A DNA stretch of 64,000 bases from Planctomycetota bacterium (GTDB taxonomy: Bacteria > Planctomycetota > Phycisphaerae > Phycisphaerales > UBA1924), in NCBI GenBank assembly GCA_033763975.1, contig JANRJM010000006.1, forward strand, positions 62,001 through 126,000, read 5' to 3'. A program made the translations under genes and the position numbers. Below, piece by piece: positions 1 through 64,000 of the stretch. The notes under the pieces were generated by a model that made no database searches, had not been told where the DNA came from, and saw only the letters and a list, made by a program, of their open reading frames with translations. Position 1 is the first letter of the stretch, and each line of letters opens with the position of its first letter.

Positions 1-307
1 GCATCAGGTCGAGGTTCGTCTCCTGCTGGTGCTGCTTGAGATACAGCTTGTCCGTCCGCCCGAAGACCTTCCAATCCAGGTGGCGCAGGTCATCGCCGGG
101 CACATAGGGCCGGTGTTGCGCGAACTCCACCGAGAGCCCGCGGTAGGGCGAGCGGTGCTGCCCGCTCGAGATTCCTTCCACGATCAGCTTCGCCCGCAGC
201 TCGAACGACGACAGTCGCGCCAGCGTCTGCGGGTGCAGATACATCGACGGGTCCGCCTCGGGGGGCGGACGTTCATCGGCGGCGCGGCGGGGGTCGGGCG
301 ATGCCAT
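1..307 (-). CDS. DUF58 domain protein, 3' part cut by the window edge
   Basis: The minus-strand frame begins MASPDPRRAADERP and contains the DUF58 hallmark stretch 'SPYRGLSVEFAQHRPYVPGDD' followed by 'LDWKVFGRTDKLYLKQ'. DUF58 proteins are cytoplasmic or membrane-linked and usually partner a MoxR AAA+ ATPase and vWA proteins in chaperone-like systems; only about 102 N-terminal residues are seen here. A TAGCAT box lies 9 nt before the ATG. The window also holds a MoxR gene (51859-52914) and a BatA-like vWA gene (48717-50651), but about 50 kb away, so this copy probably belongs to a cluster that continues left of the window. Confidence 0.85.
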   Translation of the reverse strand, partial: MASPDPRRAADERPPPEADPSMYLHPQTLARLSSFELRAKLIVEGISSGQHRSPYRGLSVEFAQHRPYVPGDDLRHLDWKVFGRTDKLYLKQHQQETNLDLM

Positions 308-319
308 GCTCGTCAGATG

Positions 320-1666
320 CTATCGGTCCTGCGGGGGCGACGGTTCGGGCGCCGACGCCGGCTTTGCGTCGTCCGCCCCCGGCTGTTCCGCCGGCGCGGG
401 CGCCTCGGCCGGCCACGCCGCGGGCTCCAGGTCGGGCTGCATGAGCGCCAGCATCGCCATCGCCGTCCCGTACGCGCGGCTGCGTTCGAACACCCGGTCG
501 TTCCACGCACCGTCCTCGTCGCGCACCGCGAACAGCCGCTCGCGCACGCGCCGGCGATACTCCACGCGCTCCTCCGCGGGCAATCGCTCGACGCACTGCG
601 CCGCGTAGAAGTGCGCGAACATGAAGTAGTACGGCGCCACGGCGTACGGGCCCTGGTGCGTGCCGGGCTTGGCCCGCCGGTCTTCCAGCCACAACCAGTG
701 CGTCAGGAACGCGTCCACCGCGCCGCGCACGTCGCGCACCCGCCCGCGCCCCGCCAGCAGCAGCGTGCACTCGGCGCTCGTCATGCGTCCGACCGCGCCG
801 GGCGTCGCGTCGGCCCGGCGGGCGCGCCGATCGGCGTCGCCGCTGTAGACCACCGAGCCCGTGCCGCCCCGGGCCTTTTCCAGCACGCGCAGCGCACGAT
901 CGACCACGCCCGCGTCGATCTCCTGCCCCGCCGCCCGCGCCGCGAAGAGCGCCTGCAGCGCACGGGCCGTCATGAAGGGCGACGGCGCCGACGCTTCCTC
1001 GCGTGGCCCGCGCGCGTAGTTCCACCCGCCCGCCTGCGGGATCTCCATCGCCACGAGCGCCCGCACGTACCACGCGAGCGATTCATCGCACGCGCCGGCG
1101 TGCGCCGCCGGGATCAACTCCCGCTGCCGCAGCGTCGCCAGGCACGCGATCGCCTCGATGTACCCCCACGCGCGCACGTCGTACCCGCCCGCGTACTCGT
1201 CCGGGCTCATCAGAGCCTCCGACCTCGCCGCGCACATGAACGCCAGCGCCCGCGCCACCGCGTCCTGCCGCGCCGCCGAGGCCTGATACCCCGGCGCGAG
1301 CGCCAGCGCCTGCGCCACGATCGCCGTGCCGCCCACGCGATAGCCGATCGGGATCTCGCCCCGCACGCGGTACACGCCCTCGTAGGGCCACTCGCCCTCG
1401 CGCTCGCGCATCGCGACGAGCAGGTCCGCGCCCTTCTCAAGCGCGGCCCGCACGCCCTCGTCCGACAAGTCCGCGGGCGCCGCGGCCGCCCCCGGCTGCG
1501 CGGCCGGCTGCGCGGTAGCCCGTGCTAGGCCGAGCATGCCCGGGCTCGCCGGCGAACCCCCGCGAGGCACGCCGGAGCAGCCGGCGCCGATCACGCCCAA
1601 CGCAAGGCCAACACCCGCGAACACCATTGCGCACGCGTGTCCAAGTCGCCCGCAGACGCTCGCCAT
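320..1666 (-). CDS. Lipoprotein with prenyltransferase / squalene-oxidase-like repeats
   Basis: 448 aa. The start is the ATG preceded by a good Shine-Dalgarno (GGGAGGTG) and a TACGCT box 17 nt upstream; longer in-frame extensions are not supported. Residues 1-30 form a lipoprotein signal with lipobox GAGC. The body has repeated motifs of the alpha/alpha-toroid fold used by terpene cyclases and prenyltransferases (for example 'GGYDVRAWGYIEAIACLATL', 'GGWNYARG', 'SPFMTARALQALFAA', 'DGAWNDRVFERSRAYGTAMAM'). The DXDD motif of true squalene-hopene cyclases is not evident, so a non-enzymatic or unknown periplasmic role is likely. The C-terminal 40 residues are Pro/Ala-rich. It ends 12 bp before the DUF58 start and may form an operon with it. 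Confidence 0.75.
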   Translation of the reverse strand: MASVCGRLGHACAMVFAGVGLALGVIGAGCSGVPRGGSPASPGMLGLARATAQPAAQPGAAAAPADLSDEGVRAALEKGADLLVAMREREGEWPYEGVYRVRGEIPIGYRVGGTAIVAQALALAPGYQASAARQDAVARALAFMCAARSEALMSPDEYAGGYDVRAWGYIEAIACLATLRQRELIPAAHAGACDESLAWYVRALVAMEIPQAGGWNYARGPREEASAPSPFMTARALQALFAARAAGQEIDAGVVDRALRVLEKARGGTGSVVYSGDADRRARRADATPGAVGRMTSAECTLLLAGRGRVRDVRGAVDAFLTHWLWLEDRRAKPGTHQGPYAVAPYYFMFAHFYAAQCVERLPAEERVEYRRRVRERLFAVRDEDGAWNDRVFERSRAYGTAMAMLALMQPDLEPAAWPAEAPAPAEQPGADDAKPASAPEPSPPQDR

Positions 1667-1717
1667 GCCGCACCTCCCGGCGGAGCGTACCGCGCCCGGG
1701 CCCGCGTGCCCCGCCGC

Positions 1718-1723
1718 TACCCT
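1718..1723 (+). promoter_or_regulatory. -10 box placing transcription start at the CMD-family ATG
   Basis: TACCCT lies 6 nt before the ATG at 1730 with no Shine-Dalgarno between, as expected for a leaderless transcript. A TACGCT box on the other strand (1684-1689) serves the divergent lipoprotein gene. Confidence 0.45.
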
Positions 1724-1729
1724 GTGCGC

Positions 1730-2158
1730 ATGAGCCAGCAGCCCGCTCCCGGCACGTCCCGCTACGACGCCTTTCAGGCGTACCGCACGAAGATGAACGC
1801 CCGCATCACGGGCGACGACGCCGCCCGCGCCGCGGCGGGTGCATCGCGCCCCGACGGCTCGGTCGCGCCCGGCGGCACGCTCGTGACGAAGCGGTTTTTC
1901 TCGCTCGATCACCAGACCTACGCCGCGGGCGCACTCGATGTGAAGACCAAGGAACTGCTCGGCCTCGTCGCCTCCACGGTCCTCCGCTGCGACGACTGCA
2001 TCGCGTACCACGTCGACCAGTGCGTGAAGGTCGGCGTCACCGACGAGGAACTGTGGGAGGCCTTCGACGTCGCGCTCATCGTCGGCGGGTCGATCGTGAT
2101 CCCCCACCTCCGCCGCGGCGTGGAGTTCCTCGACCAGGCACGCCAGCCCAGAACCTAA
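1730..2158 (+). CDS. Carboxymuconolactone decarboxylase (AhpD-like) family protein
   Basis: 142 aa, single CMD domain. The redox motif is visible as C87-D-D-C90 followed by H94 ('LRCDDCIAYHVDQC'), matching the CxxC...H active site of AhpD-type alkylhydroperoxidases. 'DVKTKELLGLVAS' and 'EELWEAFDVALIVGGS' are typical helices of the family. Such proteins reduce peroxides or serve as small disulphide carriers; the actual substrate cannot be read from the sequence. The ATG at 1730 is chosen because the domain begins soon after and a TACCCT box sits 6 nt upstream. It is divergent from the prenyltransferase-like gene, with 63 bp between the starts. Confidence 0.85.
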   Translation: MSQQPAPGTSRYDAFQAYRTKMNARITGDDAARAAAGASRPDGSVAPGGTLVTKRFFSLDHQTYAAGALDVKTKELLGLVASTVLRCDDCIAYHVDQCVKVGVTDEELWEAFDVALIVGGSIVIPHLRRGVEFLDQARQPRT

Positions 2159-2171
2159 CTTCCATCGACTG

Positions 2172-2316
2172 CCACTCCGCCACTTTTCCACTCAACCACT
2201 CTGCCACTTTCCCCGCTGCCACTTTTCCACTCTGCCACTCCACCACTTACCCCGTTGCCACTCTGCCACTTTTCCACTCAACCACTCTGCCACTTTCCCC
2301 GTTGCCACTTTCCCCG
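2172..2316 (+). repeat. Octanucleotide array CCACTNNN with 7-nt spacers
   Basis: The gap before the CCA-enzyme gene is built of units of form CCACTNNN (CCACTTTT, CCACTCAA, CCACTCTG, CCACTTTC), about a dozen in a row and broken by the 7-mer CCCG(T/C)TG or CCCGGTG. A run of several units recurs within the array about 92 bp apart. The last unit runs directly into the GTG start of the next gene. Composition is much lower in G+C than the surroundings and shows no coding bias. Confidence 0.8.
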
Positions 2317-3627
2317 GTGAACCCCGCGCATCCCGACCAACCCCCGCACGCGCGCGTCGCCGCCACGTCGATCGTCCGGACGCTCCGCGACGCCGGGCAC
2401 CTCGCGTACTTCGCCGGCGGGTGCGTCCGCGATGAGCTGCTCGATCTCGCGCCCAGCGACTACGACGTCGCGACCGACGCCACGCCCGACCGCGTTTCGG
2501 CCTTGTTCCCCCGCTCGGGCGAGGTCGGCAAGTCGTTCGGCGTGGTGATCGTCCGGCTGTTCGGCGAGGTCGTCGAAGTCGCGACCTTCCGCACCGACGA
2601 CTCGTACTCCGACCGTCGCCGCCCAGACGCCGTGCGCTTCTCCACGCCCGAGGACGACGCCCAACGCCGCGACTACACCGTCAACGCGCTGTTCCTCGAC
2701 CCCTTCGGCGTGCCGATGGCGGGCATCCGCGCGCCCCGTTACGGCGGGGCGGTGATCGACTACGTCGGGGGCATGCGCGACCTCGACGCCCGCGTGCTCC
2801 GGGCCGTCGGAGACCCGCACGCACGCCTCGACGAAGACCACCTGCGGGCGTTGCGGGGTGCGCGCCTGGCGGCCCGGCTGGGGTTCGACATCGAGCCCGC
2901 CACGGCAGCGGCGATCCGCGCACACGCCTCGCAACTCGCCGGCGTCAGCCGCGAACGCATCGGCGACGAGGTCCGGCGGATCCTGCTGCACCCCACCCGC
3001 GCCCGGGGCGTGGCGCTCTTGCAGGAACTCGCGCTGGAGCCGAGCGTGCTGGAGGCGCCGCCGCAAGCCCCCGGCACGGCCCTGGCCGCCCCGACACCCG
3101 GCGCGCTCCCGCGCCTCGCGGCACTCCCACCGGATGCGTCGGTCGGGCTGTGCCTGGCGGCGTGGGCGCTCGACCGCCACGCGGACCCGTCGCGGGTCCC
3201 CAGCGCCGACCTCGTCCGCGACTGGCGCCGCGCCCTGTGCCTGAGCAACGACGAACGCGACGAAGTCGCCGACACCCTGCGCCTCCTCGCGGTGCTCCGC
3301 ACCGACTGGGACGCCATGGGTGTGGCGCCGCGCAAGCGTGCGGCGGCGTCGGCGGCGTTCGGCGGGGCGCTCACGCTCCTCGCGGTCGAGTCCCCATCGC
3401 TCGGGGCCGCCCGCCGGGCGGATCTCGCCGCCCTGGCCGCCAGTGGCATCGCCCCCCCGCCCCTGCTGGGCGGCGACGACCTGATCGCCCTGGGCGCCCG
3501 CCCGGGCCCGGCCTTCCGCGGGGTCCTGGACAGCGTCTACGACGCCCAGTTGGAAGGGCGGGTGGCGACCGCGGCCCAGGCGCGCGACCTCGCGCGGGAA
3601 CTGTTGGGCGGATCAGGCGTCTCATAG
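2317..3627 (+). CDS. CCA tRNA nucleotidyltransferase / poly(A) polymerase family
   Basis: 436 aa from a GTG start at 2317; the in-frame sequence upstream is translated repeat and is not credible protein. Class II nucleotidyltransferase motifs are intact: GG at 34-35 within 'FAGGCVRDELL', catalytic carboxylates in 'SDYDVATDA' (D48, D50), 'RRDYTVNALFLDPFG' (R117-D119), then 'DEDHLRALRGARLAARLGF' of the head/neck domain. It would add or repair the 3'-CCA of tRNAs; the single tRNA gene in the window (tRNA-Cys) has no encoded CCA, consistent with need for such an enzyme. Length and motif order fit the bacterial CCA/PAP family; CCA versus A-adding specificity cannot be separated here. The start abuts an octanucleotide repeat array, leaving no clear ribosome-binding site. 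Confidence 0.9.
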   Translation: MNPAHPDQPPHARVAATSIVRTLRDAGHLAYFAGGCVRDELLDLAPSDYDVATDATPDRVSALFPRSGEVGKSFGVVIVRLFGEVVEVATFRTDDSYSDRRRPDAVRFSTPEDDAQRRDYTVNALFLDPFGVPMAGIRAPRYGGAVIDYVGGMRDLDARVLRAVGDPHARLDEDHLRALRGARLAARLGFDIEPATAAAIRAHASQLAGVSRERIGDEVRRILLHPTRARGVALLQELALEPSVLEAPPQAPGTALAAPTPGALPRLAALPPDASVGLCLAAWALDRHADPSRVPSADLVRDWRRALCLSNDERDEVADTLRLLAVLRTDWDAMGVAPRKRAAASAAFGGALTLLAVESPSLGAARRADLAALAASGIAPPPLLGGDDLIALGARPGPAFRGVLDSVYDAQLEGRVATAAQARDLARELLGGSGVS

Positions 3628-3641
3628 GGGTCGGGCGGGTC

Positions 3642-3670
3642 TTGCCCGATGGTGCGTGTTGCGGTCTAAT
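3642..3670 (+). promoter_or_regulatory. Sigma70-like promoter for the Clp-like gene pair
   Basis: TTGCCC (3642-3647), 17-nt spacer, TCTAAT (3665-3670). The predicted start is near 3677, giving a leader of about 105 nt before the ATG at 3782. It sits in the 154-bp gap after the CCA-enzyme gene. Confidence 0.45.
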
Positions 3671-3781
3671 CTAGACGTTCGAGATTTCACGCGGGCGTTG
3701 CCGCGCGGGCCGTCCGCCCGGCGACGTCAGGATGGTTCCAATCGGCTCCTCGACACGGGCGCCGAAAAGCAGGGGTTTGCG

Positions 3782-5242
3782 ATGACTCAACTCCGAAAGA
3801 CATGGCGTAGCGTGTGGACGGCCGGCGTGCTCGGCGTTCTGGTCGGCATGGCGGCCCCGGCCATGGCCCAGCCGGGCCGGGCAACCCCCCCGGCGAAGAA
3901 GGACGAAGACCCCAACCGCTTCGCGCGGATCATCCTGCGAGCCACCAACAAGGTGCTCGAGGGCGAGATCATCTCGGAGACGACGACCACGCTGCGGTTC
4001 CGGTCGTCGATCAACGGGATCCCGTTCGAGACCGACTACCAGAAGGCCGAGATCCTGCACATCCAGCGGGGCATCCCCGCGACGGCGACGCCCTCGGACG
4101 CGCCGGCGAACGGCGAGCCCGCGGCGCCCAACGTGCCCGCGTTCGACGCGTCCGTGCCCCCGGGGACGGGCGGCCCGCGCCAGAACCTGTACTGGGTCGA
4201 CCTCGAGGGCGTTTTCGGCGAGGACATCTCGCAGACCCCGATCAGCAAGGCCATCGACGACGCGCAGCGCAACAACGCCGACGTCATCGTGCTGCACCTG
4301 AACGCGGACTTCGAGCAGAACCCGCTGGAGCCCCTGCCCAACGACGCGGCGAACTTCGACGAGATCTTCCGGGCCGAGAGCATCGTCCCGATCTTCACCG
4401 AGCAGATCCGGCGCAAGTGGGACAAGCAGCCCCGCGTGGTCTTCTGGGTCCGCCAGGCGATGGCCGGGGCCGCCCTGCTCCCGCTCATCAGCCCCGAACT
4501 CTACTTCCACAGCGAGGGACGCCTGGGCGGGCTGGGCAACCTGACGTTCATGTTCGAGGGCGTCGGCGACGACGTGGTCCGCGAGAAGCAGCGTTCGCTC
4601 CGACTCGGGCACGCCGAGGGCTGGGCGATCGCCGGCGGGTACGACCACCGCCTCGTCCGCGCCATGGCCCGTTACGAGTACGTGCTCTCCGTCCGCTTCG
4701 TGAACGGCAAGCCCGAGCTCTTCGAGGGCTACCCCTCCAACCCCGGCGAAGAACTCCTGACCGACGACGGCAAGGACGCGAACGTCGACGGCCTGCGCGA
4801 GCGCGTCTCGGGCACCGGCAACGACGTGCTCACCCTGACCGCCCGCGTCGCCAAGATCCTGGGCGTCTCCAAAGACACGGTCGACACCCGCGACGACCTG
4901 CTCGTCGCCATGGGCATCGACCGCACCTACGCCGACGTTCCCGGACGTTCCAAGCAGATCATGAAGGAATGGTCCGACGGGCTCGACCGCACCAAGCGGC
5001 GACTGCGCGACCTGCTCGAGGAGTTCGGCGAGGTCCGCATCGACGAACCGAATAACTACCAGAACCGTACCAGAGCCCGTGGCCAGCAGAAGCGCATCCT
5101 CGAGGAAATGAAGCGCCTCCTCCGCCAGTGGGGCGAGGGGCTCAGCCCGCGCTGGCTGGCCCAGAACGGCATCCCGGACGAGGCCCAGATCAACCTCCGC
5201 CTCGAGCAGATCAACATCGAGCAGCAGAAGGACCGGCGCTGA
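3782..5242 (+). CDS. Secreted ClpP/crotonase-fold-like protein, first of a tandem pair
   Basis: 486 aa. Residues 1-31 are a signal peptide (hydrophobic 'AGVLGVLVGMAAPAMA', cleavage before QPG). Residues 45-95 form a small beta domain ('VLEGEIISETTTTLRFRSS') also present in the next gene. The following part ('LYWVDLEGVFGEDISQTPISKAIDDAQRNNADVIVLHLNAD') resembles the beta-alpha start of the ClpP/crotonase superfamily used by NfeD/SppA-type membrane proteases, but no clear Ser-Lys or Ser-His-Asp set can be assigned, so activity is uncertain. The last 100 residues are charged helix. The gene has its own sigma70-like promoter and is followed after 61 bp by a paralogue and a terminator, so the two form a bicistronic unit. 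Likely periplasmic. Confidence 0.65.
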   Translation: MTQLRKTWRSVWTAGVLGVLVGMAAPAMAQPGRATPPAKKDEDPNRFARIILRATNKVLEGEIISETTTTLRFRSSINGIPFETDYQKAEILHIQRGIPATATPSDAPANGEPAAPNVPAFDASVPPGTGGPRQNLYWVDLEGVFGEDISQTPISKAIDDAQRNNADVIVLHLNADFEQNPLEPLPNDAANFDEIFRAESIVPIFTEQIRRKWDKQPRVVFWVRQAMAGAALLPLISPELYFHSEGRLGGLGNLTFMFEGVGDDVVREKQRSLRLGHAEGWAIAGGYDHRLVRAMARYEYVLSVRFVNGKPELFEGYPSNPGEELLTDDGKDANVDGLRERVSGTGNDVLTLTARVAKILGVSKDTVDTRDDLLVAMGIDRTYADVPGRSKQIMKEWSDGLDRTKRRLRDLLEEFGEVRIDEPNNYQNRTRARGQQKRILEEMKRLLRQWGEGLSPRWLAQNGIPDEAQINLRLEQINIEQQKDRR

Positions 5243-5303
5243 TCCCCCCGACCACCCCCCCACCCACGCACCCTGATCCGACCATCCCGAGGGAGAGTTC
5301 GAC

Positions 5304-6605
5304 ATGAAGAACGTGCTGCACATGACCCGGTCCCTGCTGCTCACGCTCCTGGCGGCGGCGGCGCTGCTCGTCTCCGCGACGGGCGCCTTCGCCGCCGACC
5401 GCATCACGCTCAAGGACGGGCGGACCGTCGAGGGCACCATCGTCCGCGAGGTCGAGGGGTTCGTCTGGATCCGCACCAGCGTCGGCGGCATCGAGCAGGA
5501 GAAGATGTTCACGCCCGACGAGGTCGCGACGATCGCGCGAGACGCGGCGTCGGGCCCCGCGCCCGCGGCGCCCGTCGCGGCCAAGGACGACGCCCCCAAG
5601 GCCGCCCCCCGCTCGGGCGCGCCCCGGGCCGCGATCATCACGCTCGGCTCGCGTGATTCGCGCGAGGGCGACACCATCGGCATCGACATCCAGGCCTTCG
5701 CGCTCAAGGAACTGATCCCGATGCTCGAGGACGAACTCGGCACCGACGGGACGGGCGTGGTCGTCTTCCGCATCACGAGCGGCGGCGGGCTGCTGCTCGA
5801 GATCCAGCGCCTGAGCGACGTCATCCAGGACGAGTACAAGAAGCGCTTCCGCACGGTCGCGTGGATCGACTCGGCCATCTCCGCCGCCGCCATGACCAGC
5901 CACTGCATCGAGGAGATCTACTTCACCCCGCAGGGCAACTACGGGGCGTGCACGGGCTGGTCGGGGCAGTTGTCCGCGGTGAAGGGGCGTGGCCTCGAGG
6001 AAGTTCTGTACATGATGGAGCGCATCTCGGCGCGTGGCGGGTACAACCCGCTCATCATGCGTTCGATGCAGATCCAGGTCCCGCTCTCGGCGACGATCGA
6101 CGCCAACGGCGAGGTGAAGTTCTACGCCGACTCCACCTCCGGCAACATCCTCGTGAACCGCGACAACGAGATCCTGACGTTCAACGCGAACACCGCGGCC
6201 GAGGTCAAGTTCTCGCGCGGGACCGCCTCGACGATCCAGGAACTGCAGACCCTGATGGGGTACAAGGAACTGGAGTGGGTCGGGACGCAGGAGAAGGGGT
6301 ACACCTGGCCGATCTCCCGCGCCGAGAAGTGGAACATCAACTGGCGCCGCAAGGTGAAGGAAGACGAGACGCGCACGGGCGAGTACTGGACGCGCTACCA
6401 GATGCACGTGCAGGCCGCCGCGAGCGAACCCCGCGAGACGCGCGGGCGCTTCGTCAACCAGGCGCGCGACATGCTGAACAAGATCCGCGAGGCCACCCGG
6501 CGCAACCCGAACATGGGCCTCCTCACGTTCAACGTCTTCACGCAGGAAGAGCTCGACGAGTTCTTCGAGCGTGAGGAGAAGCGCCTGCGCGACCTGATGC
6601 GCTGA
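5304..6605 (+). CDS. Secreted ClpP/crotonase-fold-like protein, second of the tandem pair
   Basis: 433 aa with signal peptide (residues 1-30, 'LLLTLLAAAALLVSATGAFA'). Residues 32-65 repeat the small beta module of the upstream gene ('ITLKDGRTVEGTIVREVEGFVWIRTS'). The Clp-like core is clearer here: 'GIDIQAFALKELIPMLEDEL', 'GVVVFRITSGGGLLLEIQRLSDVI', then 'VAWIDSAISAAAMTSHCIEEIYFTPQG', which resembles the glycine-rich oxyanion and serine segments of SppA/NfeD-type proteases (the S of 'DSAISAAAM' is at the expected place). The C-terminal 100 residues are helical and charged. A Shine-Dalgarno (GGGAGAG) precedes the ATG. The pair may act together in the periplasm; this is inference from adjacency and shared architecture. 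Confidence 0.65.
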   Translation: MKNVLHMTRSLLLTLLAAAALLVSATGAFAADRITLKDGRTVEGTIVREVEGFVWIRTSVGGIEQEKMFTPDEVATIARDAASGPAPAAPVAAKDDAPKAAPRSGAPRAAIITLGSRDSREGDTIGIDIQAFALKELIPMLEDELGTDGTGVVVFRITSGGGLLLEIQRLSDVIQDEYKKRFRTVAWIDSAISAAAMTSHCIEEIYFTPQGNYGACTGWSGQLSAVKGRGLEEVLYMMERISARGGYNPLIMRSMQIQVPLSATIDANGEVKFYADSTSGNILVNRDNEILTFNANTAAEVKFSRGTASTIQELQTLMGYKELEWVGTQEKGYTWPISRAEKWNINWRRKVKEDETRTGEYWTRYQMHVQAAASEPRETRGRFVNQARDMLNKIREATRRNPNMGLLTFNVFTQEELDEFFEREEKRLRDLMR

Positions 6606-6644
6606 GCGCCCGCCCGGGCGCACCCGCACCCCGCAACTCCTCCA

Positions 6645-6681
6645 CGCCCCGCCGGCCCCGCCCGCGGGGCGTTGTTCTTTT
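6645..6681 (+). terminator. Intrinsic terminator after the Clp-like pair
   Basis: Perfect 8-bp stem CGCCCCGC/GCGGGGCG (6645-6652 with 6664-6671) followed directly by TTGTTCTTTT. It closes the two-gene unit starting at 3782. Confidence 0.8.
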
Positions 6682-6726
6682 CGCCGGTCCGCTTCGCGGC
6701 ACGCCGGCCCCGCCGCGTCACGCCCG

Positions 6727-6732
6727 TACCAT
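6727..6732 (+). promoter_or_regulatory. -10 box for leaderless pepF-like mRNA
   Basis: TACCAT lies 6 nt before the ATG at 6739; no ribosome-binding site is present between. Confidence 0.45.
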
Positions 6733-6738
6733 CGGCCC

Positions 6739-8487
6739 ATGACGACGTTCGTGCCCGCCGAGGTCGACGCGACCACGTTCCCGCCCCTGGAGCCCCTGTT
6801 CCGCGACCTGCTCGAGCGCCCGGTGACATCGCCGGGCGCGCTCGAGGCGTGGCTGCTGGATCGGGGCGAACTGATCGCCGCGGTGGGCGAAGGGCGTTCG
6901 CGCCTGTACATCGCGATGACCTGCCGCACGGGCGAGTCGCAGACGCAGGAGGCGTTCACGCGCTACCTGGAGGACGTGGCCCCGCGACTGTCGCCGCTGT
7001 TCTTCGAGCTCGACACGCGCCTGGTCGACCTGGAGCGGGCGCACCGGCTCGACGAGGCGCGCTACGCGGTGCTGCTGCGCAACGCCCGGGCCGACGTCGC
7101 GATCTTCCGCCCGGAGAACGTCCCGCTCGTCACCGAGATCGACAAGCTCGCGCAGCAGTACGACCAGGTCTGCGGCGCGATGACGGTGGAGTTCGACGGG
7201 CAGACCCGCACGCCCTCGCAGATGGCCCGGTACCTCGAACTGCCCGAGCGCGCGACGCGTGAGCGCGCGTGGCGGAGCGTGGCGGAGCGCCGTCTGAACG
7301 ACCGCGAGCGCGTCGACGCGATCTACGACGAGCTCGTCGCGCTGCGGACGCGCGTCGCGCGCAACGCGGGGTTCGATACGTACACGCCCTACGCGTTCGC
7401 GCAGCTCCACCGCTTCGACTACGGCGTCGCCGCGTGTGAGCGCTTCCACGAGGCGGTGGAGCGCGAGATCGTCCCGCTCGTGCGCCGGCTGGAGGCGCAG
7501 CGGGCGCGGACGCTGGGGGTGCAGACGCTGCGCCCGTGGGACCTCGCGGTCGACGTCAAGGGCCGCCCGCCGCTGCGCCCGTTCGACACCGGCGCCGACC
7601 TCATCGCGCGGATGCGGACGGTGTTCCGCCGGCTGGACCCGCGCCTGGGCGAGCTGTTCGAGCGCCTGGGCGACGGGACGGAATCCGTGCGGAGCGACGC
7701 GGACGTGGGGCGTGTGCGGCTCGACCTCGACAGCCGCCCGGGCAAGGCGCCGGGCGGATACCAGTCGATGCTGCACCGCTCGCGCGTGCCGTTCATCTTC
7801 ATGAACGCGGCCGGGCTGCAGCGCGACGTGATGATCATGGCCCACGAGGCGGGGCACGCGTTCCACTCGATGCTCTGCGAGCACGAGCCGCTGGTGGAGT
7901 ACCGCGATGCGCCGATCGAGTTCGCGGAGGTCGCGAGCATGGCGATGGAGCTGCTCTCGATGCGCCACTGGGGCCCGCTGGGCCCGGGGCGCGCGTTCTA
8001 CGACGACGACGAGTCGTTCCGGCGCGCGCAGCGCGACCAACTGCAGCAGACCATCTCTCGCCTCCCGTGGATCGCGACCATCGACGCCTTCCAGCACTGG
8101 GTCTACGCGAACCCGGGGCACACGCGCGACGCGCGCACCGCGCAGTGGCTCGCGCTCGACGCGCGCTTCGGCTCCTCGGTCTCGTGGGAGGGCCTGGAGC
8201 CCGCGCGCGACGCGGCGTGGCAACGCCAGGGGCACCTGTTCTCGTACCCGTTCTACTACATCGAGTACGCCATCGCGCAGCTCGGGGCCCTGCAGCTCTG
8301 GCTCGACGCCGTCGAGAAGGACGAGGCCGACGCGATCGGACGCTACACGAGCGCGCTGGCGCTGGGGGGCAGCCGCCCGCTGCCCGAGCTGTTCGCGCGC
8401 GCGGGGCTGCCGTTCGACTTCGGGCCAGAGATCGTCTCACGGCTGGCCGAGGGCGTCGAGCGTCACCTCGAACGCCTGCCGGAGTAG
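6739..8487 (+). CDS. M3 family oligoendopeptidase (PepF-like)
   Basis: 582 aa, close to the usual 560-600 aa of oligoendopeptidase F. The zinc site is H369-E-A-G-H373 in 'MIMAHEAGHAFHSML', with a downstream glutamate in 'APIEFAEVASMAMELLS' as third ligand. N-terminal helices ('YEDVAPRLSPLFFELDTRL') and the C-terminal 'FSYPFYYIEYAIAQLGALQLW' match the family. It is a cytoplasmic metallopeptidase that cleaves short peptides. The ATG is preceded by a TACCAT box at 6 nt and no Shine-Dalgarno, so the mRNA is probably leaderless. The next gene starts 5 nt after its stop, indicating co-transcription. Confidence 0.92.
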   Translation: MTTFVPAEVDATTFPPLEPLFRDLLERPVTSPGALEAWLLDRGELIAAVGEGRSRLYIAMTCRTGESQTQEAFTRYLEDVAPRLSPLFFELDTRLVDLERAHRLDEARYAVLLRNARADVAIFRPENVPLVTEIDKLAQQYDQVCGAMTVEFDGQTRTPSQMARYLELPERATRERAWRSVAERRLNDRERVDAIYDELVALRTRVARNAGFDTYTPYAFAQLHRFDYGVAACERFHEAVEREIVPLVRRLEAQRARTLGVQTLRPWDLAVDVKGRPPLRPFDTGADLIARMRTVFRRLDPRLGELFERLGDGTESVRSDADVGRVRLDLDSRPGKAPGGYQSMLHRSRVPFIFMNAAGLQRDVMIMAHEAGHAFHSMLCEHEPLVEYRDAPIEFAEVASMAMELLSMRHWGPLGPGRAFYDDDESFRRAQRDQLQQTISRLPWIATIDAFQHWVYANPGHTRDARTAQWLALDARFGSSVSWEGLEPARDAAWQRQGHLFSYPFYYIEYAIAQLGALQLWLDAVEKDEADAIGRYTSALALGGSRPLPELFARAGLPFDFGPEIVSRLAEGVERHLERLPE

Positions 8488-8492
8488 CGCCC

Positions 8493-10055
8493 GTGCCCCA
8501 GCACCAACCCCAACCCCAACCCGAGCTCATGCCCAAGGCCATGCCAGAGCCCCAGCCCGAGCCCATCCCGCACATGGCGCCCGAGGAGTTCCGGCGTCTG
8601 GGCGAGCGCCTGCTCGGCTGGATCGCCGACTACTGGACGCGCGTCGAGGGCTTGCCCGTCGCGTCGCGGGCCGCGCCCGGCGATGTGCTGCGCGCGCTCC
8701 CCGAGTTCCCGCCCGAAGCGGGCGAAGACCTGGCGGCGGCCTTGCTGGCCGATCTCGAGCGGATCGTGCTGCCGGGCCTCACGCACTGGCAGCACCCGAT
8801 GTTCTTCGGCTTCTTCCCCGCGAACATCTCCGCCCCGTCGGTGCTGGGCGAGTTGCTCTCCGCGGGGCTCGGCGTGCAGGGCATGCTGTGGGCGACGAGC
8901 CCGGCCTGCACCGAGCTCGAGATGCGCGCGCTCGACTGGCTCGGGCACGCGCTGGGCCTGCCCGACGCGTTTCTGTTCCGCGGGGGCGGCGGGGGCGTCA
9001 TCGACGGCACGGCGAGCGAGGCCGTCGTGAGCGCTATCACCGCGGCGCGGCACCGAGCGCTGCGGGCGCTCTCCGAGTCGTCCCGCCGCGACGCCGCCGG
9101 GCGCCTCACGCTGTACACGAGCACGCAGGCGCACTCGTCGATCGTGAAAGGCGCGATGGTGACGGGCCTGGCGCTCGACGCGGCCGATCGGGCGCGCGTC
9201 CGCCTCATCGACACCGATCCCGCCGGCGCGATGGACGCCGACGCGCTGGCCCGCGCGATCGACGCCGACCGCGCGGCCGGGCTCGTGCCGTTCTTCGTGT
9301 CCGCCACGCTCGGCACCACCGGCGCCACCGCCGTCGACCCGCTCGCGAGCATCGCCCGCGTGCTCGCCCGCCCGCCCGAACCCCGCCCCTGGCTGCACGT
9401 CGACGCGGCCCACGCCGGCGCGATGCTCGTCTGCCCGGAGTTCCGCTCGCCGGCGGCGGGTGTCGAGCACGCCGACTCGTTCACCTTCAACCCGCACAAG
9501 TGGCTCCTCACGAACTTCGACTGCAACTGCCTCTGGACGCGCGACCCGGCCTCGCTCACGGCGTCGCTCTCCATCGTGCCGGAGTATCTCCGCAACGCCG
9601 CGTCAGACGCTGGGAGCGTCGTCGATTATCGCGATTGGCACGTCCCGCTCGGGCGGCGCTTCCGCGCGCTCAAGCTGTGGCTCGTCATGCGCCACTACGG
9701 GCTCGCGGGGCTGCGTGCGTACATCCGCGAGCACGTGCGTCTGGCGGGGTTGGTCGAGTCCTGGGTGCGCATCGAGCCGCGCCTGGAACTCGCCGCCCCG
9801 CGCACGATGAACCTCGTCGTCTTCCGCCCGACGCCGCGCCCCGGCGAATCGCCCGGCGCCACCGACGCCCGCGCGCGGGCGCTGCTGGATCGTCTGAACG
9901 CGTCGGGCAAGATGTACCTGACGCACACGACGCTGCCGCCAGAGGTCGCGGACGGGCCGCCGCGCTTCGTGCTGCGCCTGTGCATCGGTGCCGTTTCGAC
10001 GCGCGAAGAGCACGTGCGCGAGGCGTGGCGGCTGATCCTCGACGCGCTGGAATAG
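8493..10055 (+). CDS. PLP-dependent aromatic-L-amino-acid decarboxylase family
   Basis: 520 aa from a GTG whose Shine-Dalgarno (GGAG) overlaps the end of pepF; later ATGs at 8529, 8541 and 8574 are alternatives, because residues 1-27 are a low-complexity Pro/Gln/Met stretch. Group II decarboxylase motifs: 'HPMFFGFFPANISAPSVLGEL', the H-V-D-A-A-H stretch 'LHVDAAHAGAML', and the PLP lysine K336 in 'FNPHKWLLTNFDC'. It decarboxylates aromatic amino acids (Trp, Tyr or Dopa type) to amines; which one is unknown. It lies immediately downstream of a peptidase, which could feed it free amino acids, but that is inference. Confidence 0.88.
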   Translation: MPQHQPQPQPELMPKAMPEPQPEPIPHMAPEEFRRLGERLLGWIADYWTRVEGLPVASRAAPGDVLRALPEFPPEAGEDLAAALLADLERIVLPGLTHWQHPMFFGFFPANISAPSVLGELLSAGLGVQGMLWATSPACTELEMRALDWLGHALGLPDAFLFRGGGGGVIDGTASEAVVSAITAARHRALRALSESSRRDAAGRLTLYTSTQAHSSIVKGAMVTGLALDAADRARVRLIDTDPAGAMDADALARAIDADRAAGLVPFFVSATLGTTGATAVDPLASIARVLARPPEPRPWLHVDAAHAGAMLVCPEFRSPAAGVEHADSFTFNPHKWLLTNFDCNCLWTRDPASLTASLSIVPEYLRNAASDAGSVVDYRDWHVPLGRRFRALKLWLVMRHYGLAGLRAYIREHVRLAGLVESWVRIEPRLELAAPRTMNLVVFRPTPRPGESPGATDARARALLDRLNASGKMYLTHTTLPPEVADGPPRFVLRLCIGAVSTREEHVREAWRLILDALE

Positions 10056-10079
10056 CACGCGCCGCGAGGCTGCATTCTC

Positions 10080-10143
10080 GCTGCCCCGCTGCCTTCGGTG
10101 CCCCGCTGCCTTCGAGTGCCTTCGAGTGCCTCGATGCCTGCCG
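10080..10143 (+). repeat. Short octamer-based array TGCCCCGC / TGCCTTCG
   Basis: The gap between two convergent genes holds TGCCCCGC TGCCTTCG twice, then TGCCTTCG, TGCCTCGA and partial copies, with 1-2 nt slips. The theme (8-nt unit, fixed core, variable tail) matches the arrays at 2172 and 12607 although the core sequence differs. Confidence 0.6.
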
Positions 10144-10186
10144 TGATGTTGCCCATAACTTTGCCCGCGCGTTCCGCGGCTGGGCG

Positions 10187-10816
10187 CTACGGCCCCGGCG
10201 TGTCCGCCGCCGCCTCGCGCTCGATGGCGCGTGCCAGCCGGGCTTCCAGGTATTCGTCGCGCGTGTACGGGATGCTCGTGCCCAGGCCGACGCCCCGGGC
10301 CACCAGCATCGGGTCCACCGTGTACGACGCCGTCTGCCATGTGCGGCTCGAAACCCGCAGGCCCGGGGCCTGCACGCGGTACACCGTCACCTCGACGCGA
10401 CCGCGCGTGGGCTCGGCGTCGGGCGAGTCGCCCTCGAACACCACGCGCACGCCCCGGCGCTGGCGGTTCAGCAGGTCCGACGTCTCCTGCCCCAGCGTCG
10501 TCTGCTCGGTGTCCCACGGCGCGGCGAGCCCGGGCGACGCCTTCTCGCGCGTCGTGATCACGCCCCCGGCCGCGTCGACGCGCTCGATCGTGAACCGCGC
10601 GTCGCGCAGCACACGCCGGGTCGCGTCGAAGGTCGCCGCGTACCGCCCCGGCTCGATGGCGAACTCGCCCGTGCCCTTCGCGCCGCAGCCGCCCGGCGCG
10701 CCCGCGAGCACCGCGCACAGGAGCGCTCCCAGCGCGGCGGCCCACCGAACGCCCCGGGGCGCTCCGCGCCGTGTCCCGCCCGCCCGACCAGCCGCCCATG
10801 CGCCGCGTTGCCGCAT
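10187..10816 (-). CDS. Predicted lipoprotein, unrecognised family
   Basis: 209 aa. An N-terminal basic and hydrophobic stretch ends in a lipobox-like 'GAPGGC' near residue 44, so it is probably outer- or inner-membrane anchored. The mature part ('GRYAATFDATRRVLRDARFTIERVDAAGGVITTREK') has the pattern of small alpha/beta lipoproteins in which a single domain follows the lipid anchor. No catalytic motif is recognised. The ATG at 10816 has a TACGCT box 6 nt upstream and no Shine-Dalgarno. It stands divergent from the FAD oxidoreductase (114 bp between the starts) and convergent with the decarboxylase. Confidence 0.65.
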   Translation of the reverse strand: MRQRGAWAAGRAGGTRRGAPRGVRWAAALGALLCAVLAGAPGGCGAKGTGEFAIEPGRYAATFDATRRVLRDARFTIERVDAAGGVITTREKASPGLAAPWDTEQTTLGQETSDLLNRQRRGVRVVFEGDSPDAEPTRGRVEVTVYRVQAPGLRVSSRTWQTASYTVDPMLVARGVGLGTSIPYTRDEYLEARLARAIEREAAADTPGP

Positions 10817-10822
10817 GGGCGA

Positions 10823-10828
10823 AGCGTA
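10823..10828 (-). promoter_or_regulatory. -10 box for leaderless lipoprotein mRNA
   Basis: On the minus strand TACGCT is followed by 6 nt and then the ATG at 10816. Confidence 0.45.
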
Positions 10829-10930
10829 CCGGGCCCGGACGCGGGACGCGCACGCGCCGGGGCGGTGCGGCACCTACCGTTGGCGTTCGGCGGGCCTCGC
10901 GGCGCGCCGCAGCGCTCCGATGGAGGACGA

Positions 10931-12601
10931 ATGGCCGACACTGCACCCGGACACGCCGGGCCCGACGCCCGCCAGCCCGCACACGCCCCGCGCGATCCCG
11001 GCCGGATCGTGATCATCGGCGCCGGCCCCACGGGGCTGGGCGCGGGCTACCGCCTGAAGGAGCTCGGGCACGCGAACTTCGAGATCTTCGAGCGTCACCC
11101 GTACGTGGGCGGGCTCGCGCACAGCTTCACCGACGACGCCGGGTTCACGTGGGACATCGGCGGGCACGTCATGTTCAGCCACTACACGTACTACGACCGC
11201 TGCTTCGAGCGCCTCATGGGCGAGGAGTTCACGCTCAACAACCGCGAGTCGTGGGTCCGCATGATGGACCGCTGGGTGCCCTACCCCTTCCAGAACAACG
11301 TGCGCTACCTCCCGCCCCAGGCGTGCTACGAGTGCCTGAGCGGGCTCATCAAGGCGCAGCACGGCAAGGGACGCGTGCCCTCCCCCGCCGCCGCGGCCAA
11401 CTTCGGCGAGTTCATCGACGCCGTTTTCGGCGAGGGCATCGCGAAGTACTTCATGCGCCCGTACAACTTCAAGGTCTGGGCCTACCCGCCCGAGCGCATG
11501 AACAAGCAGTGGATCGGCGAGCGCGTCGCGGTGCTCGACGTCGACCGCGCGCTCCGCAACGCCATCCTCGGCACCGACGACTTCGGCTGGGGCCCCAACA
11601 ACCAGTTCAAGTTCCCCCTGCGGGGCGGCACGGGCGAGTTCTACCGGCGGTTCGGCCCGGAACTGGGCCTCTCGCCCGACGGGCGCGAGACCCCCGCCTC
11701 GCACATCCGCCTGAACCGCGAGGTCGCGTCGATCGACCACGAGCGCCGGGAGGTCACGTTCCGCGACGGCACGCGCACGACGTACGACGCGCTGCTCACG
11801 ACCATGCCGCTCGACGTGCTCGTCGGCTCGGTCCTGCGCGGGGCGATCCCGGACCGGGTGCGCGCCGCCGCCGCGGGGCTGCTGCACTCGTCGGGCTACA
11901 TGGTGGGGATCGGGCTCAAGAGCCGCACGCCCGGGGGCGGCACGCCCAGCACCATGAGCTGGATGTACTTCCCCGAGGACAACTGCCCCTTCTACCGCGT
12001 GACATACCTCTCGAACTACTCGCCCTTCATGACGCCCGACAAGGCGAACTACTACTCGCTGCTGTGCGAAGTCTCGGAGAGCGAGGTCAAGCCCACGCCC
12101 GGCAACGCCGGGAAGAACCCCGACGCGGTGATCGAAGACGTCATCGGCGGGCTGGAGCGCGCCGGGCTGCTGGAGCCGGGCGAGCGCGCGAACATCGTGA
12201 GCCGCTGGTGCTACTACGCCGACTACTCGTACCCCACGCCCAGCGTCGAGCGCGACGCGATCCTGAGCGAGGTCATCCCGTGGCTGGAGTCCCGCGGCAT
12301 CTACTCGCGCGGGCGCTTTGGCATGTGGAAGTACGAGGTCGCCAACACCGACCACTCGCTCATGCAGGGTGTCGAGCTCGCCGACCGCCTGCTCCTGGGC
12401 CAGCCCGAGACGACCATCGGCATGGTCTACCGCGTGACCGACGACGGGCGCAACGCCGCGAGCCACGAACGCCCGGCGCACGCGGGCAGCGGCGAGAAGC
12501 GCCTCGCGCACGTCGAGGTGAAGCCCGCCCCCGCGGGTGATGTCGACGCCGGCGACGTGGGCGAAGACGAAGTGGGCATGACGGGCGGCGCGCGGAAGTA
12601 G
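10931..12601 (+). CDS. FAD-dependent amine-oxidase-type oxidoreductase (UDP-galactopyranose-mutase / protoporphyrinogen-oxidase-like)
   Basis: 556 aa; ATG preceded by GGAGG with 4-nt spacing. After a 24-residue Pro/Ala-rich leader comes the dinucleotide-binding motif 'IVIIGAGPTGLGAGYRL' and 'FEIFERHPYVGGLAHSF', then 'TWDIGGHVMFSHYTYYD', features shared by the NAD(P)-binding Rossmann amine oxidases used in sugar-nucleotide and polysaccharide pathways. 'AYPPERMNKQWIGERV' and the C-terminal 'GVELADRLLLGQPETTIGMV' complete the FAD fold. Substrate is unknown; similar proteins often sit in exopolysaccharide loci. The last 45 residues are a charged tail. No cofactor other than FAD is implied. Confidence 0.8.
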   Translation: MADTAPGHAGPDARQPAHAPRDPGRIVIIGAGPTGLGAGYRLKELGHANFEIFERHPYVGGLAHSFTDDAGFTWDIGGHVMFSHYTYYDRCFERLMGEEFTLNNRESWVRMMDRWVPYPFQNNVRYLPPQACYECLSGLIKAQHGKGRVPSPAAAANFGEFIDAVFGEGIAKYFMRPYNFKVWAYPPERMNKQWIGERVAVLDVDRALRNAILGTDDFGWGPNNQFKFPLRGGTGEFYRRFGPELGLSPDGRETPASHIRLNREVASIDHERREVTFRDGTRTTYDALLTTMPLDVLVGSVLRGAIPDRVRAAAAGLLHSSGYMVGIGLKSRTPGGGTPSTMSWMYFPEDNCPFYRVTYLSNYSPFMTPDKANYYSLLCEVSESEVKPTPGNAGKNPDAVIEDVIGGLERAGLLEPGERANIVSRWCYYADYSYPTPSVERDAILSEVIPWLESRGIYSRGRFGMWKYEVANTDHSLMQGVELADRLLLGQPETTIGMVYRVTDDGRNAASHERPAHAGSGEKRLAHVEVKPAPAGDVDAGDVGEDEVGMTGGARK

Positions 12602-12606
12602 GCAGG

Positions 12607-12840
12607 AGTTCCGGAGCAACGAAGTTCCGGAGTTCCGGAGTTCCGGAGTACAGAAGTTCCGGAGTGGGGAATGGCCGCGAACGGCCGGGTCGCGCCGGAC
12701 CTGTGCGGCTCCCACACTTCCGGACTCCGGAACCTGCGTCATGTCGGAACTTCTGCACGCCGTGACTTCGGAACTCCGTGACTTCGGAACTCCGTGACTC
12801 CGGAACTCCGGAACTTCGGAACTTCGGAACTTCGGAACCC
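12607..12840. repeat. Octanucleotide array in two opposed arms around TTCCGGAA
   Basis: Left arm: copies of AGTTCCGG interleaved with variants (AGCAACGA, AGTACAGA, AGTGGGGA). Right arm: copies of CGGAACTC and CGGAACTT interleaved with CGTGACTT. The right arm is roughly the reverse complement of the left, so the whole block forms a large imperfect inverted repeat with a 50-bp centre. The 27 bp at 12798-12824 recur exactly at 18905-18931 inside the dus gene. Confidence 0.8.
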
Positions 12841-12862
12841 CCGCACTTTCCCGCCAATGACA

Positions 12863-12890
12863 AAGGCCCGCCCCTTTCGGGACGGGCCTT
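12863..12890 (-). terminator. Hairpin terminator downstream of the porin
   Basis: On the minus strand AAGGCCCGTCCC-GAAA-GGGGCGGGCCTT forms a 12-bp stem with one G-U pair and a GAAA loop, 30 nt after the porin stop. Only a short T-run follows. Confidence 0.65.
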
Positions 12891-12919
12891 GCGAAGAACG
12901 ATCTGTTCAGATCAGGTCT

Positions 12920-14152
12920 TTACCAGATGACCTGGCCCTGGAAGGCGAAGGTGAACTCGCCCTCTTCGGAGTCGCCGAGGAACACGTGGCGGGTGTCGCC
13001 GATGATGCCCGACGAGCCGAAGACGTTGGTGGTGTCGTTGAAGGCGTAGCCGGCCTGGAAGGTGAAGCGGACGGCGTGCGACTCGGGGGAGAGGAAGTAG
13101 TGGACGCCGACGGTGCCGAAGTGGACGTCGGTGTCGCCGCCGAAGACGGAGTCGTCGAGGAAGATGCCGTCCCAGCGGCCGAAGAGCTCGACCTGGTCGG
13201 TCACGAAGAAGCCGGCGCTGACCTCGCCGCCGAAGTTGTCGAAGTCGGTCCCGCCGGCGGGGTCGATGTGCGTGCCGTACATCGCGGCGAAGATGTTCCA
13301 GCCCGCGCTCTTCCACTGGGCGTCGATGGTGTAGTCGATGACGTCGACGTCGGCGGTGCCGCCGGTCTCGCCGCCGGTCTGGTAGTTCACGCCCGCGCCG
13401 ATGAGCAGGCCGTCCTCGCTGGCGCTCTTCCAGGAGGAGAAGTAGTTCCAGGTGTTCCAGTCGGTGCCCATCGCCATGAACTCGACGCGGGCGTTGACGC
13501 CGAAGTCGGCCTCGGCGGCGCTGTTGAAGTCGGCGTTCTGCCCGCCGATGCCGTCGTGGAAGCCGAAGATCACGCGGAACTGCTCGGCGTTGTAGGCGAA
13601 CTGGGCACCCTGGACGTACCCGCTGGAGAACGCGGCGTAGGCGATGGAGCGGTCCATGGCCTGCTGGTACTCGCGGTCAACGAGCTGCACGCGGTGCAGG
13701 CCCAGGTTCTGCTGGCCCCACTTCACCGTGAAGCCGTTCTCGAAGTCGTACGCGCCCCAGGCCTCCTCGAGGGCGAACGTGCCGCCGCCGGGGTTCTCGT
13801 CGGAGAAGTTGCCCTGGATCTTGTACGAGAGGTTCTTGTCCCAGATCGTGCCGTGGAAGCGCAGACGCTGGACGGGCAGGTTGAAGCCCTGGGTGAAGTC
13901 GTCCTGATCGCCGACGGTGGAGTCGTCGCGGAACGAGAGGTTGAGACGCGTCGTCGTGGTCCCGCCGATGCGGAGCACGTTGTTGGCGCCGTCGCCGATC
14001 TCGAAGAACCCGTTCGTGTACCCGGCGACCGGGGCGAGCTGGCTCGTCCGGTTCGCCGCGTCGGCGCGCAGTTCGATCGCGTCCGTGCCCGCGAGGGCCA
14101 CGCTCGAGATCGCCGCACCAGCCATCGCCACCATCACCTTGGTCTGACTCAT
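12920..14152 (-). CDS. Outer-membrane porin, OprP/OprO-like
   Basis: 410 aa with a signal peptide (residues 1-22, 'VMVAMAGAAISSVALAG'). The mature protein is Gly/Asp/aromatic-rich with alternating beta-strand patterns ('RLRFHGTIWDKNLSYKIQGNFS', 'DVHFGTVGVHYFLSPESHAVRFTFQAGYAF') and ends in an aromatic residue (...QGQVIW), the usual signature of an outer-membrane barrel recognised by Bam. Similarity is to the phosphate-selective porin group; the actual solute is not readable. A strong Shine-Dalgarno (AAGGAG, 9-nt spacing) precedes the ATG. It is divergent from a PhoB/PhoR-like pair, which makes regulation by that system plausible, though no Pho box was found. Confidence 0.82.
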   Translation of the reverse strand: MSQTKVMVAMAGAAISSVALAGTDAIELRADAANRTSQLAPVAGYTNGFFEIGDGANNVLRIGGTTTTRLNLSFRDDSTVGDQDDFTQGFNLPVQRLRFHGTIWDKNLSYKIQGNFSDENPGGGTFALEEAWGAYDFENGFTVKWGQQNLGLHRVQLVDREYQQAMDRSIAYAAFSSGYVQGAQFAYNAEQFRVIFGFHDGIGGQNADFNSAAEADFGVNARVEFMAMGTDWNTWNYFSSWKSASEDGLLIGAGVNYQTGGETGGTADVDVIDYTIDAQWKSAGWNIFAAMYGTHIDPAGGTDFDNFGGEVSAGFFVTDQVELFGRWDGIFLDDSVFGGDTDVHFGTVGVHYFLSPESHAVRFTFQAGYAFNDTTNVFGSSGIIGDTRHVFLGDSEEGEFTFAFQGQVIW

Positions 14153-14384
14153 CTGTGTCAACTCCTTGAAAGGACCAACACCATCCCTGCAATCCGTTCC
14201 CGGCTTGGGCGATGCGGTCCAGCCGCCCGTCCGGCACACGGGGCGGCCACGAAGCCGTCCCGTCCTATCGCAGCCCGGAGCCGCGGGAATCCCGCGCCGC
14301 TCTCCGAACCGGGGCTTCGCGCCCCTGTGTGCCCGACCCGCCGGGGTCGGCGCTCTCCCCGAGGGCTCCGCCCCCGGCACGCTT

Positions 14385-14401
14385 CGGACCACCGTGGTCC
14401 G
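14385..14401. promoter_or_regulatory. Perfect dyad CGGACCAC-C-GTGGTCCG, possible operator
   Basis: Two 8-bp arms around one central base, lying in the predicted 5' leader of the porin about 235 bp before its start codon. It could bind a dimeric regulator or fold as RNA; which is unknown. Confidence 0.35.
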
Positions 14402-14542
14402 AGTACTCTCGTCTGCTGTGCGATCCTGCGTCCAAACTTCCAGCAAACCCTACTCAGCGCGGTTCGACCCGCCCACGAACTCGACCCCCGAACCTCACCA
14501 AACCCCGCGAGATCCGCCCGCGAACAGGCGACTTTGGGCCGG

Positions 14543-14571
14543 ACTATACCCCGCGTGATTAGCGACTGCAA
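14543..14571 (-). promoter_or_regulatory. Sigma70-like promoter reading toward the porin
   Basis: Minus-strand TTGCAG, 17-nt spacer, TATAGT. It would give the porin mRNA a leader of about 385 nt. Confidence 0.5.
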
Positions 14572-14785
14572 ACCGGGCCATTGACAATTTCGGTCCGTGA
14601 GTTATCGCGACACAAGTTTTCCACGCTTTCCCCTCCCCTCCACCTCCGACCCCAAAGCTTTACACAATCCAAGCGCCCGCCCGCTGGAAGACGCGTGAAG
14701 CGCTGTTTATTCTCGGGTACGAGGATTTACCGAACACACCATGAAGACGCAAGACCCGCTCTCATTTGAACTTAAGGACTTTGCG

Positions 14786-15526
14786 ATGTCCAACGCCCGC
14801 AAGCACGTCCTGGTTGTGGATGACGAGAAGGACCTCGTCGAACTCCTTACTTACAACCTCAAGCGCGCCGGATTCGACGTTTCCGCCGCTTTCACCGGCA
14901 GGCAGGCGCTCGAACGCATCGCCCTCGAACCCCCCGATCTGGTCATCCTCGACATCATGCTTCCCGAGCTCTCGGGCACGGAAGTCGCCAGCCGAATCCG
15001 CTCCAACCCCGCGACGGCCGCTCTGCCCATCGTCATGCTCACCGCCAAGAGCGAGGACGTCGACCAGATCGTCGGCCTCACGGTGGGCGCCGACGACTAC
15101 ATCGCCAAGCCGTTCGCCACGAAGGTCCTGCTGGCGCGCATCGACGCCGTGCTCCGCCGCGCCGGGCGCTCCGCGGGCGAGCAGCGCATCGTCTCGATGG
15201 GCGGGGTGACGATGAACCTCGAAACGCACGAAACGGTGATCGACGGCGAGCCCGCCAAGCTCACGCTCACCGAGTTCCGCCTGCTCAGCGCCCTCATCCA
15301 GGGCAACGGGCGGGTCCTCAGCCGCGCCGCACTCATGTCGCGCGCCATGGGCCCGGGCGTCACGGTCACCGAGCGCACGATCGACGTGCACGTGACGGCC
15401 ATCCGCAAAAAGCTGGGATCGCAGGCGAGCATCGTCAAGACCGTGCGCGGCGTGGGGTACCGGGCGACGCCCGACCTCGAAGCCGACGAAACCACCGGCG
15501 AGACGACGCAGGCCTCCGTCCCCTGA
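14786..15526 (+). CDS. PhoB-like response regulator (OmpR family)
   Basis: 246 aa. Receiver domain (residues 8-120): acidic pair D12-D13, phospho-acceptor D56 in 'LVILDIMLPELSG', K108 in 'IAKPF'. DNA-binding winged helix (residues 145-230) includes 'LTLTEFRLLSALIQGNGRVLSR' and 'ERTIDVHVTAIRKKLG', typical of PhoB/OmpR. The ATG at 14786 is chosen because AAGGA lies 8 nt upstream; an in-frame ATG at 14741 has no ribosome-binding site. It is followed after 26 bp by its sensor kinase. Probable targets include the divergent porin, by position only. Confidence 0.92.
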   Translation: MSNARKHVLVVDDEKDLVELLTYNLKRAGFDVSAAFTGRQALERIALEPPDLVILDIMLPELSGTEVASRIRSNPATAALPIVMLTAKSEDVDQIVGLTVGADDYIAKPFATKVLLARIDAVLRRAGRSAGEQRIVSMGGVTMNLETHETVIDGEPAKLTLTEFRLLSALIQGNGRVLSRAALMSRAMGPGVTVTERTIDVHVTAIRKKLGSQASIVKTVRGVGYRATPDLEADETTGETTQASVP

Positions 15527-15540
15527 CGCCCTCCGGGCCG

Positions 15541-15546
15541 TAGAGT
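15541..15546 (+). promoter_or_regulatory. -10 box for the histidine kinase
   Basis: TAGAGT sits 6 nt before the ATG at 15553, in the 26-bp gap after the response regulator; the kinase may be made both from the operon and from its own leaderless message. Confidence 0.35.
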
Positions 15547-15552
15547 GCACGC

Positions 15553-16920
15553 ATGACCGCCGAACACGCCGAGCCGATTCGGGCATGGCGCTACGGGCTG
15601 TTGCTGGCCCCGTGCGCGACGATGGCGGGGCTGGGGTTGGCGGGGGTCACGAGCCCTGCGGCGGTGGTCACCGGGGCGGCCGTCATCGGCGCGTGCGGGG
15701 TTGCGGCGCTCGTCGTCGGGCGGAGCGCCCAGCGCCCGGGCCAGGGGAGCGCGTCCGGACGCGAGCCCGATGGCGCCTCGGTCTCCGACGCCGCCCCCGC
15801 GCTGGGGCGCGACGAACTGCGTCGGGTGCTCGAGGGCGTGCCCAGCCCGGTCTTCGCGCTCGACCGCGCGGGCGTCGTGCTCGCGCACAACCCGTCGGCG
15901 CGCGAGTTCTTTTCCGATCGCCCCGGCCCACTGGTGGGGATGGCGCTCGAGGACCTGTTCACGCAGGCCGAGGTGCTCGGGCAGCATTCGGCCGCGTTGG
16001 CGGGCACCGCCCGCGCCGGGCAGATCCGCGTCACCACGCGCGAGGGCGTGCGGACGTTCCAGGTGCTGACGGCCCCGGCGCCGCCGGGCGCCAACGCGCA
16101 GAGCGGCGTCGCCGCGGTGCTCACGCTGCGCGACGTCACCGAACTCGCCACCGCCGTGCAGCTCAAGACCGATTTCGTGGCCAACGCCAGCCACGAACTG
16201 CGCACGCCCCTGTCGTCGATCCGGGTGGCGGTCGAGACGCTCGCGGACGGCGCGTGGGACGATCACGCGATGCGCGAGCGTCTCGCGCAGATGATCGGGC
16301 AGAACGTCGAGCGCCTGGAAGACATGGTCCGCGACCTGCTGGACCTCTCGCGTCTGGAATCTCCCGAGGCGCCGGTGCAGTCCGAGCCGGTGGACACCGA
16401 GGAGGTGTTCGACCACCTCCGCGAGATGTTCGCGGGCGAAGCCGCCGAACGCTCGCTGGAACTGGACTTCACCTTTGACGTGCAGGTCGCGCAGCTCCAG
16501 ACGGATCCGAAGCTGATCCACCTGATCCTCAAGAACCTGCTGGAGAACGCCGTGAAGTTCGCGTATGCGGGCACGACGGTGCGTCTGGTGGGGTCGCTGG
16601 TCCCGGGCCCGCCGGGACGTCGGGCGGGCGCGCGGTTCCGGGTCATCGACCGGGGGATCGGCATCCCCATGGCCAACCAGCACCGCGTCTTCGAGCGGTT
16701 CTATCAGGTAGACCCGGCGCGCTCGGGCGGGTCGCCCCGGCGGGGAACGGGGCTGGGCCTTGCGATCGTGAAGCACGCCGTCAAGGTGCTGGGCGGCACG
16801 ATCGGCGTGGAATCGGTCTGGAAGGAAGGCACGACGATGACGGTGGAACTGCCCGGCGTGGTCGAGCCCGCGCCCGGCCCTGGCGCGCCGGCGCCCGCGT
16901 CCGCCCAGCGCGACGCCTAG
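15553..16920 (+). CDS. PhoR-like membrane sensor histidine kinase
   Basis: 455 aa. Two N-terminal transmembrane helices (residues 14-57) with almost no periplasmic loop, then a PAS domain ('LRRVLEGVPSPVFALDRAGVVLAHNP', residues 90-200), the dimerisation/phosphoacceptor helix with H214 in 'ASHELRTPLSSIRVAVETL', and an HATPase domain with the N box 'KNLLENAVKFAY', 'DRGIGIP' and 'GTGLGLAIVKHAVKVLGG'. This order matches PhoR. It phosphorylates the response regulator encoded 26 bp upstream. The minimal periplasmic loop suggests the input is sensed in or near the membrane or through the PAS domain, as in PhoR. Its stop shares the palindrome CTAG with the convergent deacetylase gene. Confidence 0.92.
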   Translation: MTAEHAEPIRAWRYGLLLAPCATMAGLGLAGVTSPAAVVTGAAVIGACGVAALVVGRSAQRPGQGSASGREPDGASVSDAAPALGRDELRRVLEGVPSPVFALDRAGVVLAHNPSAREFFSDRPGPLVGMALEDLFTQAEVLGQHSAALAGTARAGQIRVTTREGVRTFQVLTAPAPPGANAQSGVAAVLTLRDVTELATAVQLKTDFVANASHELRTPLSSIRVAVETLADGAWDDHAMRERLAQMIGQNVERLEDMVRDLLDLSRLESPEAPVQSEPVDTEEVFDHLREMFAGEAAERSLELDFTFDVQVAQLQTDPKLIHLILKNLLENAVKFAYAGTTVRLVGSLVPGPPGRRAGARFRVIDRGIGIPMANQHRVFERFYQVDPARSGGSPRRGTGLGLAIVKHAVKVLGGTIGVESVWKEGTTMTVELPGVVEPAPGPGAPAPASAQRDA

Positions 16921-17711
16921 CCGGGCAGCGCGTCGAGCGAGCGCAGCCCGACGGGCTCGCGGGTGTAGAACGGCTCGGCCTGCCGCACCCCGATGCGCGA
17001 GCCCCAGAACGCGCCGTACGCGAGCATCTGGTCGGGAAAATCGGGCGTCACGAACCCCGCGCCCGGCGTCGGCGCGCCGATCGCCTTGGGATCACCCGGC
17101 GCGAACGACCCCGCGCCGTCATCGTCCCACGGGCCGAACTGCGAGCGGTACGCGCGGATGGCGCGCACCTTCGCCTGCTCGTGCCCGGTGATGTCGACGC
17201 AGAACGACGGCGCCGCCACCCGGCGCAGGTGCGAGATGTCGTAGTAGAAGAGCCAGCGGGGATAGATGGGCGGGCCGATCGCCGCGGCCCCGGGCGGCAC
17301 GGGCATGTCCACCTTTGTCAGCTTCGCGTCGAAGCGCGCGTCCTCGGCGATGCGCGTCGCCGCCAGGTGATCGGGGTGCGCGTCCTCCCACTGGGGCACG
17401 AACAGCACGTGCGCCTGGTGCAGGCGGATGACGCCGGCCACCCGGTGGCGCGTGGAGATCGTGTGCTCGAGCGTGCGGTTGGGCATGTCGAGCAGCACGC
17501 GACGGACGGGCTCGCCCCGCTCGGGCTGCAGGTGCGCCAGCGCCTCGCCCGCCTCGCGCAGACGCGTCGCGCGGTCGCCCCTGGGCGTGGGGCTCCCGTC
17601 GGTCAGGTCGCAGATGAGCACCCGGTGCCCCTGCGAGGCGAGCAGGCGGATGGTGCCGCCCATGCCGATCTCGGCGTCGTCGGGGTGGGCGGCGATGACG
17701 AGGACGTTCAT
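16917..17711 (-). CDS. PIG-L family deacetylase, BshB1-like
   Basis: 264 aa. Zinc motif H9-P-D-D in 'VIAAHPDDAEIGMGGT' and the second ligand in 'WEDAHPDHLAATRIAEDARF' are intact. 'DLTDGSPTPRGDRATRLREAGEALA' and 'FYYDISHLRRVAAPSFCVDI' match BshB1, which removes acetyl from GlcNAc-malate in bacillithiol synthesis. No other bsh gene lies in the window, so the pathway assignment rests on similarity. The start is the ATG at 17711, 5 nt after the stop of the upstream lipoprotein gene, so the two are co-transcribed. A GTG at 17720 is a less likely start. Confidence 0.85.
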   Translation of the reverse strand: MNVLVIAAHPDDAEIGMGGTIRLLASQGHRVLICDLTDGSPTPRGDRATRLREAGEALAHLQPERGEPVRRVLLDMPNRTLEHTISTRHRVAGVIRLHQAHVLFVPQWEDAHPDHLAATRIAEDARFDAKLTKVDMPVPPGAAAIGPPIYPRWLFYYDISHLRRVAAPSFCVDITGHEQAKVRAIRAYRSQFGPWDDDGAGSFAPGDPKAIGAPTPGAGFVTPDFPDQMLAYGAFWGSRIGVRQAEPFYTREPVGLRSLDALPG

Positions 17712-17716
17712 GGCGT

Positions 17717-18154
17717 TCACTGGTCGGCGTCGGTCGCGAGCACGATGAGCGTGACGAGGGCGGGCGTGCCGTCGGGCGCGGGCGTCTCGAGCTGCGCGAG
17801 CACGACGGGCTTGGGGGGCTCGGTGGAGAAGAACCCGCCCGCGCGGAAGCGCTCGCCGTACTGATCGACGAAGTCGCGCAGGTCGAGGTCGACGCTCTCG
17901 CCGACGCCCACGGGGTCCAGGGGGCGCGAGTACCGCATGTTGAGCCACAGGCGCGACGCGCCGACGTCCTGGGCCGTCGTGTTCGTGAACTGCAGGCGCG
18001 TGCCCCGCCGGAAGACCTGGATGTCCGCGAGCGACGTCACGGTCGCCTCCCGCGGGTACGCGGGCGCCGCGCCCTCGGCCCGCGGGCGCGACACGCACGC
18101 GCACGGGGCGGCCAGGGCGACAGCGGCAATGAGCACGACGCGGGCGGTCGGCAT
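17717..18154 (-). CDS. Predicted lipoprotein, unrecognised
   Basis: 145 aa. Signal peptide with Cys residues at 'APCACVS' (lipoprotein-like), then a single domain with 'DIQVFRRGTRLQFTNTTAQDVGASRLWLNMRYSRPL'-type beta strands (cut here to short parts) and 'VDLDLRDFVDQYGERFRAGGFF'. AAAGGA 7 nt before the ATG is a good ribosome-binding site. It precedes the BshB1-like gene by 5 nt. The sequence suggests a small immunoglobulin-like or C2-like beta domain on the cell surface; function is unknown. Confidence 0.6.
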   Translation of the reverse strand: MPTARVVLIAAVALAAPCACVSRPRAEGAAPAYPREATVTSLADIQVFRRGTRLQFTNTTAQDVGASRLWLNMRYSRPLDPVGVGESVDLDLRDFVDQYGERFRAGGFFSTEPPKPVVLAQLETPAPDGTPALVTLIVLATDADQ

Positions 18155-18200
18155 GAAACGTCCTTTCCGCGACCCCGCCAGCCGGCGGCACGCGTTCACC

Positions 18201-18206
18201 TATAGT
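18201..18206 (+). promoter_or_regulatory. -10 box for leaderless dus mRNA
   Basis: TATAGT, the closest to consensus of all such boxes in the window, lies 7 nt before the ATG at 18214; no Shine-Dalgarno is present. Confidence 0.5.
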
Positions 18207-18213
18207 CGCCCCG

Positions 18214-19677
18214 ATGTCGCTCGATTGCAACAGCGACCCCTGCGGTTCCAGCGCCAACGCCACCTCTCCCTGCCCCGCCGTCGCCCCCGGCGCCGACGAC
18301 ATCGACGTCCGGCGCATCGCCGAACGCCTGGCGGCGATGGGCGGCGTGGACCCGCGCGTGCGCGCGGTCGTCCCGGGGTTCGACGCGCCGTTCTTCCAGG
18401 CCGGGCTCGCGGGGTACTCCGACGCCGCCATGCGGATCATCGCGCGACGCCACGGGTGCCCGTACTGCGTGACCGAGGCGCTGCTCGATCGCACGCTGCT
18501 CGCGGGCGGGCGCGGGTTCGCCAAGGCCGACCTGGGCGAACTGCACGAGAACGTGCCCGGGGGAAGCGAGGACCACCCGCTCGCGGGGCAGATCATGGGG
18601 AGCGAGCCCGCGGAGATGGCCGCGGCGGCGATCAAGATGATCGAGCAGGCCTCGCGCAGCGAGCGGGCCTACCGCGCGATGGCGTACGCCTCGGACGGGA
18701 CGTTCGCGCCGACCCAGCACCTGCGCCTGCCGGGGGGCGAGCAACTGGGGCGCGTGACGCTGGGCGAAGACAACGACGGGTGGGGCTCGTGCGATCCGGA
18801 AGAGAGTTCCGAAGACACGGATTTCCGAGGTTCCGAAGCGAAGGGGACGTTCCAGGGTGCAGACGTTCCGGAGGTCCGCGGCAGAGAACTCCGGAGCTCC
18901 TCTTCTCCGGAACTCCGGAACTTCGGAACTTCCCCCGCTTCTTTCGCGGCGATTGACGTGAACCTGGCCTGCCCGGTGAAGAAGATCGAGCGCAAGGCGC
19001 GGGGCGGGCACTGGCTGGCCGAGCCCGCGGGGGCGATCCGGATTCTGGAAGCGGTGCGCGAGGCCGTCCCGGCGCACATCGCGTGCACGGTGAAGCTGCG
19101 CCGGTCGTTCGACGACACGCCCGAGATGGCGGCGAACGTGGCGCGGATCATGGACGCGGCGTGCGGCATGGGGTACGCGTGGTCGACGGTGCACGCCCGG
19201 ACGGTGGCGCAGAAATACGTGGGCCCGAGCCGCTGGGACCTGCTCCGCGACCTCATCCGCGAGGTGCGGCGCACGCGCCCCGACGCGATCGTCTTCGGCA
19301 GCGGGGATATCTGGGAGGCGGCGGACATCTTCCGGATGGTCGAGTACACGGGCGTGCAGGCGGCGGCCGTGGCGCGCGGGTGCATCGGCAACCCGTGGAT
19401 CTTCCGCCAGGCGCGCGATCTCATGGAAGGACGCACGCCCCGGGGGCCCACGATCGCCGAGCAGGCGGCGGTGCTGCGCGATCACTTCACGCTGCTCCTC
19501 GCCGTCAACCGCACCGCCCGCCGGGGCGAAGCGCTGTCGTCACGACAGATCCGCAAGTTCGGGATCCGGTTCGCGGCCCACCACCCGCGGGGCGACGAGG
19601 TCCGGCGCGAGATGATCGCGGTGGAGAGCCGCGAGGATTGGGAAGGGGTCGTGCGACGATTCTACGACGAGGCCTGA
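18214..19677 (+). CDS. tRNA-dihydrouridine synthase family protein with large in-frame insertion
   Basis: 487 aa against about 320-350 for usual Dus enzymes. The FMN TIM-barrel starts at 'FFQAGLAGYSDAAMRIIARRHG' (residue ~60), continues to 'GQIMGSEPAEMAAAAIKMIEQA' (to residue 146), then is interrupted for about 97 residues before resuming at 'FAAIDVNLACPVKKI' with catalytic C253. The rest ('CTVKLRR', 'STVHARTVAQKYVG', 'AAAVARGCIGNPWIF') is normal. Roughly the second half of the insertion (residues ~195-243) is translated from an octanucleotide repeat, rich in Ser, Glu, Arg and Pro. In normal Dus this joint between helix and strand is only a few residues. Whether the enzyme is active is unknown, but all conserved motifs remain. 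Confidence 0.85.
   Translation: MSLDCNSDPCGSSANATSPCPAVAPGADDIDVRRIAERLAAMGGVDPRVRAVVPGFDAPFFQAGLAGYSDAAMRIIARRHGCPYCVTEALLDRTLLAGGRGFAKADLGELHENVPGGSEDHPLAGQIMGSEPAEMAAAAIKMIEQASRSERAYRAMAYASDGTFAPTQHLRLPGGEQLGRVTLGEDNDGWGSCDPEESSEDTDFRGSEAKGTFQGADVPEVRGRELRSSSSPELRNFGTSPASFAAIDVNLACPVKKIERKARGGHWLAEPAGAIRILEAVREAVPAHIACTVKLRRSFDDTPEMAANVARIMDAACGMGYAWSTVHARTVAQKYVGPSRWDLLRDLIREVRRTRPDAIVFGSGDIWEAADIFRMVEYTGVQAAAVARGCIGNPWIFRQARDLMEGRTPRGPTIAEQAAVLRDHFTLLLAVNRTARRGEALSSRQIRKFGIRFAAHHPRGDEVRREMIAVESREDWEGVVRRFYDEA
18797..18938 (+). repeat. Octanucleotide array inside the dus reading frame
   Basis: Units of the GTTCCGAA / GGAACTCC / GGAACTTC type in opposed halves, as in the array at 12607. 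Bases 18905-18931 are identical to 12798-12824. The reading frame stays open through the whole block although an 8-nt unit cycles through all three frames. Confidence 0.8.
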
Positions 19678-20549
19678 GGCGTCCCATCGGGAGAAGCTCT
19701 CTTCCCGCTGCCCACATACCGGCCGTTCAGGTACTCGAAACCTCTGCGAGTCACGGCGTTTGAGATGACGAACGCTGTCGGCGCCGTTCGCCCGGGAGGA
19801 CAGGGGTACAGAAGGCGTTCGACGCGTGGGAAGTACCGCTCGCCGATCTTGGCATACGCCGGATTCGAATGGGGGCTGATCACCTTCCCGTAAAGCAGTC
19901 CGTGGCAGCACATGGGCACGACGAGGGCGGACGCAACGACATCCGCGATCTGAAGCCCTGCGTGATTGTCGCTGTGCCCGAAGACCGGCACCTCGATGAG
20001 GCTCGGATACGGATCACCGCTCGCTCGCAGCTTCTGGGTGAACACGCTGTGGGCTGCATTTACATTTGGCAAGTGGCTTCGGCTATCCACGATTACCAGA
20101 CCGTGATCGTTCACACCCGACAGGTGCTCTTGAAGACGCTCGCAGTGCCATTGAATCGCCGACGTGTACACGGCCCGCCCGTCGAACGGAACGCCGACAC
20201 CCTTCATGCACACCTTCACCGCAAGACGCGCGTCGAACTCCTCTAGAACGTCGAGCGTGCGATCGATGAACCCGACCGCCGTCCTCTCTTCTCGGCGTCG
20301 ATCAGACCGCAGATACTTGCGGAGCGTCGTTCCTTTCACTTCGACCGTCTGCCAATCCCACGGCTTCGCGCTCCGAGGGAGCAGACCCGGATAGAAACGC
20401 TGCTTCAGCCCCACCCAGCGACGCGTTATCTGTTCAACTCGTCTTGCATCAAGGCATAGTCCGATCACGGCGAGCGAGGGCTGCGCATTCAGGTCTCCGG
20501 CTCGCATCGGTTCGGTATCACCCGATTCATCAACGAACAGAATCCGCAT
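19662..20549 (-). CDS. DUF3800 domain protein, lower G+C than its surroundings
   Basis: 295 aa. The DUF3800 hallmarks are present: 'MRILFVDESGD' at the N-terminus (D7, E8), 'LVIVDSRSH' in the middle and 'SDNHAGLQIADVVASALV' near the end, an RNase H-like acidic set that suggests nuclease or transposon-related activity. Members are frequent in mobile and defence regions; no partner gene is next to this one. G+C is visibly lower (about 57-60%) and codon use less biased, which points to recent acquisition. It overlaps the end of dus by 16 nt, convergently. No Shine-Dalgarno precedes the ATG, and a terminator-like hairpin lies between its promoter and start. Confidence 0.8.
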   Translation of the reverse strand: MRILFVDESGDTEPMRAGDLNAQPSLAVIGLCLDARRVEQITRRWVGLKQRFYPGLLPRSAKPWDWQTVEVKGTTLRKYLRSDRRREERTAVGFIDRTLDVLEEFDARLAVKVCMKGVGVPFDGRAVYTSAIQWHCERLQEHLSGVNDHGLVIVDSRSHLPNVNAAHSVFTQKLRASGDPYPSLIEVPVFGHSDNHAGLQIADVVASALVVPMCCHGLLYGKVISPHSNPAYAKIGERYFPRVERLLYPCPPGRTAPTAFVISNAVTRRGFEYLNGRYVGSGKRASPDGTPQASS

Positions 20550-20574
20550 GAACCAAGGATACCCACAAAAACAA

Positions 20575-20598
20575 CCGCAGCCAGTCTCCTGGCTGCGG
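20575..20598 (-). terminator. Hairpin with T-tract between promoter and start of the DUF3800 gene
   Basis: Perfect 10-bp stem CCGCAGCCAG/CTGGCTGCGG with a 4-nt loop; on the minus strand it is followed by TTGTTTTTGT. It may end the phoH-pgpH transcript or attenuate the DUF3800 transcript, which starts upstream of it. Smaller hairpins lie at 20641-20654 and 20696-20719. Confidence 0.7.
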
Positions 20599-20660
20599 GG
20601 CTTGCCATTGCACAACCCACTGCTGGGCGGTGCCACGGCGTCAACTGTGGTTGATGTTCA

Positions 20661-20689
20661 AGTATCGGTACGATTGACCAGTTTGTCAA
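20661..20689 (-). promoter_or_regulatory. Promoter reading toward the DUF3800 gene
   Basis: Consensus TTGACA, 17-nt spacer, GATACT on the minus strand. The predicted start near 20654 leaves a leader of about 105 nt that contains the terminator-like hairpin. Confidence 0.5.
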
Positions 20690-20764
20690 GTTCGAGGTGA
20701 TCGCAAGAATGCGAGCACCAATAACTCATTCCTTTGACCCACGTGACGAGACCTGGGGCGCCCG

Positions 20765-23182
20765 TCACATCGGCTGCGTGGGGCTGGGCTGGCCGGGGCC
20801 GGGCGTGCGGGCCGCGGGGGGCGATTCGGGCAAGGGGGGCAGCGCCTGCGTCTGCGGCTCTGCGCCGGGCTCGGGGGCGCGCGTCGAGGGCTCGGGGTAC
20901 GCGACGCGCACGTGGTGCATGCTCGTCAGCGTGCGGATGACGCTCTCGACGATGAGGTTGAGTTCGCGGAGCGTGAGTTCGCAGTCGTCGAACTGCCCGT
21001 CTACCAGGCGCTTGTGCGCGATGGCCCGCACGAGTTGCTCGATCTTGGCGGGGCTGGGCTCGCTCATGGCGCGGCTGGCGGATTCCACCGCGTCGGCGAT
21101 CATGAGGATCGCCACTTCCTTCGTGCGTGGCTTGGGCCCGGGGTAGCGGTACTCGAGCTCGTCGGGCACGTACGTGTCGTCCTCGATCGGGCGCCCGTCC
21201 TTGTCGCGCGGGGCGGTGGCGAGCGCCTGCGAGCGGGCCCGGTGGTAGAAGAACTCGACGAGCGTGGTCCCGTGGTGCGCCTCGATGAAGTGCTGCAGGT
21301 GCGACGGAAGGCGGAACTCGCGGGCGAGCTCGATGCCGTCCTTCACGTGCGAGACGACGATGAGCAGGCTCATGGCGGGGCTCAGGCGGTCGTGCCGGTT
21401 GGGCCCGCCCCCCTGGTTCTCGACGAAGTACTCGGGCTTGCTCATCTTCCCGATGTCGTGGTAGAGGGCGCCGACGTACGTCAGCAGGCTGTCCGCGCCG
21501 ACGCGCTCGGCGGCAGCCTCGGCGATCGCCGCGACGTTCAGCGAGTGCGTGTACGTGCCGGGGGCGCGCTGCGCGAGCTCGCGCAGCAGGGGCTGCTTGG
21601 GGTCGCGCAGCTCGGCCAGCGTCATGCCCGTCGTCACGTTGAACGCACGCTCGATGAGCGGGAGCAAGAAGAGCGTCGTCCCGCCCACGCCCAGCGCGGC
21701 CCCGGCGGCGAAGAGCGAGTCGAGCGCGATCTCCCGCACCGCGGGCATCCCGTACGGACGCTCCACCAGCCCGAAGAGCGCGGTGCCGAGCGAGACGCTC
21801 AGGGCCGTGACCAGCGTCGTGCGGAACAGCGAGTTGCGATCGCGGATTTCCTTCAGCGACCACACCACCGCGCCCGCGCCGGCGACGATCACGCCGTACA
21901 TCCCGATGGACTCGCGCAGCGCGACGCACACGAGCAGGCCGTGGAGCAGCGCGAAGGCCAGCGCCGCCCGCCGGTCGTACCCGATGGTGATGAGCATCGC
22001 GACGAGCACGGTGGGCGCCAGGGCCGAGACGGCGCGCCACTCCGGGGCCCAGGCGGTGACCAGGCACGCCGTCAGGAACGCCCCTCCCAGGATCCCCGCG
22101 ACGCCCGCGATGCGCTGCGCGTTGCGCCGCACGCGCGGGCAGAACAGCAGGGTGTACCCGGAGAGCGCGAGCGTGACGGCGATGCACACGCCCAGCACCG
22201 CCCCGCGCCGCACCCAGCGGAACAGCGCGGGACGCGTCCGCTCGAACGCGTCCATCTCCAGCGCGTGCAGCGTCGCCTGCGCCGCCGTCAGCACGTCCCC
22301 GCGCCGGTAGATGACCTCGCCCTCGCGGATGACGCGGAACTCTTCGGGCGCCCGGGCCTCGGCCGCGTCCTGCGCCGCGAGCGACGCCGATTCGTCGTAC
22401 GCGTACGTCGGGCGGCCGGTGCGCACGACGCGCGCGATGATCGCCGGGCGGACCGCCGCCGGGAACCCCGCGTCGCGCGCGATCACCCGCACCGAGTTCT
22501 CCACCGCCTCGCGGTCCTCGATGTTCAGCGCCTCGCCCCGGGGCACCACCACCGCCTCGCGCCCCAGCATGCTGAGGCGGATCGTCGGGTTTGTGCCGTC
22601 GAGCGTGCCCTTCTGCCACGTCTGGCGGTCGAGGATGGGCCGGCGCGCCAGCGCGTCCATGAACACCCGCACCCGCGTCAGCCACCCCTGGCCGGTCTGC
22701 CCTTCGACCGACTCGGCCCGCACCGCCCGCAGCACGTCGTTCGTGAGCCCGAACTGCTCGACGATCGCCGGGTCGACGTCGCTCAGGCTCTCGGCCGAGG
22801 CGAGCGTCCGGGGCAGGTTCTCGAGCGACGACTGGATCGCGTCGAGTGTCGGGCGATCGCCCACGTAGACGCGCGGGGCCGCGTCGCGCGCAGCGCGGCG
22901 GAGTTGCAGCGTCAACCCCTCGTCGGGGATGCGCAGCTCCGTTCGGACGACGCGCGTCTCGGTCATCACCCGCCCGGGGGCGATAAGCGCCGCCGAGTGG
23001 GTGACCATCGTCACTACCGCCGCGAACAGCGCGAACCCCGCCGCCACCAGCACACCGAACCCCAGGCTCGGCGTGGCGACGGCGCGCAGCACGCGGCTTC
23101 GGACGGTGGCGTCACGCCCCGCGGCCCGCACACGCCCCGCGAGGTCGCTCACGCGCGACGGATTGTTCGTGCTGCGGGTCAT
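20765..23182 (-). CDS. 7TM-HD family phosphohydrolase (PgpH-type c-di-AMP phosphodiesterase)
   Basis: 805 aa. One transmembrane helix (residues 40-62), a long extracytoplasmic 7TM-HD domain ('VYVGDRPTLDAIQSSLENL', 'DVLTAAQATLHALEMD'), about seven transmembrane helices (residues 325-510), then a cytoplasmic HD domain ('GTYTHSLNVAAIAEAAA', 'GALYHDIGKMSKPEYFVEN', 'IEAHHGTTLVEFFYH', 'MIADAVESASRAM'). This order is that of PgpH, which hydrolyses c-di-AMP. Its ATG overlaps the stop of phoH as ATGA, so translation is coupled; the phoH/pgpH pairing is common in bacteria. The last 55 residues are Pro-rich and variable. Confidence 0.9.
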   Translation of the reverse strand: MTRSTNNPSRVSDLAGRVRAAGRDATVRSRVLRAVATPSLGFGVLVAAGFALFAAVVTMVTHSAALIAPGRVMTETRVVRTELRIPDEGLTLQLRRAARDAAPRVYVGDRPTLDAIQSSLENLPRTLASAESLSDVDPAIVEQFGLTNDVLRAVRAESVEGQTGQGWLTRVRVFMDALARRPILDRQTWQKGTLDGTNPTIRLSMLGREAVVVPRGEALNIEDREAVENSVRVIARDAGFPAAVRPAIIARVVRTGRPTYAYDESASLAAQDAAEARAPEEFRVIREGEVIYRRGDVLTAAQATLHALEMDAFERTRPALFRWVRRGAVLGVCIAVTLALSGYTLLFCPRVRRNAQRIAGVAGILGGAFLTACLVTAWAPEWRAVSALAPTVLVAMLITIGYDRRAALAFALLHGLLVCVALRESIGMYGVIVAGAGAVVWSLKEIRDRNSLFRTTLVTALSVSLGTALFGLVERPYGMPAVREIALDSLFAAGAALGVGGTTLFLLPLIERAFNVTTGMTLAELRDPKQPLLRELAQRAPGTYTHSLNVAAIAEAAAERVGADSLLTYVGALYHDIGKMSKPEYFVENQGGGPNRHDRLSPAMSLLIVVSHVKDGIELAREFRLPSHLQHFIEAHHGTTLVEFFYHRARSQALATAPRDKDGRPIEDDTYVPDELEYRYPGPKPRTKEVAILMIADAVESASRAMSEPSPAKIEQLVRAIAHKRLVDGQFDDCELTLRELNLIVESVIRTLTSMHHVRVAYPEPSTRAPEPGAEPQTQALPPLPESPPAARTPGPGQPSPTQPM

Positions 23183-24282
23183 GCGTGCCCTGTGCCGCTC
23201 CGGTCGGGCTCTGTCAGCGTCCGATCATCCATCGACGCAACACCCGCGTCCGCTTCCGGGTTATCCGGGCGGCGGGGCGGACGCGCGCCCGGCCGGCGCA
23301 CGTGCGACGGCGGGGGCCGGTCGTCCTCGTCGCCGTACGCGTCGATGATCCGCTGCACGAGGTTGTGGCGCACGACGTCCGCGCGCCCGAACGTCACGAA
23401 CCCCACGCCCGGCGTGCGCGCCAGGCGCCGGGCCGCATCGATCAGCCCGCTGTCCGTCGGGTCCGGCAGGTCGATCTGCGTCGCGTCGCCCGTCACGATC
23501 ATGCGGCTGCCGTGCCCCAGGCGCGTCAGGAACATCTTCATCTGGCCCTTGGTCGAGTTCTGGGCCTCGTCGAGGATGATCACCGCGTTGTTCAGCGTCC
23601 GCCCGCGCATGAACGCCAGGGGCGACACCTCCACCACGTCGTTCTCCATGAACCGGCGCAGCGTCGCGTAGTCCATCATGTCCGCCAGCGCGTCAAACAG
23701 CGGGCGAAGGTACGGGTTCACCTTTGCCCGCAGGTCGCCCGGCAGGAATCCGAGCTTCTCCCCCGCCTCCACCGCGGGACGCGCCAGGATCACGCGCTTC
23801 ACCCGCCCGGTCTTGAGCAGGTGCACCGCCGCCGCCACCGCCAGGTACGTCTTGCCCGTGCCCGCCGGCCCGATCGCGAACACCAGGTCGTTCCCGCGGA
23901 TGGCGTCGAGGTACGCCTCCTGGTTCGGGGTCTGCGCCCGCACGGGGCGTCCCGCGGCGTACACGTGCAGCTTGCCGTCCCACGCGTCCACCGACCCGAT
24001 GGGCTCGTTGCCGTCGCCGATCGCCTCGGTCTCGCCCGAGATCAGGTCGAGCACGCGCTGGCGCGTAGGCATCTCCTCGCCCCGCAGCGCCGAACTCGAC
24101 AGTTCTTCCAGCACGTTCCGCGCGACCAGCACCGGGGCCCGGTCGCCCGTCACGTGCACCCGCCCGTCCCGCGCCGAGACGTTGACGCCCAGCGCCTCGC
24201 GGAGGAGCTTGAGGGTCCGTTCCGCCGGGCCGAGCACCCGGACGCGCTCTGATCCGCTGGGCACCTTGACGATAACTTCCAA
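23179..24282 (-). CDS. PhoH-like ATPase
   Basis: 367 aa from a TTG at 24282 ('LEVIVKVPSGSERV', the usual PhoH N-terminus), with GGAG 10 nt upstream. An in-frame ATG at 24363 is rejected because it lies inside the -10 box of the predicted promoter and would not be transcribed. Walker A 'GPAGTGKT' (138-145) and Walker B 'NAVIILDEAQN' are intact, as are 'RTLNNAVI' and 'GDATQIDLP'. PhoH proteins are cytoplasmic ATPases linked to RNA metabolism and are usually co-encoded with YbeY and the 7TM-HD protein; here the pgpH start overlaps the stop. The C-terminal 45 residues are Pro/Arg-rich and not conserved. Confidence 0.9.
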   Translation of the reverse strand: MEVIVKVPSGSERVRVLGPAERTLKLLREALGVNVSARDGRVHVTGDRAPVLVARNVLEELSSSALRGEEMPTRQRVLDLISGETEAIGDGNEPIGSVDAWDGKLHVYAAGRPVRAQTPNQEAYLDAIRGNDLVFAIGPAGTGKTYLAVAAAVHLLKTGRVKRVILARPAVEAGEKLGFLPGDLRAKVNPYLRPLFDALADMMDYATLRRFMENDVVEVSPLAFMRGRTLNNAVIILDEAQNSTKGQMKMFLTRLGHGSRMIVTGDATQIDLPDPTDSGLIDAARRLARTPGVGFVTFGRADVVRHNLVQRIIDAYGDEDDRPPPSHVRRPGARPPRRPDNPEADAGVASMDDRTLTEPDRSGTGHA

Positions 24283-24354
24283 CCGATCTGTACTCCGGCG
24301 GCTCCGCCGCGGGCGAGCCGGGGATGGTAGCGTAACCGCCCGCCCGATCCGCCC

Positions 24355-24891
24355 ATGACCCAATCATACCCCGTACAAACCCGCCGGACAATCAACCGGC
24401 GATCTCGCCTCGGAACGCGACGCGCGCCATCGACGCGTCCGGCTGTCGCGGCGCTCTCGCTCGCATGGGCCGCGGTGTGGATCGGGGGCTGCGCGCAGCG
24501 CATGTATGCGGAAACGACCCCCTCCACGGGCTGGCAGGAGCGGGCGCGGGGCGACTGGAACGACCTCGACGCCGCGATCGAGGCGGCACTTGGCCCCAAC
24601 GAACTCGCGCGCGTGGGGGCGTGGTCACCCTCGCAGGCGCCATCGTACTTCGTGCACGCCCCGCGCGACACCGAGGAGCGGGAGCGGACGGTCGAGCTGG
24701 TGACGGCGGGGGCGGAGACGGTGATCATCCGGGCGACGCGGGCGGCCGCGGGCGATCCCGGCGCGATCGAGCTCACGGTGCGCGTGGGGCGGTTCGGGGA
24801 CGAGGGGCGGGAGCGGGCGATCGCGCGCGACATCGTGGCGCGTCTGGAGCAGCTCGCGGGCGTGGACGTTGCGCCGCTGAAGCGGCGCTGA
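24355..24891 (+). CDS. Predicted lipoprotein, unrecognised
   Basis: 178 aa. A long basic N-terminal region is followed by a hydrophobic segment ending in the lipobox 'WIGGC' at residue ~46. The mature part has 'ERARGDWNDLDAAIEAALGPNELA' and 'TVELVTAGAETVIIRATRAAAG', an alpha/beta mixture without known motif. The start overlaps the phoH promoter on the other strand. It ends 35 bp before mgtE, but the latter has its own -10 box. Function unknown. Confidence 0.6.
   Translation: MTQSYPVQTRRTINRRSRLGTRRAPSTRPAVAALSLAWAAVWIGGCAQRMYAETTPSTGWQERARGDWNDLDAAIEAALGPNELARVGAWSPSQAPSYFVHAPRDTEERERTVELVTAGAETVIIRATRAAAGDPGAIELTVRVGRFGDEGRERAIARDIVARLEQLAGVDVAPLKRR
24363..24391 (-). promoter_or_regulatory. 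Promoter for the phoH-pgpH operon
   Basis: Minus-strand TTGTCC, 17-nt spacer, TATGAT. Start of transcription is expected near 24356, giving a leader of about 75 nt to the TTG start. Confidence 0.5.
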
Positions 24892-24913
24892 GCATCGACC
24901 CCGCGCCGGCCCG

Positions 24914-24919
24914 TACCAT
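24914..24919 (+). promoter_or_regulatory. -10 box for leaderless mgtE mRNA
   Basis: TACCAT lies 7 nt before the ATG at 24927, with no ribosome-binding site. Confidence 0.45.
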
Positions 24920-24926
24920 CCGCGCG

Positions 24927-26321
24927 ATGACGCCGACGGCCGAACTGCTGCTGCCCGAGGTCGAGGAACTGATCCGCGAGGGTCAGTACGCCGACCTGCG
25001 CGACGCGCTCGCGGCGATCCATCCGGCGGACATCGCGGACATTCTGAGCGAACTCGAGATCGCGCCGGCGGCGGTGGCGTTCCGCTTCCTGCAGCGCGAC
25101 GACGCGGCGGCGGCGTTCGCGTATCTGGCTCCGGAGCGCCAGGAGTCGCTGATCCGCGAGCTGGGCACGGAGGGCGCGGCGCGGGTCATCGACGTGATGA
25201 ACCCCGACGACCGGGCGCGCCTCATCGACGAACTGCCCGAGGACATCGCCCAGCGGGTGATGGCGTCGCTCTCGCCCGACGAGCGCCGCGCGACGCAGGC
25301 GATCCTGGGCTACCCGGAGGGCACGGTCGGGCGCCTCATGACGCCCGACTACGTGCGGATCCGCCCCCAGTGGACGATCTCGCAGGCGCTCGATCACATC
25401 CGCCGGTACGGGAAGGACGCCGAGACGATCGCGTACGTGTACGTGATCGACAACGAGGGGCACCTGATCGACGACCTGCGCCTGCGGAGCCTGCTGCTGG
25501 CGGACCCCCAGGACACGGTCGAGAAGCACATGAACCGGAGCTTCGTGAAGCTCCGCGCGACCGACGACCAGGAAGAGGCCGTGCGGACGATGGCGCGGTA
25601 CGACCGGGTCGCGCTGCCCGTGATCGACTCGCGGGGCGTGCTCATCGGCATCGTGACCAGCGACGACGTGGCGGACGTCGCGCAGGCCGAGGCGACCGAG
25701 GACATCCAGCGGCTGGGCGGCGTGGCGGCGCTCGAACAGCCGTACATGGATGCCGGGCACGTCGAGATGTACAAGAAGCGGGGCGTGTGGCTGGCGGCGC
25801 TGTTCGTCGGGCAGACCGTCACGATTCTCGTGCTGGGCGGGTTTCAGGAGCGCCTCGCCCAGGCCGCGGTGCTCGTGCTGTTCATGCCGCTCGTCATGAG
25901 CTGCGGGGGCAACAGCGGGAGCCAGGCGGCCACCCTCGTGACACGCGCGCTGGCGCTGGGCGAGATCCGCCCGGCCGATTGGTGGCAGATCGTCCGCAAA
26001 GAGTTCGTCACGGCCCTCATGCTCGGCACGACCCTCGCCGCCATGGGCTGGCTCTGCGTGACGTTCTTCACGTTCACCGGGCAGGCGAAGGTGCACGCCG
26101 CCTCGCACGCCCAGCCCCTGGCGCGCTCGGTCGCGACGGCGATCTTCAGCGTGGTGATGTGGGGTACGACGCTGGGGTCGCTGCTGCCGCTGCTGCTGAA
26201 GCGGCTGAAGCTCGACCCCGCGACGGCGAGCAGCCCGATGGTCGCGACGCTGATGGACGCCAGCGGGACGCTGATCTACCTGGGCATCGCGGTGGCGATC
26301 CTCACCGGGACGGTGCTGTAA
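24927..26321 (+). CDS. mgtE: Magnesium transporter MgtE
   Basis: 464 aa, normal for MgtE. N-terminal helical domain (residues 1-130, 'LPEDIAQRVMASLSPDERRATQAILGY'), two CBS domains (about 135-260, 'VGRLMTPDYVRIRPQWTI', 'ALPVIDSRGVLIGIVTSDDV'), a plug helix, then five transmembrane helices containing the family signature 'MSCGGNSGSQAATLVTRALALGEI'. The CBS/N domains sense cytosolic Mg2+ and gate the pore. No Mg-responsive riboswitch is possible because the gene appears leaderless (TACCAT 7 nt before the ATG). It is convergent with the metal ATPase, 13 bp apart. Confidence 0.95.
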   Translation: MTPTAELLLPEVEELIREGQYADLRDALAAIHPADIADILSELEIAPAAVAFRFLQRDDAAAAFAYLAPERQESLIRELGTEGAARVIDVMNPDDRARLIDELPEDIAQRVMASLSPDERRATQAILGYPEGTVGRLMTPDYVRIRPQWTISQALDHIRRYGKDAETIAYVYVIDNEGHLIDDLRLRSLLLADPQDTVEKHMNRSFVKLRATDDQEEAVRTMARYDRVALPVIDSRGVLIGIVTSDDVADVAQAEATEDIQRLGGVAALEQPYMDAGHVEMYKKRGVWLAALFVGQTVTILVLGGFQERLAQAAVLVLFMPLVMSCGGNSGSQAATLVTRALALGEIRPADWWQIVRKEFVTALMLGTTLAAMGWLCVTFFTFTGQAKVHAASHAQPLARSVATAIFSVVMWGTTLGSLLPLLLKRLKLDPATASSPMVATLMDASGTLIYLGIAVAILTGTVL

Positions 26322-26334
26322 CGGCGCGGGTGGC

Positions 26335-28392
26335 TCAGGCCGGCTGCGCGGTCGAGAGCCCGCGCAGGCTGGCCTCGCGCCGACGAATGACCGCGCCCTC
26401 GCCGGGCTTCTCGGCCTCGGCGAACTCCTCGCCGAACCGGAAGAGGCGGAAGCTGTTGCCGATGACGAAGATGTCGCCCGCGAAGTGGTAGAGCGCCGCC
26501 AGCGGGAGCGCGAACCCGCCGACCTTCGTGAGCAGGCCCGTGGAGGCCAGCACGAGCCCGATGAGCGCGATGACCACCGACGCGATGATGTTCTGACCGG
26601 TGATCGCGCGCGTGCGCCGGGCCAGCTCGATCAGGAACGGCACGCGGGCGAGGTCGTCGTTCATGAGCGCGACGCCCGCCGAGTTCGCCGCGATGTCCGA
26701 ACCTTCCAGGCCCATCGCCACGCCCACGTCGGCCTCGGCCAGCGACGGGCCGTCGTTGATCCCGTCGCCCACCATCATCACCCGGTACCCGGCCGCCACC
26801 AGCCCCTTGATCTGCTCGTGCTTCTCCTCGGGCAGGCACTCGGCCTCGACGGCGTCGACGCCCACGGCCTGCCCGACGCGCTTCGCGACGATCAGGCGGT
26901 CGCCCGTGAAGATCGCGATGAACTTGACCTGCAGGTCGCGGAGCTTCTGCACGACGTTCTTGGTGCCCGGGCGGACGGTGTCCTCGAGCCCGACGGCGCC
27001 GAGATAACGGCCGTCGCGCATCACGTGCACGCCCGTCATGCCCTCGATCCGCTGCTCGACGTGCGCCACGTGCTCGCGGATGCCCGCGTTGAGCTCCATC
27101 AGCCACGACGCGCGCCCGACGCAGACCTCGCCCAGGCTGGTCTTGGCGCGCACGCCCCGGCCGTGGATCTCCTCGAAGTTCGTCGAGCCGTCGGGCTCGA
27201 TGCGGGCGGCCTTGCCGGTCGTCACGATCGACTGCGCGAGCGGGTGGTTCGACTGCTGCTCGCCCTGCACCGCCGCCGCGAGCAGTTCGGCGCCCTCCAC
27301 ACCCGGCGCGGGCGCCAGGCGCGTGACCTGGAACTTGCCGGTGGTGATGGTGCCGGTCTTGTCCATGACGACGGCGTTGACCGAGGCCGCGGCTTCGAGG
27401 GCGCGCGGGTTCTTGATCATGATGCCCAGGCGGGCCGCGGCGGCGAAGGCCGCCAGCATCGCGCTGGGGCTCGCCAGCAGGAGCGCGGAGGGGCACGCGA
27501 CCACCAGCACGGTGACGGCGGTGGTGCCCGCCGCCGCCCGCACCATCGGGTCGTCCGACTGGCTCTGCACATACCACGCGATGCCCGCGACCGAGAGCAC
27601 GACGGGCACGAAGAACTGCGCGACCTGCTCGATGAGCAACTGGCGCGGGGTGCGGCTGCGCTCCGCCTGCGCGATGAGCTGCGTCACCTTGCCGATGGTC
27701 GTGTCGCCCAGCACGCCCGTCACGGTCAGGTCGATCCCGCCCGTCAGGTTCGTCGTGCCCGCGTACACCGCGTCGCCCACCGTCACCTCGGCGGGGACGG
27801 CTTCGCCGGTCAGCGACGCCTGGTTGATCGTGGTTCGCCCCGTCGCGACACGCCCGTCGACCGGCAGGTTCTCGCCGGGGCGGACGCGGACGACATCGCC
27901 GACCTTCACCTGCGTGAGGGGCAGCGTCTGCTCCGTGCCGTTGCGGACGACGCGGGCCTCGTCGGGCGTCAGGCGGACGAGCTGCTCGATGGCGCGCTGC
28001 GCGCCGCTGGCCGAGCGGCGCACGAGCTGCCCGAACACCACCAGGATGAACGCCAGCCAGCCGGCGGTGGCGTACGAGCCGATGGCGAGCGCCCCGAGGA
28101 TGGCCAGGGCAGCCAGCGACGAGCTCGACACGCGCCCGGAGCGGACTTCCTTCCAGGCTTCGAGGAGCAACTGCCAGGAGACCAGCAGGGTGCCGATCAT
28201 GGCGGGCAGCTGCGCGATCATCGTGTTGATGCCGAAGATGTCGCAGATGGTGGTAGCGAGGATCAGGATCCCGCCGAGCAGGTAGAAGACGATCCAGCGT
28301 TCGATCGCGACCTCGTGGTGCGAGCAGCACACGGCGGCGTCGTCGTGCGCGTGATCGTGCGAGTGGTTGTGCGGGTGCGCGTGCGTGGCCAT
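26335..28392 (-). CDS. P1B-type heavy-metal-transporting ATPase with CPS motif
   Basis: 685 aa. The N-terminus is His-rich ('HAHPHNHSHDHAHDD', then CC and SHH) and likely binds metal in place of an HMA domain. Transmembrane core with the metal-site motif C300-P-S302 in 'VACPSALLLASPSAM' instead of CPC or SPC; actuator 'SLTGEAVP'; phosphorylated D344 in 'DKTGTITTGK'; 'GDGINDGPSLAEADVGVAMG' in the P domain. It exports or imports a divalent or soft metal; the specificity of CPS-type enzymes is not settled. The start is the ATG before the His tract; longer frames upstream lack coding character. Confidence 0.88.
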   Translation of the reverse strand: MATHAHPHNHSHDHAHDDAAVCCSHHEVAIERWIVFYLLGGILILATTICDIFGINTMIAQLPAMIGTLLVSWQLLLEAWKEVRSGRVSSSSLAALAILGALAIGSYATAGWLAFILVVFGQLVRRSASGAQRAIEQLVRLTPDEARVVRNGTEQTLPLTQVKVGDVVRVRPGENLPVDGRVATGRTTINQASLTGEAVPAEVTVGDAVYAGTTNLTGGIDLTVTGVLGDTTIGKVTQLIAQAERSRTPRQLLIEQVAQFFVPVVLSVAGIAWYVQSQSDDPMVRAAAGTTAVTVLVVACPSALLLASPSAMLAAFAAAARLGIMIKNPRALEAAASVNAVVMDKTGTITTGKFQVTRLAPAPGVEGAELLAAAVQGEQQSNHPLAQSIVTTGKAARIEPDGSTNFEEIHGRGVRAKTSLGEVCVGRASWLMELNAGIREHVAHVEQRIEGMTGVHVMRDGRYLGAVGLEDTVRPGTKNVVQKLRDLQVKFIAIFTGDRLIVAKRVGQAVGVDAVEAECLPEEKHEQIKGLVAAGYRVMMVGDGINDGPSLAEADVGVAMGLEGSDIAANSAGVALMNDDLARVPFLIELARRTRAITGQNIIASVVIALIGLVLASTGLLTKVGGFALPLAALYHFAGDIFVIGNSFRLFRFGEEFAEAEKPGEGAVIRRREASLRGLSTAQPA

Positions 28393-28576
28393 GCGTCGTG
28401 CATCTCCGAGGGGCTGGCGGCGCCCGCCGAGAACCGGGGGCGGAGGATCCGGGATGCCGGGGCGCGGTCGTCGCGCGTTCGCCCGGCGTGTGGCCTCTAC
28501 GATACGCCCAGGTCCGCCGCTCTGTTCGGCGGGCGCTCGCGCACCGGCGGGCGCAGGTTCTCCGAGCGGCTTCCTC

Positions 28577-29674
28577 ATGCCCAACAGCAGGCGAACGAAA
28601 AGCCCGCCCCCGCACGACCGCCCGACCGTGACCGTGCTCGGGCTGGGGCAGATGGGGCTGGTGTGCGCCGGCACGCTGGCCTCCCCCGAGGGCGGGCGGG
28701 GCGAGGGGCCGGGGCGGCTGGACCGTCCGGTCCGCGTGCGGCTGTGGGGACACTCGGGCGAAGAGGCCGGGCACATCGCGCAATCCCGGCGCTCACCCCG
28801 GCTCGAGGGCTTCGCGCTGCCCGACCGCGTCGAGATCGCGCTGCGCGACGCCGACGCGCTGCGAGACACCTCGCTCATCGTGTCGGCGATCCCCGTGCAG
28901 TTCAGCCGCGAGGTCTGGACGCGCCTCGCGCCGCTGGTCCCGCCGGGCGTGCCGGTGGTGTCGGTGGCGAAGGGGATCGAGACCTCCACGCTGCTGCGAC
29001 CGACGCAGGTCATCGCCGACGTGCTGCGCGCGGGCGGACGCGACACCCGCCCCCGGTCGTACGCGTGCCTCTCGGGGCCCACGATCGCGGCCGAACTGGC
29101 CCGGTGCCTGCCGGCGGCCATGGTCGCGGCGAGCGAGGACCCGGGCCTGGCGGGCGACACGCAGCGACTCTTCGGGTGCTCGTGGCTGCGCGTCTACACC
29201 CACAGCGATCTCGTCGGCGTCGAGCTCGCGGGGGCGGCGAAGAACGTCGTCGCCATCGCGGCGGGCGTGCTCGACGGGCTGCGCGCCGGCAACAACGCCA
29301 AGTCCGCCTTGCTCGCGCGCGGGCTCGCCGAGATCACGCGCCTGGGCGTCGCGCTGGGCGCCCAGCGCGAGACGTTCTTCGGCATCGCCGGGGTGGGCGA
29401 TCTCGCCACCAGTTGCTTCAGCCCGGAGGGGCGCAACCGCTCGTGCGGGGAAGCGCTGGGGCGGGGCGAGGCGCTGAGCGACTATCTGCGCCGCACGCCG
29501 TTCGTCGTCGAGGGCGTGCAGACCACGCGGGCGGTGCTGGCGCTGGCGCGCCTGCACGGGGTGGACGTGCCGATCATGCAGGCCGTCCACAGCGTGCTGT
29601 TCGAGGGCGTGGACCCGCTGGACGCGATCGGCGGGCTGATGGCCCGCGAGCCCAAGCCCGAGCGGGTGGGATAG
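28577..29674 (+). CDS. gpsA: NAD(P)H-dependent glycerol-3-phosphate dehydrogenase
   Basis: 365 aa. Rossmann motif 'VTVLGLGQMGLVCAGTLA', then 'SVAKGIETSTLLRPTQVIADVL', 'LSGPTIAAELARCLPAAM', 'GVELAGAAKNVVAIAAGVLDGLRAG' with the catalytic lysine, and 'GIAGVGDLATSCFSPEGRNRS'. It reduces dihydroxyacetone phosphate to sn-glycerol-3-phosphate for phospholipid synthesis in the cytoplasm. The first 17 residues are a basic extension. Between residues 37 and 55 an insertion rich in Gly ('SPEGGRGEGPGRLDRP') lengthens the first loop. The ATG at 28577 is the first plausible start; no clear ribosome-binding site is seen. Confidence 0.92.
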   Translation: MPNSRRTKSPPPHDRPTVTVLGLGQMGLVCAGTLASPEGGRGEGPGRLDRPVRVRLWGHSGEEAGHIAQSRRSPRLEGFALPDRVEIALRDADALRDTSLIVSAIPVQFSREVWTRLAPLVPPGVPVVSVAKGIETSTLLRPTQVIADVLRAGGRDTRPRSYACLSGPTIAAELARCLPAAMVAASEDPGLAGDTQRLFGCSWLRVYTHSDLVGVELAGAAKNVVAIAAGVLDGLRAGNNAKSALLARGLAEITRLGVALGAQRETFFGIAGVGDLATSCFSPEGRNRSCGEALGRGEALSDYLRRTPFVVEGVQTTRAVLALARLHGVDVPIMQAVHSVLFEGVDPLDAIGGLMAREPKPERVG

Positions 29675-29684
29675 CTCGGGGGCG

Positions 29685-29690
29685 TACGCT
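29685..29690 (+). promoter_or_regulatory. -10 box for leaderless nuclease-like mRNA
   Basis: TACGCT lies 7 nt before the ATG at 29698. Confidence 0.4.
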
Positions 29691-29697
29691 TGCGGCC

Positions 29698-30708
29698 ATG
29701 ACACGTGCTCTCCGGTTTGCGGCCGTCCTCGCGGTGATCGTGCTGTGCGCTCCTCGTGCCCGGGCGTGGGATGCGCACGGGCACCGGCTCATCACCCGCC
29801 TGGCGCTGGAGGGGATGCGCACGGTGCTGGGCGAGGCGATGCCCGGGTGGCTGGCGGACGCGAAGGCAACCGCGATGGTGGCCGACCAGTCGAACACGCC
29901 CGACCGCTGGCGGAGCGTGCGCGTGCCGCAGCTCAAGCACCTGAACGACCCCGACCACTACATGGACATCGAGCAGTTGGCGGAGTTCGGGCTGTCGCTC
30001 CGCACGATCCCGCCCCTGCGTCACGAGTACGTGCGGGTGATGAGCGTGGCGCGCGAGCAGCCGGGGTTCACGGGCAAGCCGGCCAACCCGCGTCTGGACC
30101 CCGCGCGGGTGCAGGAGTACCCCGGCTTCCTGCCGCACGCGACGCTCGAGAACTACGCGAAAGTGGTGTCGGCGTTCAAGGTCGTGCGGATTCTGGAGCG
30201 GCTGAACGACCCCGCGCGGGCGCACCAGCTCGAGATGGCGCGGGCGAGCGCGCTGTACAGCATGGGCGTGCTGTCGCACTACGTCGGCGACGCCGCCCAG
30301 CCGCTGCACACCACCGTGCACTACAACGGCTGGACGGGCCCGAACCCGAAGGGCTACACGACCGACAAGGGCATCCACTCGTACATCGACGGCGGGGTGA
30401 TCGCCCTGCACCGCATCTCGATCGACGACGTGCGCCCGCTCGCGAAGTTCGACCTCGACGCGGCGGACCCCTGGGAGACGATCCTCGCGCACCTCGAACG
30501 CTCGCACGCGCAGATGGAGCCCCTGTACGCGATGCACAAGGCGGGCGGGCTCGAGAAGGACGAGGGCAAGGCGTTCATCGAGGCGCGCCTGGCCGACGGA
30601 TCGCGCACGCTCGCGGCGTTCTACGCCCGTGCGTGGCGCGAGAGCGAGCCCAGCCGCAAGGACATCGACGACTTCGTGCGGTACGACGGGTTCCACAAGG
30701 GCGAGTGA
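29698..30708 (+). CDS. Secreted S1/P1 nuclease / zinc phospholipase C-like protein
   Basis: 336 aa. Signal peptide 1-23 (cleavage after ARA) would leave tryptophan W24 as the first mature residue, followed by D25-A-H27-G-H29, exactly the N-terminal zinc-binding arrangement of S1/P1 nucleases and zinc-dependent phospholipases C. Further ligands are in 'MGVLSHYVGDAAQPLHTTVHYNGW' and 'GIHSYIDGG'. The enzyme would act in the periplasm on single-stranded nucleic acid or phospholipid head groups; the two cannot be separated by sequence alone. It lies between gpsA and an MBL hydrolase, each with its own -10 box. Confidence 0.82.
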   Translation: MTRALRFAAVLAVIVLCAPRARAWDAHGHRLITRLALEGMRTVLGEAMPGWLADAKATAMVADQSNTPDRWRSVRVPQLKHLNDPDHYMDIEQLAEFGLSLRTIPPLRHEYVRVMSVAREQPGFTGKPANPRLDPARVQEYPGFLPHATLENYAKVVSAFKVVRILERLNDPARAHQLEMARASALYSMGVLSHYVGDAAQPLHTTVHYNGWTGPNPKGYTTDKGIHSYIDGGVIALHRISIDDVRPLAKFDLDAADPWETILAHLERSHAQMEPLYAMHKAGGLEKDEGKAFIEARLADGSRTLAAFYARAWRESEPSRKDIDDFVRYDGFHKGE

Positions 30709-30718
30709 GCGCGTCCGC

Positions 30719-30724
30719 TACGCT
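30719..30724 (+). promoter_or_regulatory. -10 box for leaderless MBL hydrolase mRNA
   Basis: TACGCT lies 6 nt before the GTG at 30731; it overlaps the gap after the nuclease gene. Confidence 0.4.
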
Positions 30725-30730
30725 TGCCCG

Positions 30731-31600
30731 GTGAGCCACGCGCGGGCGACCTTCACGTTCCTGGGCACCGGCACGTCGGCGGGCGTGCCGGCCATCGGCT
30801 GCGACTGCGCCGTCTGCACGAGCCCCGACCCGCGCGACGCGCGTCTGCGCACCGCCGCGGCCCTGCGCTTCACGGACGCCGCGGGCAAGCCCCGCACCGT
30901 GCTGCTCGACGCCGGGCCCGACCTGCGCCAGCAATCGCTGCGGGCGCGCCTCACGCGCTGCGACGCCGTGCTCTTTACGCACAACCACGTCGACCACACG
31001 TTCGGGCTCGACGAGGTCCGCCGGTTCAACGTCGTGCAGTCCGGACCCACCGAGGTCTGGGGCGAGGCGCACACGCTCGCGCACCTCCGCCGCGTGTACG
31101 CGCACATCTTCGAGCGCGAGCGCAACGTGAACGACAGCTTCGTCGCGTCGCTCATCGCGCGCGAGATCACGCCCCGCGAGGTGAACGAGGGCGTCTCGCT
31201 CGACGTCTTCGGCCTGCGCGTCACGCCCCTGCGCCTGCTGCACGGGCGGCTGCCCATCCTGGGCTACCGCGTGGACGCGCCGGGCGCGGGCGAGGCGACC
31301 GCCGGGAGCAGCGCGGCCGATGACCTGTTCCCGCTCGCGTACTGCACCGACGTCTCGGGCATCCCGCCGGAGACCTGGCCCCGGTTCCGGGGCGTCCGCA
31401 CGCTGGTGCTCGACGCGTTGCGGCATCGGCACCACCCGACGCACCTGACGATCGGCCAGGCCGTCAGCATCGCGCACGAGATCGGCGCTCCGCGCACCTA
31501 CTTCGTGCACATGGGGCACGAGGTCGGGCACGAGGCGACGCAGGGCCAACTGCCGGAGGGGATGTTCCTGGCGTACGACGGGCTGGAACTCACGGCCTAG
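30731..31600 (+). CDS. MBL-fold metallohydrolase, PhnP/lipoyl-like group
   Basis: 289 aa from a GTG. 'FTFLGTGTSAGVPAIGCDCAVCTS' has the paired cysteines found in PhnP-like phosphodiesterases, and the zinc motif is H-N-H-V-D-H in 'FTHNHVDHTFGLDEVRRFN'; 'LVLDALRHRHHPTHLTI' and 'FVHMGHEVGHEAT' supply further ligands. Such enzymes hydrolyse cyclic phosphodiesters (PhnP: cyclic ribose phosphate). No phosphonate genes are nearby. The stop shares a CTAG with the convergent PEP-CTERM-like gene. Confidence 0.85.
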   Translation: MSHARATFTFLGTGTSAGVPAIGCDCAVCTSPDPRDARLRTAAALRFTDAAGKPRTVLLDAGPDLRQQSLRARLTRCDAVLFTHNHVDHTFGLDEVRRFNVVQSGPTEVWGEAHTLAHLRRVYAHIFERERNVNDSFVASLIAREITPREVNEGVSLDVFGLRVTPLRLLHGRLPILGYRVDAPGAGEATAGSSAADDLFPLAYCTDVSGIPPETWPRFRGVRTLVLDALRHRHHPTHLTIGQAVSIAHEIGAPRTYFVHMGHEVGHEATQGQLPEGMFLAYDGLELTA

Positions 31601-32331
31601 CGACGGCGACGACGCGCGAGCAGGCACCCGGCGCCCAGAACCAGCATCGAGCGCGGCGCGGGGACGTACTCGACCTCCAACCGCGGCATGGGCATGAGCG
31701 GGTCGGGGATGTCGGTGTACGCGAACAGCAGTTCCGACGGGATCGTTCCGGGCATGCCGGGGTGGATGTCGGCGAGCTTGCCGGTCACGAGGAACTTGCC
31801 GTCCGGCGAGGCGTTGATCGCGGTGACCGCGGCGAGGCTGAGGTCGATGACGATGTCCGTGCCGCTCGCGTCGCCCGAGACCCCGACGAGCCCGTACGCG
31901 TCGCTCGAGCCCATGGTGCCGAACATCGCGGCGAGCATGGGCGGGGTGGCGGTGCCACCAAAGGCCTCGGCGTATGCGGTCCAGGGGAAGGCGGACCCGC
32001 TCACGCGGAACTCCTCGGTGGGGTCGGAACTGACGTACCCGGAGGGGAAGAACGGCGCGCCGGGGAGGTAGAGCTTGAGCTTGGCGCTCACGACCGGGCC
32101 GGGCACGGAGGAGACGTCGAAGATGAAGTAGTTCCGCCGCTCGACGGGGGACGAAGGGAACGAGTACCCGACGTAGTAGTTCATGAACCCGGGGGACGTG
32201 GTCCCGTCGGCGTAGATGCCGCCGGAGAAGGTGGAGGTCAGTTCGAGGGAGTCGGCCGTCGCGCGCGGCGCGCCCACGCCCAACGTTCCCACCGCCGCCA
32301 CGGCCGCCAGTTTCAACGCGTTCGTCCGCAT
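31597..32331 (-). CDS. Secreted protein with PEP-CTERM-like anchor
   Basis: 244 aa. Signal peptide 1-26, a beta-rich body ('FMNYYVGYSFPSSPVERRNYFIFDVSSV' type strands) and a C-terminal sorting tail: VPAP, hydrophobic 'SMLVLGAGCLLA', then RRRRR. This is the form the PEP-CTERM signal takes in many planctomycetes, where an exosortase removes the tail and links the protein to the surface. No exosortase gene is in the window. The body resembles planctomycete exopolysaccharide-associated proteins by composition only. GGGAG precedes the ATG. Confidence 0.75.
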   Translation of the reverse strand: MRTNALKLAAVAAVGTLGVGAPRATADSLELTSTFSGGIYADGTTSPGFMNYYVGYSFPSSPVERRNYFIFDVSSVPGPVVSAKLKLYLPGAPFFPSGYVSSDPTEEFRVSGSAFPWTAYAEAFGGTATPPMLAAMFGTMGSSDAYGLVGVSGDASGTDIVIDLSLAAVTAINASPDGKFLVTGKLADIHPGMPGTIPSELLFAYTDIPDPLMPMPRLEVEYVPAPRSMLVLGAGCLLARRRRR

Positions 32332-32555
32332 GGCTGTGTCTCCCTCTCTCGGCCCAGGATTTCCCGTTGCCGCACCAAGATCACCCCCAACCAGTACTGT
32401 CCGCAAGCGCGTACACGCTCGGTTGGTACGTACAGCGACCGGCGGGGTCCGGGAATCACGCCGCCGGGTTCGGAATTCGCGGCCCGTCGTGAGCGTCGGC
32501 CGGCTTTATCGGCAGCGCTGATCTCGCCGGGGCCGGGGCCTATCCTTGCCTCCCT

Positions 32556-33434
32556 ATGGGCAAAACCCGCGAGATCAAGAAGCGCATCAAGGCGGTCGGG
32601 AACATCCGGCGCATCACGAAGACGATGCAGATGATCGCCACGAGCAAGTTCGCCCGCGCCCAGCAGGCGGCGGTGGCGAGCAAGCCCTACACCGAGACGC
32701 TGTTCGACCTCGTGAACGAGCTCGCGAGCGGGCTGGGCGACGTGACGCACCCGCTGCTCGACAGCGGGCAGGGCGTGGCCCGACCCGGCCAGGACCTGAC
32801 GCTGGTGCTGACGAGCGAGCGCGGGCTGTGCGGGCCCTACAACGGCAGCGTGCTGCGCTCGGCGATGCAGTTCCTGCGGGCCAACCCGGGGGCCAAGAGC
32901 GGGCTGATCGAGGTGGTGGGCAAGAAGGGCATCGGGTTCTTCAAGTACGCGGGGATCAAGGTCTCCAAGCCCCACTCGTTCGGCGACAAGGTCTCGTACG
33001 ACGCGGTGCGGGCGCTCGCGGACGACTACACGGCGCGGTTCCTGGCGGGCGAGGTGTCGGCGGTGCGCGTGATCTACATGAAGTACATCAGCGCGGGCAA
33101 GCAGACCCCCACGACGATGCAGGTGCTGCCCTTCCGCCCGCCGCCGGCGAAGCAGAAGGACACCGGCGGGACGGTGCAGATCTTCGAGTTCAGCCCGGAC
33201 GCGGGCGCGCTGCTGAGCGAGCTGCTGCCGGCGGCGGTGAACGCGCTGCTGTTCCAGGCGTTCAACGACGCGGTGGTGAGCGAGCACGTGGCGCGGATGG
33301 TGGCGATGAAGTCGGCGACCGACAACGCGGGCAAGGCCGGCAAGCGCCTGACGCGTGTCTACAACCGCGCGCGCCAGGCGCAGATCACCACGGAACTCAC
33401 CGAGATCGTGTCGGGCGCCGCCGCCCTCGCGTAA
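32556..33434 (+). CDS. atpG: F-type ATP synthase gamma subunit, isolated gene
   Basis: 292 aa, standard length. N-terminal 'MGKTREIKKRIKAVGNIRRITKTMQMIATSKF' helix (shown in part) and C-terminal 'MKSATDNAGKAGKRLTRVYNRARQAQITTELTEIVSGAAAL' are the paired coiled-coil helices that form the central stalk; 'LVLTSERGLCGPYNGSVLR' is the conserved Rossmann-like start. It couples proton flow to rotation in F1. No atpA, atpD, atpC or Fo gene lies within the window on either side (24 and 31 kb respectively), so the usual atpAGDC order is broken. TATCCT lies 9 nt before the ATG. Confidence 0.95.
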   Translation: MGKTREIKKRIKAVGNIRRITKTMQMIATSKFARAQQAAVASKPYTETLFDLVNELASGLGDVTHPLLDSGQGVARPGQDLTLVLTSERGLCGPYNGSVLRSAMQFLRANPGAKSGLIEVVGKKGIGFFKYAGIKVSKPHSFGDKVSYDAVRALADDYTARFLAGEVSAVRVIYMKYISAGKQTPTTMQVLPFRPPPAKQKDTGGTVQIFEFSPDAGALLSELLPAAVNALLFQAFNDAVVSEHVARMVAMKSATDNAGKAGKRLTRVYNRARQAQITTELTEIVSGAAALA

Positions 33435-33442
33435 GCCCCGCC

Positions 33443-36331
33443 TCAGATGCCCGCGGGCTTCGGGGCGTCGCTCGCCTTGGGCTCGGCGGGGGTCGCCTGC
33501 GCCCCGCGCGGCGTGACCACGACCGTCACGGTGCGCTGCGGCGAGTAGTACCGGTTGAACACCTCGAGGATCTGCGCGGGCGTGATCGCCTGAAAGGCGT
33601 CGGGGGCGGCGAGGATGTCGTCGAGCGGGATGCCGTCGGCGGTGGCGGCCTCGAGCTTGCCCAGCCAGAAGGCGGGGTCCTTCATCGCCTCGGCGAGGTT
33701 GTTCGCGGTCTGGCGCTTGACGATGGCGACTTCCTCGTCGGTGGGCCCGGATTGCGCGAAGGCCTCGTAGACCTCGGCGATGCTGGTGGCGAGGGCCTCG
33801 GCGTTGGCGGGGTCGCAGGGCGCGCCGGCGCGGACCATGCCGTAGCCGGGGTAGGCGTTGCCCGGCTGCACGCCGCAGCGGATGCCGTAGACCAGGCGCT
33901 GCTGCTCGCGGATCTTGGTGTTCATGCGGATGGAGAGCACGCTCGCGGCGAGCTGCATGGCGCGGACGTCGTCGACGTTGGCCGAGTCCGGGGCGTAGAA
34001 CCCGACGCTGGCGCCCGCCGCCGGGGTGACGGTGTCGACCTGCACGCGTGCGACCTTGGGCCCGTCGGGCGCGGGCAGGGTTCGCAGGTCGGCGAACTGG
34101 CCGGCGCTGACGCGGGGTCGCTGCGGGAGCGAGCCCAGGTAGCGGGAGGCGAGCTCGATGGCGCGCTCGCGCGAGACTTCGCCGACGATGGCGACCTCGA
34201 TGGGCGATTCGGCGATCAGCCGGTCGATGGTGGCCTGGGCCTCCTCGATCGTCACGCCCTCGATCTGCTCGCGCGTGAAGGCCTTGGTGCGCACCTCGTG
34301 CTCCGGGTAGCGGGCCTCGGTCTCGGTGCGCGAGAACATCTGCAGGGGATTGCGCGGCATGGTGTCCACGAACTGGAGCATCATCTCGCGCCAGCGGTCG
34401 AAGGCCGCGGGCTCGACGCGGGGCTCGGTCAGCAGCAGGTGCGCGAGCTGCATCGCGTGCTCGAGGTCGGCGGGGTCGCCCGCGACGCTCACCTGGATGG
34501 CGTCGGGCCCGACGCGCCCGCGGACGGTGACCTTGCGTCCGGTCATGAGCTCGCGGATCTGGGTGGAGGAGAGGCTCTTGGCGGCCGGCAGCCCCCCGCC
34601 ACCGACGCCGGTGCCCCCGCCCCCGATGGCGAGCCCGGCGGCGTTGGTGTTGCCGCGGGTCTCGGGCGTCTCGTACAGCTCGCCCCCGAAGAGCGTGACC
34701 TGGACGCTCACCTGGCCCTTGCGCTCTTCCATGTACTTGTGGTGCACGCGGACGTTGTTCGACAGCCACCCGGACCACACGCCGGTCGCGTCGTGGGTCT
34801 CGCTCGCGACGACCTCGCCCGGCTGGGGCAGCGCGGACATGAGGGACGTCGCGGCGGCGGCTTCGTGGCGCGCGTCGGGGGTCTGGGCGGCGGCCACGAT
34901 GCCCGCGGCGAGCAGGTCTTCTTCGGTGGGGGCGTGCGGCCCGGCGGGCATCTGGGCGGCGAACATCACGGCGTCGGGCTCGAAGGTGCGGGCGAACCAG
35001 GCGCTGCACTCCTCGGGCGTGATGGAGGGGAGCAGATCGCGGGCGAGGGCGAGTTCCTGCGACGCCGCCATGATCGTGTCGCCCGAGGCGAGGCGGGCGT
35101 TGATGCGCGCGAGGTGCCCGGAGGCCGGGATGGTGCCCTCCTGCGAGGCCTGGCGCTCGAAGGTGGAGAGGACGTCGCGCCGGGCGAGTTCGATCTCGCG
35201 GAGGGAGAAGCCGTGCAGGCGGGCGCGCTGCACCTCGGCGAGGAGGTCGGTGAGCATGTCGCGCCAGCGCTCGGGCGCGCCGTTCACCGATGCCTGGACG
35301 CTGCGGATGATGCGTCCGCTCTGCGAGACGCCGGCGAACCCGCCTCGGAAGCTTGCGGCGCCGTCGCTCACGAGGTTGCGCAGGCGCGTGTTGAAGGCTC
35401 GCTGGGCGAGGTCCTCGACGAGGTCCTGGCGGAAGTCGGGGATGGTGGTGACGGGCTCGCGCAGGGGCTCGAGGCGCGTCATGGAGACTGTTGCGCGGGG
35501 CAGTTCCGGGTCGGTGATCACCACGCCGAAGCTCGCGTCGTAGGGCGTCACGCCCGGGTCGAGATCGACGGGGCGCGGCGTCGGCGCGGCGCCGGGGGTG
35601 TCGAAGGCCTCGGTGATCTTCTCGACGGCGGCGTGCGGGTCCATGTCGGCGACGACGATGACTGTCGTATTCGCCGGGCCGTACCACGCGGTGTAGTAGT
35701 CGACGAAGTTCTGGCGCTTCACCGAGTGCAGGGTCTCGTCGACGCCGATGGGCAGGCGCTGGGCATAGCGCGAGCCCGGGGCGGTGCGCAGCAGCATCGC
35801 CTCGCTCACGCGCTGCATCGCGCTCTTGCGCGAGGTCTTCTCGTTCAGGATGACGCCCCGCTCCTGGTCGATCTCCGCCTCGCTCAGCAGCAGGCGCGAG
35901 TTGACGTCGGCGAAGAACGAGAGCCCCTTGGCGAGCGTCTCGGGCTGGTTGTCGGGGAGCGAGAGCTGGTAGGTCGTCTGGTCGAAGCTCGTGAACGCGT
36001 TCTGGTGCCGGCCGAACGTGAGGCCCAGGCTCTCGAAGTACGGCACGACGGCCCCGGGCGGGAAGTTCGCCGACCCGTTGAACGCCATGTGCTCGAGGAA
36101 GTGCGCCAGCCCGCGCTGCTCGTCGGTCTCGTTCAGCGAGCCGGTGGAGACGTGCATCCACACCGCGGCCCGCTTCTCGGGGGTGGCGTGGGGCTTCACG
36201 ATGTACGTGAGCCCGTTGGGGAGCGCGCCCGTCACGAGCGAAGGATCGGCGGGCAGCGGCTGCCCGCGCGACACGCCCGCGAGCACGCACGACGCACCCA
36301 GCACCAGCATCACGCCACGTCGCATCGTCAT
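33443..36331 (-). CDS. M16 family zinc peptidase (two-domain, PqqL/pitrilysin-like)
   Basis: 962 aa. Signal peptide ('VMLVLGASCVLAGVSRG'), then the inverted zinc motif H77-F-L-E80-H81 in 'GLAHFLEHMAFNGS' with the distal glutamate in 'ERGVILNEKTS'. 'FTSFDQTTYQLSLPD' and 'YYTAWYGPANTTVIVVAD' follow, and a second inactive M16 repeat occupies residues ~520-930 ('FYAPDSANVDDVRAMQLAASVLSIRM'). This is the pitrilysin/PqqL layout in one chain, expected in the periplasm. The ATG at 36331 is preferred over 36337 because GAAGGA lies 7 nt upstream. It starts 30 bp after the stop of the helicase gene, so the two may be co-transcribed. Confidence 0.9.
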   Translation of the reverse strand: MTMRRGVMLVLGASCVLAGVSRGQPLPADPSLVTGALPNGLTYIVKPHATPEKRAAVWMHVSTGSLNETDEQRGLAHFLEHMAFNGSANFPPGAVVPYFESLGLTFGRHQNAFTSFDQTTYQLSLPDNQPETLAKGLSFFADVNSRLLLSEAEIDQERGVILNEKTSRKSAMQRVSEAMLLRTAPGSRYAQRLPIGVDETLHSVKRQNFVDYYTAWYGPANTTVIVVADMDPHAAVEKITEAFDTPGAAPTPRPVDLDPGVTPYDASFGVVITDPELPRATVSMTRLEPLREPVTTIPDFRQDLVEDLAQRAFNTRLRNLVSDGAASFRGGFAGVSQSGRIIRSVQASVNGAPERWRDMLTDLLAEVQRARLHGFSLREIELARRDVLSTFERQASQEGTIPASGHLARINARLASGDTIMAASQELALARDLLPSITPEECSAWFARTFEPDAVMFAAQMPAGPHAPTEEDLLAAGIVAAAQTPDARHEAAAATSLMSALPQPGEVVASETHDATGVWSGWLSNNVRVHHKYMEERKGQVSVQVTLFGGELYETPETRGNTNAAGLAIGGGGTGVGGGGLPAAKSLSSTQIRELMTGRKVTVRGRVGPDAIQVSVAGDPADLEHAMQLAHLLLTEPRVEPAAFDRWREMMLQFVDTMPRNPLQMFSRTETEARYPEHEVRTKAFTREQIEGVTIEEAQATIDRLIAESPIEVAIVGEVSRERAIELASRYLGSLPQRPRVSAGQFADLRTLPAPDGPKVARVQVDTVTPAAGASVGFYAPDSANVDDVRAMQLAASVLSIRMNTKIREQQRLVYGIRCGVQPGNAYPGYGMVRAGAPCDPANAEALATSIAEVYEAFAQSGPTDEEVAIVKRQTANNLAEAMKDPAFWLGKLEAATADGIPLDDILAAPDAFQAITPAQILEVFNRYYSPQRTVTVVVTPRGAQATPAEPKASDAPKPAGI

Positions 36332-36360
36332 GGTCATTTCCTTCTCGCGATCGGGGGCTC

Positions 36361-39300
36361 TTAATCGGGCAGCAGCACGCAGTCGCCCGTGCAATCGTCC
36401 GTGCGCGAGAACTCGCCCGCCAGCATGCCCGCGACGGCCTTGTCGATTGTACTGCGCACCCTGGCGTGGTTGATCGCACCCAGGTCGATCCGCCCGCGCT
36501 CGCCCGTGCCCAAAAGCCAGTACTCGCAGCAGCCCCGCACGTCCTCGCCGTAGAGGCTGCGCAGGGCCATCGCGTATACGCCGAACTGCAGGTCGTCGGG
36601 CTTGGGCTCGAGCAGTTTCTTCCACGCGACGCCGGTCTTGTAGTCGATGACGCGGTACGACCCGTCGGGGCGCTGGTCGATGCGGTCGATCTTGGCCGTC
36701 ATGGCGTGCGCAACACCCGCCGAGACGTACTCGAACCGCACGACGCGCTCGATCTCCAGGATGTTGGCGTGCGCGTCGTGCAGGGCGGCCGCGTGGCGGA
36801 GCTGCGCCTCGAGCTGGTCGAGCACCAGCGGGTCGGCCGGCGTGCGGGGGGGCAGGCTCGCGCGATAGACGGCCCGCCCGAGCGCGAGCAGATCGTCGAC
36901 GCCGGGGGGCGGGCGTCCGTCGGCCTCGGCGGCGCGCACCCGGCCGAAGTGTTGCTCGAGCGCCTGGTGCGCCACCTCGCCCAGCCCGGCCTCCTGGCGC
37001 TGCTCGGGCTCGATGCCGAGCACGTACCGCAGATAGAAGCAGCGCCCGCAGCGCGTGTACTGCTCGAGCATCGAGTAGCTGAGGCGCAGCGGGGGCTCCA
37101 TCTTGCGAAGCACGGCGCCCAGCGGGACGGGCGAGGCCTCGCGACGCGCCCGGGCCGCCAGCCCCGCGATGTCCGCGTCCGCCGGCGCGTGCCACGCGGG
37201 GGGCTCGCCGGTCGACGCGGCGTGCGCGATCGCCGCCAGTCGCGCGGCGCTCCGGCCCAGCACGCCCCGCGCCGTCTCGAGTTCGCCCTCGCTCACGCCC
37301 GGGCGCGAGACCTGCTCGAGCGCGCCCGCCGCCCGCACGCGCTCGGCGGCTGCCAGGCGCTCGGCGAGTTCGGCCAGGGGCGTGCGGGCGTCGATATCGG
37401 CGGGGGGCGACGCGCCCGACGCGGGGGGCGCGACGATCCGCCCGGCGACGACGGCCTGCTCGACGACCTCGTCCTCGCCGCGCACGTCGATCGGCAGCGC
37501 GGGGGCCGCGCCGCGCACGAGTTCTTCGTACATGTGCAGCCCGGCGCTGGGCTTCTGCGGCAGGTTCGCGAGCACCACCAGCCGGCGCTTGGCGCGCGTG
37601 CACGCGACGTAGAACAGGCGGCGCTGCTCGTCGCGCGCCCGGTCCTTCTCGGGGCGGTCGTCGAGCGGGTCGAAGAGGTCGCGCGGCGCCGTCCAGCCCT
37701 CGCGCTCGCGCACCTTGCCGAAGCCGTGCTGGCTGCCGGCGCGCACGACGTACACCGTGTCGAACTCCAGCCCCTTCGCGGCGTGGGCGGTCATGAGGCG
37801 CACGCGCCCCGCGCCGGGGACGGCCTCGCTCAGGAACTCCACGTCGTCGGCGTCGCCGAGCGGGCGGCGCGCCGACACCTGGCGCAAGGACTCGAGCTCG
37901 TCGATGTACGCGAGCGTCGCGTGGAGATCGGCGGGGGGCTCGAGGCGCTGCTGCACGTCGCGCGCGAGCCGCACGAGGTCGAGCAGCTCCAGCACGCGCC
38001 GTGCGCGGGCCCGCCCGGGCAGCAGGTCGGCGTGGGCCGCGTCGATCCCCGTCACGATCCGGGCGATCGCCTCGCTCCCGAGGAGCGACCGCACTTCGAC
38101 GCGCAGCGCGTCGTACCGGCGCACGAGCGCGTCGATCGCGGGCTCGCGCGGCGCCGCTCGCGCCAGGAACGCCGGGAGCGGGATCGGTCCTTCGTCCTCG
38201 CAGGCGCGGCGCCAGGCCCGCTCGACGTTGGCGGCTCGCTCGAGCGCGAAGCCGGTCGGCGGGCGGACGAGCAGGCGGCGCACCGAGCCGCCGGCGTCCG
38301 GGTTCACCAGCCAGCGCGCCCACGCCAGCACGTCGAGCACGCCCGGATCGTCGAAGCGCGTCCGCCGCACCTCGCGTTCGAACGGGATCCCCTCCAGGCG
38401 CAGCGCGTCGGCGACGCGGTCAAGATCCAGGTGCGTCGCGGCGATCACGGCGTGCGCGTCCCACGTGAACCCCGGCGCCCCGTCCGCCTCCGCGGCACGC
38501 AGGAGGGCGGCGACAGCCTCGGCCCCGCACGAGTGCTGCGACACCGTGACGCCCGTCGCCCGCACGTCGGGGGCCGCGCTCGCGTCCGCCTTGCGCAGCG
38601 TCTTCTCCGGCCGGAAGCGCTTGCCGGCGCGGCGCACGATCGCGTTGGCGATCTCTACCACCGGCGCCCCGCTGCGGAAGTTCTCGGCGAGTTCGATCAC
38701 CCGCGCGCCTTCCCACACGCGCGCGAACCGCGCGAACGCCTGCTCGTCGGCCCCGCGGAACGCGTAGATCGCCTGGTCGTCGTCCCCCACCACGCACAGG
38801 TCCGCCCGCGCCCCCTCGCGGGGGGGCACGAGCTGGCGCAGCAGTTCGATCTGCGCGGGGTTCGTGTCCTGGAACTCGTCCACCACCACCGTCCGCACCT
38901 CGCCCCGCACGATCGAAGCGATGTCCGCGTGCTCGCGCAGCACGCGGCACGCCAGCAGCACCTGGTCGTCGTACGTCAGCCAGCCGCGCTCGTGACGCCG
39001 TCGCATGACCTCGGCGTAGGCGCGCGCCTCATCCGCCCGACGCTGCGCGATCGCCGCGCCCGCCTCGTCCCGCGCGGCCTCCGCGGCCCGCAGCGCCTCC
39101 GCGGCGCTCGAGGCGAGGGGCCCGGGCTCGAGCGCCAGTTCGCTCATGGTGTCGAACGAGCACGCCAGTTCGTCGGCCAGCGTGTCGAGCCCCACGCCCC
39201 GCGCGCGGGCGAACAGGCCCATGTCCACGATCACGTCGCGGATCAGGCGGCGGTGCTGCACCGCGTCGATCAGCGTGACGCGCGTCGGCAGGCCCAGCAC

Positions 39301-39633
39301 GTCGGCGAACCGGCGCAGCAGGGTCCACCCCAGCCCGTTGAACGTCCGCACCTGCAGGCGGGCCGCGATCGACTCGCCCAGCAGCGCCCGCACGCGGGCC
39401 CGCATCTCTTCCGCCGCCTTCACGGTGAACGTCAGCGCGAGCGCCCGCTCGGGCTCCACGCCCCGCTCGCCCACCGCCCACGCCAGCCGCCGCTCGATGA
39501 CGCGCGTCTTGCCCGTGCCTGGCCCGGCGAGCACGATCAGCGGCCCGGCGTCGTGCACCGTCGCTTCGCGCTGCGCGTCCGTCAGCCCCGCCAGCAGCCC
39601 CGGCCCGCGCGTCATGTCGTGCACGGATGTCAT
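36361..39633 (-). CDS. UvrD/Rep-family helicase fused to a RecB-like nuclease
   Basis: 1090 aa. Helicase motifs: Q motif 'LTDAQREATVHDAGPLIVLAG', Walker A 'GPGTGKT' (K42), 'TFTVKAAEEM', motif II 'VVVDEFQDTNPAQ', 'GDDDQAIYAFRGA', 'ENFRS', 'LMTAHAAKGLEFDTVYV', 'FYVACTRAKRRLVVL'. The C-terminal PD-(D/E)XK domain shows 'AKIDRIDQRPDGSYRVIDYKTG'. Cysteines in 'YTRCGRCFYLRYVLG' and in the extreme C-terminal 'DDCTGDC' fit the four-Cys iron-sulphur staple of AddB/Cas4-type nucleases. It resembles UvrD2/AdnAB-type repair helicases that process DNA breaks. ATGA overlap couples it to rsmD. Confidence 0.88.
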   Translation of the reverse strand: MTSVHDMTRGPGLLAGLTDAQREATVHDAGPLIVLAGPGTGKTRVIERRLAWAVGERGVEPERALALTFTVKAAEEMRARVRALLGESIAARLQVRTFNGLGWTLLRRFADVLGLPTRVTLIDAVQHRRLIRDVIVDMGLFARARGVGLDTLADELACSFDTMSELALEPGPLASSAAEALRAAEAARDEAGAAIAQRRADEARAYAEVMRRRHERGWLTYDDQVLLACRVLREHADIASIVRGEVRTVVVDEFQDTNPAQIELLRQLVPPREGARADLCVVGDDDQAIYAFRGADEQAFARFARVWEGARVIELAENFRSGAPVVEIANAIVRRAGKRFRPEKTLRKADASAAPDVRATGVTVSQHSCGAEAVAALLRAAEADGAPGFTWDAHAVIAATHLDLDRVADALRLEGIPFEREVRRTRFDDPGVLDVLAWARWLVNPDAGGSVRRLLVRPPTGFALERAANVERAWRRACEDEGPIPLPAFLARAAPREPAIDALVRRYDALRVEVRSLLGSEAIARIVTGIDAAHADLLPGRARARRVLELLDLVRLARDVQQRLEPPADLHATLAYIDELESLRQVSARRPLGDADDVEFLSEAVPGAGRVRLMTAHAAKGLEFDTVYVVRAGSQHGFGKVREREGWTAPRDLFDPLDDRPEKDRARDEQRRLFYVACTRAKRRLVVLANLPQKPSAGLHMYEELVRGAAPALPIDVRGEDEVVEQAVVAGRIVAPPASGASPPADIDARTPLAELAERLAAAERVRAAGALEQVSRPGVSEGELETARGVLGRSAARLAAIAHAASTGEPPAWHAPADADIAGLAARARREASPVPLGAVLRKMEPPLRLSYSMLEQYTRCGRCFYLRYVLGIEPEQRQEAGLGEVAHQALEQHFGRVRAAEADGRPPPGVDDLLALGRAVYRASLPPRTPADPLVLDQLEAQLRHAAALHDAHANILEIERVVRFEYVSAGVAHAMTAKIDRIDQRPDGSYRVIDYKTGVAWKKLLEPKPDDLQFGVYAMALRSLYGEDVRGCCEYWLLGTGERGRIDLGAINHARVRSTIDKAVAGMLAGEFSRTDDCTGDCVLLPD

Positions 39634-40439
39634 GCCCGCGCCCGCATGTACAGGTGCACCGCCATCGATCGGTAGACGTGCGTCTCCGGGCCCGTCGCGC
39701 CGGGGATGCGCAGGTCCGGCGTCACCGGCCCGCCCGTCGGAGCCGCGCCCGCGGCATCATCGCCCGACACCTCGCCGCCGATCGACGGGTCGCCGTCGCC
39801 CGCCGGCTCGACATCGCCGATGCTCTCCGGGAGCGCCCGGGGCACCACGCCCCGCTCGGCCCGTCGCAGGTCGCGCTTCCACGCGTTGCGGGGCTCATTC
39901 TTGCGTCGCGGCGCGGGCGATGCCACGGCGGTCGGCTGGGGCGCGCCGGCCTCGTGCACAAAGGGCCAGGGCGTGCGCAGCACCACGAACCCGTCGTCGG
40001 TCAGCAGCGCCGCGGCACGCGCGACCTGCGCCACCACCCGCGCGAAGCCCACGGGCTCGCGCACCAGCGGGAACGGCGGATCGAAGAACGCCAGGTGTAG
40101 GGGGCGGGGCGCCCGGGCGAGGGACCCCGTTCCCAGCGCGTCGCCCACCACCACGTCGCACCGGTCCTGCACGCCCAGGCTCTCGACGTTGCGCCGCAGG
40201 AACTCGGCGATCCGGCGGTCCTGCTCCACCATCACCACGCGTGCCGCCCCGCGGCTCAGGCACTCCAGCCCGATCGTGCCCACCCCGGCGAACGCGTCGA
40301 AGACCGTGGCGCCCTCGAAGTGCCCGCGCAGGAGCGAGAACAGCGACTCCTTGACCCGGTCGGGGATGGGCCGCGTCACTTCCGCATCGGGCGGCGTGGC
40401 GAGCGAGCGGTGTCGGAACTCCCCGGCGATGATCCGCAT
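39630..40439 (-). CDS. rsmD: 16S rRNA (guanine966-N2)-methyltransferase RsmD with C-terminal extension
   Basis: 269 aa; RsmD is usually 180-200 aa. 'MRIIAGEFRHRSLATPPD' and 'RPIPDRVKESLFSLL' are the classical N-terminus, 'VFDAFAGVGTIGLECLSRGAARVVMVEQD' is the SAM site and 'AFFDPPFPLV' the catalytic DPPF. The last 85 residues ('RKNEPRNAWKRDLRRAERG' onward) are a variable charged and Gly/Asp-rich tail absent from typical homologues. It methylates G966 of 16S rRNA in the 30S subunit. The TACCAT box at 7 nt before the ATG suggests a leaderless mRNA covering the helicase gene and perhaps the M16 gene. Confidence 0.9.
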   Translation of the reverse strand: MRIIAGEFRHRSLATPPDAEVTRPIPDRVKESLFSLLRGHFEGATVFDAFAGVGTIGLECLSRGAARVVMVEQDRRIAEFLRRNVESLGVQDRCDVVVGDALGTGSLARAPRPLHLAFFDPPFPLVREPVGFARVVAQVARAAALLTDDGFVVLRTPWPFVHEAGAPQPTAVASPAPRRKNEPRNAWKRDLRRAERGVVPRALPESIGDVEPAGDGDPSIGGEVSGDDAAGAAPTGGPVTPDLRIPGATGPETHVYRSMAVHLYMRARA

Positions 40440-40446
40440 GTGGGCG

Positions 40447-40452
40447 ATGGTA
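40447..40452 (-). promoter_or_regulatory. -10 box for leaderless rsmD-helicase mRNA
   Basis: Minus-strand TACCAT lies 7 nt before the ATG at 40439. Confidence 0.45.
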
Positions 40453-40619
40453 CCGCCTTGACGGGCCGAAACCCCTGCCGCCGACCCACGTCCCCGCACC
40501 CCGGGGCGGGAATCTTCCTGACGCCCACGCGAACCCCGCTGGCGGCGGGGCGTAATCAGGCCGATAAAGACCCCCGGGGCATCTACCCTTCGGACGCCCC
40601 GATTCCCGAAAGGTCCACC

Positions 40620-41183
40620 ATGTCCACCCGTCGCACGCTGGCCTCGCTCACCACCCTCGCCTCGCTCGCCGCCGCGGCCCTCGTGGGCGGGTGTCGCTCC
40701 GGGTCGGAGACGTACGTCTTCCCCAGCACCCCGCACACGCCGCAGACCGTCACGCTCGTCAACACGCGCACGGGCGAGCGCCTGTGGAGCCAAGAGATCC
40801 CGGCGGGGTCGCAGCTCAACATGACGTTCGTGCGGTCGTACCAATCGGCGGAGGGCGACGGGTACGACGAGCTGCGCTGGTCGCTCACGCCGCTGGGCCG
40901 CCCGGTGGGCAACGCGTTCACGAACTCGGCCTCGTCGCGCACGAGCTCGATGCGCGTGCCCCCGCCGTCGGAGCGCCGGCTCGATGTCGACGTCCGCCCC
41001 GGCCCGGAAGACCGCCCCGCCCGCACCGCGTGGACCACCCCCGCGGCTGAATCCGTGAGCACGACGCCCCCGCCCCCCAACACAGCGCCCGCCGCCCCCA
41101 CCGCTCCCGCGTCCCCGCCCGCGCCGTCGCGCACGCCCGAGGGCATCGTCCTGCCCGACCCCAAGCAGCCCGCGCCGAAGTAG
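40620..41183 (+). CDS. Predicted lipoprotein with DUF-like beta domain and Pro-rich tail
   Basis: 187 aa. Lipobox 'ALVGGC' at residues 20-25, then 'TYVFPSTPHTPQTVTLVNTRTGERLW' and 'EIPAGSQLNMTFVRS', a short beta domain seen in other planctomycete lipoproteins by pattern only. Residues 135-187 are Pro/Ala/Thr-rich with no fold. AAAGG precedes the ATG. The 180-bp gap upstream holds no further gene. Function is unknown. Confidence 0.65.
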   Translation: MSTRRTLASLTTLASLAAAALVGGCRSGSETYVFPSTPHTPQTVTLVNTRTGERLWSQEIPAGSQLNMTFVRSYQSAEGDGYDELRWSLTPLGRPVGNAFTNSASSRTSSMRVPPPSERRLDVDVRPGPEDRPARTAWTTPAAESVSTTPPPPNTAPAAPTAPASPPAPSRTPEGIVLPDPKQPAPK

Positions 41184-41237
41184 GGGCGCCTGAGCGCGGC
41201 CTCACGCGGCGCTCCCGCCGCTCGAACCCGGGCTTCG

Positions 41238-41243
41238 TACAAT
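41238..41243 (+). promoter_or_regulatory. -10 box for leaderless LON-domain mRNA
   Basis: TACAAT, near consensus, lies 6 nt before the ATG at 41250. Confidence 0.5.
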
Positions 41244-41249
41244 CCCCCG

Positions 41250-42014
41250 ATGTCCGAGGAATCCTCGATCCAAGTGAACTTCGGGCACCCCATGCCCCTG
41301 TTCCCGTTGGACCAGGCGACGCTGCTCCCGCAGCAGTTGCTGCCGTTGCACATCTTCGAGCCGCGCTACCGCCAAATGATCGAGCACGCGCTCGACGGGG
41401 CGGGGCAGTTCGCGCTCGCGGTGTTCGAGGGCGATCGCTGGAAGCAGGAGTACCACGGGCGGCCGCCGCTGCGTCGGGCGGTGTGCATCGCGCAGATCGT
41501 GCAGCACGAGAAGCTGCCCGACGGGCGGTACAACGTGCTGGTGCAGGGCGTCTGCCGCGCCCGCATTCTGCGGGAAGTTCCGGCGGAGGCCGGGCGGCAG
41601 TACCGCACCGCGCTGCTCGAGCCCGTCGGGCTCTCGCAGGCCCCGCCCGAGGTGTCGTGGACGGACGACACGTTCGACGACGACACGGATTCCGACGACG
41701 CGTCGCCCTCGCTGGCCGAGGCGCGCGGGCGCATCCGCGACATGCTGGCGGAGGGCCCGCTGACGCAGCTCACCCACGCCGCCCCGGTGCTGGAGTACCT
41801 GCGCAACGACGAACTGCCGACGAGCGCGGTGCTGGAGGTGGTGTCGTTCACGCTCATCACCGACCCGACGCTGCGCTACGCGTTGCTGGCCGAGGGCGAC
41901 GCGGACGCGCGGGCCGCGATGATCGTGCGTGAACTGGAGCACCTCGCGGACCTGGTCCGCCGGGCCGCGCTGCAGCACCCGGAAGAGTGGCCCAAGGGGT
42001 GCAGTTGGAACTGA
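41250..42014 (+). CDS. Stand-alone LON substrate-binding domain protein
   Basis: 254 aa. 'MPLFPLDQATLLPQQLLPLHIFEPRYRQMIEHAL' (cut here) shows the PLFPL and LPLHIFEPRYR motifs of the Lon N-terminal domain; no ATPase or protease domain follows. 'KLPDGRYNVLVQGVCRARI' continues the beta fold and the C-terminal half is helical. Stand-alone LON proteins occur widely and their role (substrate recruitment or cereblon-like ligand binding) is not established. An acidic loop ('DDTFDDDTDSDDA') is inserted near residue 145. Leaderless by position of TACAAT. Confidence 0.85.
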   Translation: MSEESSIQVNFGHPMPLFPLDQATLLPQQLLPLHIFEPRYRQMIEHALDGAGQFALAVFEGDRWKQEYHGRPPLRRAVCIAQIVQHEKLPDGRYNVLVQGVCRARILREVPAEAGRQYRTALLEPVGLSQAPPEVSWTDDTFDDDTDSDDASPSLAEARGRIRDMLAEGPLTQLTHAAPVLEYLRNDELPTSAVLEVVSFTLITDPTLRYALLAEGDADARAAMIVRELEHLADLVRRAALQHPEEWPKGCSWN

Positions 42015-42164
42015 GGGTGGGTTCGAGGGGCTCTCGCCGGAAAGCGCCGAGATCGCGAGGCCGAGCGGGTGATCTCGGTGGCACGGGCGGGAACACCTTG
42101 GTGTGGTGGCAATCACGCGATTGGTCGAAAACGCCAAGTCGAGCAGAGCGGCTCCGTTCGCTGA

Positions 42165-42243
42165 AAGCCCCATAGGGGCTTCGGGATGTAGTCACGGGTG
42201 AAGCGCAGCCCGGCGACAGCCGGGCGCAGCGCAACCCGTGGAA
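42165..42243 (-). repeat. REP element flanking the RAYT transposase, downstream side
   Basis: In minus-strand orientation: TTCCACGGGTTGCGC, a self-complementary GC-rich middle, CACCCGTGACTACATCC, and a terminal hairpin AAGCCCC-TAT-GGGGCTT. It matches the element at 42791-42867 in opposite orientation, with the outer arms nearly identical. Confidence 0.75.
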
Positions 42244-42263
42244 GTGGATCCGTTTTCTCTCGC

Positions 42264-42280
42264 CTGCCCCGAAGGGGCAG
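42264..42280. repeat. Hairpin CTGCCCC-GAA-GGGGCAG
   Basis: Perfect 7-bp stem, 25 bp before the transposase stop side; similar in kind to the terminal hairpins of the two REP elements and to the one at 42769-42785. Confidence 0.6.
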
Positions 42281-42305
42281 AGGACTTGCGCGTGAACGCT
42301 GTGAT

Positions 42306-42758
42306 TCAGTCAAACACATAGCGCTCGTCGAACTCGATGCCGTGAACGCGGAGTATGCGCAACAACTCGGATTTGAAATCTTCCCTCTTGTGATGCTCTG
42401 CCTGGCCCGCGATGTACTTCTTCACGGCTTCTTCCTGCGACTTGCTGACGGAGAAGACGCTGTACCCCATTTGCCACGCGAACTCGGCGAGACTCGGATA
42501 CGTCTCGTGAACCCACTTCGACGAGCGGGCCTTGACCGTGCGCATCAGGTCCGAGATCGAGGCATCGGGCCGCCACCGGAGGTACATGTGGACGTGGTCT
42601 TCGACGCCGCCGATGTCGTAGAGCACGCCCTTCTCAGCCCGGACGATGCCGCCGATGTAGGGATAGAGGCGCTCGGCGACTTCGGCGGTAATCCACGGGG
42701 CGCGGCCCTTCGTGGAGAAGACGACGTGGAGCAGGAGTTGGGAGTACGTGCCCGGCAT
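42306..42758 (-). CDS. REP-associated tyrosine transposase (IS200/Y1 family, RAYT)
   Basis: 150 aa, the usual size. The HUH motif is D54-H55-V-H57 in 'GGVEDHVHMYL', and the nucleophilic tyrosine is probably Y115 in 'EEAVKKYIAGQAEHH'. 'LLLHVVFSTKGRAPWI' is the typical N-terminus. AAGGA lies 6 nt before the ATG. RAYTs nick and join single-stranded DNA at REP palindromes and are thought to spread REPs; here the gene lies between two inverted REP-like elements (42165-42243 and 42791-42867). G+C is lower than in neighbours (about 56%), consistent with mobility. All catalytic residues are present, so it may be active. Confidence 0.92.
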   Translation of the reverse strand: MPGTYSQLLLHVVFSTKGRAPWITAEVAERLYPYIGGIVRAEKGVLYDIGGVEDHVHMYLRWRPDASISDLMRTVKARSSKWVHETYPSLAEFAWQMGYSVFSVSKSQEEAVKKYIAGQAEHHKREDFKSELLRILRVHGIEFDERYVFD

Positions 42759-42768
42759 GGAGATTCCT

Positions 42769-42785
42769 TCGCCCCTCCGGGGCGA
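42769..42785. repeat. Hairpin TCGCCCC-TCC-GGGGCGA
   Basis: Perfect 7-bp stem just upstream of the transposase start, partner in kind of the hairpin at 42264-42280. Confidence 0.6.
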
Positions 42786-42790
42786 GGAGC

Positions 42791-42867
42791 TTTCCACGGG
42801 TTGCGCAGGGCCCAAAGCGGCCCCGCTCCACCCGTGGCTACACCCCAACGCCCCGCTGGGGCGTTGG
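42791..42867 (+). repeat. REP element flanking the RAYT transposase, upstream side
   Basis: TTTCCACGGGTTGCGC, GC-rich middle, CACCCGTGGCTACACC, then a perfect 10-bp hairpin CCAACGCCCC-GCT-GGGGCGTTGG (42845-42867). It is the inverted counterpart of 42165-42243. Confidence 0.75.
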
Positions 42868-43020
42868 AAATGACTTTCGCGCATGTCGTGCCCGTGTCCG
42901 ACCCTACAAGCACTTCCGAAGTAAGTGCGTTCGCCGTGCGTGGGCAACGACTTGCCGGGAGCACCGGACATCACAGGCCGATGGCGGCGGAACGGGCACT
43001 TGCACGGGCCGGTGCAGGCG

Positions 43021-43046
43021 CCCTCGCTCGCGCGTCGGGCTCGTAC
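43021..43046 (-). repeat. Post-stop motif GTACGAGCCCGACGCGCGAGCG, copy A
   Basis: On the minus strand it begins 12 nt after the stop of the gene at 43059-43775, in the same orientation. It agrees with the copy at 50672-50700 except for one substitution and one inserted base in the core. Confidence 0.6.
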
Positions 43047-43058
43047 GCAATCGAGGCG

Positions 43059-43775
43059 TTAGAACCCCCACTCGTCGCGCACGGCCGCGCGGCGGCGGGG
43101 GCGGTCGGTGGGCTGCGGCAGTATCGCGGCCTCGCGTGCGGCGCGTTCGAGCGCCTGGATCAACTTCTCGTGGTCGGGGATGCCTTCGAGGCGTTCGAGC
43201 AGGTCGTCGACCCGGTGGTCGGCGGGCCACGCCGGGTCAACCTGCGCGATGGCGGCGTCGCCGAGCGCTTCCTGCGACGCGATGATCCACGCGGGCGTGA
43301 ACTCGCCGCCGGGCGGCGGATCAACCCGCACGCGGACGACGGCGGGCGCGACCGGCCCGCCCACGCCCACCACGCCCCCCACCGCGACGATCGGGATCTT
43401 GCCCTTGTCGGCGTGCCCGGCGCGGATGGCCGGCTCGCGCGCCAGCACCAGCGACGGCACCTTCCGGCGCGCGAGCTGCGCCCGCACGCCCCGCGCGTCC
43501 ACGCCCACCAGCGGGGGCTCGACCAGGAAGCACCCGGGCGACTCCGCGGCCGGCGCGAGCGGGAGCGCCCGCACCACGCGCACGACACCCGCGTCGACCG
43601 CCTGGTGGCGCATCTGGCGGCGTGCTTCTTGCAGGGGGAGGCAGGCGCGGGCGAGTCGTTCGAAGTCGCCCGCGCGGCGCGCACGCAGGAGCGCCCGCTC
43701 GCACAGCGCCTCGCACGCGAAGTAGTCGGTCGCGACCAGGGCGCGGCTGGCGCGTTCCATGATCTCGTCGATCAC
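43059..43775 (-). CDS. Unrecognised protein, last gene of a four-gene operon
   Basis: 238 aa from a GTG at 43775 (GGGAG 10 nt upstream); an ATG at 43760 is a possible alternative. The N-terminal third is helical and TPR-like ('ATDYFACEALCERALLRARRAGDFERLARACLPLQEARRQ'-type repeats, shown in part), the middle has beta-rich 'GKIPIVAVGGVVGVGGPVAP' and the end is helical. It may be a TPR-containing scaffold. No signal peptide. Upstream genes: hypothetical (58 bp), LpxB-N protein, GT2. Function unknown. Confidence 0.6.
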   Translation of the reverse strand: MIDEIMERASRALVATDYFACEALCERALLRARRAGDFERLARACLPLQEARRQMRHQAVDAGVVRVVRALPLAPAAESPGCFLVEPPLVGVDARGVRAQLARRKVPSLVLAREPAIRAGHADKGKIPIVAVGGVVGVGGPVAPAVVRVRVDPPPGGEFTPAWIIASQEALGDAAIAQVDPAWPADHRVDDLLERLEGIPDHEKLIQALERAAREAAILPQPTDRPRRRAAVRDEWGF

Positions 43776-43833
43776 ACCGCCCGCACTCCCCGTTCGAGAC
43801 GTCGCCACGCACAAACCCCCGGGCCTTCGCACA

Positions 43834-44475
43834 TCAGCCGGCGTCGGACGACACGTGGCGCGCGAGCGCCCGCATGAGGTACGCCCAGCGCTCGGCCTGC
43901 GCGTCCAGGTCGTAGGCCAGGATGTCCGACACGCCCGACCAGTCCTCGTCGCGCACGGCGTCGCGGAGCAACCGCAGATGCTCGCGGAGGGCGCTCGTCG
44001 CGTGCGCGAACGACTCGCCCTCCTCGACGCCTTCGAGACGCAGCGTCGAGACATCCAGCGAGAGCAGCGTCGCGCCGCGATCTACCACCTCGCCCACGGC
44101 CTGCCACGTGCCCAGCACGCGCGACAGCGGGTCCATCGCGCGGTCGGTGTCGCCCGACTGGATCAGTTCCGCCGTCGCCTGCTGATCGCCCCGCGCCTGC
44201 TCGAGCGCCTCCACCGCGTCCAGCAGCGTCTGGCCGACCAGCCGGCGCGGGTCGGCGGAGGTGAAGGCCAGCACGCCGATCGGGGCGGCGTCTTCGGACG
44301 GCGCGCCCAGCGACTCGTCGGACAGGCGTTCGCCGTCGGCCTTGACCTCGATGATCACCCGCCCGGCCGAACGGGCCGTGTCCGCGGCCAGACGGAGAGC
44401 GGCCGCCACGGTCGGGCGGGGTACGATGAGCGGAACGCCGTCGAGAAGGACTTGCACGCGGGGAGTGTGCGCCAT
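43834..44475 (-). CDS. Unrecognised cytoplasmic protein
   Basis: 213 aa. 'PRVQVLLDGVPLIVPRPTVAAALRLAADTARSAGRVIIEVKADGERL' (cut here) starts an alpha/beta fold, then long amphipathic helices ('STLRLEGVEEGESFAHATSALREHL', 'DLDAQAERWAYLMRALARHV') suggest a coiled-coil partner protein. No motif recognised. It begins 18 nt after the LpxB-N stop and ends 58 bp before the next gene, so it belongs to the same minus-strand operon. Confidence 0.6.
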   Translation of the reverse strand: MAHTPRVQVLLDGVPLIVPRPTVAAALRLAADTARSAGRVIIEVKADGERLSDESLGAPSEDAAPIGVLAFTSADPRRLVGQTLLDAVEALEQARGDQQATAELIQSGDTDRAMDPLSRVLGTWQAVGEVVDRGATLLSLDVSTLRLEGVEEGESFAHATSALREHLRLLRDAVRDEDWSGVSDILAYDLDAQAERWAYLMRALARHVSSDAG

Positions 44476-44493
44476 TTCGCGCCGGAGGCAACT

Positions 44494-45192
44494 TTAGGAG
44501 GCGGAAATATCGGTCGAGACGCCCTCCGCGGATCGCTCGGGGTCGGGTCGGGCGGCGGCGCGACGACGCTTCTTGTGGATGAGCCGCAGGTTCCGCGCGT
44601 AGATCACCACGCCCGATGATTGTCCCAGCACGCCGATAAAATCTTGTCGCCACACGAAGTACGTGAAAAGCAGGACCCCGCCGATCAGGCTCATCCACCA
44701 GAATACTTCGGGGATGACGCTCGCCTTTTTCCGCTCGCTCACCAGCCACTGCACGAGCATCCGCCCGGTGAAGGCCAACTGCCCGGCGAAGCCCAGCAGC
44801 ACCCAGACCAACCCCGTCCACGACGTGATGTTGAGCACGCGGAAGAGCGGGCTTTCGGTCCGGGTCGCGGCGCGGAGCGATTCCTCGCCGAACATCGAGG
44901 CGAACGCCCGCGCGTCCATGATCGGTGATTCGTAGCCGTTGCGGAGCAGCACGCGGAAGGCCGGGGCGGCGGCGCGGTCGTCGACCTCGACGATGCCCCG
45001 CTGCCCGCCGACGCGAAGTTCGATGGCGCGGGTTCCCGGGGCGGGGCGCGGGCCCTTGAGCCCCGAGATGGGCGACCAGATGAGGTACATGCCCAGGCCC
45101 ATGACCAGGAGCATGAGGGCCCAGGGCTCCCACTTGAGGCGCTTGCGGCGTCTGGGCGGGTCGGACGGTCGCGTGGGGTGTGGATCGGTCAT
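44494..45192 (-). CDS. Lipid-A-disaccharide-synthase N-terminal domain membrane protein
   Basis: 232 aa. One N-terminal transmembrane helix ('WALMLLVMGLGMYLIW'), an extracytoplasmic segment, then three helices of the LAB_N domain ('VLLGFAGQLAFTGRMLVQWLVSERKKASVIPEVFWWMSLIGG' in part, 'VVIYARNLRLI'). LAB_N proteins accompany DPM1-like glycosyltransferases and are thought to handle lipid-linked sugars. Its ATG overlaps the stop of the GT2 gene as ATGA, which supports a functional pair. The first transmembrane helix plus loop (residues 20-115) is an extension not found in short LAB_N proteins. Confidence 0.85.
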   Translation of the reverse strand: MTDPHPTRPSDPPRRRKRLKWEPWALMLLVMGLGMYLIWSPISGLKGPRPAPGTRAIELRVGGQRGIVEVDDRAAAPAFRVLLRNGYESPIMDARAFASMFGEESLRAATRTESPLFRVLNITSWTGLVWVLLGFAGQLAFTGRMLVQWLVSERKKASVIPEVFWWMSLIGGVLLFTYFVWRQDFIGVLGQSSGVVIYARNLRLIHKKRRRAAARPDPERSAEGVSTDISAS

Positions 45193-45977
45193 GCCGGAGG
45201 CGCGCCCGCGTCGCGGACTTCGACGCACGTCACGGGGCGACGGCGGGAGCGCATCCAGCGTACCGCGAAGAGATCGCGCAGGCCCGGGAGCGCGCGCTGC
45301 AGGATGCCAAGCCCGTACTTTGTCTGGCCCGCGACGCGCGGGCGGTGCGTCACGGGCATCTCGACGACCTTCCCGCCCAGGTGCGCGATGGTGACGGGGA
45401 TGAAGCGGTGCATGCCCCGGAACTCGAGCGGGAGGCGCAGCGCCATGTCGCGCGTCATGACGCGGAGCGAGCAGCCGGTGTCGCGGATCTCGTCGCCCAG
45501 GAGCGTGCGGCGGAAGAGGCGCCCGACGATCGACCCGACCTTGCGGACGGCGTTGTCCTTGCGGGCGCGGGAGCGGTCGCCCTGCACGAGATCGGCGCCG
45601 GTCTCGCGCAGACGCCGCACGAACGCGGGGATCTCGGCGGGGTCGTTCTGGAGGTCGGCGTCGAGGACGGCGATGAGCGGGGCGCGGCAGGCGCGGAACC
45701 CGGCGTGGAACGCCGCGGACTGCCCGTTGCCCTTGCCCGGGGGCGTCCGGGTCATCGCGACGCAGCGGAGAAAGGGGCGTCCCGGCATGAGGGCGAGGAT
45801 GCGTTCGCGCGTGCGGTCGGTGGAGCCGTCGTCGACGAGGACGATCTCGAAGGGCTCGCCCGCGGCGCGCATGGCGGCTTCGATCTCGCGCACGAGGGGC
45901 TCGACGTTGTCCTCTTCGTTGTGCGCGGGCGCGACGACCGACACCGCCGGCGGGGGCAAGACCGAATCCTCGGGCAT
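45189..45977 (-). CDS. Family 2 glycosyltransferase, DPM1/polyprenol-phosphate type
   Basis: 262 aa. GT-A motifs: 'VSVVAPAHNEEDNVEPLV', 'IVLVDDGSTDRT', 'IAVLDADLQNDPAEIPAFV', 'GDRSRARKDNAVRKVGSIVGR' and 'VVEMPVTHRPRVAGQTKYG'. It transfers a sugar from a nucleotide donor to polyprenyl phosphate on the inner membrane face. It lacks the C-terminal transmembrane helices of many relatives; the LAB_N protein encoded by the overlapping next gene may supply the membrane anchor. TATTCT lies 8 nt before the ATG. Confidence 0.9.
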   Translation of the reverse strand: MPEDSVLPPPAVSVVAPAHNEEDNVEPLVREIEAAMRAAGEPFEIVLVDDGSTDRTRERILALMPGRPFLRCVAMTRTPPGKGNGQSAAFHAGFRACRAPLIAVLDADLQNDPAEIPAFVRRLRETGADLVQGDRSRARKDNAVRKVGSIVGRLFRRTLLGDEIRDTGCSLRVMTRDMALRLPLEFRGMHRFIPVTIAHLGGKVVEMPVTHRPRVAGQTKYGLGILQRALPGLRDLFAVRWMRSRRRPVTCVEVRDAGAPPA

Positions 45978-46055
45978 AGGGGCGAAGAATAGAGGATCCG
46001 GTGGGCGTCCGCCCTAGAGTGGGTCGCGGGCGGCTCGACCCGGAAGGAACCCGAC

Positions 46056-46454
46056 ATGACGTTCAAGCGACCCGAGGGGGTCAAGGGCCCCCCCACCGTG
46101 CCGGTGACGTTCGTGATGGAAGACCCGCTCTCGCTGACCGGCGACGCGGCCCGCGAGCGCACGCTCACCGGCGGCGTCGGCGAGAGCCTGCTCGAACTCG
46201 CCCTCGACAACGGGATCAACATCGAGCACGCGTGCGGCGGGGTGTGCGCGTGCTCCACGTGCCACATCTACGTCGAGAAGGGCGAGCAGGCCCTGAGCGA
46301 ATCGACGGAGGCCGAGGAGGACCGCGTCGAGGAGGCCCCGGGCCTGCAGCGCAACAGCCGCCTGAGCTGCCAGTGCATCATCCGGGCGAACGCGCCGATC
46401 GTGGTGCGGGTGCCCGCGTGGAACCGCAACGCGGTGAAGGAAGACCCGCACTAG
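46056..46454 (+). CDS. fdx: 2Fe-2S ferredoxin, adrenodoxin/Isc type
   Basis: 132 aa. Cluster ligands C60, C66, C69 and C105 in 'IEHACGGVCACSTCHIYV' and 'SRLSCQCI', the adrenodoxin spacing. It has a 35-residue N-terminal extension and the extra cysteines C64 and C107. It donates electrons during Fe-S cluster assembly with IscS/IscU. AAGGAA precedes the ATG and a TAGAGT box lies 36 nt further upstream. IscX, its usual operon partner, is encoded 630 bp downstream, beyond a vapBC module. Confidence 0.9.
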   Translation: MTFKRPEGVKGPPTVPVTFVMEDPLSLTGDAARERTLTGGVGESLLELALDNGINIEHACGGVCACSTCHIYVEKGEQALSESTEAEEDRVEEAPGLQRNSRLSCQCIIRANAPIVVRVPAWNRNAVKEDPH

Positions 46455-46500
46455 CGGGCGCCAGACCGGCGCGGGGCGGGCCGGGCCGGTATGCACGGAA

Positions 46501-46520
46501 CATGCATATGCTTATGCATG
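46501..46520. promoter_or_regulatory. Inverted repeat CATGCATA-TGCT-TATGCATG over the vapB start
   Basis: Perfect 8-bp arms with a 4-nt centre; the right arm contains the vapB ATG and the centre forms TATGCT, a possible -10 box 5 nt before the ATG. This is the expected position for an operator used in autorepression by VapBC. Confidence 0.55.
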
Positions 46521-46718
46521 CGAACGACCCTCAATCTCGACGACGCGATCGTGCGTCAGGCGCAGCAGCTGACCGGCGTGCGAGAGAAGACGTGGCTGGT
46601 GCACGAGGGGCTGCGGTTGCTCGTCGCGCGCGAGGCCGCCCGGCGTCTCGCGGCCCTCGGAGGCACCGAGCCGGGCCTTGTCGCCCCGCCCCGCCGACGC
46701 ACGCGGAAGGCAGGCTGA
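46518..46718 (+). CDS. VapB-type antitoxin
   Basis: 66 aa. 'MRTTLNLDDAIVRQAQQLTGVREKTWLVHEGLRLLVA' (shown in part) is the ribbon-helix-helix domain of the VapB/DUF2191 group; the rest is the basic, toxin-binding tail. A far upstream in-frame ATG (46491) would only add Cys-rich residues and is rejected. Its TGA shares one base with the vapC ATG (TGATG), typical of TA operons. It binds DNA and neutralises the PIN toxin. The perfect dyad at its start codon is the likely operator. Confidence 0.85.
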   Translation: MRTTLNLDDAIVRQAQQLTGVREKTWLVHEGLRLLVAREAARRLAALGGTEPGLVAPPRRRTRKAG

Positions 46719-47089
46719 TGCTGATCGACACGTCGGTGTGGATCGATCATTTCGCACGCGGCGTGACCGGCATGGACCAAGCGATCGCGTCCGAAACCAT
46801 CGTCATGCACGAGGACGTGCTCGGCGAGCTGGCGCTGGGGAACTTCGCTCATCGCGCCCGCGTGCTATCGCTCCTGCGCGCCCTCCCCCTGATCCCGCGC
46901 GTCTCCCACGAGGAAATCCTCGAACTCGTGGAGCGCCACGAGCTCTGGGGGAAGGGGCTGGGCGTGGTGGACGCGCACATTTTGGGCGCGTGCCTGGTCG
47001 CGCACGAGACGTTGTGGACGCGCGACCGGACGCTGAGCGCCGCCGCGTCGGCCGTCGGCGTACGACTTCACGCTGGAGGTGCATCCTGA
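46718..47089 (+). CDS. VapC-type PIN-domain toxin
   Basis: 123 aa. The acidic residues of the PIN active site are present: D4 in 'MLIDTSVWIDHF', E in 'HEDVLGELALG', D in 'LGVVDAHILGACLV' and D in 'LWTRDRTLSAAA'. VapC toxins are RNases that cut tRNA or rRNA; the target is unknown. It is coupled to vapB by a 1-nt overlap, and its stop overlaps the CTG start of iscX (CTGA). The module lies between fdx and iscX. Confidence 0.88.
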   Translation: MLIDTSVWIDHFARGVTGMDQAIASETIVMHEDVLGELALGNFAHRARVLSLLRALPLIPRVSHEEILELVERHELWGKGLGVVDAHILGACLVAHETLWTRDRTLSAAASAVGVRLHAGGAS

Positions 47090-47322
47090 CCACCGACGAT
47101 TCACTGCACTGGCTCGACGTCGAAGACCTCGGCGAAGCGCTGGCCGCGGCGCACCCGCGGCGCGACCCGCTCGCGGTGCGCTTCACGGAACTCAAGGACC
47201 TCGTGCGCGCGCTGCCGAACTTCCGCGAGCAGCCTGGGCACCCGGTGAACGAGCGGATCCTCGAAGAAATCCAGCGCCACTGGATCGAGACGCGCGCCGG
47301 GCGCCCCCGCGACGACGACTGA
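47086..47322 (+). CDS. iscX: Fe-S assembly protein IscX with probable CTG start
   Basis: 78 aa. 'LHWLDVEDLGEALAAAHP' and 'DPLAVRFTELKDLVRALPNF' then 'NERILEEIQRHWIET' align across the whole of IscX/YfhJ, including the conserved acidic face that contacts IscS. There is no ATG, GTG or TTG in frame near the start. CTG at 47086 is preceded by a perfect GGAGGT with 5-nt spacing and overlaps the vapC stop as CTGA, so translation coupled to vapC is likely. IscX regulates or feeds iron to IscS/IscU; the functional partner fdx is just upstream of vapBC. Confidence 0.85.
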   Translation: MTTDDSLHWLDVEDLGEALAAAHPRRDPLAVRFTELKDLVRALPNFREQPGHPVNERILEEIQRHWIETRAGRPRDDD

Positions 47323-47358
47323 CCGGCGGCGTGACCCGCGCGCCCGTCCCGATTCTGT

Positions 47359-47904
47359 TCAGGCCAGCGGCATGCCCAGCGCGCGGCGCTTCTCGAGCAG
47401 GAAGCGTTCGTGGTGGCGAACGTGGTCGATGTAGACCTGGATGAACTCGGCGAGTGACACCTTGCCGCGCTGGTTGTGGATGCCGCAGCGGGCGAAGTCG
47501 GCGGGCGCGACCGTCCGCAGCCAGCGTGCGGTGAAACGCCGGTGCAGGTCGAAGAGTGCGACGACCTCGGCGATGTCGGCCCGGTCGTACGCCAGGCGCT
47601 GCACGCACAGCGTCTCGTCGTACGCGATGAGCAGCGGCAGGTCCTCGGCGACGATCCGCCGGAAGCGGTGCGTTGCGGCCAGGTCGCTCTCCAAAGTGTG
47701 CACGACCAGTTCCTGCACGCTCCACGTGCCCGGCACGGGGTGCGACAGCAGGTGCTCGCGCGAGAGCCCCCGCACCCACGCGGCGGGGGTCGACGCGTCG
47801 GCCTCGTACGCGGTGATGAGCGCGGGGAGCGCGCCGGGTTCCGGCTGCTGCGCGGGGTTCGGGGTGTGCGCGGGGTTCGGGGTGTGCGCGGGGGCGTGGG
47901 TCAT
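47359..47904 (-). CDS. DinB / YfiT-like four-helix metalloprotein
   Basis: 181 aa. The triple His is placed as in the DinB superfamily: 'WSVQELVVHTLESD' and 'FIQVYIDHVRHHERFLLEK'. Members are putative metal-dependent hydrolases or thiol transferases in the cytoplasm. Residues 4-20 consist of the six-residue repeat HTPNPA, coded by an 18-nt direct repeat. TACGCT lies 6 nt before the ATG and there is no ribosome-binding site, so it is likely leaderless; it diverges from rlmE, 57 bp between starts. Confidence 0.85.
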   Translation of the reverse strand: MTHAPAHTPNPAHTPNPAQQPEPGALPALITAYEADASTPAAWVRGLSREHLLSHPVPGTWSVQELVVHTLESDLAATHRFRRIVAEDLPLLIAYDETLCVQRLAYDRADIAEVVALFDLHRRFTARWLRTVAPADFARCGIHNQRGKVSLAEFIQVYIDHVRHHERFLLEKRRALGMPLA

Positions 47905-47910
47905 GGCGCC

Positions 47911-47916
47911 AGCGTA
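47911..47916 (-). promoter_or_regulatory. -10 box for leaderless DinB mRNA
   Basis: Minus-strand TACGCT lies 6 nt before the ATG at 47904, back to back with the rlmE box (47949-47954). Confidence 0.45.
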
Positions 47917-47948
47917 GCGGGCGGGAGCGGCCAGATCGCGTCCGCCCG

Positions 47949-47954
47949 TACGCT
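47949..47954 (+). promoter_or_regulatory. -10 box for leaderless rlmE mRNA
   Basis: TACGCT lies 7 nt before the ATG at 47962. Confidence 0.45.
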
Positions 47955-47961
47955 CCGGGCG

Positions 47962-48672
47962 ATGCCCCAGCCGCGAAAACTGCACGACCGATACTTCAAG
48001 CAGGCGAAGGAGGAGGGGTACGTCGCGCGCTCGGCGTACAAGCTGCTGGAGATCAACGAGAAGCGCCGGCTCGTGCGCGCGGGCGACCGCGTGCTGGACC
48101 TGGGCAGCGCCCCCGGCTCGTGGCTGCAGGTCCTCGACGAACGCCTGGGCCCGCGCGGGCGGATCACGGGCATCGACCTGCAGGAGGTTGACGCCCCGCG
48201 CAGCGAGCGCGTCCGCGTGCTGCGGGGGGACGCGTTCCTGACCTCGCCCGAGGTACTGCTGGGCGCCTGGGGCGAGCCGGACCCGCCGCGGTTCGACGTC
48301 GTGCTGAGCGACATGGCACCCAACACGACCGGGCACGGCGATGATTTCCTCTCCGCCCGACTGTGCGAACGCGTGCTCGACCTGTGCGCGGGCGTGCTGC
48401 GCCCCGGGGGCAATCTCATCATGAAGATCCTGGAGGGCGAGCCGACGCCGGGCGTCATCGCACGCACGAAGCGGCTGTTCATCCAGGCGGGGACGACCAA
48501 GCCCGCGGCGAGCCGCGATCTGTCTCGCGAGATCTTCATCTGGGGCACGGGCTACGTGGGCGAGCGGGGGAACGCCGGGCCGGCCAGCGCCACAGGGGCC
48601 CGAGAAGAGCGGGGTGCGGGTGATGGGGCGGGCCGCGACGGCGGCGGCGCTCGAGGGCGGCCTCGTCGATAA
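47962..48672 (+). CDS. rlmE: 23S rRNA 2'-O-methyltransferase RlmE (FtsJ/RrmJ)
   Basis: 236 aa. K27 in 'RSAYKLLEI', the SAM motif 'VLDLGSAPGSWLQVLDE', D117 in 'VVLSDMAPNTTGHGD' and K155 in 'NLIMKILEGE' give the K-D-K-E catalytic set. It methylates U2552 of 23S rRNA. The terminal 45 residues (Gly/Arg-rich) are an extension beyond the usual end near 'SREIFIWGTGY'. The gene is leaderless by the TACGCT box at 7 nt. The next gene starts 44 bp later. Confidence 0.92.
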   Translation: MPQPRKLHDRYFKQAKEEGYVARSAYKLLEINEKRRLVRAGDRVLDLGSAPGSWLQVLDERLGPRGRITGIDLQEVDAPRSERVRVLRGDAFLTSPEVLLGAWGEPDPPRFDVVLSDMAPNTTGHGDDFLSARLCERVLDLCAGVLRPGGNLIMKILEGEPTPGVIARTKRLFIQAGTTKPAASRDLSREIFIWGTGYVGERGNAGPASATGAREERGAGDGAGRDGGGARGRPRR

Positions 48673-48704
48673 GGAGCGGCGATCACCCGGGGGCGGCTCG
48701 CTTC

Positions 48705-48710
48705 TACGCT
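48705..48710 (+). promoter_or_regulatory. -10 box for leaderless BatA-like mRNA
   Basis: TACGCT lies 6 nt before the GTG at 48717. Confidence 0.4.
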
Positions 48711-48716
48711 CTGCGT

Positions 48717-50651
48717 GTGATTCTGCTGGCCCCCACCGCCGCGCTGATCGGCGCGCTGCTGACGATCCCCCCGCTGGTCGCGCTGTACCTGCTGAAGATG
48801 CGCCGCCGCCCGGTGCGGGTCTCGGTGGTATCGCTGTGGCCCGCGGCGGGGCGCGACGCGCAGGCGAACGTCCCGCTGGCCATGATCCGCCCCAGTTGGC
48901 TGCTCTTCCTGCACGCCCTCATCCTCGTGCTGCTGCTGCTGGCGGTAGGGCGGCCCGCGCTCCGCTCGGGCGGGGGTTTCTCCGGCGATCGGATCTACTT
49001 CCTGATCGACGTCTCGGCATCCATGGGCGCGCGCGACGAGCCCGGCGGCGTCACGCGCCTGGAGCGCGCGATCGACCGCGCGGCACGCGCGGGCGACGAC
49101 CTGCTGCGGGGCGGCGGGCGACGCGTGGGCGTCATCGAGGTCGGGGCGACGGCGCGCATCGTCGAGAACCCGACGAACTCGCGTGCCGCGCTGCGCGACG
49201 CCTTGGCGCGCCTCGCGCCCCGCGACGAGCCGGGCGACCTGGGCGAGGCCGTCTCGCTCATCCGCGCGCTCAGCGCGGGCGAGGAAGAAGCCCCTTCGCC
49301 CCCGACGATCGCGCTGTTCAGCGACGGGGCGTTCCGCCAGCACGGCCCGGAGACCGCGGTGCCCGCGGGCCTGCGGTTCGAGCGCGTGGGCCCGGCGGGC
49401 CCGGCGGCGCCCAACGCCGGGATCGTGGCGCTGGCCGCCCGGCGCGACGTGCTGGACCCGGGCACGCTGCGCGTCTTCCTCGACGTGCTGCACACGCCGA
49501 CCGACGGCTCGACGGTGCCGATCGCGATCGCGCTCGACGGGCGCGTGCTCGAACGGCGCGTGCTCGACATCCCGCGCGCGACCGACCCCGCCCGCGTCGC
49601 GACGTCCTTCAGCCTGCCCAACATCGGGGGCGGCGTGCTCACCGCGACCATCTCGCGCGACGACGCGCTCGCGAGCGACAATCTCGCGGCCCTGGACATC
49701 CTGCCCGCGGTGCGCCCGGCGGTGTGGGTCGTGTCGCCCGAGGGCGGCGCGGGCCGCGCACCCGGGGGCAGCCTGCTGCTGCGCGAGACGCTGGCCGAAC
49801 TGCGCCTGCGGTCGGTCACGGACCTGACGGCGGAGGCGTACGAGGCGCGCGTCGCGAACGACGGGTTCGAGCGCGTGGACCTCATCGTGTTTGATCGCGT
49901 GACGCCCCGAGGCATGCCGCGCCGGCCGACCCTGAGCTTCGCCGGCGGGCCCGAGATCGAGGGCGTCGCGCGCTCGGACGCACCGGCGGGCGCGTCGGGC
50001 GTCGTGCTGTGGGAACGCGAGCACCCGGCCCTGCGGTACGTGTCGCTGGACGGCGTGACGCTCTCGGACGCGGGCGTGCTGGAGGCCGACGAATCGGCCG
50101 AGGGCGTCCGCGTGCTGGCCCGCGGCGCGCGCGGGGCGCTCATCGTCGAGGCGGAGCGCGCGGGCGTGCGCCACCTGCTGGTGTCGTTCGACCTCTCGCG
50201 CAGCAACTGGCCCCTGCTCCCCGGGTTCCCGGTCTTTCTGGCTTCGGGCGTCGACTACCTCGCGATGGCGGGCCAGGCCTCGGTGGGGCGGAGCGCGCGC
50301 ACCGGCGAGAGCGTGACCGTCCGCGGGCCGGGCGACGAGGTCGTGTACCGCGGGCCCGTGGAGGTGCGCGCGGCGGCCCGCCCGGGCAGCGAGACCCGCG
50401 CCGGGCCCTTCACGCGCGCGGGGGTGTACGTCGGGCCGCCACGCATGGAGCCCCGCGTCGTGTGCGTGAACGTCTTCGACGAGCTGGAGAGCTCCATCGC
50501 GAGCCCGGCGACGCTGGAGATCGGCGGGCGCACGGCGACAACGGCCGCCGGCGCACGCGAGGTGCGCGAACTGTGGGCGTGGTTCGTCGCGGGGGCCCTC
50601 GCGCTGCTCGCGGTTGAGTGGTTCGTCTACGCGCGCAGCGTGCGGTCGTGA
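48717..50651 (+). CDS. BatA-like membrane protein with vWA domain
   Basis: 644 aa from a GTG. N-terminal two-helix BatA segment ('LLTIPPLVALYLLKMRRRPVRVS', 'LFLHALILVLLLLAVGRPAL'), a vWA domain with MIDAS motif D-V-S-A-S ('YFLIDVSASMGARD'), then beta-rich domains and a C-terminal transmembrane helix (residues 615-640). Proteins of this shape work with MoxR ATPases and DUF58 proteins; here a MoxR gene lies about 1.2 kb downstream beyond a minus-strand gene. Leaderless by the TACGCT box at 6 nt. The TGA is followed at 50672 by a conserved post-stop motif. Confidence 0.85.
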   Translation: MILLAPTAALIGALLTIPPLVALYLLKMRRRPVRVSVVSLWPAAGRDAQANVPLAMIRPSWLLFLHALILVLLLLAVGRPALRSGGGFSGDRIYFLIDVSASMGARDEPGGVTRLERAIDRAARAGDDLLRGGGRRVGVIEVGATARIVENPTNSRAALRDALARLAPRDEPGDLGEAVSLIRALSAGEEEAPSPPTIALFSDGAFRQHGPETAVPAGLRFERVGPAGPAAPNAGIVALAARRDVLDPGTLRVFLDVLHTPTDGSTVPIAIALDGRVLERRVLDIPRATDPARVATSFSLPNIGGGVLTATISRDDALASDNLAALDILPAVRPAVWVVSPEGGAGRAPGGSLLLRETLAELRLRSVTDLTAEAYEARVANDGFERVDLIVFDRVTPRGMPRRPTLSFAGGPEIEGVARSDAPAGASGVVLWEREHPALRYVSLDGVTLSDAGVLEADESAEGVRVLARGARGALIVEAERAGVRHLLVSFDLSRSNWPLLPGFPVFLASGVDYLAMAGQASVGRSARTGESVTVRGPGDEVVYRGPVEVRAAARPGSETRAGPFTRAGVYVGPPRMEPRVVCVNVFDELESSIASPATLEIGGRTATTAAGAREVRELWAWFVAGALALLAVEWFVYARSVRS

Positions 50652-50671
50652 TCGGCGGCGCGCGACCTTTT

Positions 50672-50700
50672 GTACGAGCCCGAGGCGCGAGCGTGAGTCC
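50672..50700 (+). repeat. Post-stop motif GTACGAGCCCGAGGCGCGAGCG, copy B
   Basis: Begins 20 nt after the BatA-like stop, in gene orientation; near-identical to the copy at 43021-43046 on the other strand. Confidence 0.6.
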
Positions 50701-50746
50701 GGCCTTTAGTCCGGGGCCCGGCCATCGCTCGCGGATGTGATTGTGT

Positions 50747-51784
50747 TCAGCGAGGCGCGCCGGCGTGGGCGGTGTTGACGCGATAGACGCTGCGTCCCGC
50801 GGTGATGAGCAGCGTGCGCCCGTCCGAGCCGCCGAAGGCGAGGTTGCTGGCGTTGGGCACGGTGAGCGACGTGATCTTGGCGCCGTCGGGCGAGAGGACG
50901 ATGATGCCCAGCGGGCCGGTGGTGTAGACATTGCCGTTGACGTCGCAGCGCAGGCCGTCGGCGCGTCCGCGGCTTTCGATGCCGAGCGTCGTGAGGTCGG
51001 CGAAGAGCCGCTTGTTGCCGAGCGTGCCGTCGGGCGCGACGTCGTAGACCATGACCTTGTTGTTGCCGAAGTCGTTGACGTAGAGGCGTGACTCGTCGGG
51101 CGAGAAGCACAGGCCGTTGGGCAGCGCGCCGAAGCGGTCGAGCAGCGTGAGCGTGCCGTCGGGCGTAACGCGGTAGACGCCGTTGAAATCCAGTTCGAGC
51201 GCGGGCTTGGGGGTGAAGAACGTCGGATCGGTGAAGTAGACGGAGCCGTCGCGCTTCACGACGAGGTCGTTGGTGGCGTTGAGGCGTTTGCCCTCGAACG
51301 ACGCCGCGAGCACGGTGGGCTGGCCCGGCGTGCCGTCGACGATGGGCACGCGCGTGATGCGTCGGTCCTGGGTCTCGGCAAAGACCACGCTCGTGCCGTC
51401 GCCCACGGCGGCGCCGATGGCGAGCCCGGCGGGCGTGCGCCAGGGCGTGGGCTTGCCCTCGCCCGTCCAGCGGTAGACGACGCCGCCGTCGGCGGGCGAG
51501 CGATCGCAGAAGATGAAGTAGCCGGGCGTGCCCGCGGGCGCGGGGGCCGACTTTGCGTCTGGCTGTGCGTTTGGCTTCTCGTCTGGCGCTGCGGCCGCGG
51601 GCGTCCCGGGGATCCAGCACGGGCCTTCGGTGAAGGTGTACCCGTCGCCGACGAGCGTGACCTCGCCGTGGAAGATCGTCGCGAGCGCGGGGCTCGTCGC
51701 CGGGGGCTCGGGGGTTTCGGTCGCGGGCGGGGCCGCTCGCATCGCGCCGAGGGCGCACACGAGCATGACGGGGAGGTGGAACAT
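50747..51784 (-). CDS. SMP-30/gluconolactonase-like beta-propeller
   Basis: 345 aa. Signal peptide 1-18, a Pro/Ala linker, then the six-bladed propeller of the SMP-30/gluconolactonase family: 'GYTFTEGPCWIPG', 'LNATNDLVVKRDGSVYFTDPTFF', 'LPNGLCFSPDESRLYVNDFGNNKV', 'RADGLRCDVNGNVYTTGPLGI' and 'ASNLAFGGSDGRTLLITAG'. The metal site residues (E in TEGP, N in TND, N in PNG, D in ADG) are all present. It likely hydrolyses a lactone in the periplasm. Between residues 62 and 85 an Ala/Pro/Lys insertion ('PDEKPNAQPDAKSAPAPAG') is present. GGAG precedes the ATG. Confidence 0.88.
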   Translation of the reverse strand: MFHLPVMLVCALGAMRAAPPATETPEPPATSPALATIFHGEVTLVGDGYTFTEGPCWIPGTPAAAAPDEKPNAQPDAKSAPAPAGTPGYFIFCDRSPADGGVVYRWTGEGKPTPWRTPAGLAIGAAVGDGTSVVFAETQDRRITRVPIVDGTPGQPTVLAASFEGKRLNATNDLVVKRDGSVYFTDPTFFTPKPALELDFNGVYRVTPDGTLTLLDRFGALPNGLCFSPDESRLYVNDFGNNKVMVYDVAPDGTLGNKRLFADLTTLGIESRGRADGLRCDVNGNVYTTGPLGIIVLSPDGAKITSLTVPNASNLAFGGSDGRTLLITAGRSVYRVNTAHAGAPR

Positions 51785-51858
51785 CGGTGGTCGCTCCGGT
51801 CGTGCGCGGCGGAGCGCACGCGATACCATACCGCCGCGCCGGAGAGGCCGGCGCTGCG

Positions 51859-52914
51859 ATGAGCCAGGACGCGACCACGACCGACGACCCGTCCGCACGC
51901 CGCCCGCCGAGCGAGGCGGAGCTTCGTGAACGCGCGGAGCGGCTGCGGCGCGACTACGAGGGCGTTCGGGCGCAGATGGCGCGGGTGATCGTCGGGCAGG
52001 AAGAGATCATCACCGGCGTGCTGACGTGCCTGTTTGTGGGCGGGCACGTGCTGCTGGAGGGCGTGCCGGGGATCGGCAAGACGCTGCTCGTGCGGACGCT
52101 GGCCCGCGCGGTGCGGCTCACGTTCTCGCGCATCCAGTTCACGCCCGACCTGATGCCGGCGGACGTGACGGGCACGACGGTGGTGCGCGAGGTGGACACC
52201 GACGACGGGCGGCGCGAGCGCCGGTTCGTGTTCCAGCAGGGGCCGGTCTTCGCGAACGTGCTGCTGGCCGACGAGATCAACCGCGCGACGCCCAAGACGC
52301 AGTCGGCGCTGCTGGAGGCGATGCAGGAGCGGAGCGTGACGGCGGGCGGGGTGACGCACCCGCTGCCGGCGCCGTTCCTGGTGCTCGCGACGCAGAACCC
52401 CATCGAGCAGGAGGGCACGTACCCGCTGCCCGAGGCGCAGCTCGACCGGTTCTTCTTCAAACTGCTGGTGCGCCCACCCAGCCGGAGCGAACTGGGCGAG
52501 ATCCTGTCTCGCACCACGGGGGCGGACGAGTCGGGCGTCGAGCCGGTCTTGGATGCAACCGCCGCGGCGAGGCACGCGGACCTCATCCGGCGGGTGCCGG
52601 CGGCGGCGCACGTGCAGGACTACGCGGTGCGCCTGGTGCTGGGCACGCACCCGGAGGCGGGCGCGCCGCCGATGGTGCAGAAGTACGTGCGCCTGGGGGC
52701 CAGCCCGCGCGCGGCGCAGGCGCTGATGCTCGCGGGCAAGTGCCGCGCACTCTTGCAAGGACGCTGGTCGGTGTCGACCGACGACATCCGGGCGCACGCC
52801 CTGGGGGCGCTGCGCCACCGGATCCTGATGAACTTCGAGAGTCACGCAGAGGGCGTGACCCCGGACGCGCTGATCGAGAACCTGCTGGCCACCTTGCCTC
52901 TGGAGGCGCCGTGA
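51859..52914 (+). CDS. MoxR family AAA+ ATPase
   Basis: 351 aa. Walker A 'GVPGIGKT' (68-75), Walker B 'LLADEINRATPKTQSALLEAM', sensor 1 'LVLATQNPIEQEGTYPLPEAQLDRF' and the arginine finger region follow the MoxR pattern. These ATPases act as chaperones with vWA partners such as BatA. TACCAT and a GGAGAG site lie upstream. Its stop overlaps the next gene's GTG as GTGA. The N-terminal 20 residues are variable. Confidence 0.92.
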   Translation: MSQDATTTDDPSARRPPSEAELRERAERLRRDYEGVRAQMARVIVGQEEIITGVLTCLFVGGHVLLEGVPGIGKTLLVRTLARAVRLTFSRIQFTPDLMPADVTGTTVVREVDTDDGRRERRFVFQQGPVFANVLLADEINRATPKTQSALLEAMQERSVTAGGVTHPLPAPFLVLATQNPIEQEGTYPLPEAQLDRFFFKLLVRPPSRSELGEILSRTTGADESGVEPVLDATAAARHADLIRRVPAAAHVQDYAVRLVLGTHPEAGAPPMVQKYVRLGASPRAAQALMLAGKCRALLQGRWSVSTDDIRAHALGALRHRILMNFESHAEGVTPDALIENLLATLPLEAP

Positions 52915-54746
52915 CGAGGTCGGACGTTCGCACACGCAGCGGGTCGGAGCGGCGCGGGCTCGTCGGCGCGGGCGCGGGGCTGGCGGCCCTGCTGGGTGTG
53001 CTGGCGGCGTGCGCGGGCAAGGCCGACCGGCCGGCGGCGCCCTCGCCCCGGGCGAGCGACCTGGCCCAGGCGATGCGCCCGCCCCTGCGGATCGACGCGA
53101 TCGTGGGGCGCACGCTCGTGCTCCCGCTGGGCGAGGCGGACCCGGGCGAGCGATTGGCCGTGTCGATCGAGGGCGGCGGCGGGCTGCCCGCGCGCCTGGT
53201 GCGCCTGTACGGCGAGTTGCCCCTGATGGGCCCGGGATCGGCCGCGCCCGACCCGTGGCTGGGTTCGCCCGGCGAGTGGCAGACGATCGAGGCCGACCCG
53301 CGCGAGCCGGCCCCGCGCTCCGGCACGTGGTGCGCGGTGATCGACATCCCGTCGGACCCCGTGGGGGCGGTGCTGATGGTGAACGGCGAGGCGGTGCGCT
53401 GCAACTACCTGCCCCCGCCATCGGCGATCCAGTTCGCGGGCATGCTCGCCGGCGCCGACCCCTGGCGCCCGACCCGCCCGCCGGGCATGCCGATGGACCT
53501 GCTCACGTCGCCCCGATTCTCGCCCGCCATGCGCTCGCCCCTGGACCGCTGGCGCTGGCGCCTCCTCCGCGACGGCCTGCGCCCCGACGCCCCCGAGATC
53601 GAGCCCTTCGACGACGAAGTGGTCGAGCGCGTCGCGCGCCGGCAGGAGGACCTCTGGCGCGTCGCGCTCGCGCGCCTCTACGCGGCCGACGCGGGGCTCA
53701 CCGACCGCCTGAAACGCCGCCTCGCGGGGGCGATGGAGTTCGGCGGGGCCTGGGCGCCGGTCTGGGAGACCGACGCCACGGCGCTCGAGCAACTGCTGTC
53801 GGACCTGCTCGACCCCAGCCTGCCGGGCGAGCGGCGGGTGGACTTGGTGACGCGATTCCTGGACGAGCGCGAGGCCGGCGTCGCGTGGGTGATCGACGAC
53901 GGGGGCACGCTCGACGAGTCCCGTTCCATGCTGCTGGCGGATATCGGGGTGGCGAACCTGCTCGACCGGGCCACGCTTTCGTGGGTGGCGCCGCCGGGCT
54001 CGCCCGAGACGCCCGACCTGCTGCCCGTCCCGGCCGGCGGAGTACGGCGGACGGTGGCGCCGGCGGGGATGGGCCCCGCGGGCTCGCCGAACGTCCGCGC
54101 GCTGAGCGTGCACCTGGGCAAGTGGTCGCGCGAGGTCGCGGTGCTCGCGACCCCCGCGCCGGTCTCGCCCCCCGGGCTGACGGCCTCGCCGTTCGTCGCC
54201 GACTGGTCGCTGGACGCCTGGCGCAGCGGGACGGCCCGGCCTCTTGCCGACGGGTGGGAGACCGCCGCGCTCCTGCACCGCCCGAGCGGCCCGGAAGACG
54301 AGGCGGTGCCGGGCGCGATCCGGTCTCGTCGGTGGGAGTTGTACGTCGAGTGCAAACTGGTGCCGGGAATCGGAGACCCGTCGCGCGAGCAGGTGACGAT
54401 CTACGCCGGCCCGCTCGGCCGCCCCACGGCGATCGTGCAGGTCGGCATCGGCGGGACGCAGGAGTTCCTGCCCGTGCCGGGCCTTCCGCCGGAGGCGGCG
54501 GAGATCGCCCCCCCGCCCACGACCGCGCGCGTGACGCGCACGCAAGACCGCTGGACGTTCCGCATCAACCTGCCCCCGGGGTCGGTCGAGCGCGACGGGC
54601 TGCTGCGCCTGGGCATCGTGCGACGCGACGCGCTGTCGCGGCGGAGCGCGTGGCCCCGGCCGATGCTGCCCTGGGACGTCGAGCCCGCGCGCCTCTGCGT
54701 CGACACGCGGGCCTGGGACGGGCTTCCGGCGTCGCAGAGCCCGTGA
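52911..54746 (+). CDS. Predicted large lipoprotein, MoxR-linked, unrecognised
   Basis: 611 aa from a GTG that overlaps the moxR stop (GTGA). Lipobox-like 'GVLAAC' near residue 31, then 'LRIDAIVGRTLVLPLGEADPGERLAVSIEGGGG' (cut) and several beta-rich domains; 'LSVHLGKWSREVAVLATPAPVSPPG' and 'WRFRINLPPGSVERDGLLRLGI'-like strands near the end suggest Ig- or carbohydrate-binding-like folds. No enzyme motif is visible. Translation coupling with moxR indicates that it is a partner of that chaperone. It ends 3 bp before the tRNA-Cys on the opposite strand. Confidence 0.65.
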   Translation: MTRSDVRTRSGSERRGLVGAGAGLAALLGVLAACAGKADRPAAPSPRASDLAQAMRPPLRIDAIVGRTLVLPLGEADPGERLAVSIEGGGGLPARLVRLYGELPLMGPGSAAPDPWLGSPGEWQTIEADPREPAPRSGTWCAVIDIPSDPVGAVLMVNGEAVRCNYLPPPSAIQFAGMLAGADPWRPTRPPGMPMDLLTSPRFSPAMRSPLDRWRWRLLRDGLRPDAPEIEPFDDEVVERVARRQEDLWRVALARLYAADAGLTDRLKRRLAGAMEFGGAWAPVWETDATALEQLLSDLLDPSLPGERRVDLVTRFLDEREAGVAWVIDDGGTLDESRSMLLADIGVANLLDRATLSWVAPPGSPETPDLLPVPAGGVRRTVAPAGMGPAGSPNVRALSVHLGKWSREVAVLATPAPVSPPGLTASPFVADWSLDAWRSGTARPLADGWETAALLHRPSGPEDEAVPGAIRSRRWELYVECKLVPGIGDPSREQVTIYAGPLGRPTAIVQVGIGGTQEFLPVPGLPPEAAEIAPPPTTARVTRTQDRWTFRINLPPGSVERDGLLRLGIVRRDALSRRSAWPRPMLPWDVEPARLCVDTRAWDGLPASQSP

Positions 54747-54748
54747 AG

Positions 54749-54829
54749 AGGCCGGGGTGGGATTCGAACCCACGAAGCTTGCGCAGCGGATTTGCAATCC
54801 GCTCCATTTGTCCACTCTGGCACCCGGCC
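54749..54829 (-). tRNA. tRNA-Cys (anticodon GCA), long variable region
   Basis: Cloverleaf on the minus strand: acceptor GGCCGGG/CCCGGCC, D stem CCA/TGG, anticodon stem GCGGA/TCCGC with loop TTGCAAA (GCA), T arm GTGGG-TTCGAAT-CCCAC, discriminator T. 3'-CCA is not encoded. The region between anticodon and T stems is 12 nt (TGCGCAAGCTTC) instead of the usual 4-5 and could form a 2-bp mini-stem GC/GC closed by a GCAA tetraloop. Confidence 0.92.
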
Positions 54830-54878
54830 CGGATGTCAGGGAGGGAAGCGTACGCACGCGCGGTTGCGAAGGCGGGAG

Positions 54879-54884
54879 TAGGAT
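54879..54884 (+). promoter_or_regulatory. -10 box before a 13-codon leader ORF
   Basis: TAGGAT lies 7 nt before the ATG at 54892, the same spacing as the leaderless boxes elsewhere. Confidence 0.35.
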
Positions 54885-54891
54885 CGTGCCG

Positions 54892-54933
54892 ATGCTGATG
54901 CGCCCGCCGCGGGCTCGGAGAGCCGGCCGATGA
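54892..54933 (+). CDS. Possible 13-aa leader peptide
   Basis: Encodes MLMRPPRARRAGR and stops at a TGA that overlaps the ATG of the next gene (ATGA). A TAGGAT box sits 7 nt before its start, the spacing seen for leaderless genes here. It may only mark the transcription start and couple translation of the downstream gene. Whether the peptide is made is not known. Confidence 0.3.
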   Translation: MLMRPPRARRAGR

Positions 54934-55916
54934 TCATGTGGACCGTTGTGGGTGCGCTGCTGCTGGGCGTGCAGCCGGGATCGTCGCACGAACCCGGGCA
55001 CGCCACGCCCGCGCGCGACCCGGCCCTCACGAACCCCAGCGACCACACGCGTGCCCACGACCAGCGCCGCAAGACGCTCGACGAGACTCCGGTGCGCCCG
55101 GTCGCGGGCGTTCCCGAGCAGTCGAGCGTGCCGGGCGTGCCGGCGCCCGGCGGGGTCGATCTGCGTGCCCCGGGGGCGCTCCCGCTCGTAGAAGGTGCGG
55201 CGCTGGCGCCCCGATCCGGCACGCTGCGCCGGGCGTTGACAGGCGAAGCGGTGTTCGTGCCCGCCCCGGGCGATCCACCCCTGCCCCCGCTGATCTTGCT
55301 CCCGTGCGCGGTGCTGGAAGAGACGCGCGGCGTGCCCGACGGCGTAGGCGTTCGCATCGGCGGGCAGGTGCACCGCTACCACGGACGCACCTACCTGCTG
55401 CCGACGTCGTTCTCGCGCGAGACGGCGGAGGTGGTCACCGTTCCCGAGCCCCGCCCGCAGCCCGCGCCGACGGACGCGCCCGCCGAGGATCGCGTGCCCC
55501 CGCCCCCGGGGAACGATCCCTCGGTTGATGACCTGCTGCGCGACCTCGAGACCGGCGCTCCCGTGCTGCCCCGCCCGGACGCCGACGCGGCGCCCGTCGC
55601 CGCGCCCCTGGCACGGTCCCGCGCGGGCACCGACGGGCGCCTGCTGATGCGCGCCCGGGGGCGCGTCATGCGGCTGAGCGACGCGCAGGGGCACTTCGGC
55701 GTCGTGATCGACAACGACCCCGACAGCCCGGGCCCGTCGCGCCTCGTGCTCCTCCCCTGCCGCACGCTCGAACGCATCGAGGCGCTGGCCGCCTGGCGGG
55801 GCGAGAACGCGGCGTACGAGGTCAGCGGACGCGTCTACACGCACGACGGGCGCACCTACCTGCTGCCCGTGCTCGTGCAGGCGGCCCGCACCAGCGACGT
55901 CGCCCCGATGCAGTAA
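54930..55916 (+). CDS. Unrecognised secreted protein with internal duplication
   Basis: 328 aa. Short hydrophobic N-terminus ('MWTVVGALLLGVQPG'), possibly a weak signal peptide; an ATG 6 nt later is an equal candidate. Two copies of a module with 'LLPCxxLE' and 'GRTYLLP' occur at about residues 120-165 and 270-315 ('ILLPCAVLEETRGV'...'HGRTYLLPTSF' and 'VLLPCRTLERIEAL'...'HDGRTYLLPVLV'). The linker between them is Pro/Asp-rich. The repeated module may be a small beta domain that binds a shared ligand. It lies 33 bp upstream of the ABC permease and could be part of that operon. Confidence 0.65.
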   Translation: MIMWTVVGALLLGVQPGSSHEPGHATPARDPALTNPSDHTRAHDQRRKTLDETPVRPVAGVPEQSSVPGVPAPGGVDLRAPGALPLVEGAALAPRSGTLRRALTGEAVFVPAPGDPPLPPLILLPCAVLEETRGVPDGVGVRIGGQVHRYHGRTYLLPTSFSRETAEVVTVPEPRPQPAPTDAPAEDRVPPPPGNDPSVDDLLRDLETGAPVLPRPDADAAPVAAPLARSRAGTDGRLLMRARGRVMRLSDAQGHFGVVIDNDPDSPGPSRLVLLPCRTLERIEALAAWRGENAAYEVSGRVYTHDGRTYLLPVLVQAARTSDVAPMQ

Positions 55917-55949
55917 CGCCCGCGCGTCGCGGCCCGAGAAGGACACAGC

Positions 55950-57524
55950 ATGTACCAACTCGTCCTCACCGTGCGGTACCTCGCCAGCAAGGTCATGCCC
56001 CTGCTCGCGGCGTTGTGCGTCTCCCTCTGCACCATGATGGTCCTCGTGACCTGGTCGGTGATGTCCGGCTTCCTGGGCATGCTCATCGGCACGGGGCGCA
56101 ACCTCGCCGGCGACGTCACCATTGCATGGCCCGGCACCGGCTTCGCGTACAGCCAGGAACTCATCGCCGACCTCGAGAAGGACCCGCTCGTCGAGGCCGC
56201 CACCCCGATGATCGAGACCTTCGGCTCGCTCTCGCTGCCCAACGGCCAGCCGCGGGGCGTGATGATCCGGGGCATCGATCCCGCGACGTACGGGAAGGTC
56301 ACGAAGTACGACACGTCGCTGTGGTGGAAGCCGCTCGACACGCCCCTCCCCGACGACGAGCACCGGGACGACCCGCGCCTCGCCGGGCTGGGACGCGAGG
56401 TGTGGGACCGCATCGAAGGCCAGGGCCGGACGCTCTCGCGGCGCGACCCGCGCACCGGGGGCGACACTCCCGCGATCGTGCCGGGCATCCACGTCACAGG
56501 GCTCAACGCCCGCTACCGCGAGGGGTTCTACCGCCCGCTGCAGATGCGTCGGAAGAACGCGGCGGGCAAGATCGAGCAGATCGACGTGTTCCTGCCCTAC
56601 GACGAGGGGCTGAACCTCGGGCTCACGGTCTTCCCGATCGACAGCGAGGGACGCCCCTACGAGGCGTTCACGCGCTCGTTCCCCGTGGCGAACGAGTTCC
56701 ACAGCGGGCTGTTCGAGGTGGACCAGTCGGTGGTGTTCGTGCCGCTGGCGTCGCTGCAGGAGATGCTGCGCATGAACGAGGGGCTGCGCCTCAAGGCCGG
56801 CGCGGGAGACCAGCCCGCCCCGTCCGCCGAGGGCGAATCGTTCGCGGGCGGGCAGCCGACGGGCGCGTACGAGACCGACCCCGCGCGCGTGACGCACGTG
56901 CTCGTGAAGGGCGCGGGCGACCTCGCCGACCGGAAGCGCATCGAGGCGCTGACCGTGCGCGTGAAGGACATCTACCGGGCGTTCGCGCAGCGCCACCCGG
57001 ACCGCGTTCCGGCGGAGTTCGAGATCGACATCCTGACGTGGGAAGAGCAGAACTCGACGTTCATCAACGCGGTGAAGACGGAGCGCACGCTGCTGCTCTT
57101 CCTGTTCAGCATGATCTCCGTCACCGCCGTGTGCCTCGTGCTCGCGATCTTCTGGTCGATGGTGCGCGAGAAGACCCAGGACATCGGCGTGCTGCGCGCG
57201 CTCGGCGCCGGGCGGGCGGGCGTCGCCCGCCTGTGGGTGACGTACGGGCTGGCGATCGGGCTGGTCGGCGCGACGCTGGGCATGGCCGGCTCGCTGTTCA
57301 TCGTGACGAACATCAACGCGATCCACGCCTGGCTCGGGCGGCAGTTCGACGTCGTGGTGTGGAACCCGGAGGTCTACTACTTCACGCGCATCCCCACGGA
57401 GATGAGCGCCACCAGCGTGGTGCTCGTGTTCATCGGGGGGATTCTGGCGTGCGGGCTGGGTGCGCTCGTGCCCGCGGCCCGGGCCGCCCTCATGCGCCCG
57501 GTCGCCGCCCTCCGCAATGAATAG
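55950..57524 (+). CDS. ABC transporter permease, FtsX/LolC type
   Basis: 524 aa. One N-terminal helix ('LLAALCVSLCTMMVLVTWSVMSGFLGMLIG'), a large periplasmic domain (residues 50-380) and three C-terminal helices ('LLLFLFSMISVTAVCLVLAIFWSMV', 'GLAIGLVGATLGMAGSLFIV', 'VVLVFIGGILACGLGALVP') with the FtsX motif 'REKTQDIGVLRALGA'. This is the LolC/MacB layout used for lipoprotein release or mechanotransmission. The ATPase gene overlaps its end by 8 nt. A weak AAGGACAC ribosome-binding site precedes the ATG. Confidence 0.88.
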   Translation: MYQLVLTVRYLASKVMPLLAALCVSLCTMMVLVTWSVMSGFLGMLIGTGRNLAGDVTIAWPGTGFAYSQELIADLEKDPLVEAATPMIETFGSLSLPNGQPRGVMIRGIDPATYGKVTKYDTSLWWKPLDTPLPDDEHRDDPRLAGLGREVWDRIEGQGRTLSRRDPRTGGDTPAIVPGIHVTGLNARYREGFYRPLQMRRKNAAGKIEQIDVFLPYDEGLNLGLTVFPIDSEGRPYEAFTRSFPVANEFHSGLFEVDQSVVFVPLASLQEMLRMNEGLRLKAGAGDQPAPSAEGESFAGGQPTGAYETDPARVTHVLVKGAGDLADRKRIEALTVRVKDIYRAFAQRHPDRVPAEFEIDILTWEEQNSTFINAVKTERTLLLFLFSMISVTAVCLVLAIFWSMVREKTQDIGVLRALGAGRAGVARLWVTYGLAIGLVGATLGMAGSLFIVTNINAIHAWLGRQFDVVVWNPEVYYFTRIPTEMSATSVVLVFIGGILACGLGALVPAARAALMRPVAALRNE

Positions 57525-58320
57525 CCTTGACGCCGGCGCCCGCCCCCCTCCCACCCTCATGCTGCTCGACGTCCAGAACGTGCACAAGACCTACCGCCTC
57601 GGACGCGTGCCGGTGCCGGTGCTGCGTGGCGTCTCGATGCGCGTCCGCGAGGGCGAGTTCGTCGCGGTGCTGGGGGCGTCCGGCTCGGGCAAGTCCACGC
57701 TGCTGCACCTGCTGGGCGGGCTGGATCGACCGGACCCCACGCCCCCGGGCGTCGTGCGCTTCCGCGGGCGCGACATCGGCGGGGCGTCGTCGGGCGCGCT
57801 CGACGAGTACCGCGCCCGCGACGTGGGCTTCGTATTCCAGTTCTACCACCTGCTTCCCGAACTCTCGGTGCTCGCGAACGTGCTGATGGGCGCGCAGGTC
57901 CGGTTCTCGATCGGCGGGTACCTGGCGCGCCGGCGGGCCCTGCGCGAACAGGCGACGCGCCTGCTGGACCAGGTCGGGCTCTCGCACCGCCTGCGCCACC
58001 GCCCGGCCGAACTCTCCGGGGGCGAGCGCCAGCGCGTCGCCATCGCGCGGGCGCTGATCAACGAGCCCGCGCTGCTGCTGGCCGACGAACCCACCGGGAA
58101 CCTCGACGCCAAGACCGGCGGGCACATCATCGATGTGCTCCTCGCGCTGCGCCAGGCCCGGGCGCTCACCCTGGTCGTGGTGACGCACGACGAATCCCTC
58201 GCCCGCCGGGCCGAGCGGGTGGTCCGCCTGACGGACGGGCGCGTCGACGGGAGCCCGGAAACGGCTTCCGAACATTCTCCGGACTCGCTGTCGAATGCGG
58301 GGCGACAGCCCGGTAAGTAG
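57517..58320 (+). CDS. ABC transporter ATPase, LolD-like
   Basis: 267 aa. Walker A 'GASGSGKST' (53-61), Q-loop 'GFVFQFYHLLPELSVLANV', signature 'LSGGERQRVAIARAL', Walker B 'ALLLADEPTGNLD' and 'VVVTHDESLA' are complete. It powers the overlapping FtsX/LolC-type permease, probably for lipoprotein release. An insertion of 'PDPTPPGVV' after 'LGGLDR' and an 'ARRRALREQ' helix are small variations. Start overlaps the permease stop by 8 nt; an internal ATG at 57559 is less likely. Confidence 0.9.
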   Translation: MNSLDAGARPPPTLMLLDVQNVHKTYRLGRVPVPVLRGVSMRVREGEFVAVLGASGSGKSTLLHLLGGLDRPDPTPPGVVRFRGRDIGGASSGALDEYRARDVGFVFQFYHLLPELSVLANVLMGAQVRFSIGGYLARRRALREQATRLLDQVGLSHRLRHRPAELSGGERQRVAIARALINEPALLLADEPTGNLDAKTGGHIIDVLLALRQARALTLVVVTHDESLARRAERVVRLTDGRVDGSPETASEHSPDSLSNAGRQPGK

Positions 58321-58359
58321 TCCCTATCATCCCTGGCAACCGGAGATGGGAACGGGACC

Positions 58360-59190
58360 ATGACAAGCCTTCCGGCCAGCCAGGGTTCAGGATCGCTCAC
58401 GGGGCGGTCATCGCGGTACGTGCTTCGCGGCGCGGCGGGCGTTGATGTCCCCGCGGACGTGGTTGATTTCGGCACCGGGCGCCCGGTGGTGTTCCTGCAC
58501 GGGCTGGTGGGCCTGAACGACCATTGGGAGGAAGTGGCCCAGCGCATCGCGCACCGATGCCGCTGCGTGATGCTCCAGCTCCCGCTGCTCCGCCTGGTGG
58601 GCGACGACTGCTCGATCCAGGGCGCGACCGAACTGACCGGGCGGTTCCTGAAGGAGTACTTCGGCGGGCCGACGGTGCTGGTGGGGAACTCCTTCGGCGG
58701 GCACGTGGCGCTGCGCCTGGCGATCGAACGCCGCGAACTGCTGTCGGGGCTGGTCCTGGCGGGGTCGAGCGGGCTCATCGAGAAGACGATGATGAGCGAC
58801 ATCCAGATCCGCCCGTCGCGGGCGTGGCTGGAACGCAAGATCGGCGAGTTGTTCCACGACAAGGCCCGGATGAGCGAGGCCGACGTGGAGCGGGCATTCA
58901 AGGAGCTGTCGGACCGGGCGCACGCCCGCGCGATGATCCGGCTCTCGCGCACCGCCCGGCGCAACCACCTGGGCGACCTCATCTCCACCATCGCCTGCCC
59001 GACGCTGCTGCTGTGGGGAAGGCAGGACATCGTGACGCCGCCGGAGGCTGCGTACGAACTCAAGGCCAAGATCCGCGACTCGCGCCTCGTGTGGTTCGAC
59101 CAGTGCGGGCACGCCCCGATGATCGAGGCGCCCGAGGCGTTCGGCGACGCGCTCAACGCGTTCCTCGACGAACTGGACCAGCGGGCCTGA
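58360..59190 (+). CDS. Alpha/beta hydrolase
   Basis: 276 aa. Oxyanion segment 'VVFLHGLVGLNDHWEEVA', nucleophile S111 in 'VLVGNSFGGHVALRLA', acid in 'LLLWGRQDIVTPPEAA' and histidine in 'DQCGHAPMIEAPEAF'. No signal peptide. The substrate is open; it may be a lipid or ester linked to the GH3-like protein encoded next. A TATCAT box lies before a GGAG site upstream. It is located between the LolD-like gene and the GH3 gene. Confidence 0.88.
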   Translation: MTSLPASQGSGSLTGRSSRYVLRGAAGVDVPADVVDFGTGRPVVFLHGLVGLNDHWEEVAQRIAHRCRCVMLQLPLLRLVGDDCSIQGATELTGRFLKEYFGGPTVLVGNSFGGHVALRLAIERRELLSGLVLAGSSGLIEKTMMSDIQIRPSRAWLERKIGELFHDKARMSEADVERAFKELSDRAHARAMIRLSRTARRNHLGDLISTIACPTLLLWGRQDIVTPPEAAYELKAKIRDSRLVWFDQCGHAPMIEAPEAFGDALNAFLDELDQRA

Positions 59191-59227
59191 CCATCAGGTT
59201 TCGAACGCCCCTCCCCCCGACCACGCC

Positions 59228-60880
59228 ATGACGCAGGCGCACGCAGGCTTCCGGTGGACCACGCTCATCGGCGCAGGGATGCGTGCGTACCTCGCCGGGC
59301 GCATCCGGCGGCTGTCCGACGAGCGGGCCTGGCAGCGCCAGAGCGCGGGCATCCAGCTCTCGCAACTCCGCCAGTTGCTCCGGGTCGCCGCGGGGACGGA
59401 GTTCGGGCGCGCCCACGACTTTCCCCGCCTGGCAACGCTGCCCAACACCGAACTCCTGAGCGCGTACCGCAAGGCGGTGCCCATCGCCGACTGGTACGCG
59501 TTCCGCAATGCCATCGCGCGCATGCGCGAGGAAGGCCGCCCCGACGTGCTGTGGCCCGGGGTCGTGCGCGACTTCGCCCAGACCAGCGGCACCACGGCGG
59601 GGGACAAGTTCATCCCCGTCTCGGCCCAGATGCTGCGCTCGAACTACAACGCGTCGCTGGACATCTTCGCGCACCTCGCGCGGTTCGGCGTCTCGCTGCC
59701 CGACCTCCTGACCGGCAAGAGCGTCTTTCTGGGCGGGTCCACGGCGCTCGAGACCAACGCGCACGGCGTGCGCACGGGCGACCTCTCGGGCATCGTCACC
59801 CCGCTCATCCGCTGGCCCATCAGCGAGATCTACCTCCCGGGGCGCGAGATCGCCCTCATGAGCCACTGGCCCTCGAAGATGGAGGCCATGGCGAAGCGCT
59901 GCCTCGACGAGGACGTGCGGATGGTCAGCGGGATGTGCTCCTGGGCCCTCGTCCTGTTCGAGAAGGTCGTCGAACTGGCCCGCGCCCGCGACCCCAAGAT
60001 CCGGACCATCCGCGACGTGTGGCCGAACTTCCGCGTGCTGGTGCACGGCGGGGTCAAGTACGCCCCCTTCGACCGACGCGTGCGCGAGGCCTATTCCGGC
60101 TCGCCCGACGGGGCGGACGTGCCCACCCGCATCGAGCTGTACCCGGCGTCGGAGGGGTTCGTCGCGATCCAGGACCGCCGGGGCGACCCGGGCCTGCGCC
60201 TGCTGACGGATGTGTCGAACTTCTACGAGTTCGTCCCGCTGGGCGAGATCGACGATCCCGGCGCCCGGGCGTTCGCCTGCCACGAGGTCGAGAAGGGGCA
60301 GAAGTACGTCGTCGTGATGTCGACCTGCGCCGGGCTGTGGCGGTACGTGCTGGGCGACGTGGTGGAGTTCGACTCGGTGTGCGATCGCCCGGACAGCGCA
60401 GGCGGCGGCGGGGGCGATGGCCCGGCGCGCCTGCGCATCGTCGGGCGCCATCGGCATTTCATCAACGCCTTCGGTGAGAACCTCATCGTGGAGCACATCG
60501 AGAACGCGGTGGCGGCCGCCGCCGCCGCGACGGGCGCGGTGGTGGGTGAGTTCACCGCGGCACCAGTGTATCCCCGGGCCGGCGTTCGCCCCGGGGTTGA
60601 ACTCGCGTTCGAGGTGCTCACGCACAACCTTGATCTGGCACGGTTCGGGGCGACCTTCGACGCCTCGCTGAAGTCGCAGAACGTGGACTACACCACCAAG
60701 CGCACCGACGGGCTGGGGATGGGCGAGCCGACGCTCACCCCGCTGCCGCCCGGCACCTTTCATCGCTGGTTGGAATCCAAGGGGAAGCTCGGCGGGCAGC
60801 ACAAGTGCCCGAGGTGCGCGAACGCGCGGGACATTCTGGAGCAGGTCAAGGCGGCGGCCGGGTCGGCGGTGGGTGTCTGA
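59228..60880 (+). CDS. GH3 family acyl-acid-amido synthetase-like protein
   Basis: 550 aa, the normal GH3 length. The adenylation P-loop-like motif is 'FAQTSGTTAGDKFIPVS', followed by 'GDLSGIVTPLIRWPI', 'ELYPASEGFVAIQDRRGDPGLRLLTD', 'LWRYVLGDVVEFDSV' and the C-terminal 'TLNALDLARFGATF'-like lobe with 'QHKCPRCANARDILE'. In plants GH3 enzymes join amino acids to jasmonate or auxin; bacterial homologues are uncharacterised. The two cysteines near the C-terminus ('CPRC') are unusual. It follows an alpha/beta hydrolase by 37 bp. Confidence 0.85.
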   Translation: MTQAHAGFRWTTLIGAGMRAYLAGRIRRLSDERAWQRQSAGIQLSQLRQLLRVAAGTEFGRAHDFPRLATLPNTELLSAYRKAVPIADWYAFRNAIARMREEGRPDVLWPGVVRDFAQTSGTTAGDKFIPVSAQMLRSNYNASLDIFAHLARFGVSLPDLLTGKSVFLGGSTALETNAHGVRTGDLSGIVTPLIRWPISEIYLPGREIALMSHWPSKMEAMAKRCLDEDVRMVSGMCSWALVLFEKVVELARARDPKIRTIRDVWPNFRVLVHGGVKYAPFDRRVREAYSGSPDGADVPTRIELYPASEGFVAIQDRRGDPGLRLLTDVSNFYEFVPLGEIDDPGARAFACHEVEKGQKYVVVMSTCAGLWRYVLGDVVEFDSVCDRPDSAGGGGGDGPARLRIVGRHRHFINAFGENLIVEHIENAVAAAAAATGAVVGEFTAAPVYPRAGVRPGVELAFEVLTHNLDLARFGATFDASLKSQNVDYTTKRTDGLGMGEPTLTPLPPGTFHRWLESKGKLGGQHKCPRCANARDILEQVKAAAGSAVGV

Positions 60881-60947
60881 CCGGGGCCCGCCGCCCCCGC
60901 CGCAACCGCGGTACGCTGGATCCGAAAGAAAGGGCTGGACGACGCAC

Positions 60948-61490
60948 ATGAGCCAGGACGGACGAGAGCGTGACGGACGATGCGGGGCGCTGTCGGCGGC
61001 GACGGTCACCCTGCTCGACCAGTGTTTCCGCGTGCTGGACTGCTGCACCGACGACGCGTTTTCCACAGACGCGACGACCATCCGCGGCGGGACGCTGGGC
61101 AAGCACCTGCGCCACACGCTCGACCACATCGCCGCGGCGGCCGAGGGCGTGAGCGGGTGCGTCATCGAGTACGACCGGCGGGCCCGCAACGTGCCGATGG
61201 AATCCGACCGCGCGATCGCGCGGACCGAGATCGCCCTCGTCCGCGACCGGGTCGAGCGGCTCGCCGAGGTGGACGCGCAGACCCCCGTCCGCGTGCGCGT
61301 GATGGTCGCGGCCGACGGCACCGAGGTTGAACTGGCGAGCACCATCGGGCGCGAACTGGCCTTCGCCACGCACCACGGCGTGCACCACCTGGCCATGATG
61401 CGGGCCATCGCCCGCGAGTTCGGCATCGAGATCGACGACGTGACGGGCACGGCACCGTCCACACTGAACTACGCGCGTCAGGCTCGCTGA
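60948..61490 (+). CDS. DinB-like helical protein
   Basis: 180 aa. His residues in 'LGKHLRHTLDHIAAAA' and 'TIGRELAFATHHGVHHLAMMRAIAREFG' fit the three-His metal site of DinB/YfiT. The first 15 residues are a variable leader. The ATG is chosen at 60948; TACGCT lies 31 nt upstream with AAAGG between. The gene is compact and follows GH3 by 67 bp. It is unlike the DinB gene at 47359 in sequence. Confidence 0.75.
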   Translation: MSQDGRERDGRCGALSAATVTLLDQCFRVLDCCTDDAFSTDATTIRGGTLGKHLRHTLDHIAAAAEGVSGCVIEYDRRARNVPMESDRAIARTEIALVRDRVERLAEVDAQTPVRVRVMVAADGTEVELASTIGRELAFATHHGVHHLAMMRAIAREFGIEIDDVTGTAPSTLNYARQAR

Positions 61491-61511
61491 CGCCGCGGGG
61501 AACCCTGCTGC

Positions 61512-62321
61512 ATGTGCACCGTGTCGGTGATCTCCCTGTCCGGCGAGCGAGGCCTGCACTTGGCCGGCGCGGCCGGCTTTCGCGTGATGGTCAACCGCGA
61601 CGAGCAGCGCGACCGCCCGGCGGCGCTCTTCCCCCGCTGGCGCAGCGTGGCGGCGTCGGACCCGTCGTTCGCCCGGGCGGGCGTGCGGGCGATCTGGCCG
61701 ATCGACCCGCGCGGCGGGGGCACGTGGGTCGGCGCCTCGGATCGCGGGCTGGTGCTGTGCCTGCTGAACGTCAACCCCACGCCTCCCCCCAGCCTGCCGC
61801 CGAACCTCGTCTCGCGCGGGGCGATCATCCCGCGCCTCATCGGTGCCGAGGGCGGCGCGGGCGTGCTCCGCGCGCTGGCGACCCTCGACCTCGAGCGCTT
61901 CGCCCCGTTCCGGCTTGTCGTGATCGAGCCGGACCGACCCGGGCGCGCCTGGCGGGGCGGGCACGTGGTGAGCGAGGCCTGGTGGGATCGCGACGAACTG
62001 CGCGTGCGCGCCGGGCTCGTCGGGCAGGCGTGCTTCGTGAGTTCGGGGCTGGGCGACGGGCTCGTCGCCGGGCGGCTCGCGCTGTTCGACCAGCAGGTCG
62101 CGGGCGCACCCTCGCCGGAAGCCCAGGAGCGCTTCCATGCGCACCGCTGGACCGGGCGCGAGCACCTGTCGGTGCTCATGTCGCGCGAGGACGCGCGCAC
62201 GGTCTCGGTGACCACGGTGGAGGTCGCACCGCGAGCGGCGGCGACCCCCGGCGTGCGCCTGGCCTACCGCCCCGTCTACGCCGCCCAGCGCGACAGCGTC
62301 GCCGTCGCCCCGCTGGCCTGA
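61512..62321 (+). CDS. NRDE (TANGO2-type) family protein
   Basis: 269 aa. The Cys following the initiator Met ('MCTVSVISL') and 'FRVMVNRDEQRDRP' give the NRDE signature; 'GGTWVGASDRGLVLCLLN' is the Ntn-like fold. The N-terminal Cys would be exposed after Met removal, consistent with an Ntn hydrolase-like mechanism, though human TANGO2 function remains debated. It begins 21 bp after the DinB-like stop. G+C and codon use are like the neighbours. Confidence 0.88.
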   Translation: MCTVSVISLSGERGLHLAGAAGFRVMVNRDEQRDRPAALFPRWRSVAASDPSFARAGVRAIWPIDPRGGGTWVGASDRGLVLCLLNVNPTPPPSLPPNLVSRGAIIPRLIGAEGGAGVLRALATLDLERFAPFRLVVIEPDRPGRAWRGGHVVSEAWWDRDELRVRAGLVGQACFVSSGLGDGLVAGRLALFDQQVAGAPSPEAQERFHAHRWTGREHLSVLMSREDARTVSVTTVEVAPRAAATPGVRLAYRPVYAAQRDSVAVAPLA

Positions 62322-62430
62322 CCCCGGGCGCTCGTACGAGGCACGGGGCCCGGTGCCCCTGGCGCGAGCCCGATCGGGGTGCTTGCTACGATCCGCCACA
62401 CTCGCACCACGGAGGGCGTTTCCCCGCATC

Positions 62431-63291
62431 ATGCAGCACGGCGTTGTGTATTCCGCGAAGCCGACGCCCCTGCCGCGGCTCCTGAACCCGGTCGAGCCCT
62501 GGCGGACGCTGTGGGTCCACCGTGACCTGCTGCGCCAGTTCGCGGTGCGGTACGTCCAGCAGCGCTACCGGGGCACGCACCTGGGCATGCTCTGGGCGAT
62601 CATGCTCCCGCTGCTGATGCTGACCGTGTACGCGTTTGTCTTCAACTTCGTGCTCTCCGCCCGGTTCGGCACGGGCGGCGACGAACCCCGCTCGCACTAC
62701 GTCGTCATGCTCTTCTGCGGGCTCACGGTCTACACCGTCTTTTCCGAGACCCTCGTCCGCTCGTGCTCCATCGTGCTCGAGAACCCCGCGTACGTGAAGA
62801 AGGTCGTCTTCCCGGTGGAGATCCTCCCGCCCGCGCAGTTGGCGGCGTCGGCGATGGCGTCGCTCGTGGGCATCGTGCTCACCGTGATCGGCGTGTGGAT
62901 GTTCGTGCGGACGCCCTCGTGGACGGTCGTGCTCTTCCCGATCGTCGTCGCGCCGCTGCTGCTGCTCACGCTCGGGATCGCGTGGTTCCTGGCGTCGCTG
63001 GGCGTGTTCGTGCGCGACGTCGCGAACATCGTCGGGCTGATCGTGGGGCAGATGCTCATCTTCCTGTCGCCGGTGTTCTTCAGCCTGTCGCAACTGCCCG
63101 AGCCCTGGCGCGGGGTGGCGTCGTGGAATCCGCTGTCGCCGATTCTGGACGGGGCGCGCAAGGTGCTGACCCGGGGGGAGATGCCCGACTGGGGCGCGCT
63201 GGGCGCGGTGGCGCTGCTGGGCCTGGTCGTGATGCAACTCGGGTACGCGTGGTTCATGAAGAGCAAGCGGGGCTTCGCCGATGTGCTCTGA
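62431..63291 (+). CDS. ABC-2 type polysaccharide/teichoic-acid exporter permease (Wzm/TagG-like)
   Basis: 286 aa with six transmembrane helices ('MLWAIMLPLLMLTVYAFVFNFVL', 'MASLVGIVLTVIGVWMFV', 'VAPLLLLTLGIAWFLASLG', 'VGQMLIFLSPVFFSL', 'VALLGLVVMQLGYAW'). 'YRGTHLGMLWAI' is the conserved start of the ABC-2 domain. It exports an undecaprenyl-linked glycan with the ATPase encoded by the overlapping next gene (ATG 11 nt before its stop). Gene context suggests an O-antigen or capsule system beginning at the right edge. Confidence 0.88.
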   Translation: MQHGVVYSAKPTPLPRLLNPVEPWRTLWVHRDLLRQFAVRYVQQRYRGTHLGMLWAIMLPLLMLTVYAFVFNFVLSARFGTGGDEPRSHYVVMLFCGLTVYTVFSETLVRSCSIVLENPAYVKKVVFPVEILPPAQLAASAMASLVGIVLTVIGVWMFVRTPSWTVVLFPIVVAPLLLLTLGIAWFLASLGVFVRDVANIVGLIVGQMLIFLSPVFFSLSQLPEPWRGVASWNPLSPILDGARKVLTRGEMPDWGALGAVALLGLVVMQLGYAWFMKSKRGFADVL

Positions 63292-64000
63292 CGCCGCGCT
63301 GTGCGAGCCCGAAACGGCGCGCGTTCCCCCGGCCGGAGCGCGGGAAGTCGCGCTGGCCTGCCGCAACGTGGGGAAGGTGTACCAGATCTACGAGCGCCCT
63401 CAGGACCGGCTGAAGCAGGCGCTGCTGCGTTGGACGGGGCGCCGGTACTACCACGACTTCTGGGCGGTGCGCAACGTCTCGTTCGAGGTCGAGCGGGGCG
63501 AGTCGGTCGCGATCGTGGGTCGCAACGGCGCGGGCAAGAGCACGCTGCTGCAGATCATCGCGGGGACGATGGCGCCGACGCACGGCGAGGTCGAGGTGCG
63601 CGGGCGCGTGGCGGCGATGCTGCAGCTGGGCAGCGGGTTCAACCCGGAGTTCACGGGGCGCGAGAACGTGTACCTGAGCGGGGCGGTGCTGGGCATCTCG
63701 CGCGCCGAGATGCAGGCCCGCTTCGACGACGTGGCGGCGTTCGCGGACATCGGCGAGTTCCTCGACCAGCCGCTGAAGACCTACAGCAGCGGGATGCAGG
63801 CGCGCCTCGCGTTCGCGGTGTCGTTCAGCGTGGACCCGGACATCCTGATCGCCGACGAGGTGCTGGCGGTGGGCGACATCGGCTTCCAGCAGCGGTGCGT
63901 CGCGCGCCTGCGCCAGATGCGCGACCGCGGGCTCACGCTGCTGCTCGTCACGCACTCGCCCGACGCGGTGCGGAGCATCTGCCGGCGCGCGCTGCTGATG
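63281..64000 (+). CDS. ABC transporter ATPase (Wzt/TagH-like), cut by the window end
   Basis: 240 codons, open at the right edge. Starts at ATG overlapping the permease stop. Walker A 'GRNGAGKST' (80-88), Q-loop 'AMLQLGSGFNPEFTGRENVYL', signature 'YSSGMQARLAFAVSF', Walker B 'ILIADEVLAVGD' and H-loop 'LLLVTHSPDAV' match Wzt/TagH. 'YQIYERPQDRLKQALLRW' is the usual N-terminal signature of the group. It may continue to a C-terminal sugar-binding domain beyond the window. The frame has no stop before base 64000. Confidence 0.9.
   Translation, partial: MCSDAALCEPETARVPPAGAREVALACRNVGKVYQIYERPQDRLKQALLRWTGRRYYHDFWAVRNVSFEVERGESVAIVGRNGAGKSTLLQIIAGTMAPTHGEVEVRGRVAAMLQLGSGFNPEFTGRENVYLSGAVLGISRAEMQARFDDVAAFADIGEFLDQPLKTYSSGMQARLAFAVSFSVDPDILIADEVLAVGDIGFQQRCVARLRQMRDRGLTLLLVTHSPDAVRSICRRALLM

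Follow-up and report, generated by a model that had tools for sequence, protein, structure and literature searches.

The Dus gene and its repeat array

The window, as we call the whole stretch of 64,000 nucleotides that was analysed, carried a gene for a tRNA-dihydrouridine synthase (Dus) with an uninterrupted open reading frame (Table 1). The gene product matched the profile PF01207 (6.9e-40), with the match split over two stretches, and had 1vhn and the E. coli DusB 6ei9 as sequence relatives in the PDB. The structural model aligned with 1vhn, DusB and DusC at a TMt of 0.75–0.83 (Foldseek), in agreement with a Dus domain and a TIM-barrel fold. The score against the DusB equivalog TIGR00737 was 172.5 bits, below the curated cut-off of 293.3, and the gene was therefore filed as Dus, DusB-like.

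Extra sequence was found between residue 146 and strand E246-250, immediately ahead of C253 in the N-L-A-C-P motif. Here the initial annotation had described an interruption of the Dus fold by about 97 residues, with all later catalytic motifs kept in frame. Both points were confirmed: the additional sequence formed a loop that connects helix alpha3 (KMIEQ) to strand beta4 (IDVNLACP), the reading frame stayed open, and N250, C253 and P254 (N-x-x-C-P) were invariant across all aligned relatives. In an AlphaFold2 model based on a 34-sequence alignment, the barrel was confident and intact and residues 164-240 were disordered (pLDDT 31-44, all <50), which agrees with the disordered loop that had been suggested for structural modelling. 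The loop had also been placed tentatively on the barrel face, and this needs refinement. In TIM barrels, the loops leading from a helix to the next strand sit on the side of the barrel that points away from the active site. From this topology, the alpha3-beta4 loop of Dus is expected away from the catalytic face, and an insert there should leave catalysis unblocked.

Table 1 Features of the Dus locus, of an intergenic array in the window and of RAYT-bearing genes in this clade.
Feature	Position	Strand	Evidence or remark
Dus gene, 487 aa	18214..19677	+	Pfam PF01207, PDB and fold matches
Hypervariable family-specific loop, 101 aa	18649..18951	+	Alignments of 30 and 81 relatives; pLDDT
Older non-repeat loop part (EYRxLAY, HLRLPGGEQLGR and SCDP motifs)	18649..18796	+	Conserved in the genus and in other genera
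Left arm of Dus array, reverse-oriented degenerate units of the GAAGTTCC type	18797..18880 (~18803-18880)	+	Unit scan, pattern <<<<<<
Right arm of Dus array, cleaner GGAACTYC units (PELRNFGTS peptide)	18886..18933	+	TRF period 8; unit scan
27 bp identical to 12798-12824	18905..18931	+	Sequence comparison
NLACPVKK motif with catalytic Cys C253	18961..18984	+	In frame downstream of the array
Intergenic array, left arm	12605..12665	.	Starts 3 nt past the stop codon (TAG) of the gene upstream
Intergenic array, right arm	12746..12841	.	Between convergent genes
RAYT-bearing LeuRS/ValRS loci	G000:C5:413-4177 (L200), L201, L167, L202, L203, L207		
HAM1/RdgB ORF of G066	L168 540-1835	-	RAYT and flanking repeats in frame; HAM1 resumes afterwards

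The repeat unit of the window genome was the octamer CGRAGTTC/GGAACTYC. TRF detected period 8 at 18886-18930 and within 12605-12838. The octanucleotide array of the initial annotation was confirmed, but it was not a plain tandem: the Dus array, which made up the second half of the extra residues, consisted of two inverted arms and was thereby arranged like the intergenic arrays found in the window genome and in G004. The stretch reported as identical to an intergenic array matched exactly over its 27 bp. This identity, together with the genome-wide GGAACTYC family, argues that the Dus array is a dispersed repeat. On sequence grounds, a genomic repeat array is predicted to be translated in frame within an apparently working Dus gene.

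The array RNA was predicted to fold into a single long hairpin of -63.9 kcal/mol (z -2.3; equalled by 5 of 200 shuffles), and the stretches neighbouring the array had z values of +0.5 and +1.1. Taken over the full 101 aa of the linker, the repeat signal was modest (inverted repeat reached by 5 of 100 shuffles, period-8 z 2.0), and the window gene itself fell just under the thresholds of the 81-species repeat count given below.

Two adjacent perfect units (GGAACTYCGGAACTYC) occurred 21 times in G000, 25 times in G004 and 33 times in G001. Such adjacent GGAACTYC units were present in 3 of 61 genomes, all from one genus, and absent from the other 58; a reversed control pattern had 0 matches in G000, G004 and G001. 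The GGAACTYC arrays were stop-free in all six frames, so that they would be accepted more easily in genes, in either orientation. Intergenic arrays often started directly at stop codons, as at 12601 of the window and in L058 and L060. At 2169-2316, the window had a further octamer array (CTGCCACT / CCACTTTT), which was degenerate and probably lay between genes.

The loop in related species

Every family member examined had the loop, and the other families of the order were without it. Among more than 80 relatives the loop length ranged from 29 to 128 aa and differed in nearly every relative. In these other families (f2-f6), the Dus matches stopped near query residue 140 and restarted at 243, with a gap of ~15 nt (e.g., G055). 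The alignment proposed to decide between a fixed, a variable and an absent insertion thus returned a family-wide loop, hypervariable in length and absent from the other families of the order.

HLRLPGGEQLGR and its neighbours in the first loop part were conserved in many genera and not repeat-like, which argues that this part is older, as the initial annotation had considered. The insert as a whole was not derived from the repeat: a non-repeat extension came first and the repeats later. Homologues with the insertion and without repeat character, named beforehand as evidence against a repeat origin, made up ~53 of the 81 relatives. What holds is a stronger statement than the original one, namely that a family-wide permissive loop took up unrelated repeats many times, its second part being where they collected.

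Repeat content and reading frame

Linkers were counted as repeat-bearing if their inverted repeat was matched by ≤1 of 100 codon shuffles, or if period 7 or period 8 had z>3. By these strict tests 28 of the 81 linkers passed (inverted repeat 18, period 8 14, period 7 8), compared with 0 of 81 for same-length control stretches from the same genes. In 917 kb around Dus, 12 of the 30 inverted repeats scoring ≥16 were within the loop, which represents 1.9% of this sequence (enrichment P 1.4e-13). The remaining strong inverted repeats of this sample mostly flanked genes, and none was clearly inside another conserved gene.

More than 20 different repeat units were recognized among the loops, frequently unlike even between sister species. 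They included GGAACTYC (window, L002), GTGACGRA (L110, L123), GAGCGACG (L090), GGAGAGAC (L116), CCGTGCCT (L068) and GGGACCGGC (L083), and the heptamers GGCAATT (L103), GGGAATC (L097), GCCATCA (L128) and GGCATCA (L118). The loops of L092 and L100 had perfect palindrome pairs of 28 bp and 25 bp, respectively. Different repeats were found in the sister pairs L092/L114, L090/L103 and L097/L121. On a maximum likelihood tree of the Dus core, with 29 repeat labels assigned partly by eye, the presence of repeats required a minimum of 14 changes on branches with good support. Read by eye, the octamers of the window, G004, G017, G023, L068, L090, L099 and L116, which belong to different genera, shared a core CGRAG with a variable triplet (TTC, TGA, CGA, AGA, GCA). 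This may hint at distant relatives, at one superfamily or at a common generating mechanism.

All 81 extracted linkers were in frame, as are the palindromic elements of Rickettsia, although 7- or 8-bp units shift the frame unless compensated. In L110 and L123, the next GTGACGAA octamer would create an in-frame TGA; the codon found there was TTA and the ORF was open, which argues for selection on the predicted translated product.

The loop repeat was dispersed in its own genome in about seven species (G000, G004, G017, G023, L092, L100, L103, L079). GTGACGRA had 97 copies in G017 and 29 in G023, and genome-wide copies of the loop repeat numbered 118 for L092, 25 for L100 and 10 for L103. The TGCCTCGA unit reached 58 copies for L079, but had weak genome-wide support in L067 and G019. 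Reversed control patterns gave 0 matches in the genomes with a dispersed loop repeat. When linker 12-mers were compared with their own flanks, they were overall not enriched relative to a control stretch and only L083 and L079 stood out, so that dispersal refers here to the genomes searched whole.

Repeats and RAYTs in other enzymes

RAYT-type transposase domains (Y1_Tnp) were nested in frame within LeuRS in G000, G001 and G065, and within ValRS in G003, G004 and G022, at differing positions. Most nested copies had the HUH motif PDHVH. In G001 and G065, inverted REP copies were present on the flanks of the nested RAYT, inside the ORF. The RAYT-flanking repeats were TCGGCTCTCCGAGCCGA in G001 (LeuRS-resident RAYT), GATCGGCTCTCCGAGCCGAT in G065 and GGGGCGGCGTCCCGCCGCCC in G066. 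The L092-type repeat flanked RAYTs in G065 and G001, and the L100 repeat flanked the RAYT in G066. A stand-alone RAYT gene with flanking L092 repeats was considered and rejected, the RAYT domain being nested in frame within LeuRS; the LeuRS ORF with the nested RAYT had three copies of the L092 repeat.

Octamer arrays were also seen in other genes. A UbiX-like flavin prenyltransferase (L059 2400-3116; G000:C2:225399-226115) had an in-frame GGAACTYC array (SSSDLRNSGTPELPSLRNSGTSELPSGT). This array was found in G000 only and was absent from the 22 relatives examined, and UbiX was rejected as a second recurrent acceptor. The ValRS of G004 (L203 ~1786-1865, minus strand) had an in-frame GGAACTYC/GTGACGAA hairpin array shortly ahead of KMSKS. 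At L062 2814-2929, in the genome that also has the UbiX array, an octamer array formed the C-terminal tail of a nitroreductase (..EVPSGSSEVPK) and lay beside the start of a gene for an ABC transporter. Elsewhere in the window, a Y1_Tnp/RAYT gene (42402-42746, minus strand) had palindromic CACGGGT-type sequence on both flanks, possibly a REP-RAYT unit unrelated to the octamer.

Tentatively, and with more doubt than confidence, Phycisphaerae may have a general arrangement by which hairpin repeats and their RAYTs persist while lodged in frame in essential enzymes (Dus, LeuRS, ValRS, HAM1, UbiX), the alpha3-beta4 loop of Dus being the most-used port. If true, a few acceptor loops would be used much as by unspliced inteins.

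Origin of the loop repeats

Our preferred reading, to which we give a probability of roughly 85%, is that the alpha3-beta4 loop of Dus, permissive and probably disordered, has again and again acquired genome-specific hairpin repeats in frame. In the family ancestor, the loop would first have been lengthened by non-repeat sequence. Later it would repeatedly have accepted, in frame, the hairpin-forming repeat multiplying in each host genome, either as inverted arms of 7-/8-bp tandem units or as REP-type palindrome pairs. The repeats would arrive as genomic copies. For the REP-type ones this would be by RAYT transposition, a RAYT being the likely cognate mover because L100- and L092-type repeats flank RAYTs. 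Template switching followed by slippage would be a likely route for the octamer and heptamer arrays, for which the analysis found no mover. A RAYT was rejected as the mover of GGAACTYC, since the RAYTs looked at in G000 and G004 had no flanking GGAACTYC pairs or other association with this repeat. Selection would retain only arrivals that kept the frame and brought no stop, and the insertions would mostly be neutral for Dus, surviving because the loop tolerates them.

Many loop arrays had both arms and formed strong RNA hairpins (z -7.0 in L103, -8.3 in L092 and -2.3 in the window), and the same Dus loop was struck repeatedly. Both would also be expected if the hairpin were functional, as mRNA structure, translational pause or useful protein segment, with different repeats recruited to restore the function. 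We consider this improbable. About two thirds of the relatives were without a detectable loop repeat and close relatives differed in its presence, the same repeats formed inverted pairs in intergenic DNA, so that pairing belongs to the element itself, and other enzymes (UbiX, ValRS) received repeats too.

Even less probable, and disfavoured, is that the arrays were made in place by local replication slippage, the similarity to intergenic arrays being a coincidence of simple units. The short units, their variable copy number and the degenerate, slippage-worn look of some arms would fit. Such an origin is difficult to reconcile with the 27 bp shared by the Dus and intergenic arrays, with the non-tandem 28-bp and 25-bp perfect inverted repeats in other loops (118 and 25 dispersed copies), and with the loop unit being that genome's dispersed family in the genomes tested. 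An assembly error or contamination that put the repeat into the gene, conceivable because the majority of the genomes are metagenome assemblies, has a very low probability given the identical octamer at the identical site in a separate species (L002/G004), the open frame in 81 of 81 linkers and the recurrence of the pattern in many independent assemblies.

In-frame repeat exaptation is usually regarded as a matter of scattered single events. Under recurrent acquisition, one orthologous loop records at least 12 changes that arose independently among related species, and sisters differ, so that the entry, decay speed and neutrality of selfish DNA in proteins become measurable by comparison. The Dus gene would then be a natural record of selfish DNA tolerated as protein, and its loop a naturally validated insertion site within a TIM-barrel enzyme.

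Comparison with known systems

Literature searches for octanucleotide repeats in Planctomycetes and for LeuRS with a transposase gave no match, and the literature searched contained no case of a single protein loop that had accepted many unrelated repeats in the members of one family. The closest systems share part of the features. Rickettsia palindromic elements (review PMC10969869, citing Ogata et al. 2000, 2002) are short insertions that many housekeeping genes carry in frame and tolerate as extra peptide. They resemble the Dus loop repeats in being in frame within otherwise intact genes. Unlike them, the repeats studied here are unrelated and genome-specific and enter one Dus loop throughout a whole family, and many are tandem 7/8-mer arms with no single conserved element.

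With REPs and REPINs, the repeats share inverted pairs at short spacing, dispersal, a location near stop codons and some intragenic copies. Pairs in +/- orientation, ~30-140 bp apart, were found in G017, G065, G066, G061 and G004. A cognate RAYT accompanied the repeats of G001, G065 and G066, whereas none was found for the window octamer, whose arrays also differ from REPs in not being single palindromes. Intragenic REPs are known from approximately the same recB site in two Xanthomonas species, with different REPs in each (PMC3733652); the recurrence at the Dus loop is far higher.

In the tRNA-Leu intron of Nostoc, one structural site, the P6b stem, has seen independent exchanges of one repeat type for another (PMC4476775). 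Cyanobacterial heptanucleotide repeats (STRR) have short degenerate units, as do the repeats described here; their unit is 7 bp and that of the window 8 bp, and many units in the Dus loops are octamers, although the loops of some relatives use 7-bp units. The STRR/trnL host is an RNA stem-loop or spacer, whereas the Dus host is a coding loop under frame constraint. In-frame repeats in genes were thus already known, and what is new is a single acceptor loop struck repeatedly.
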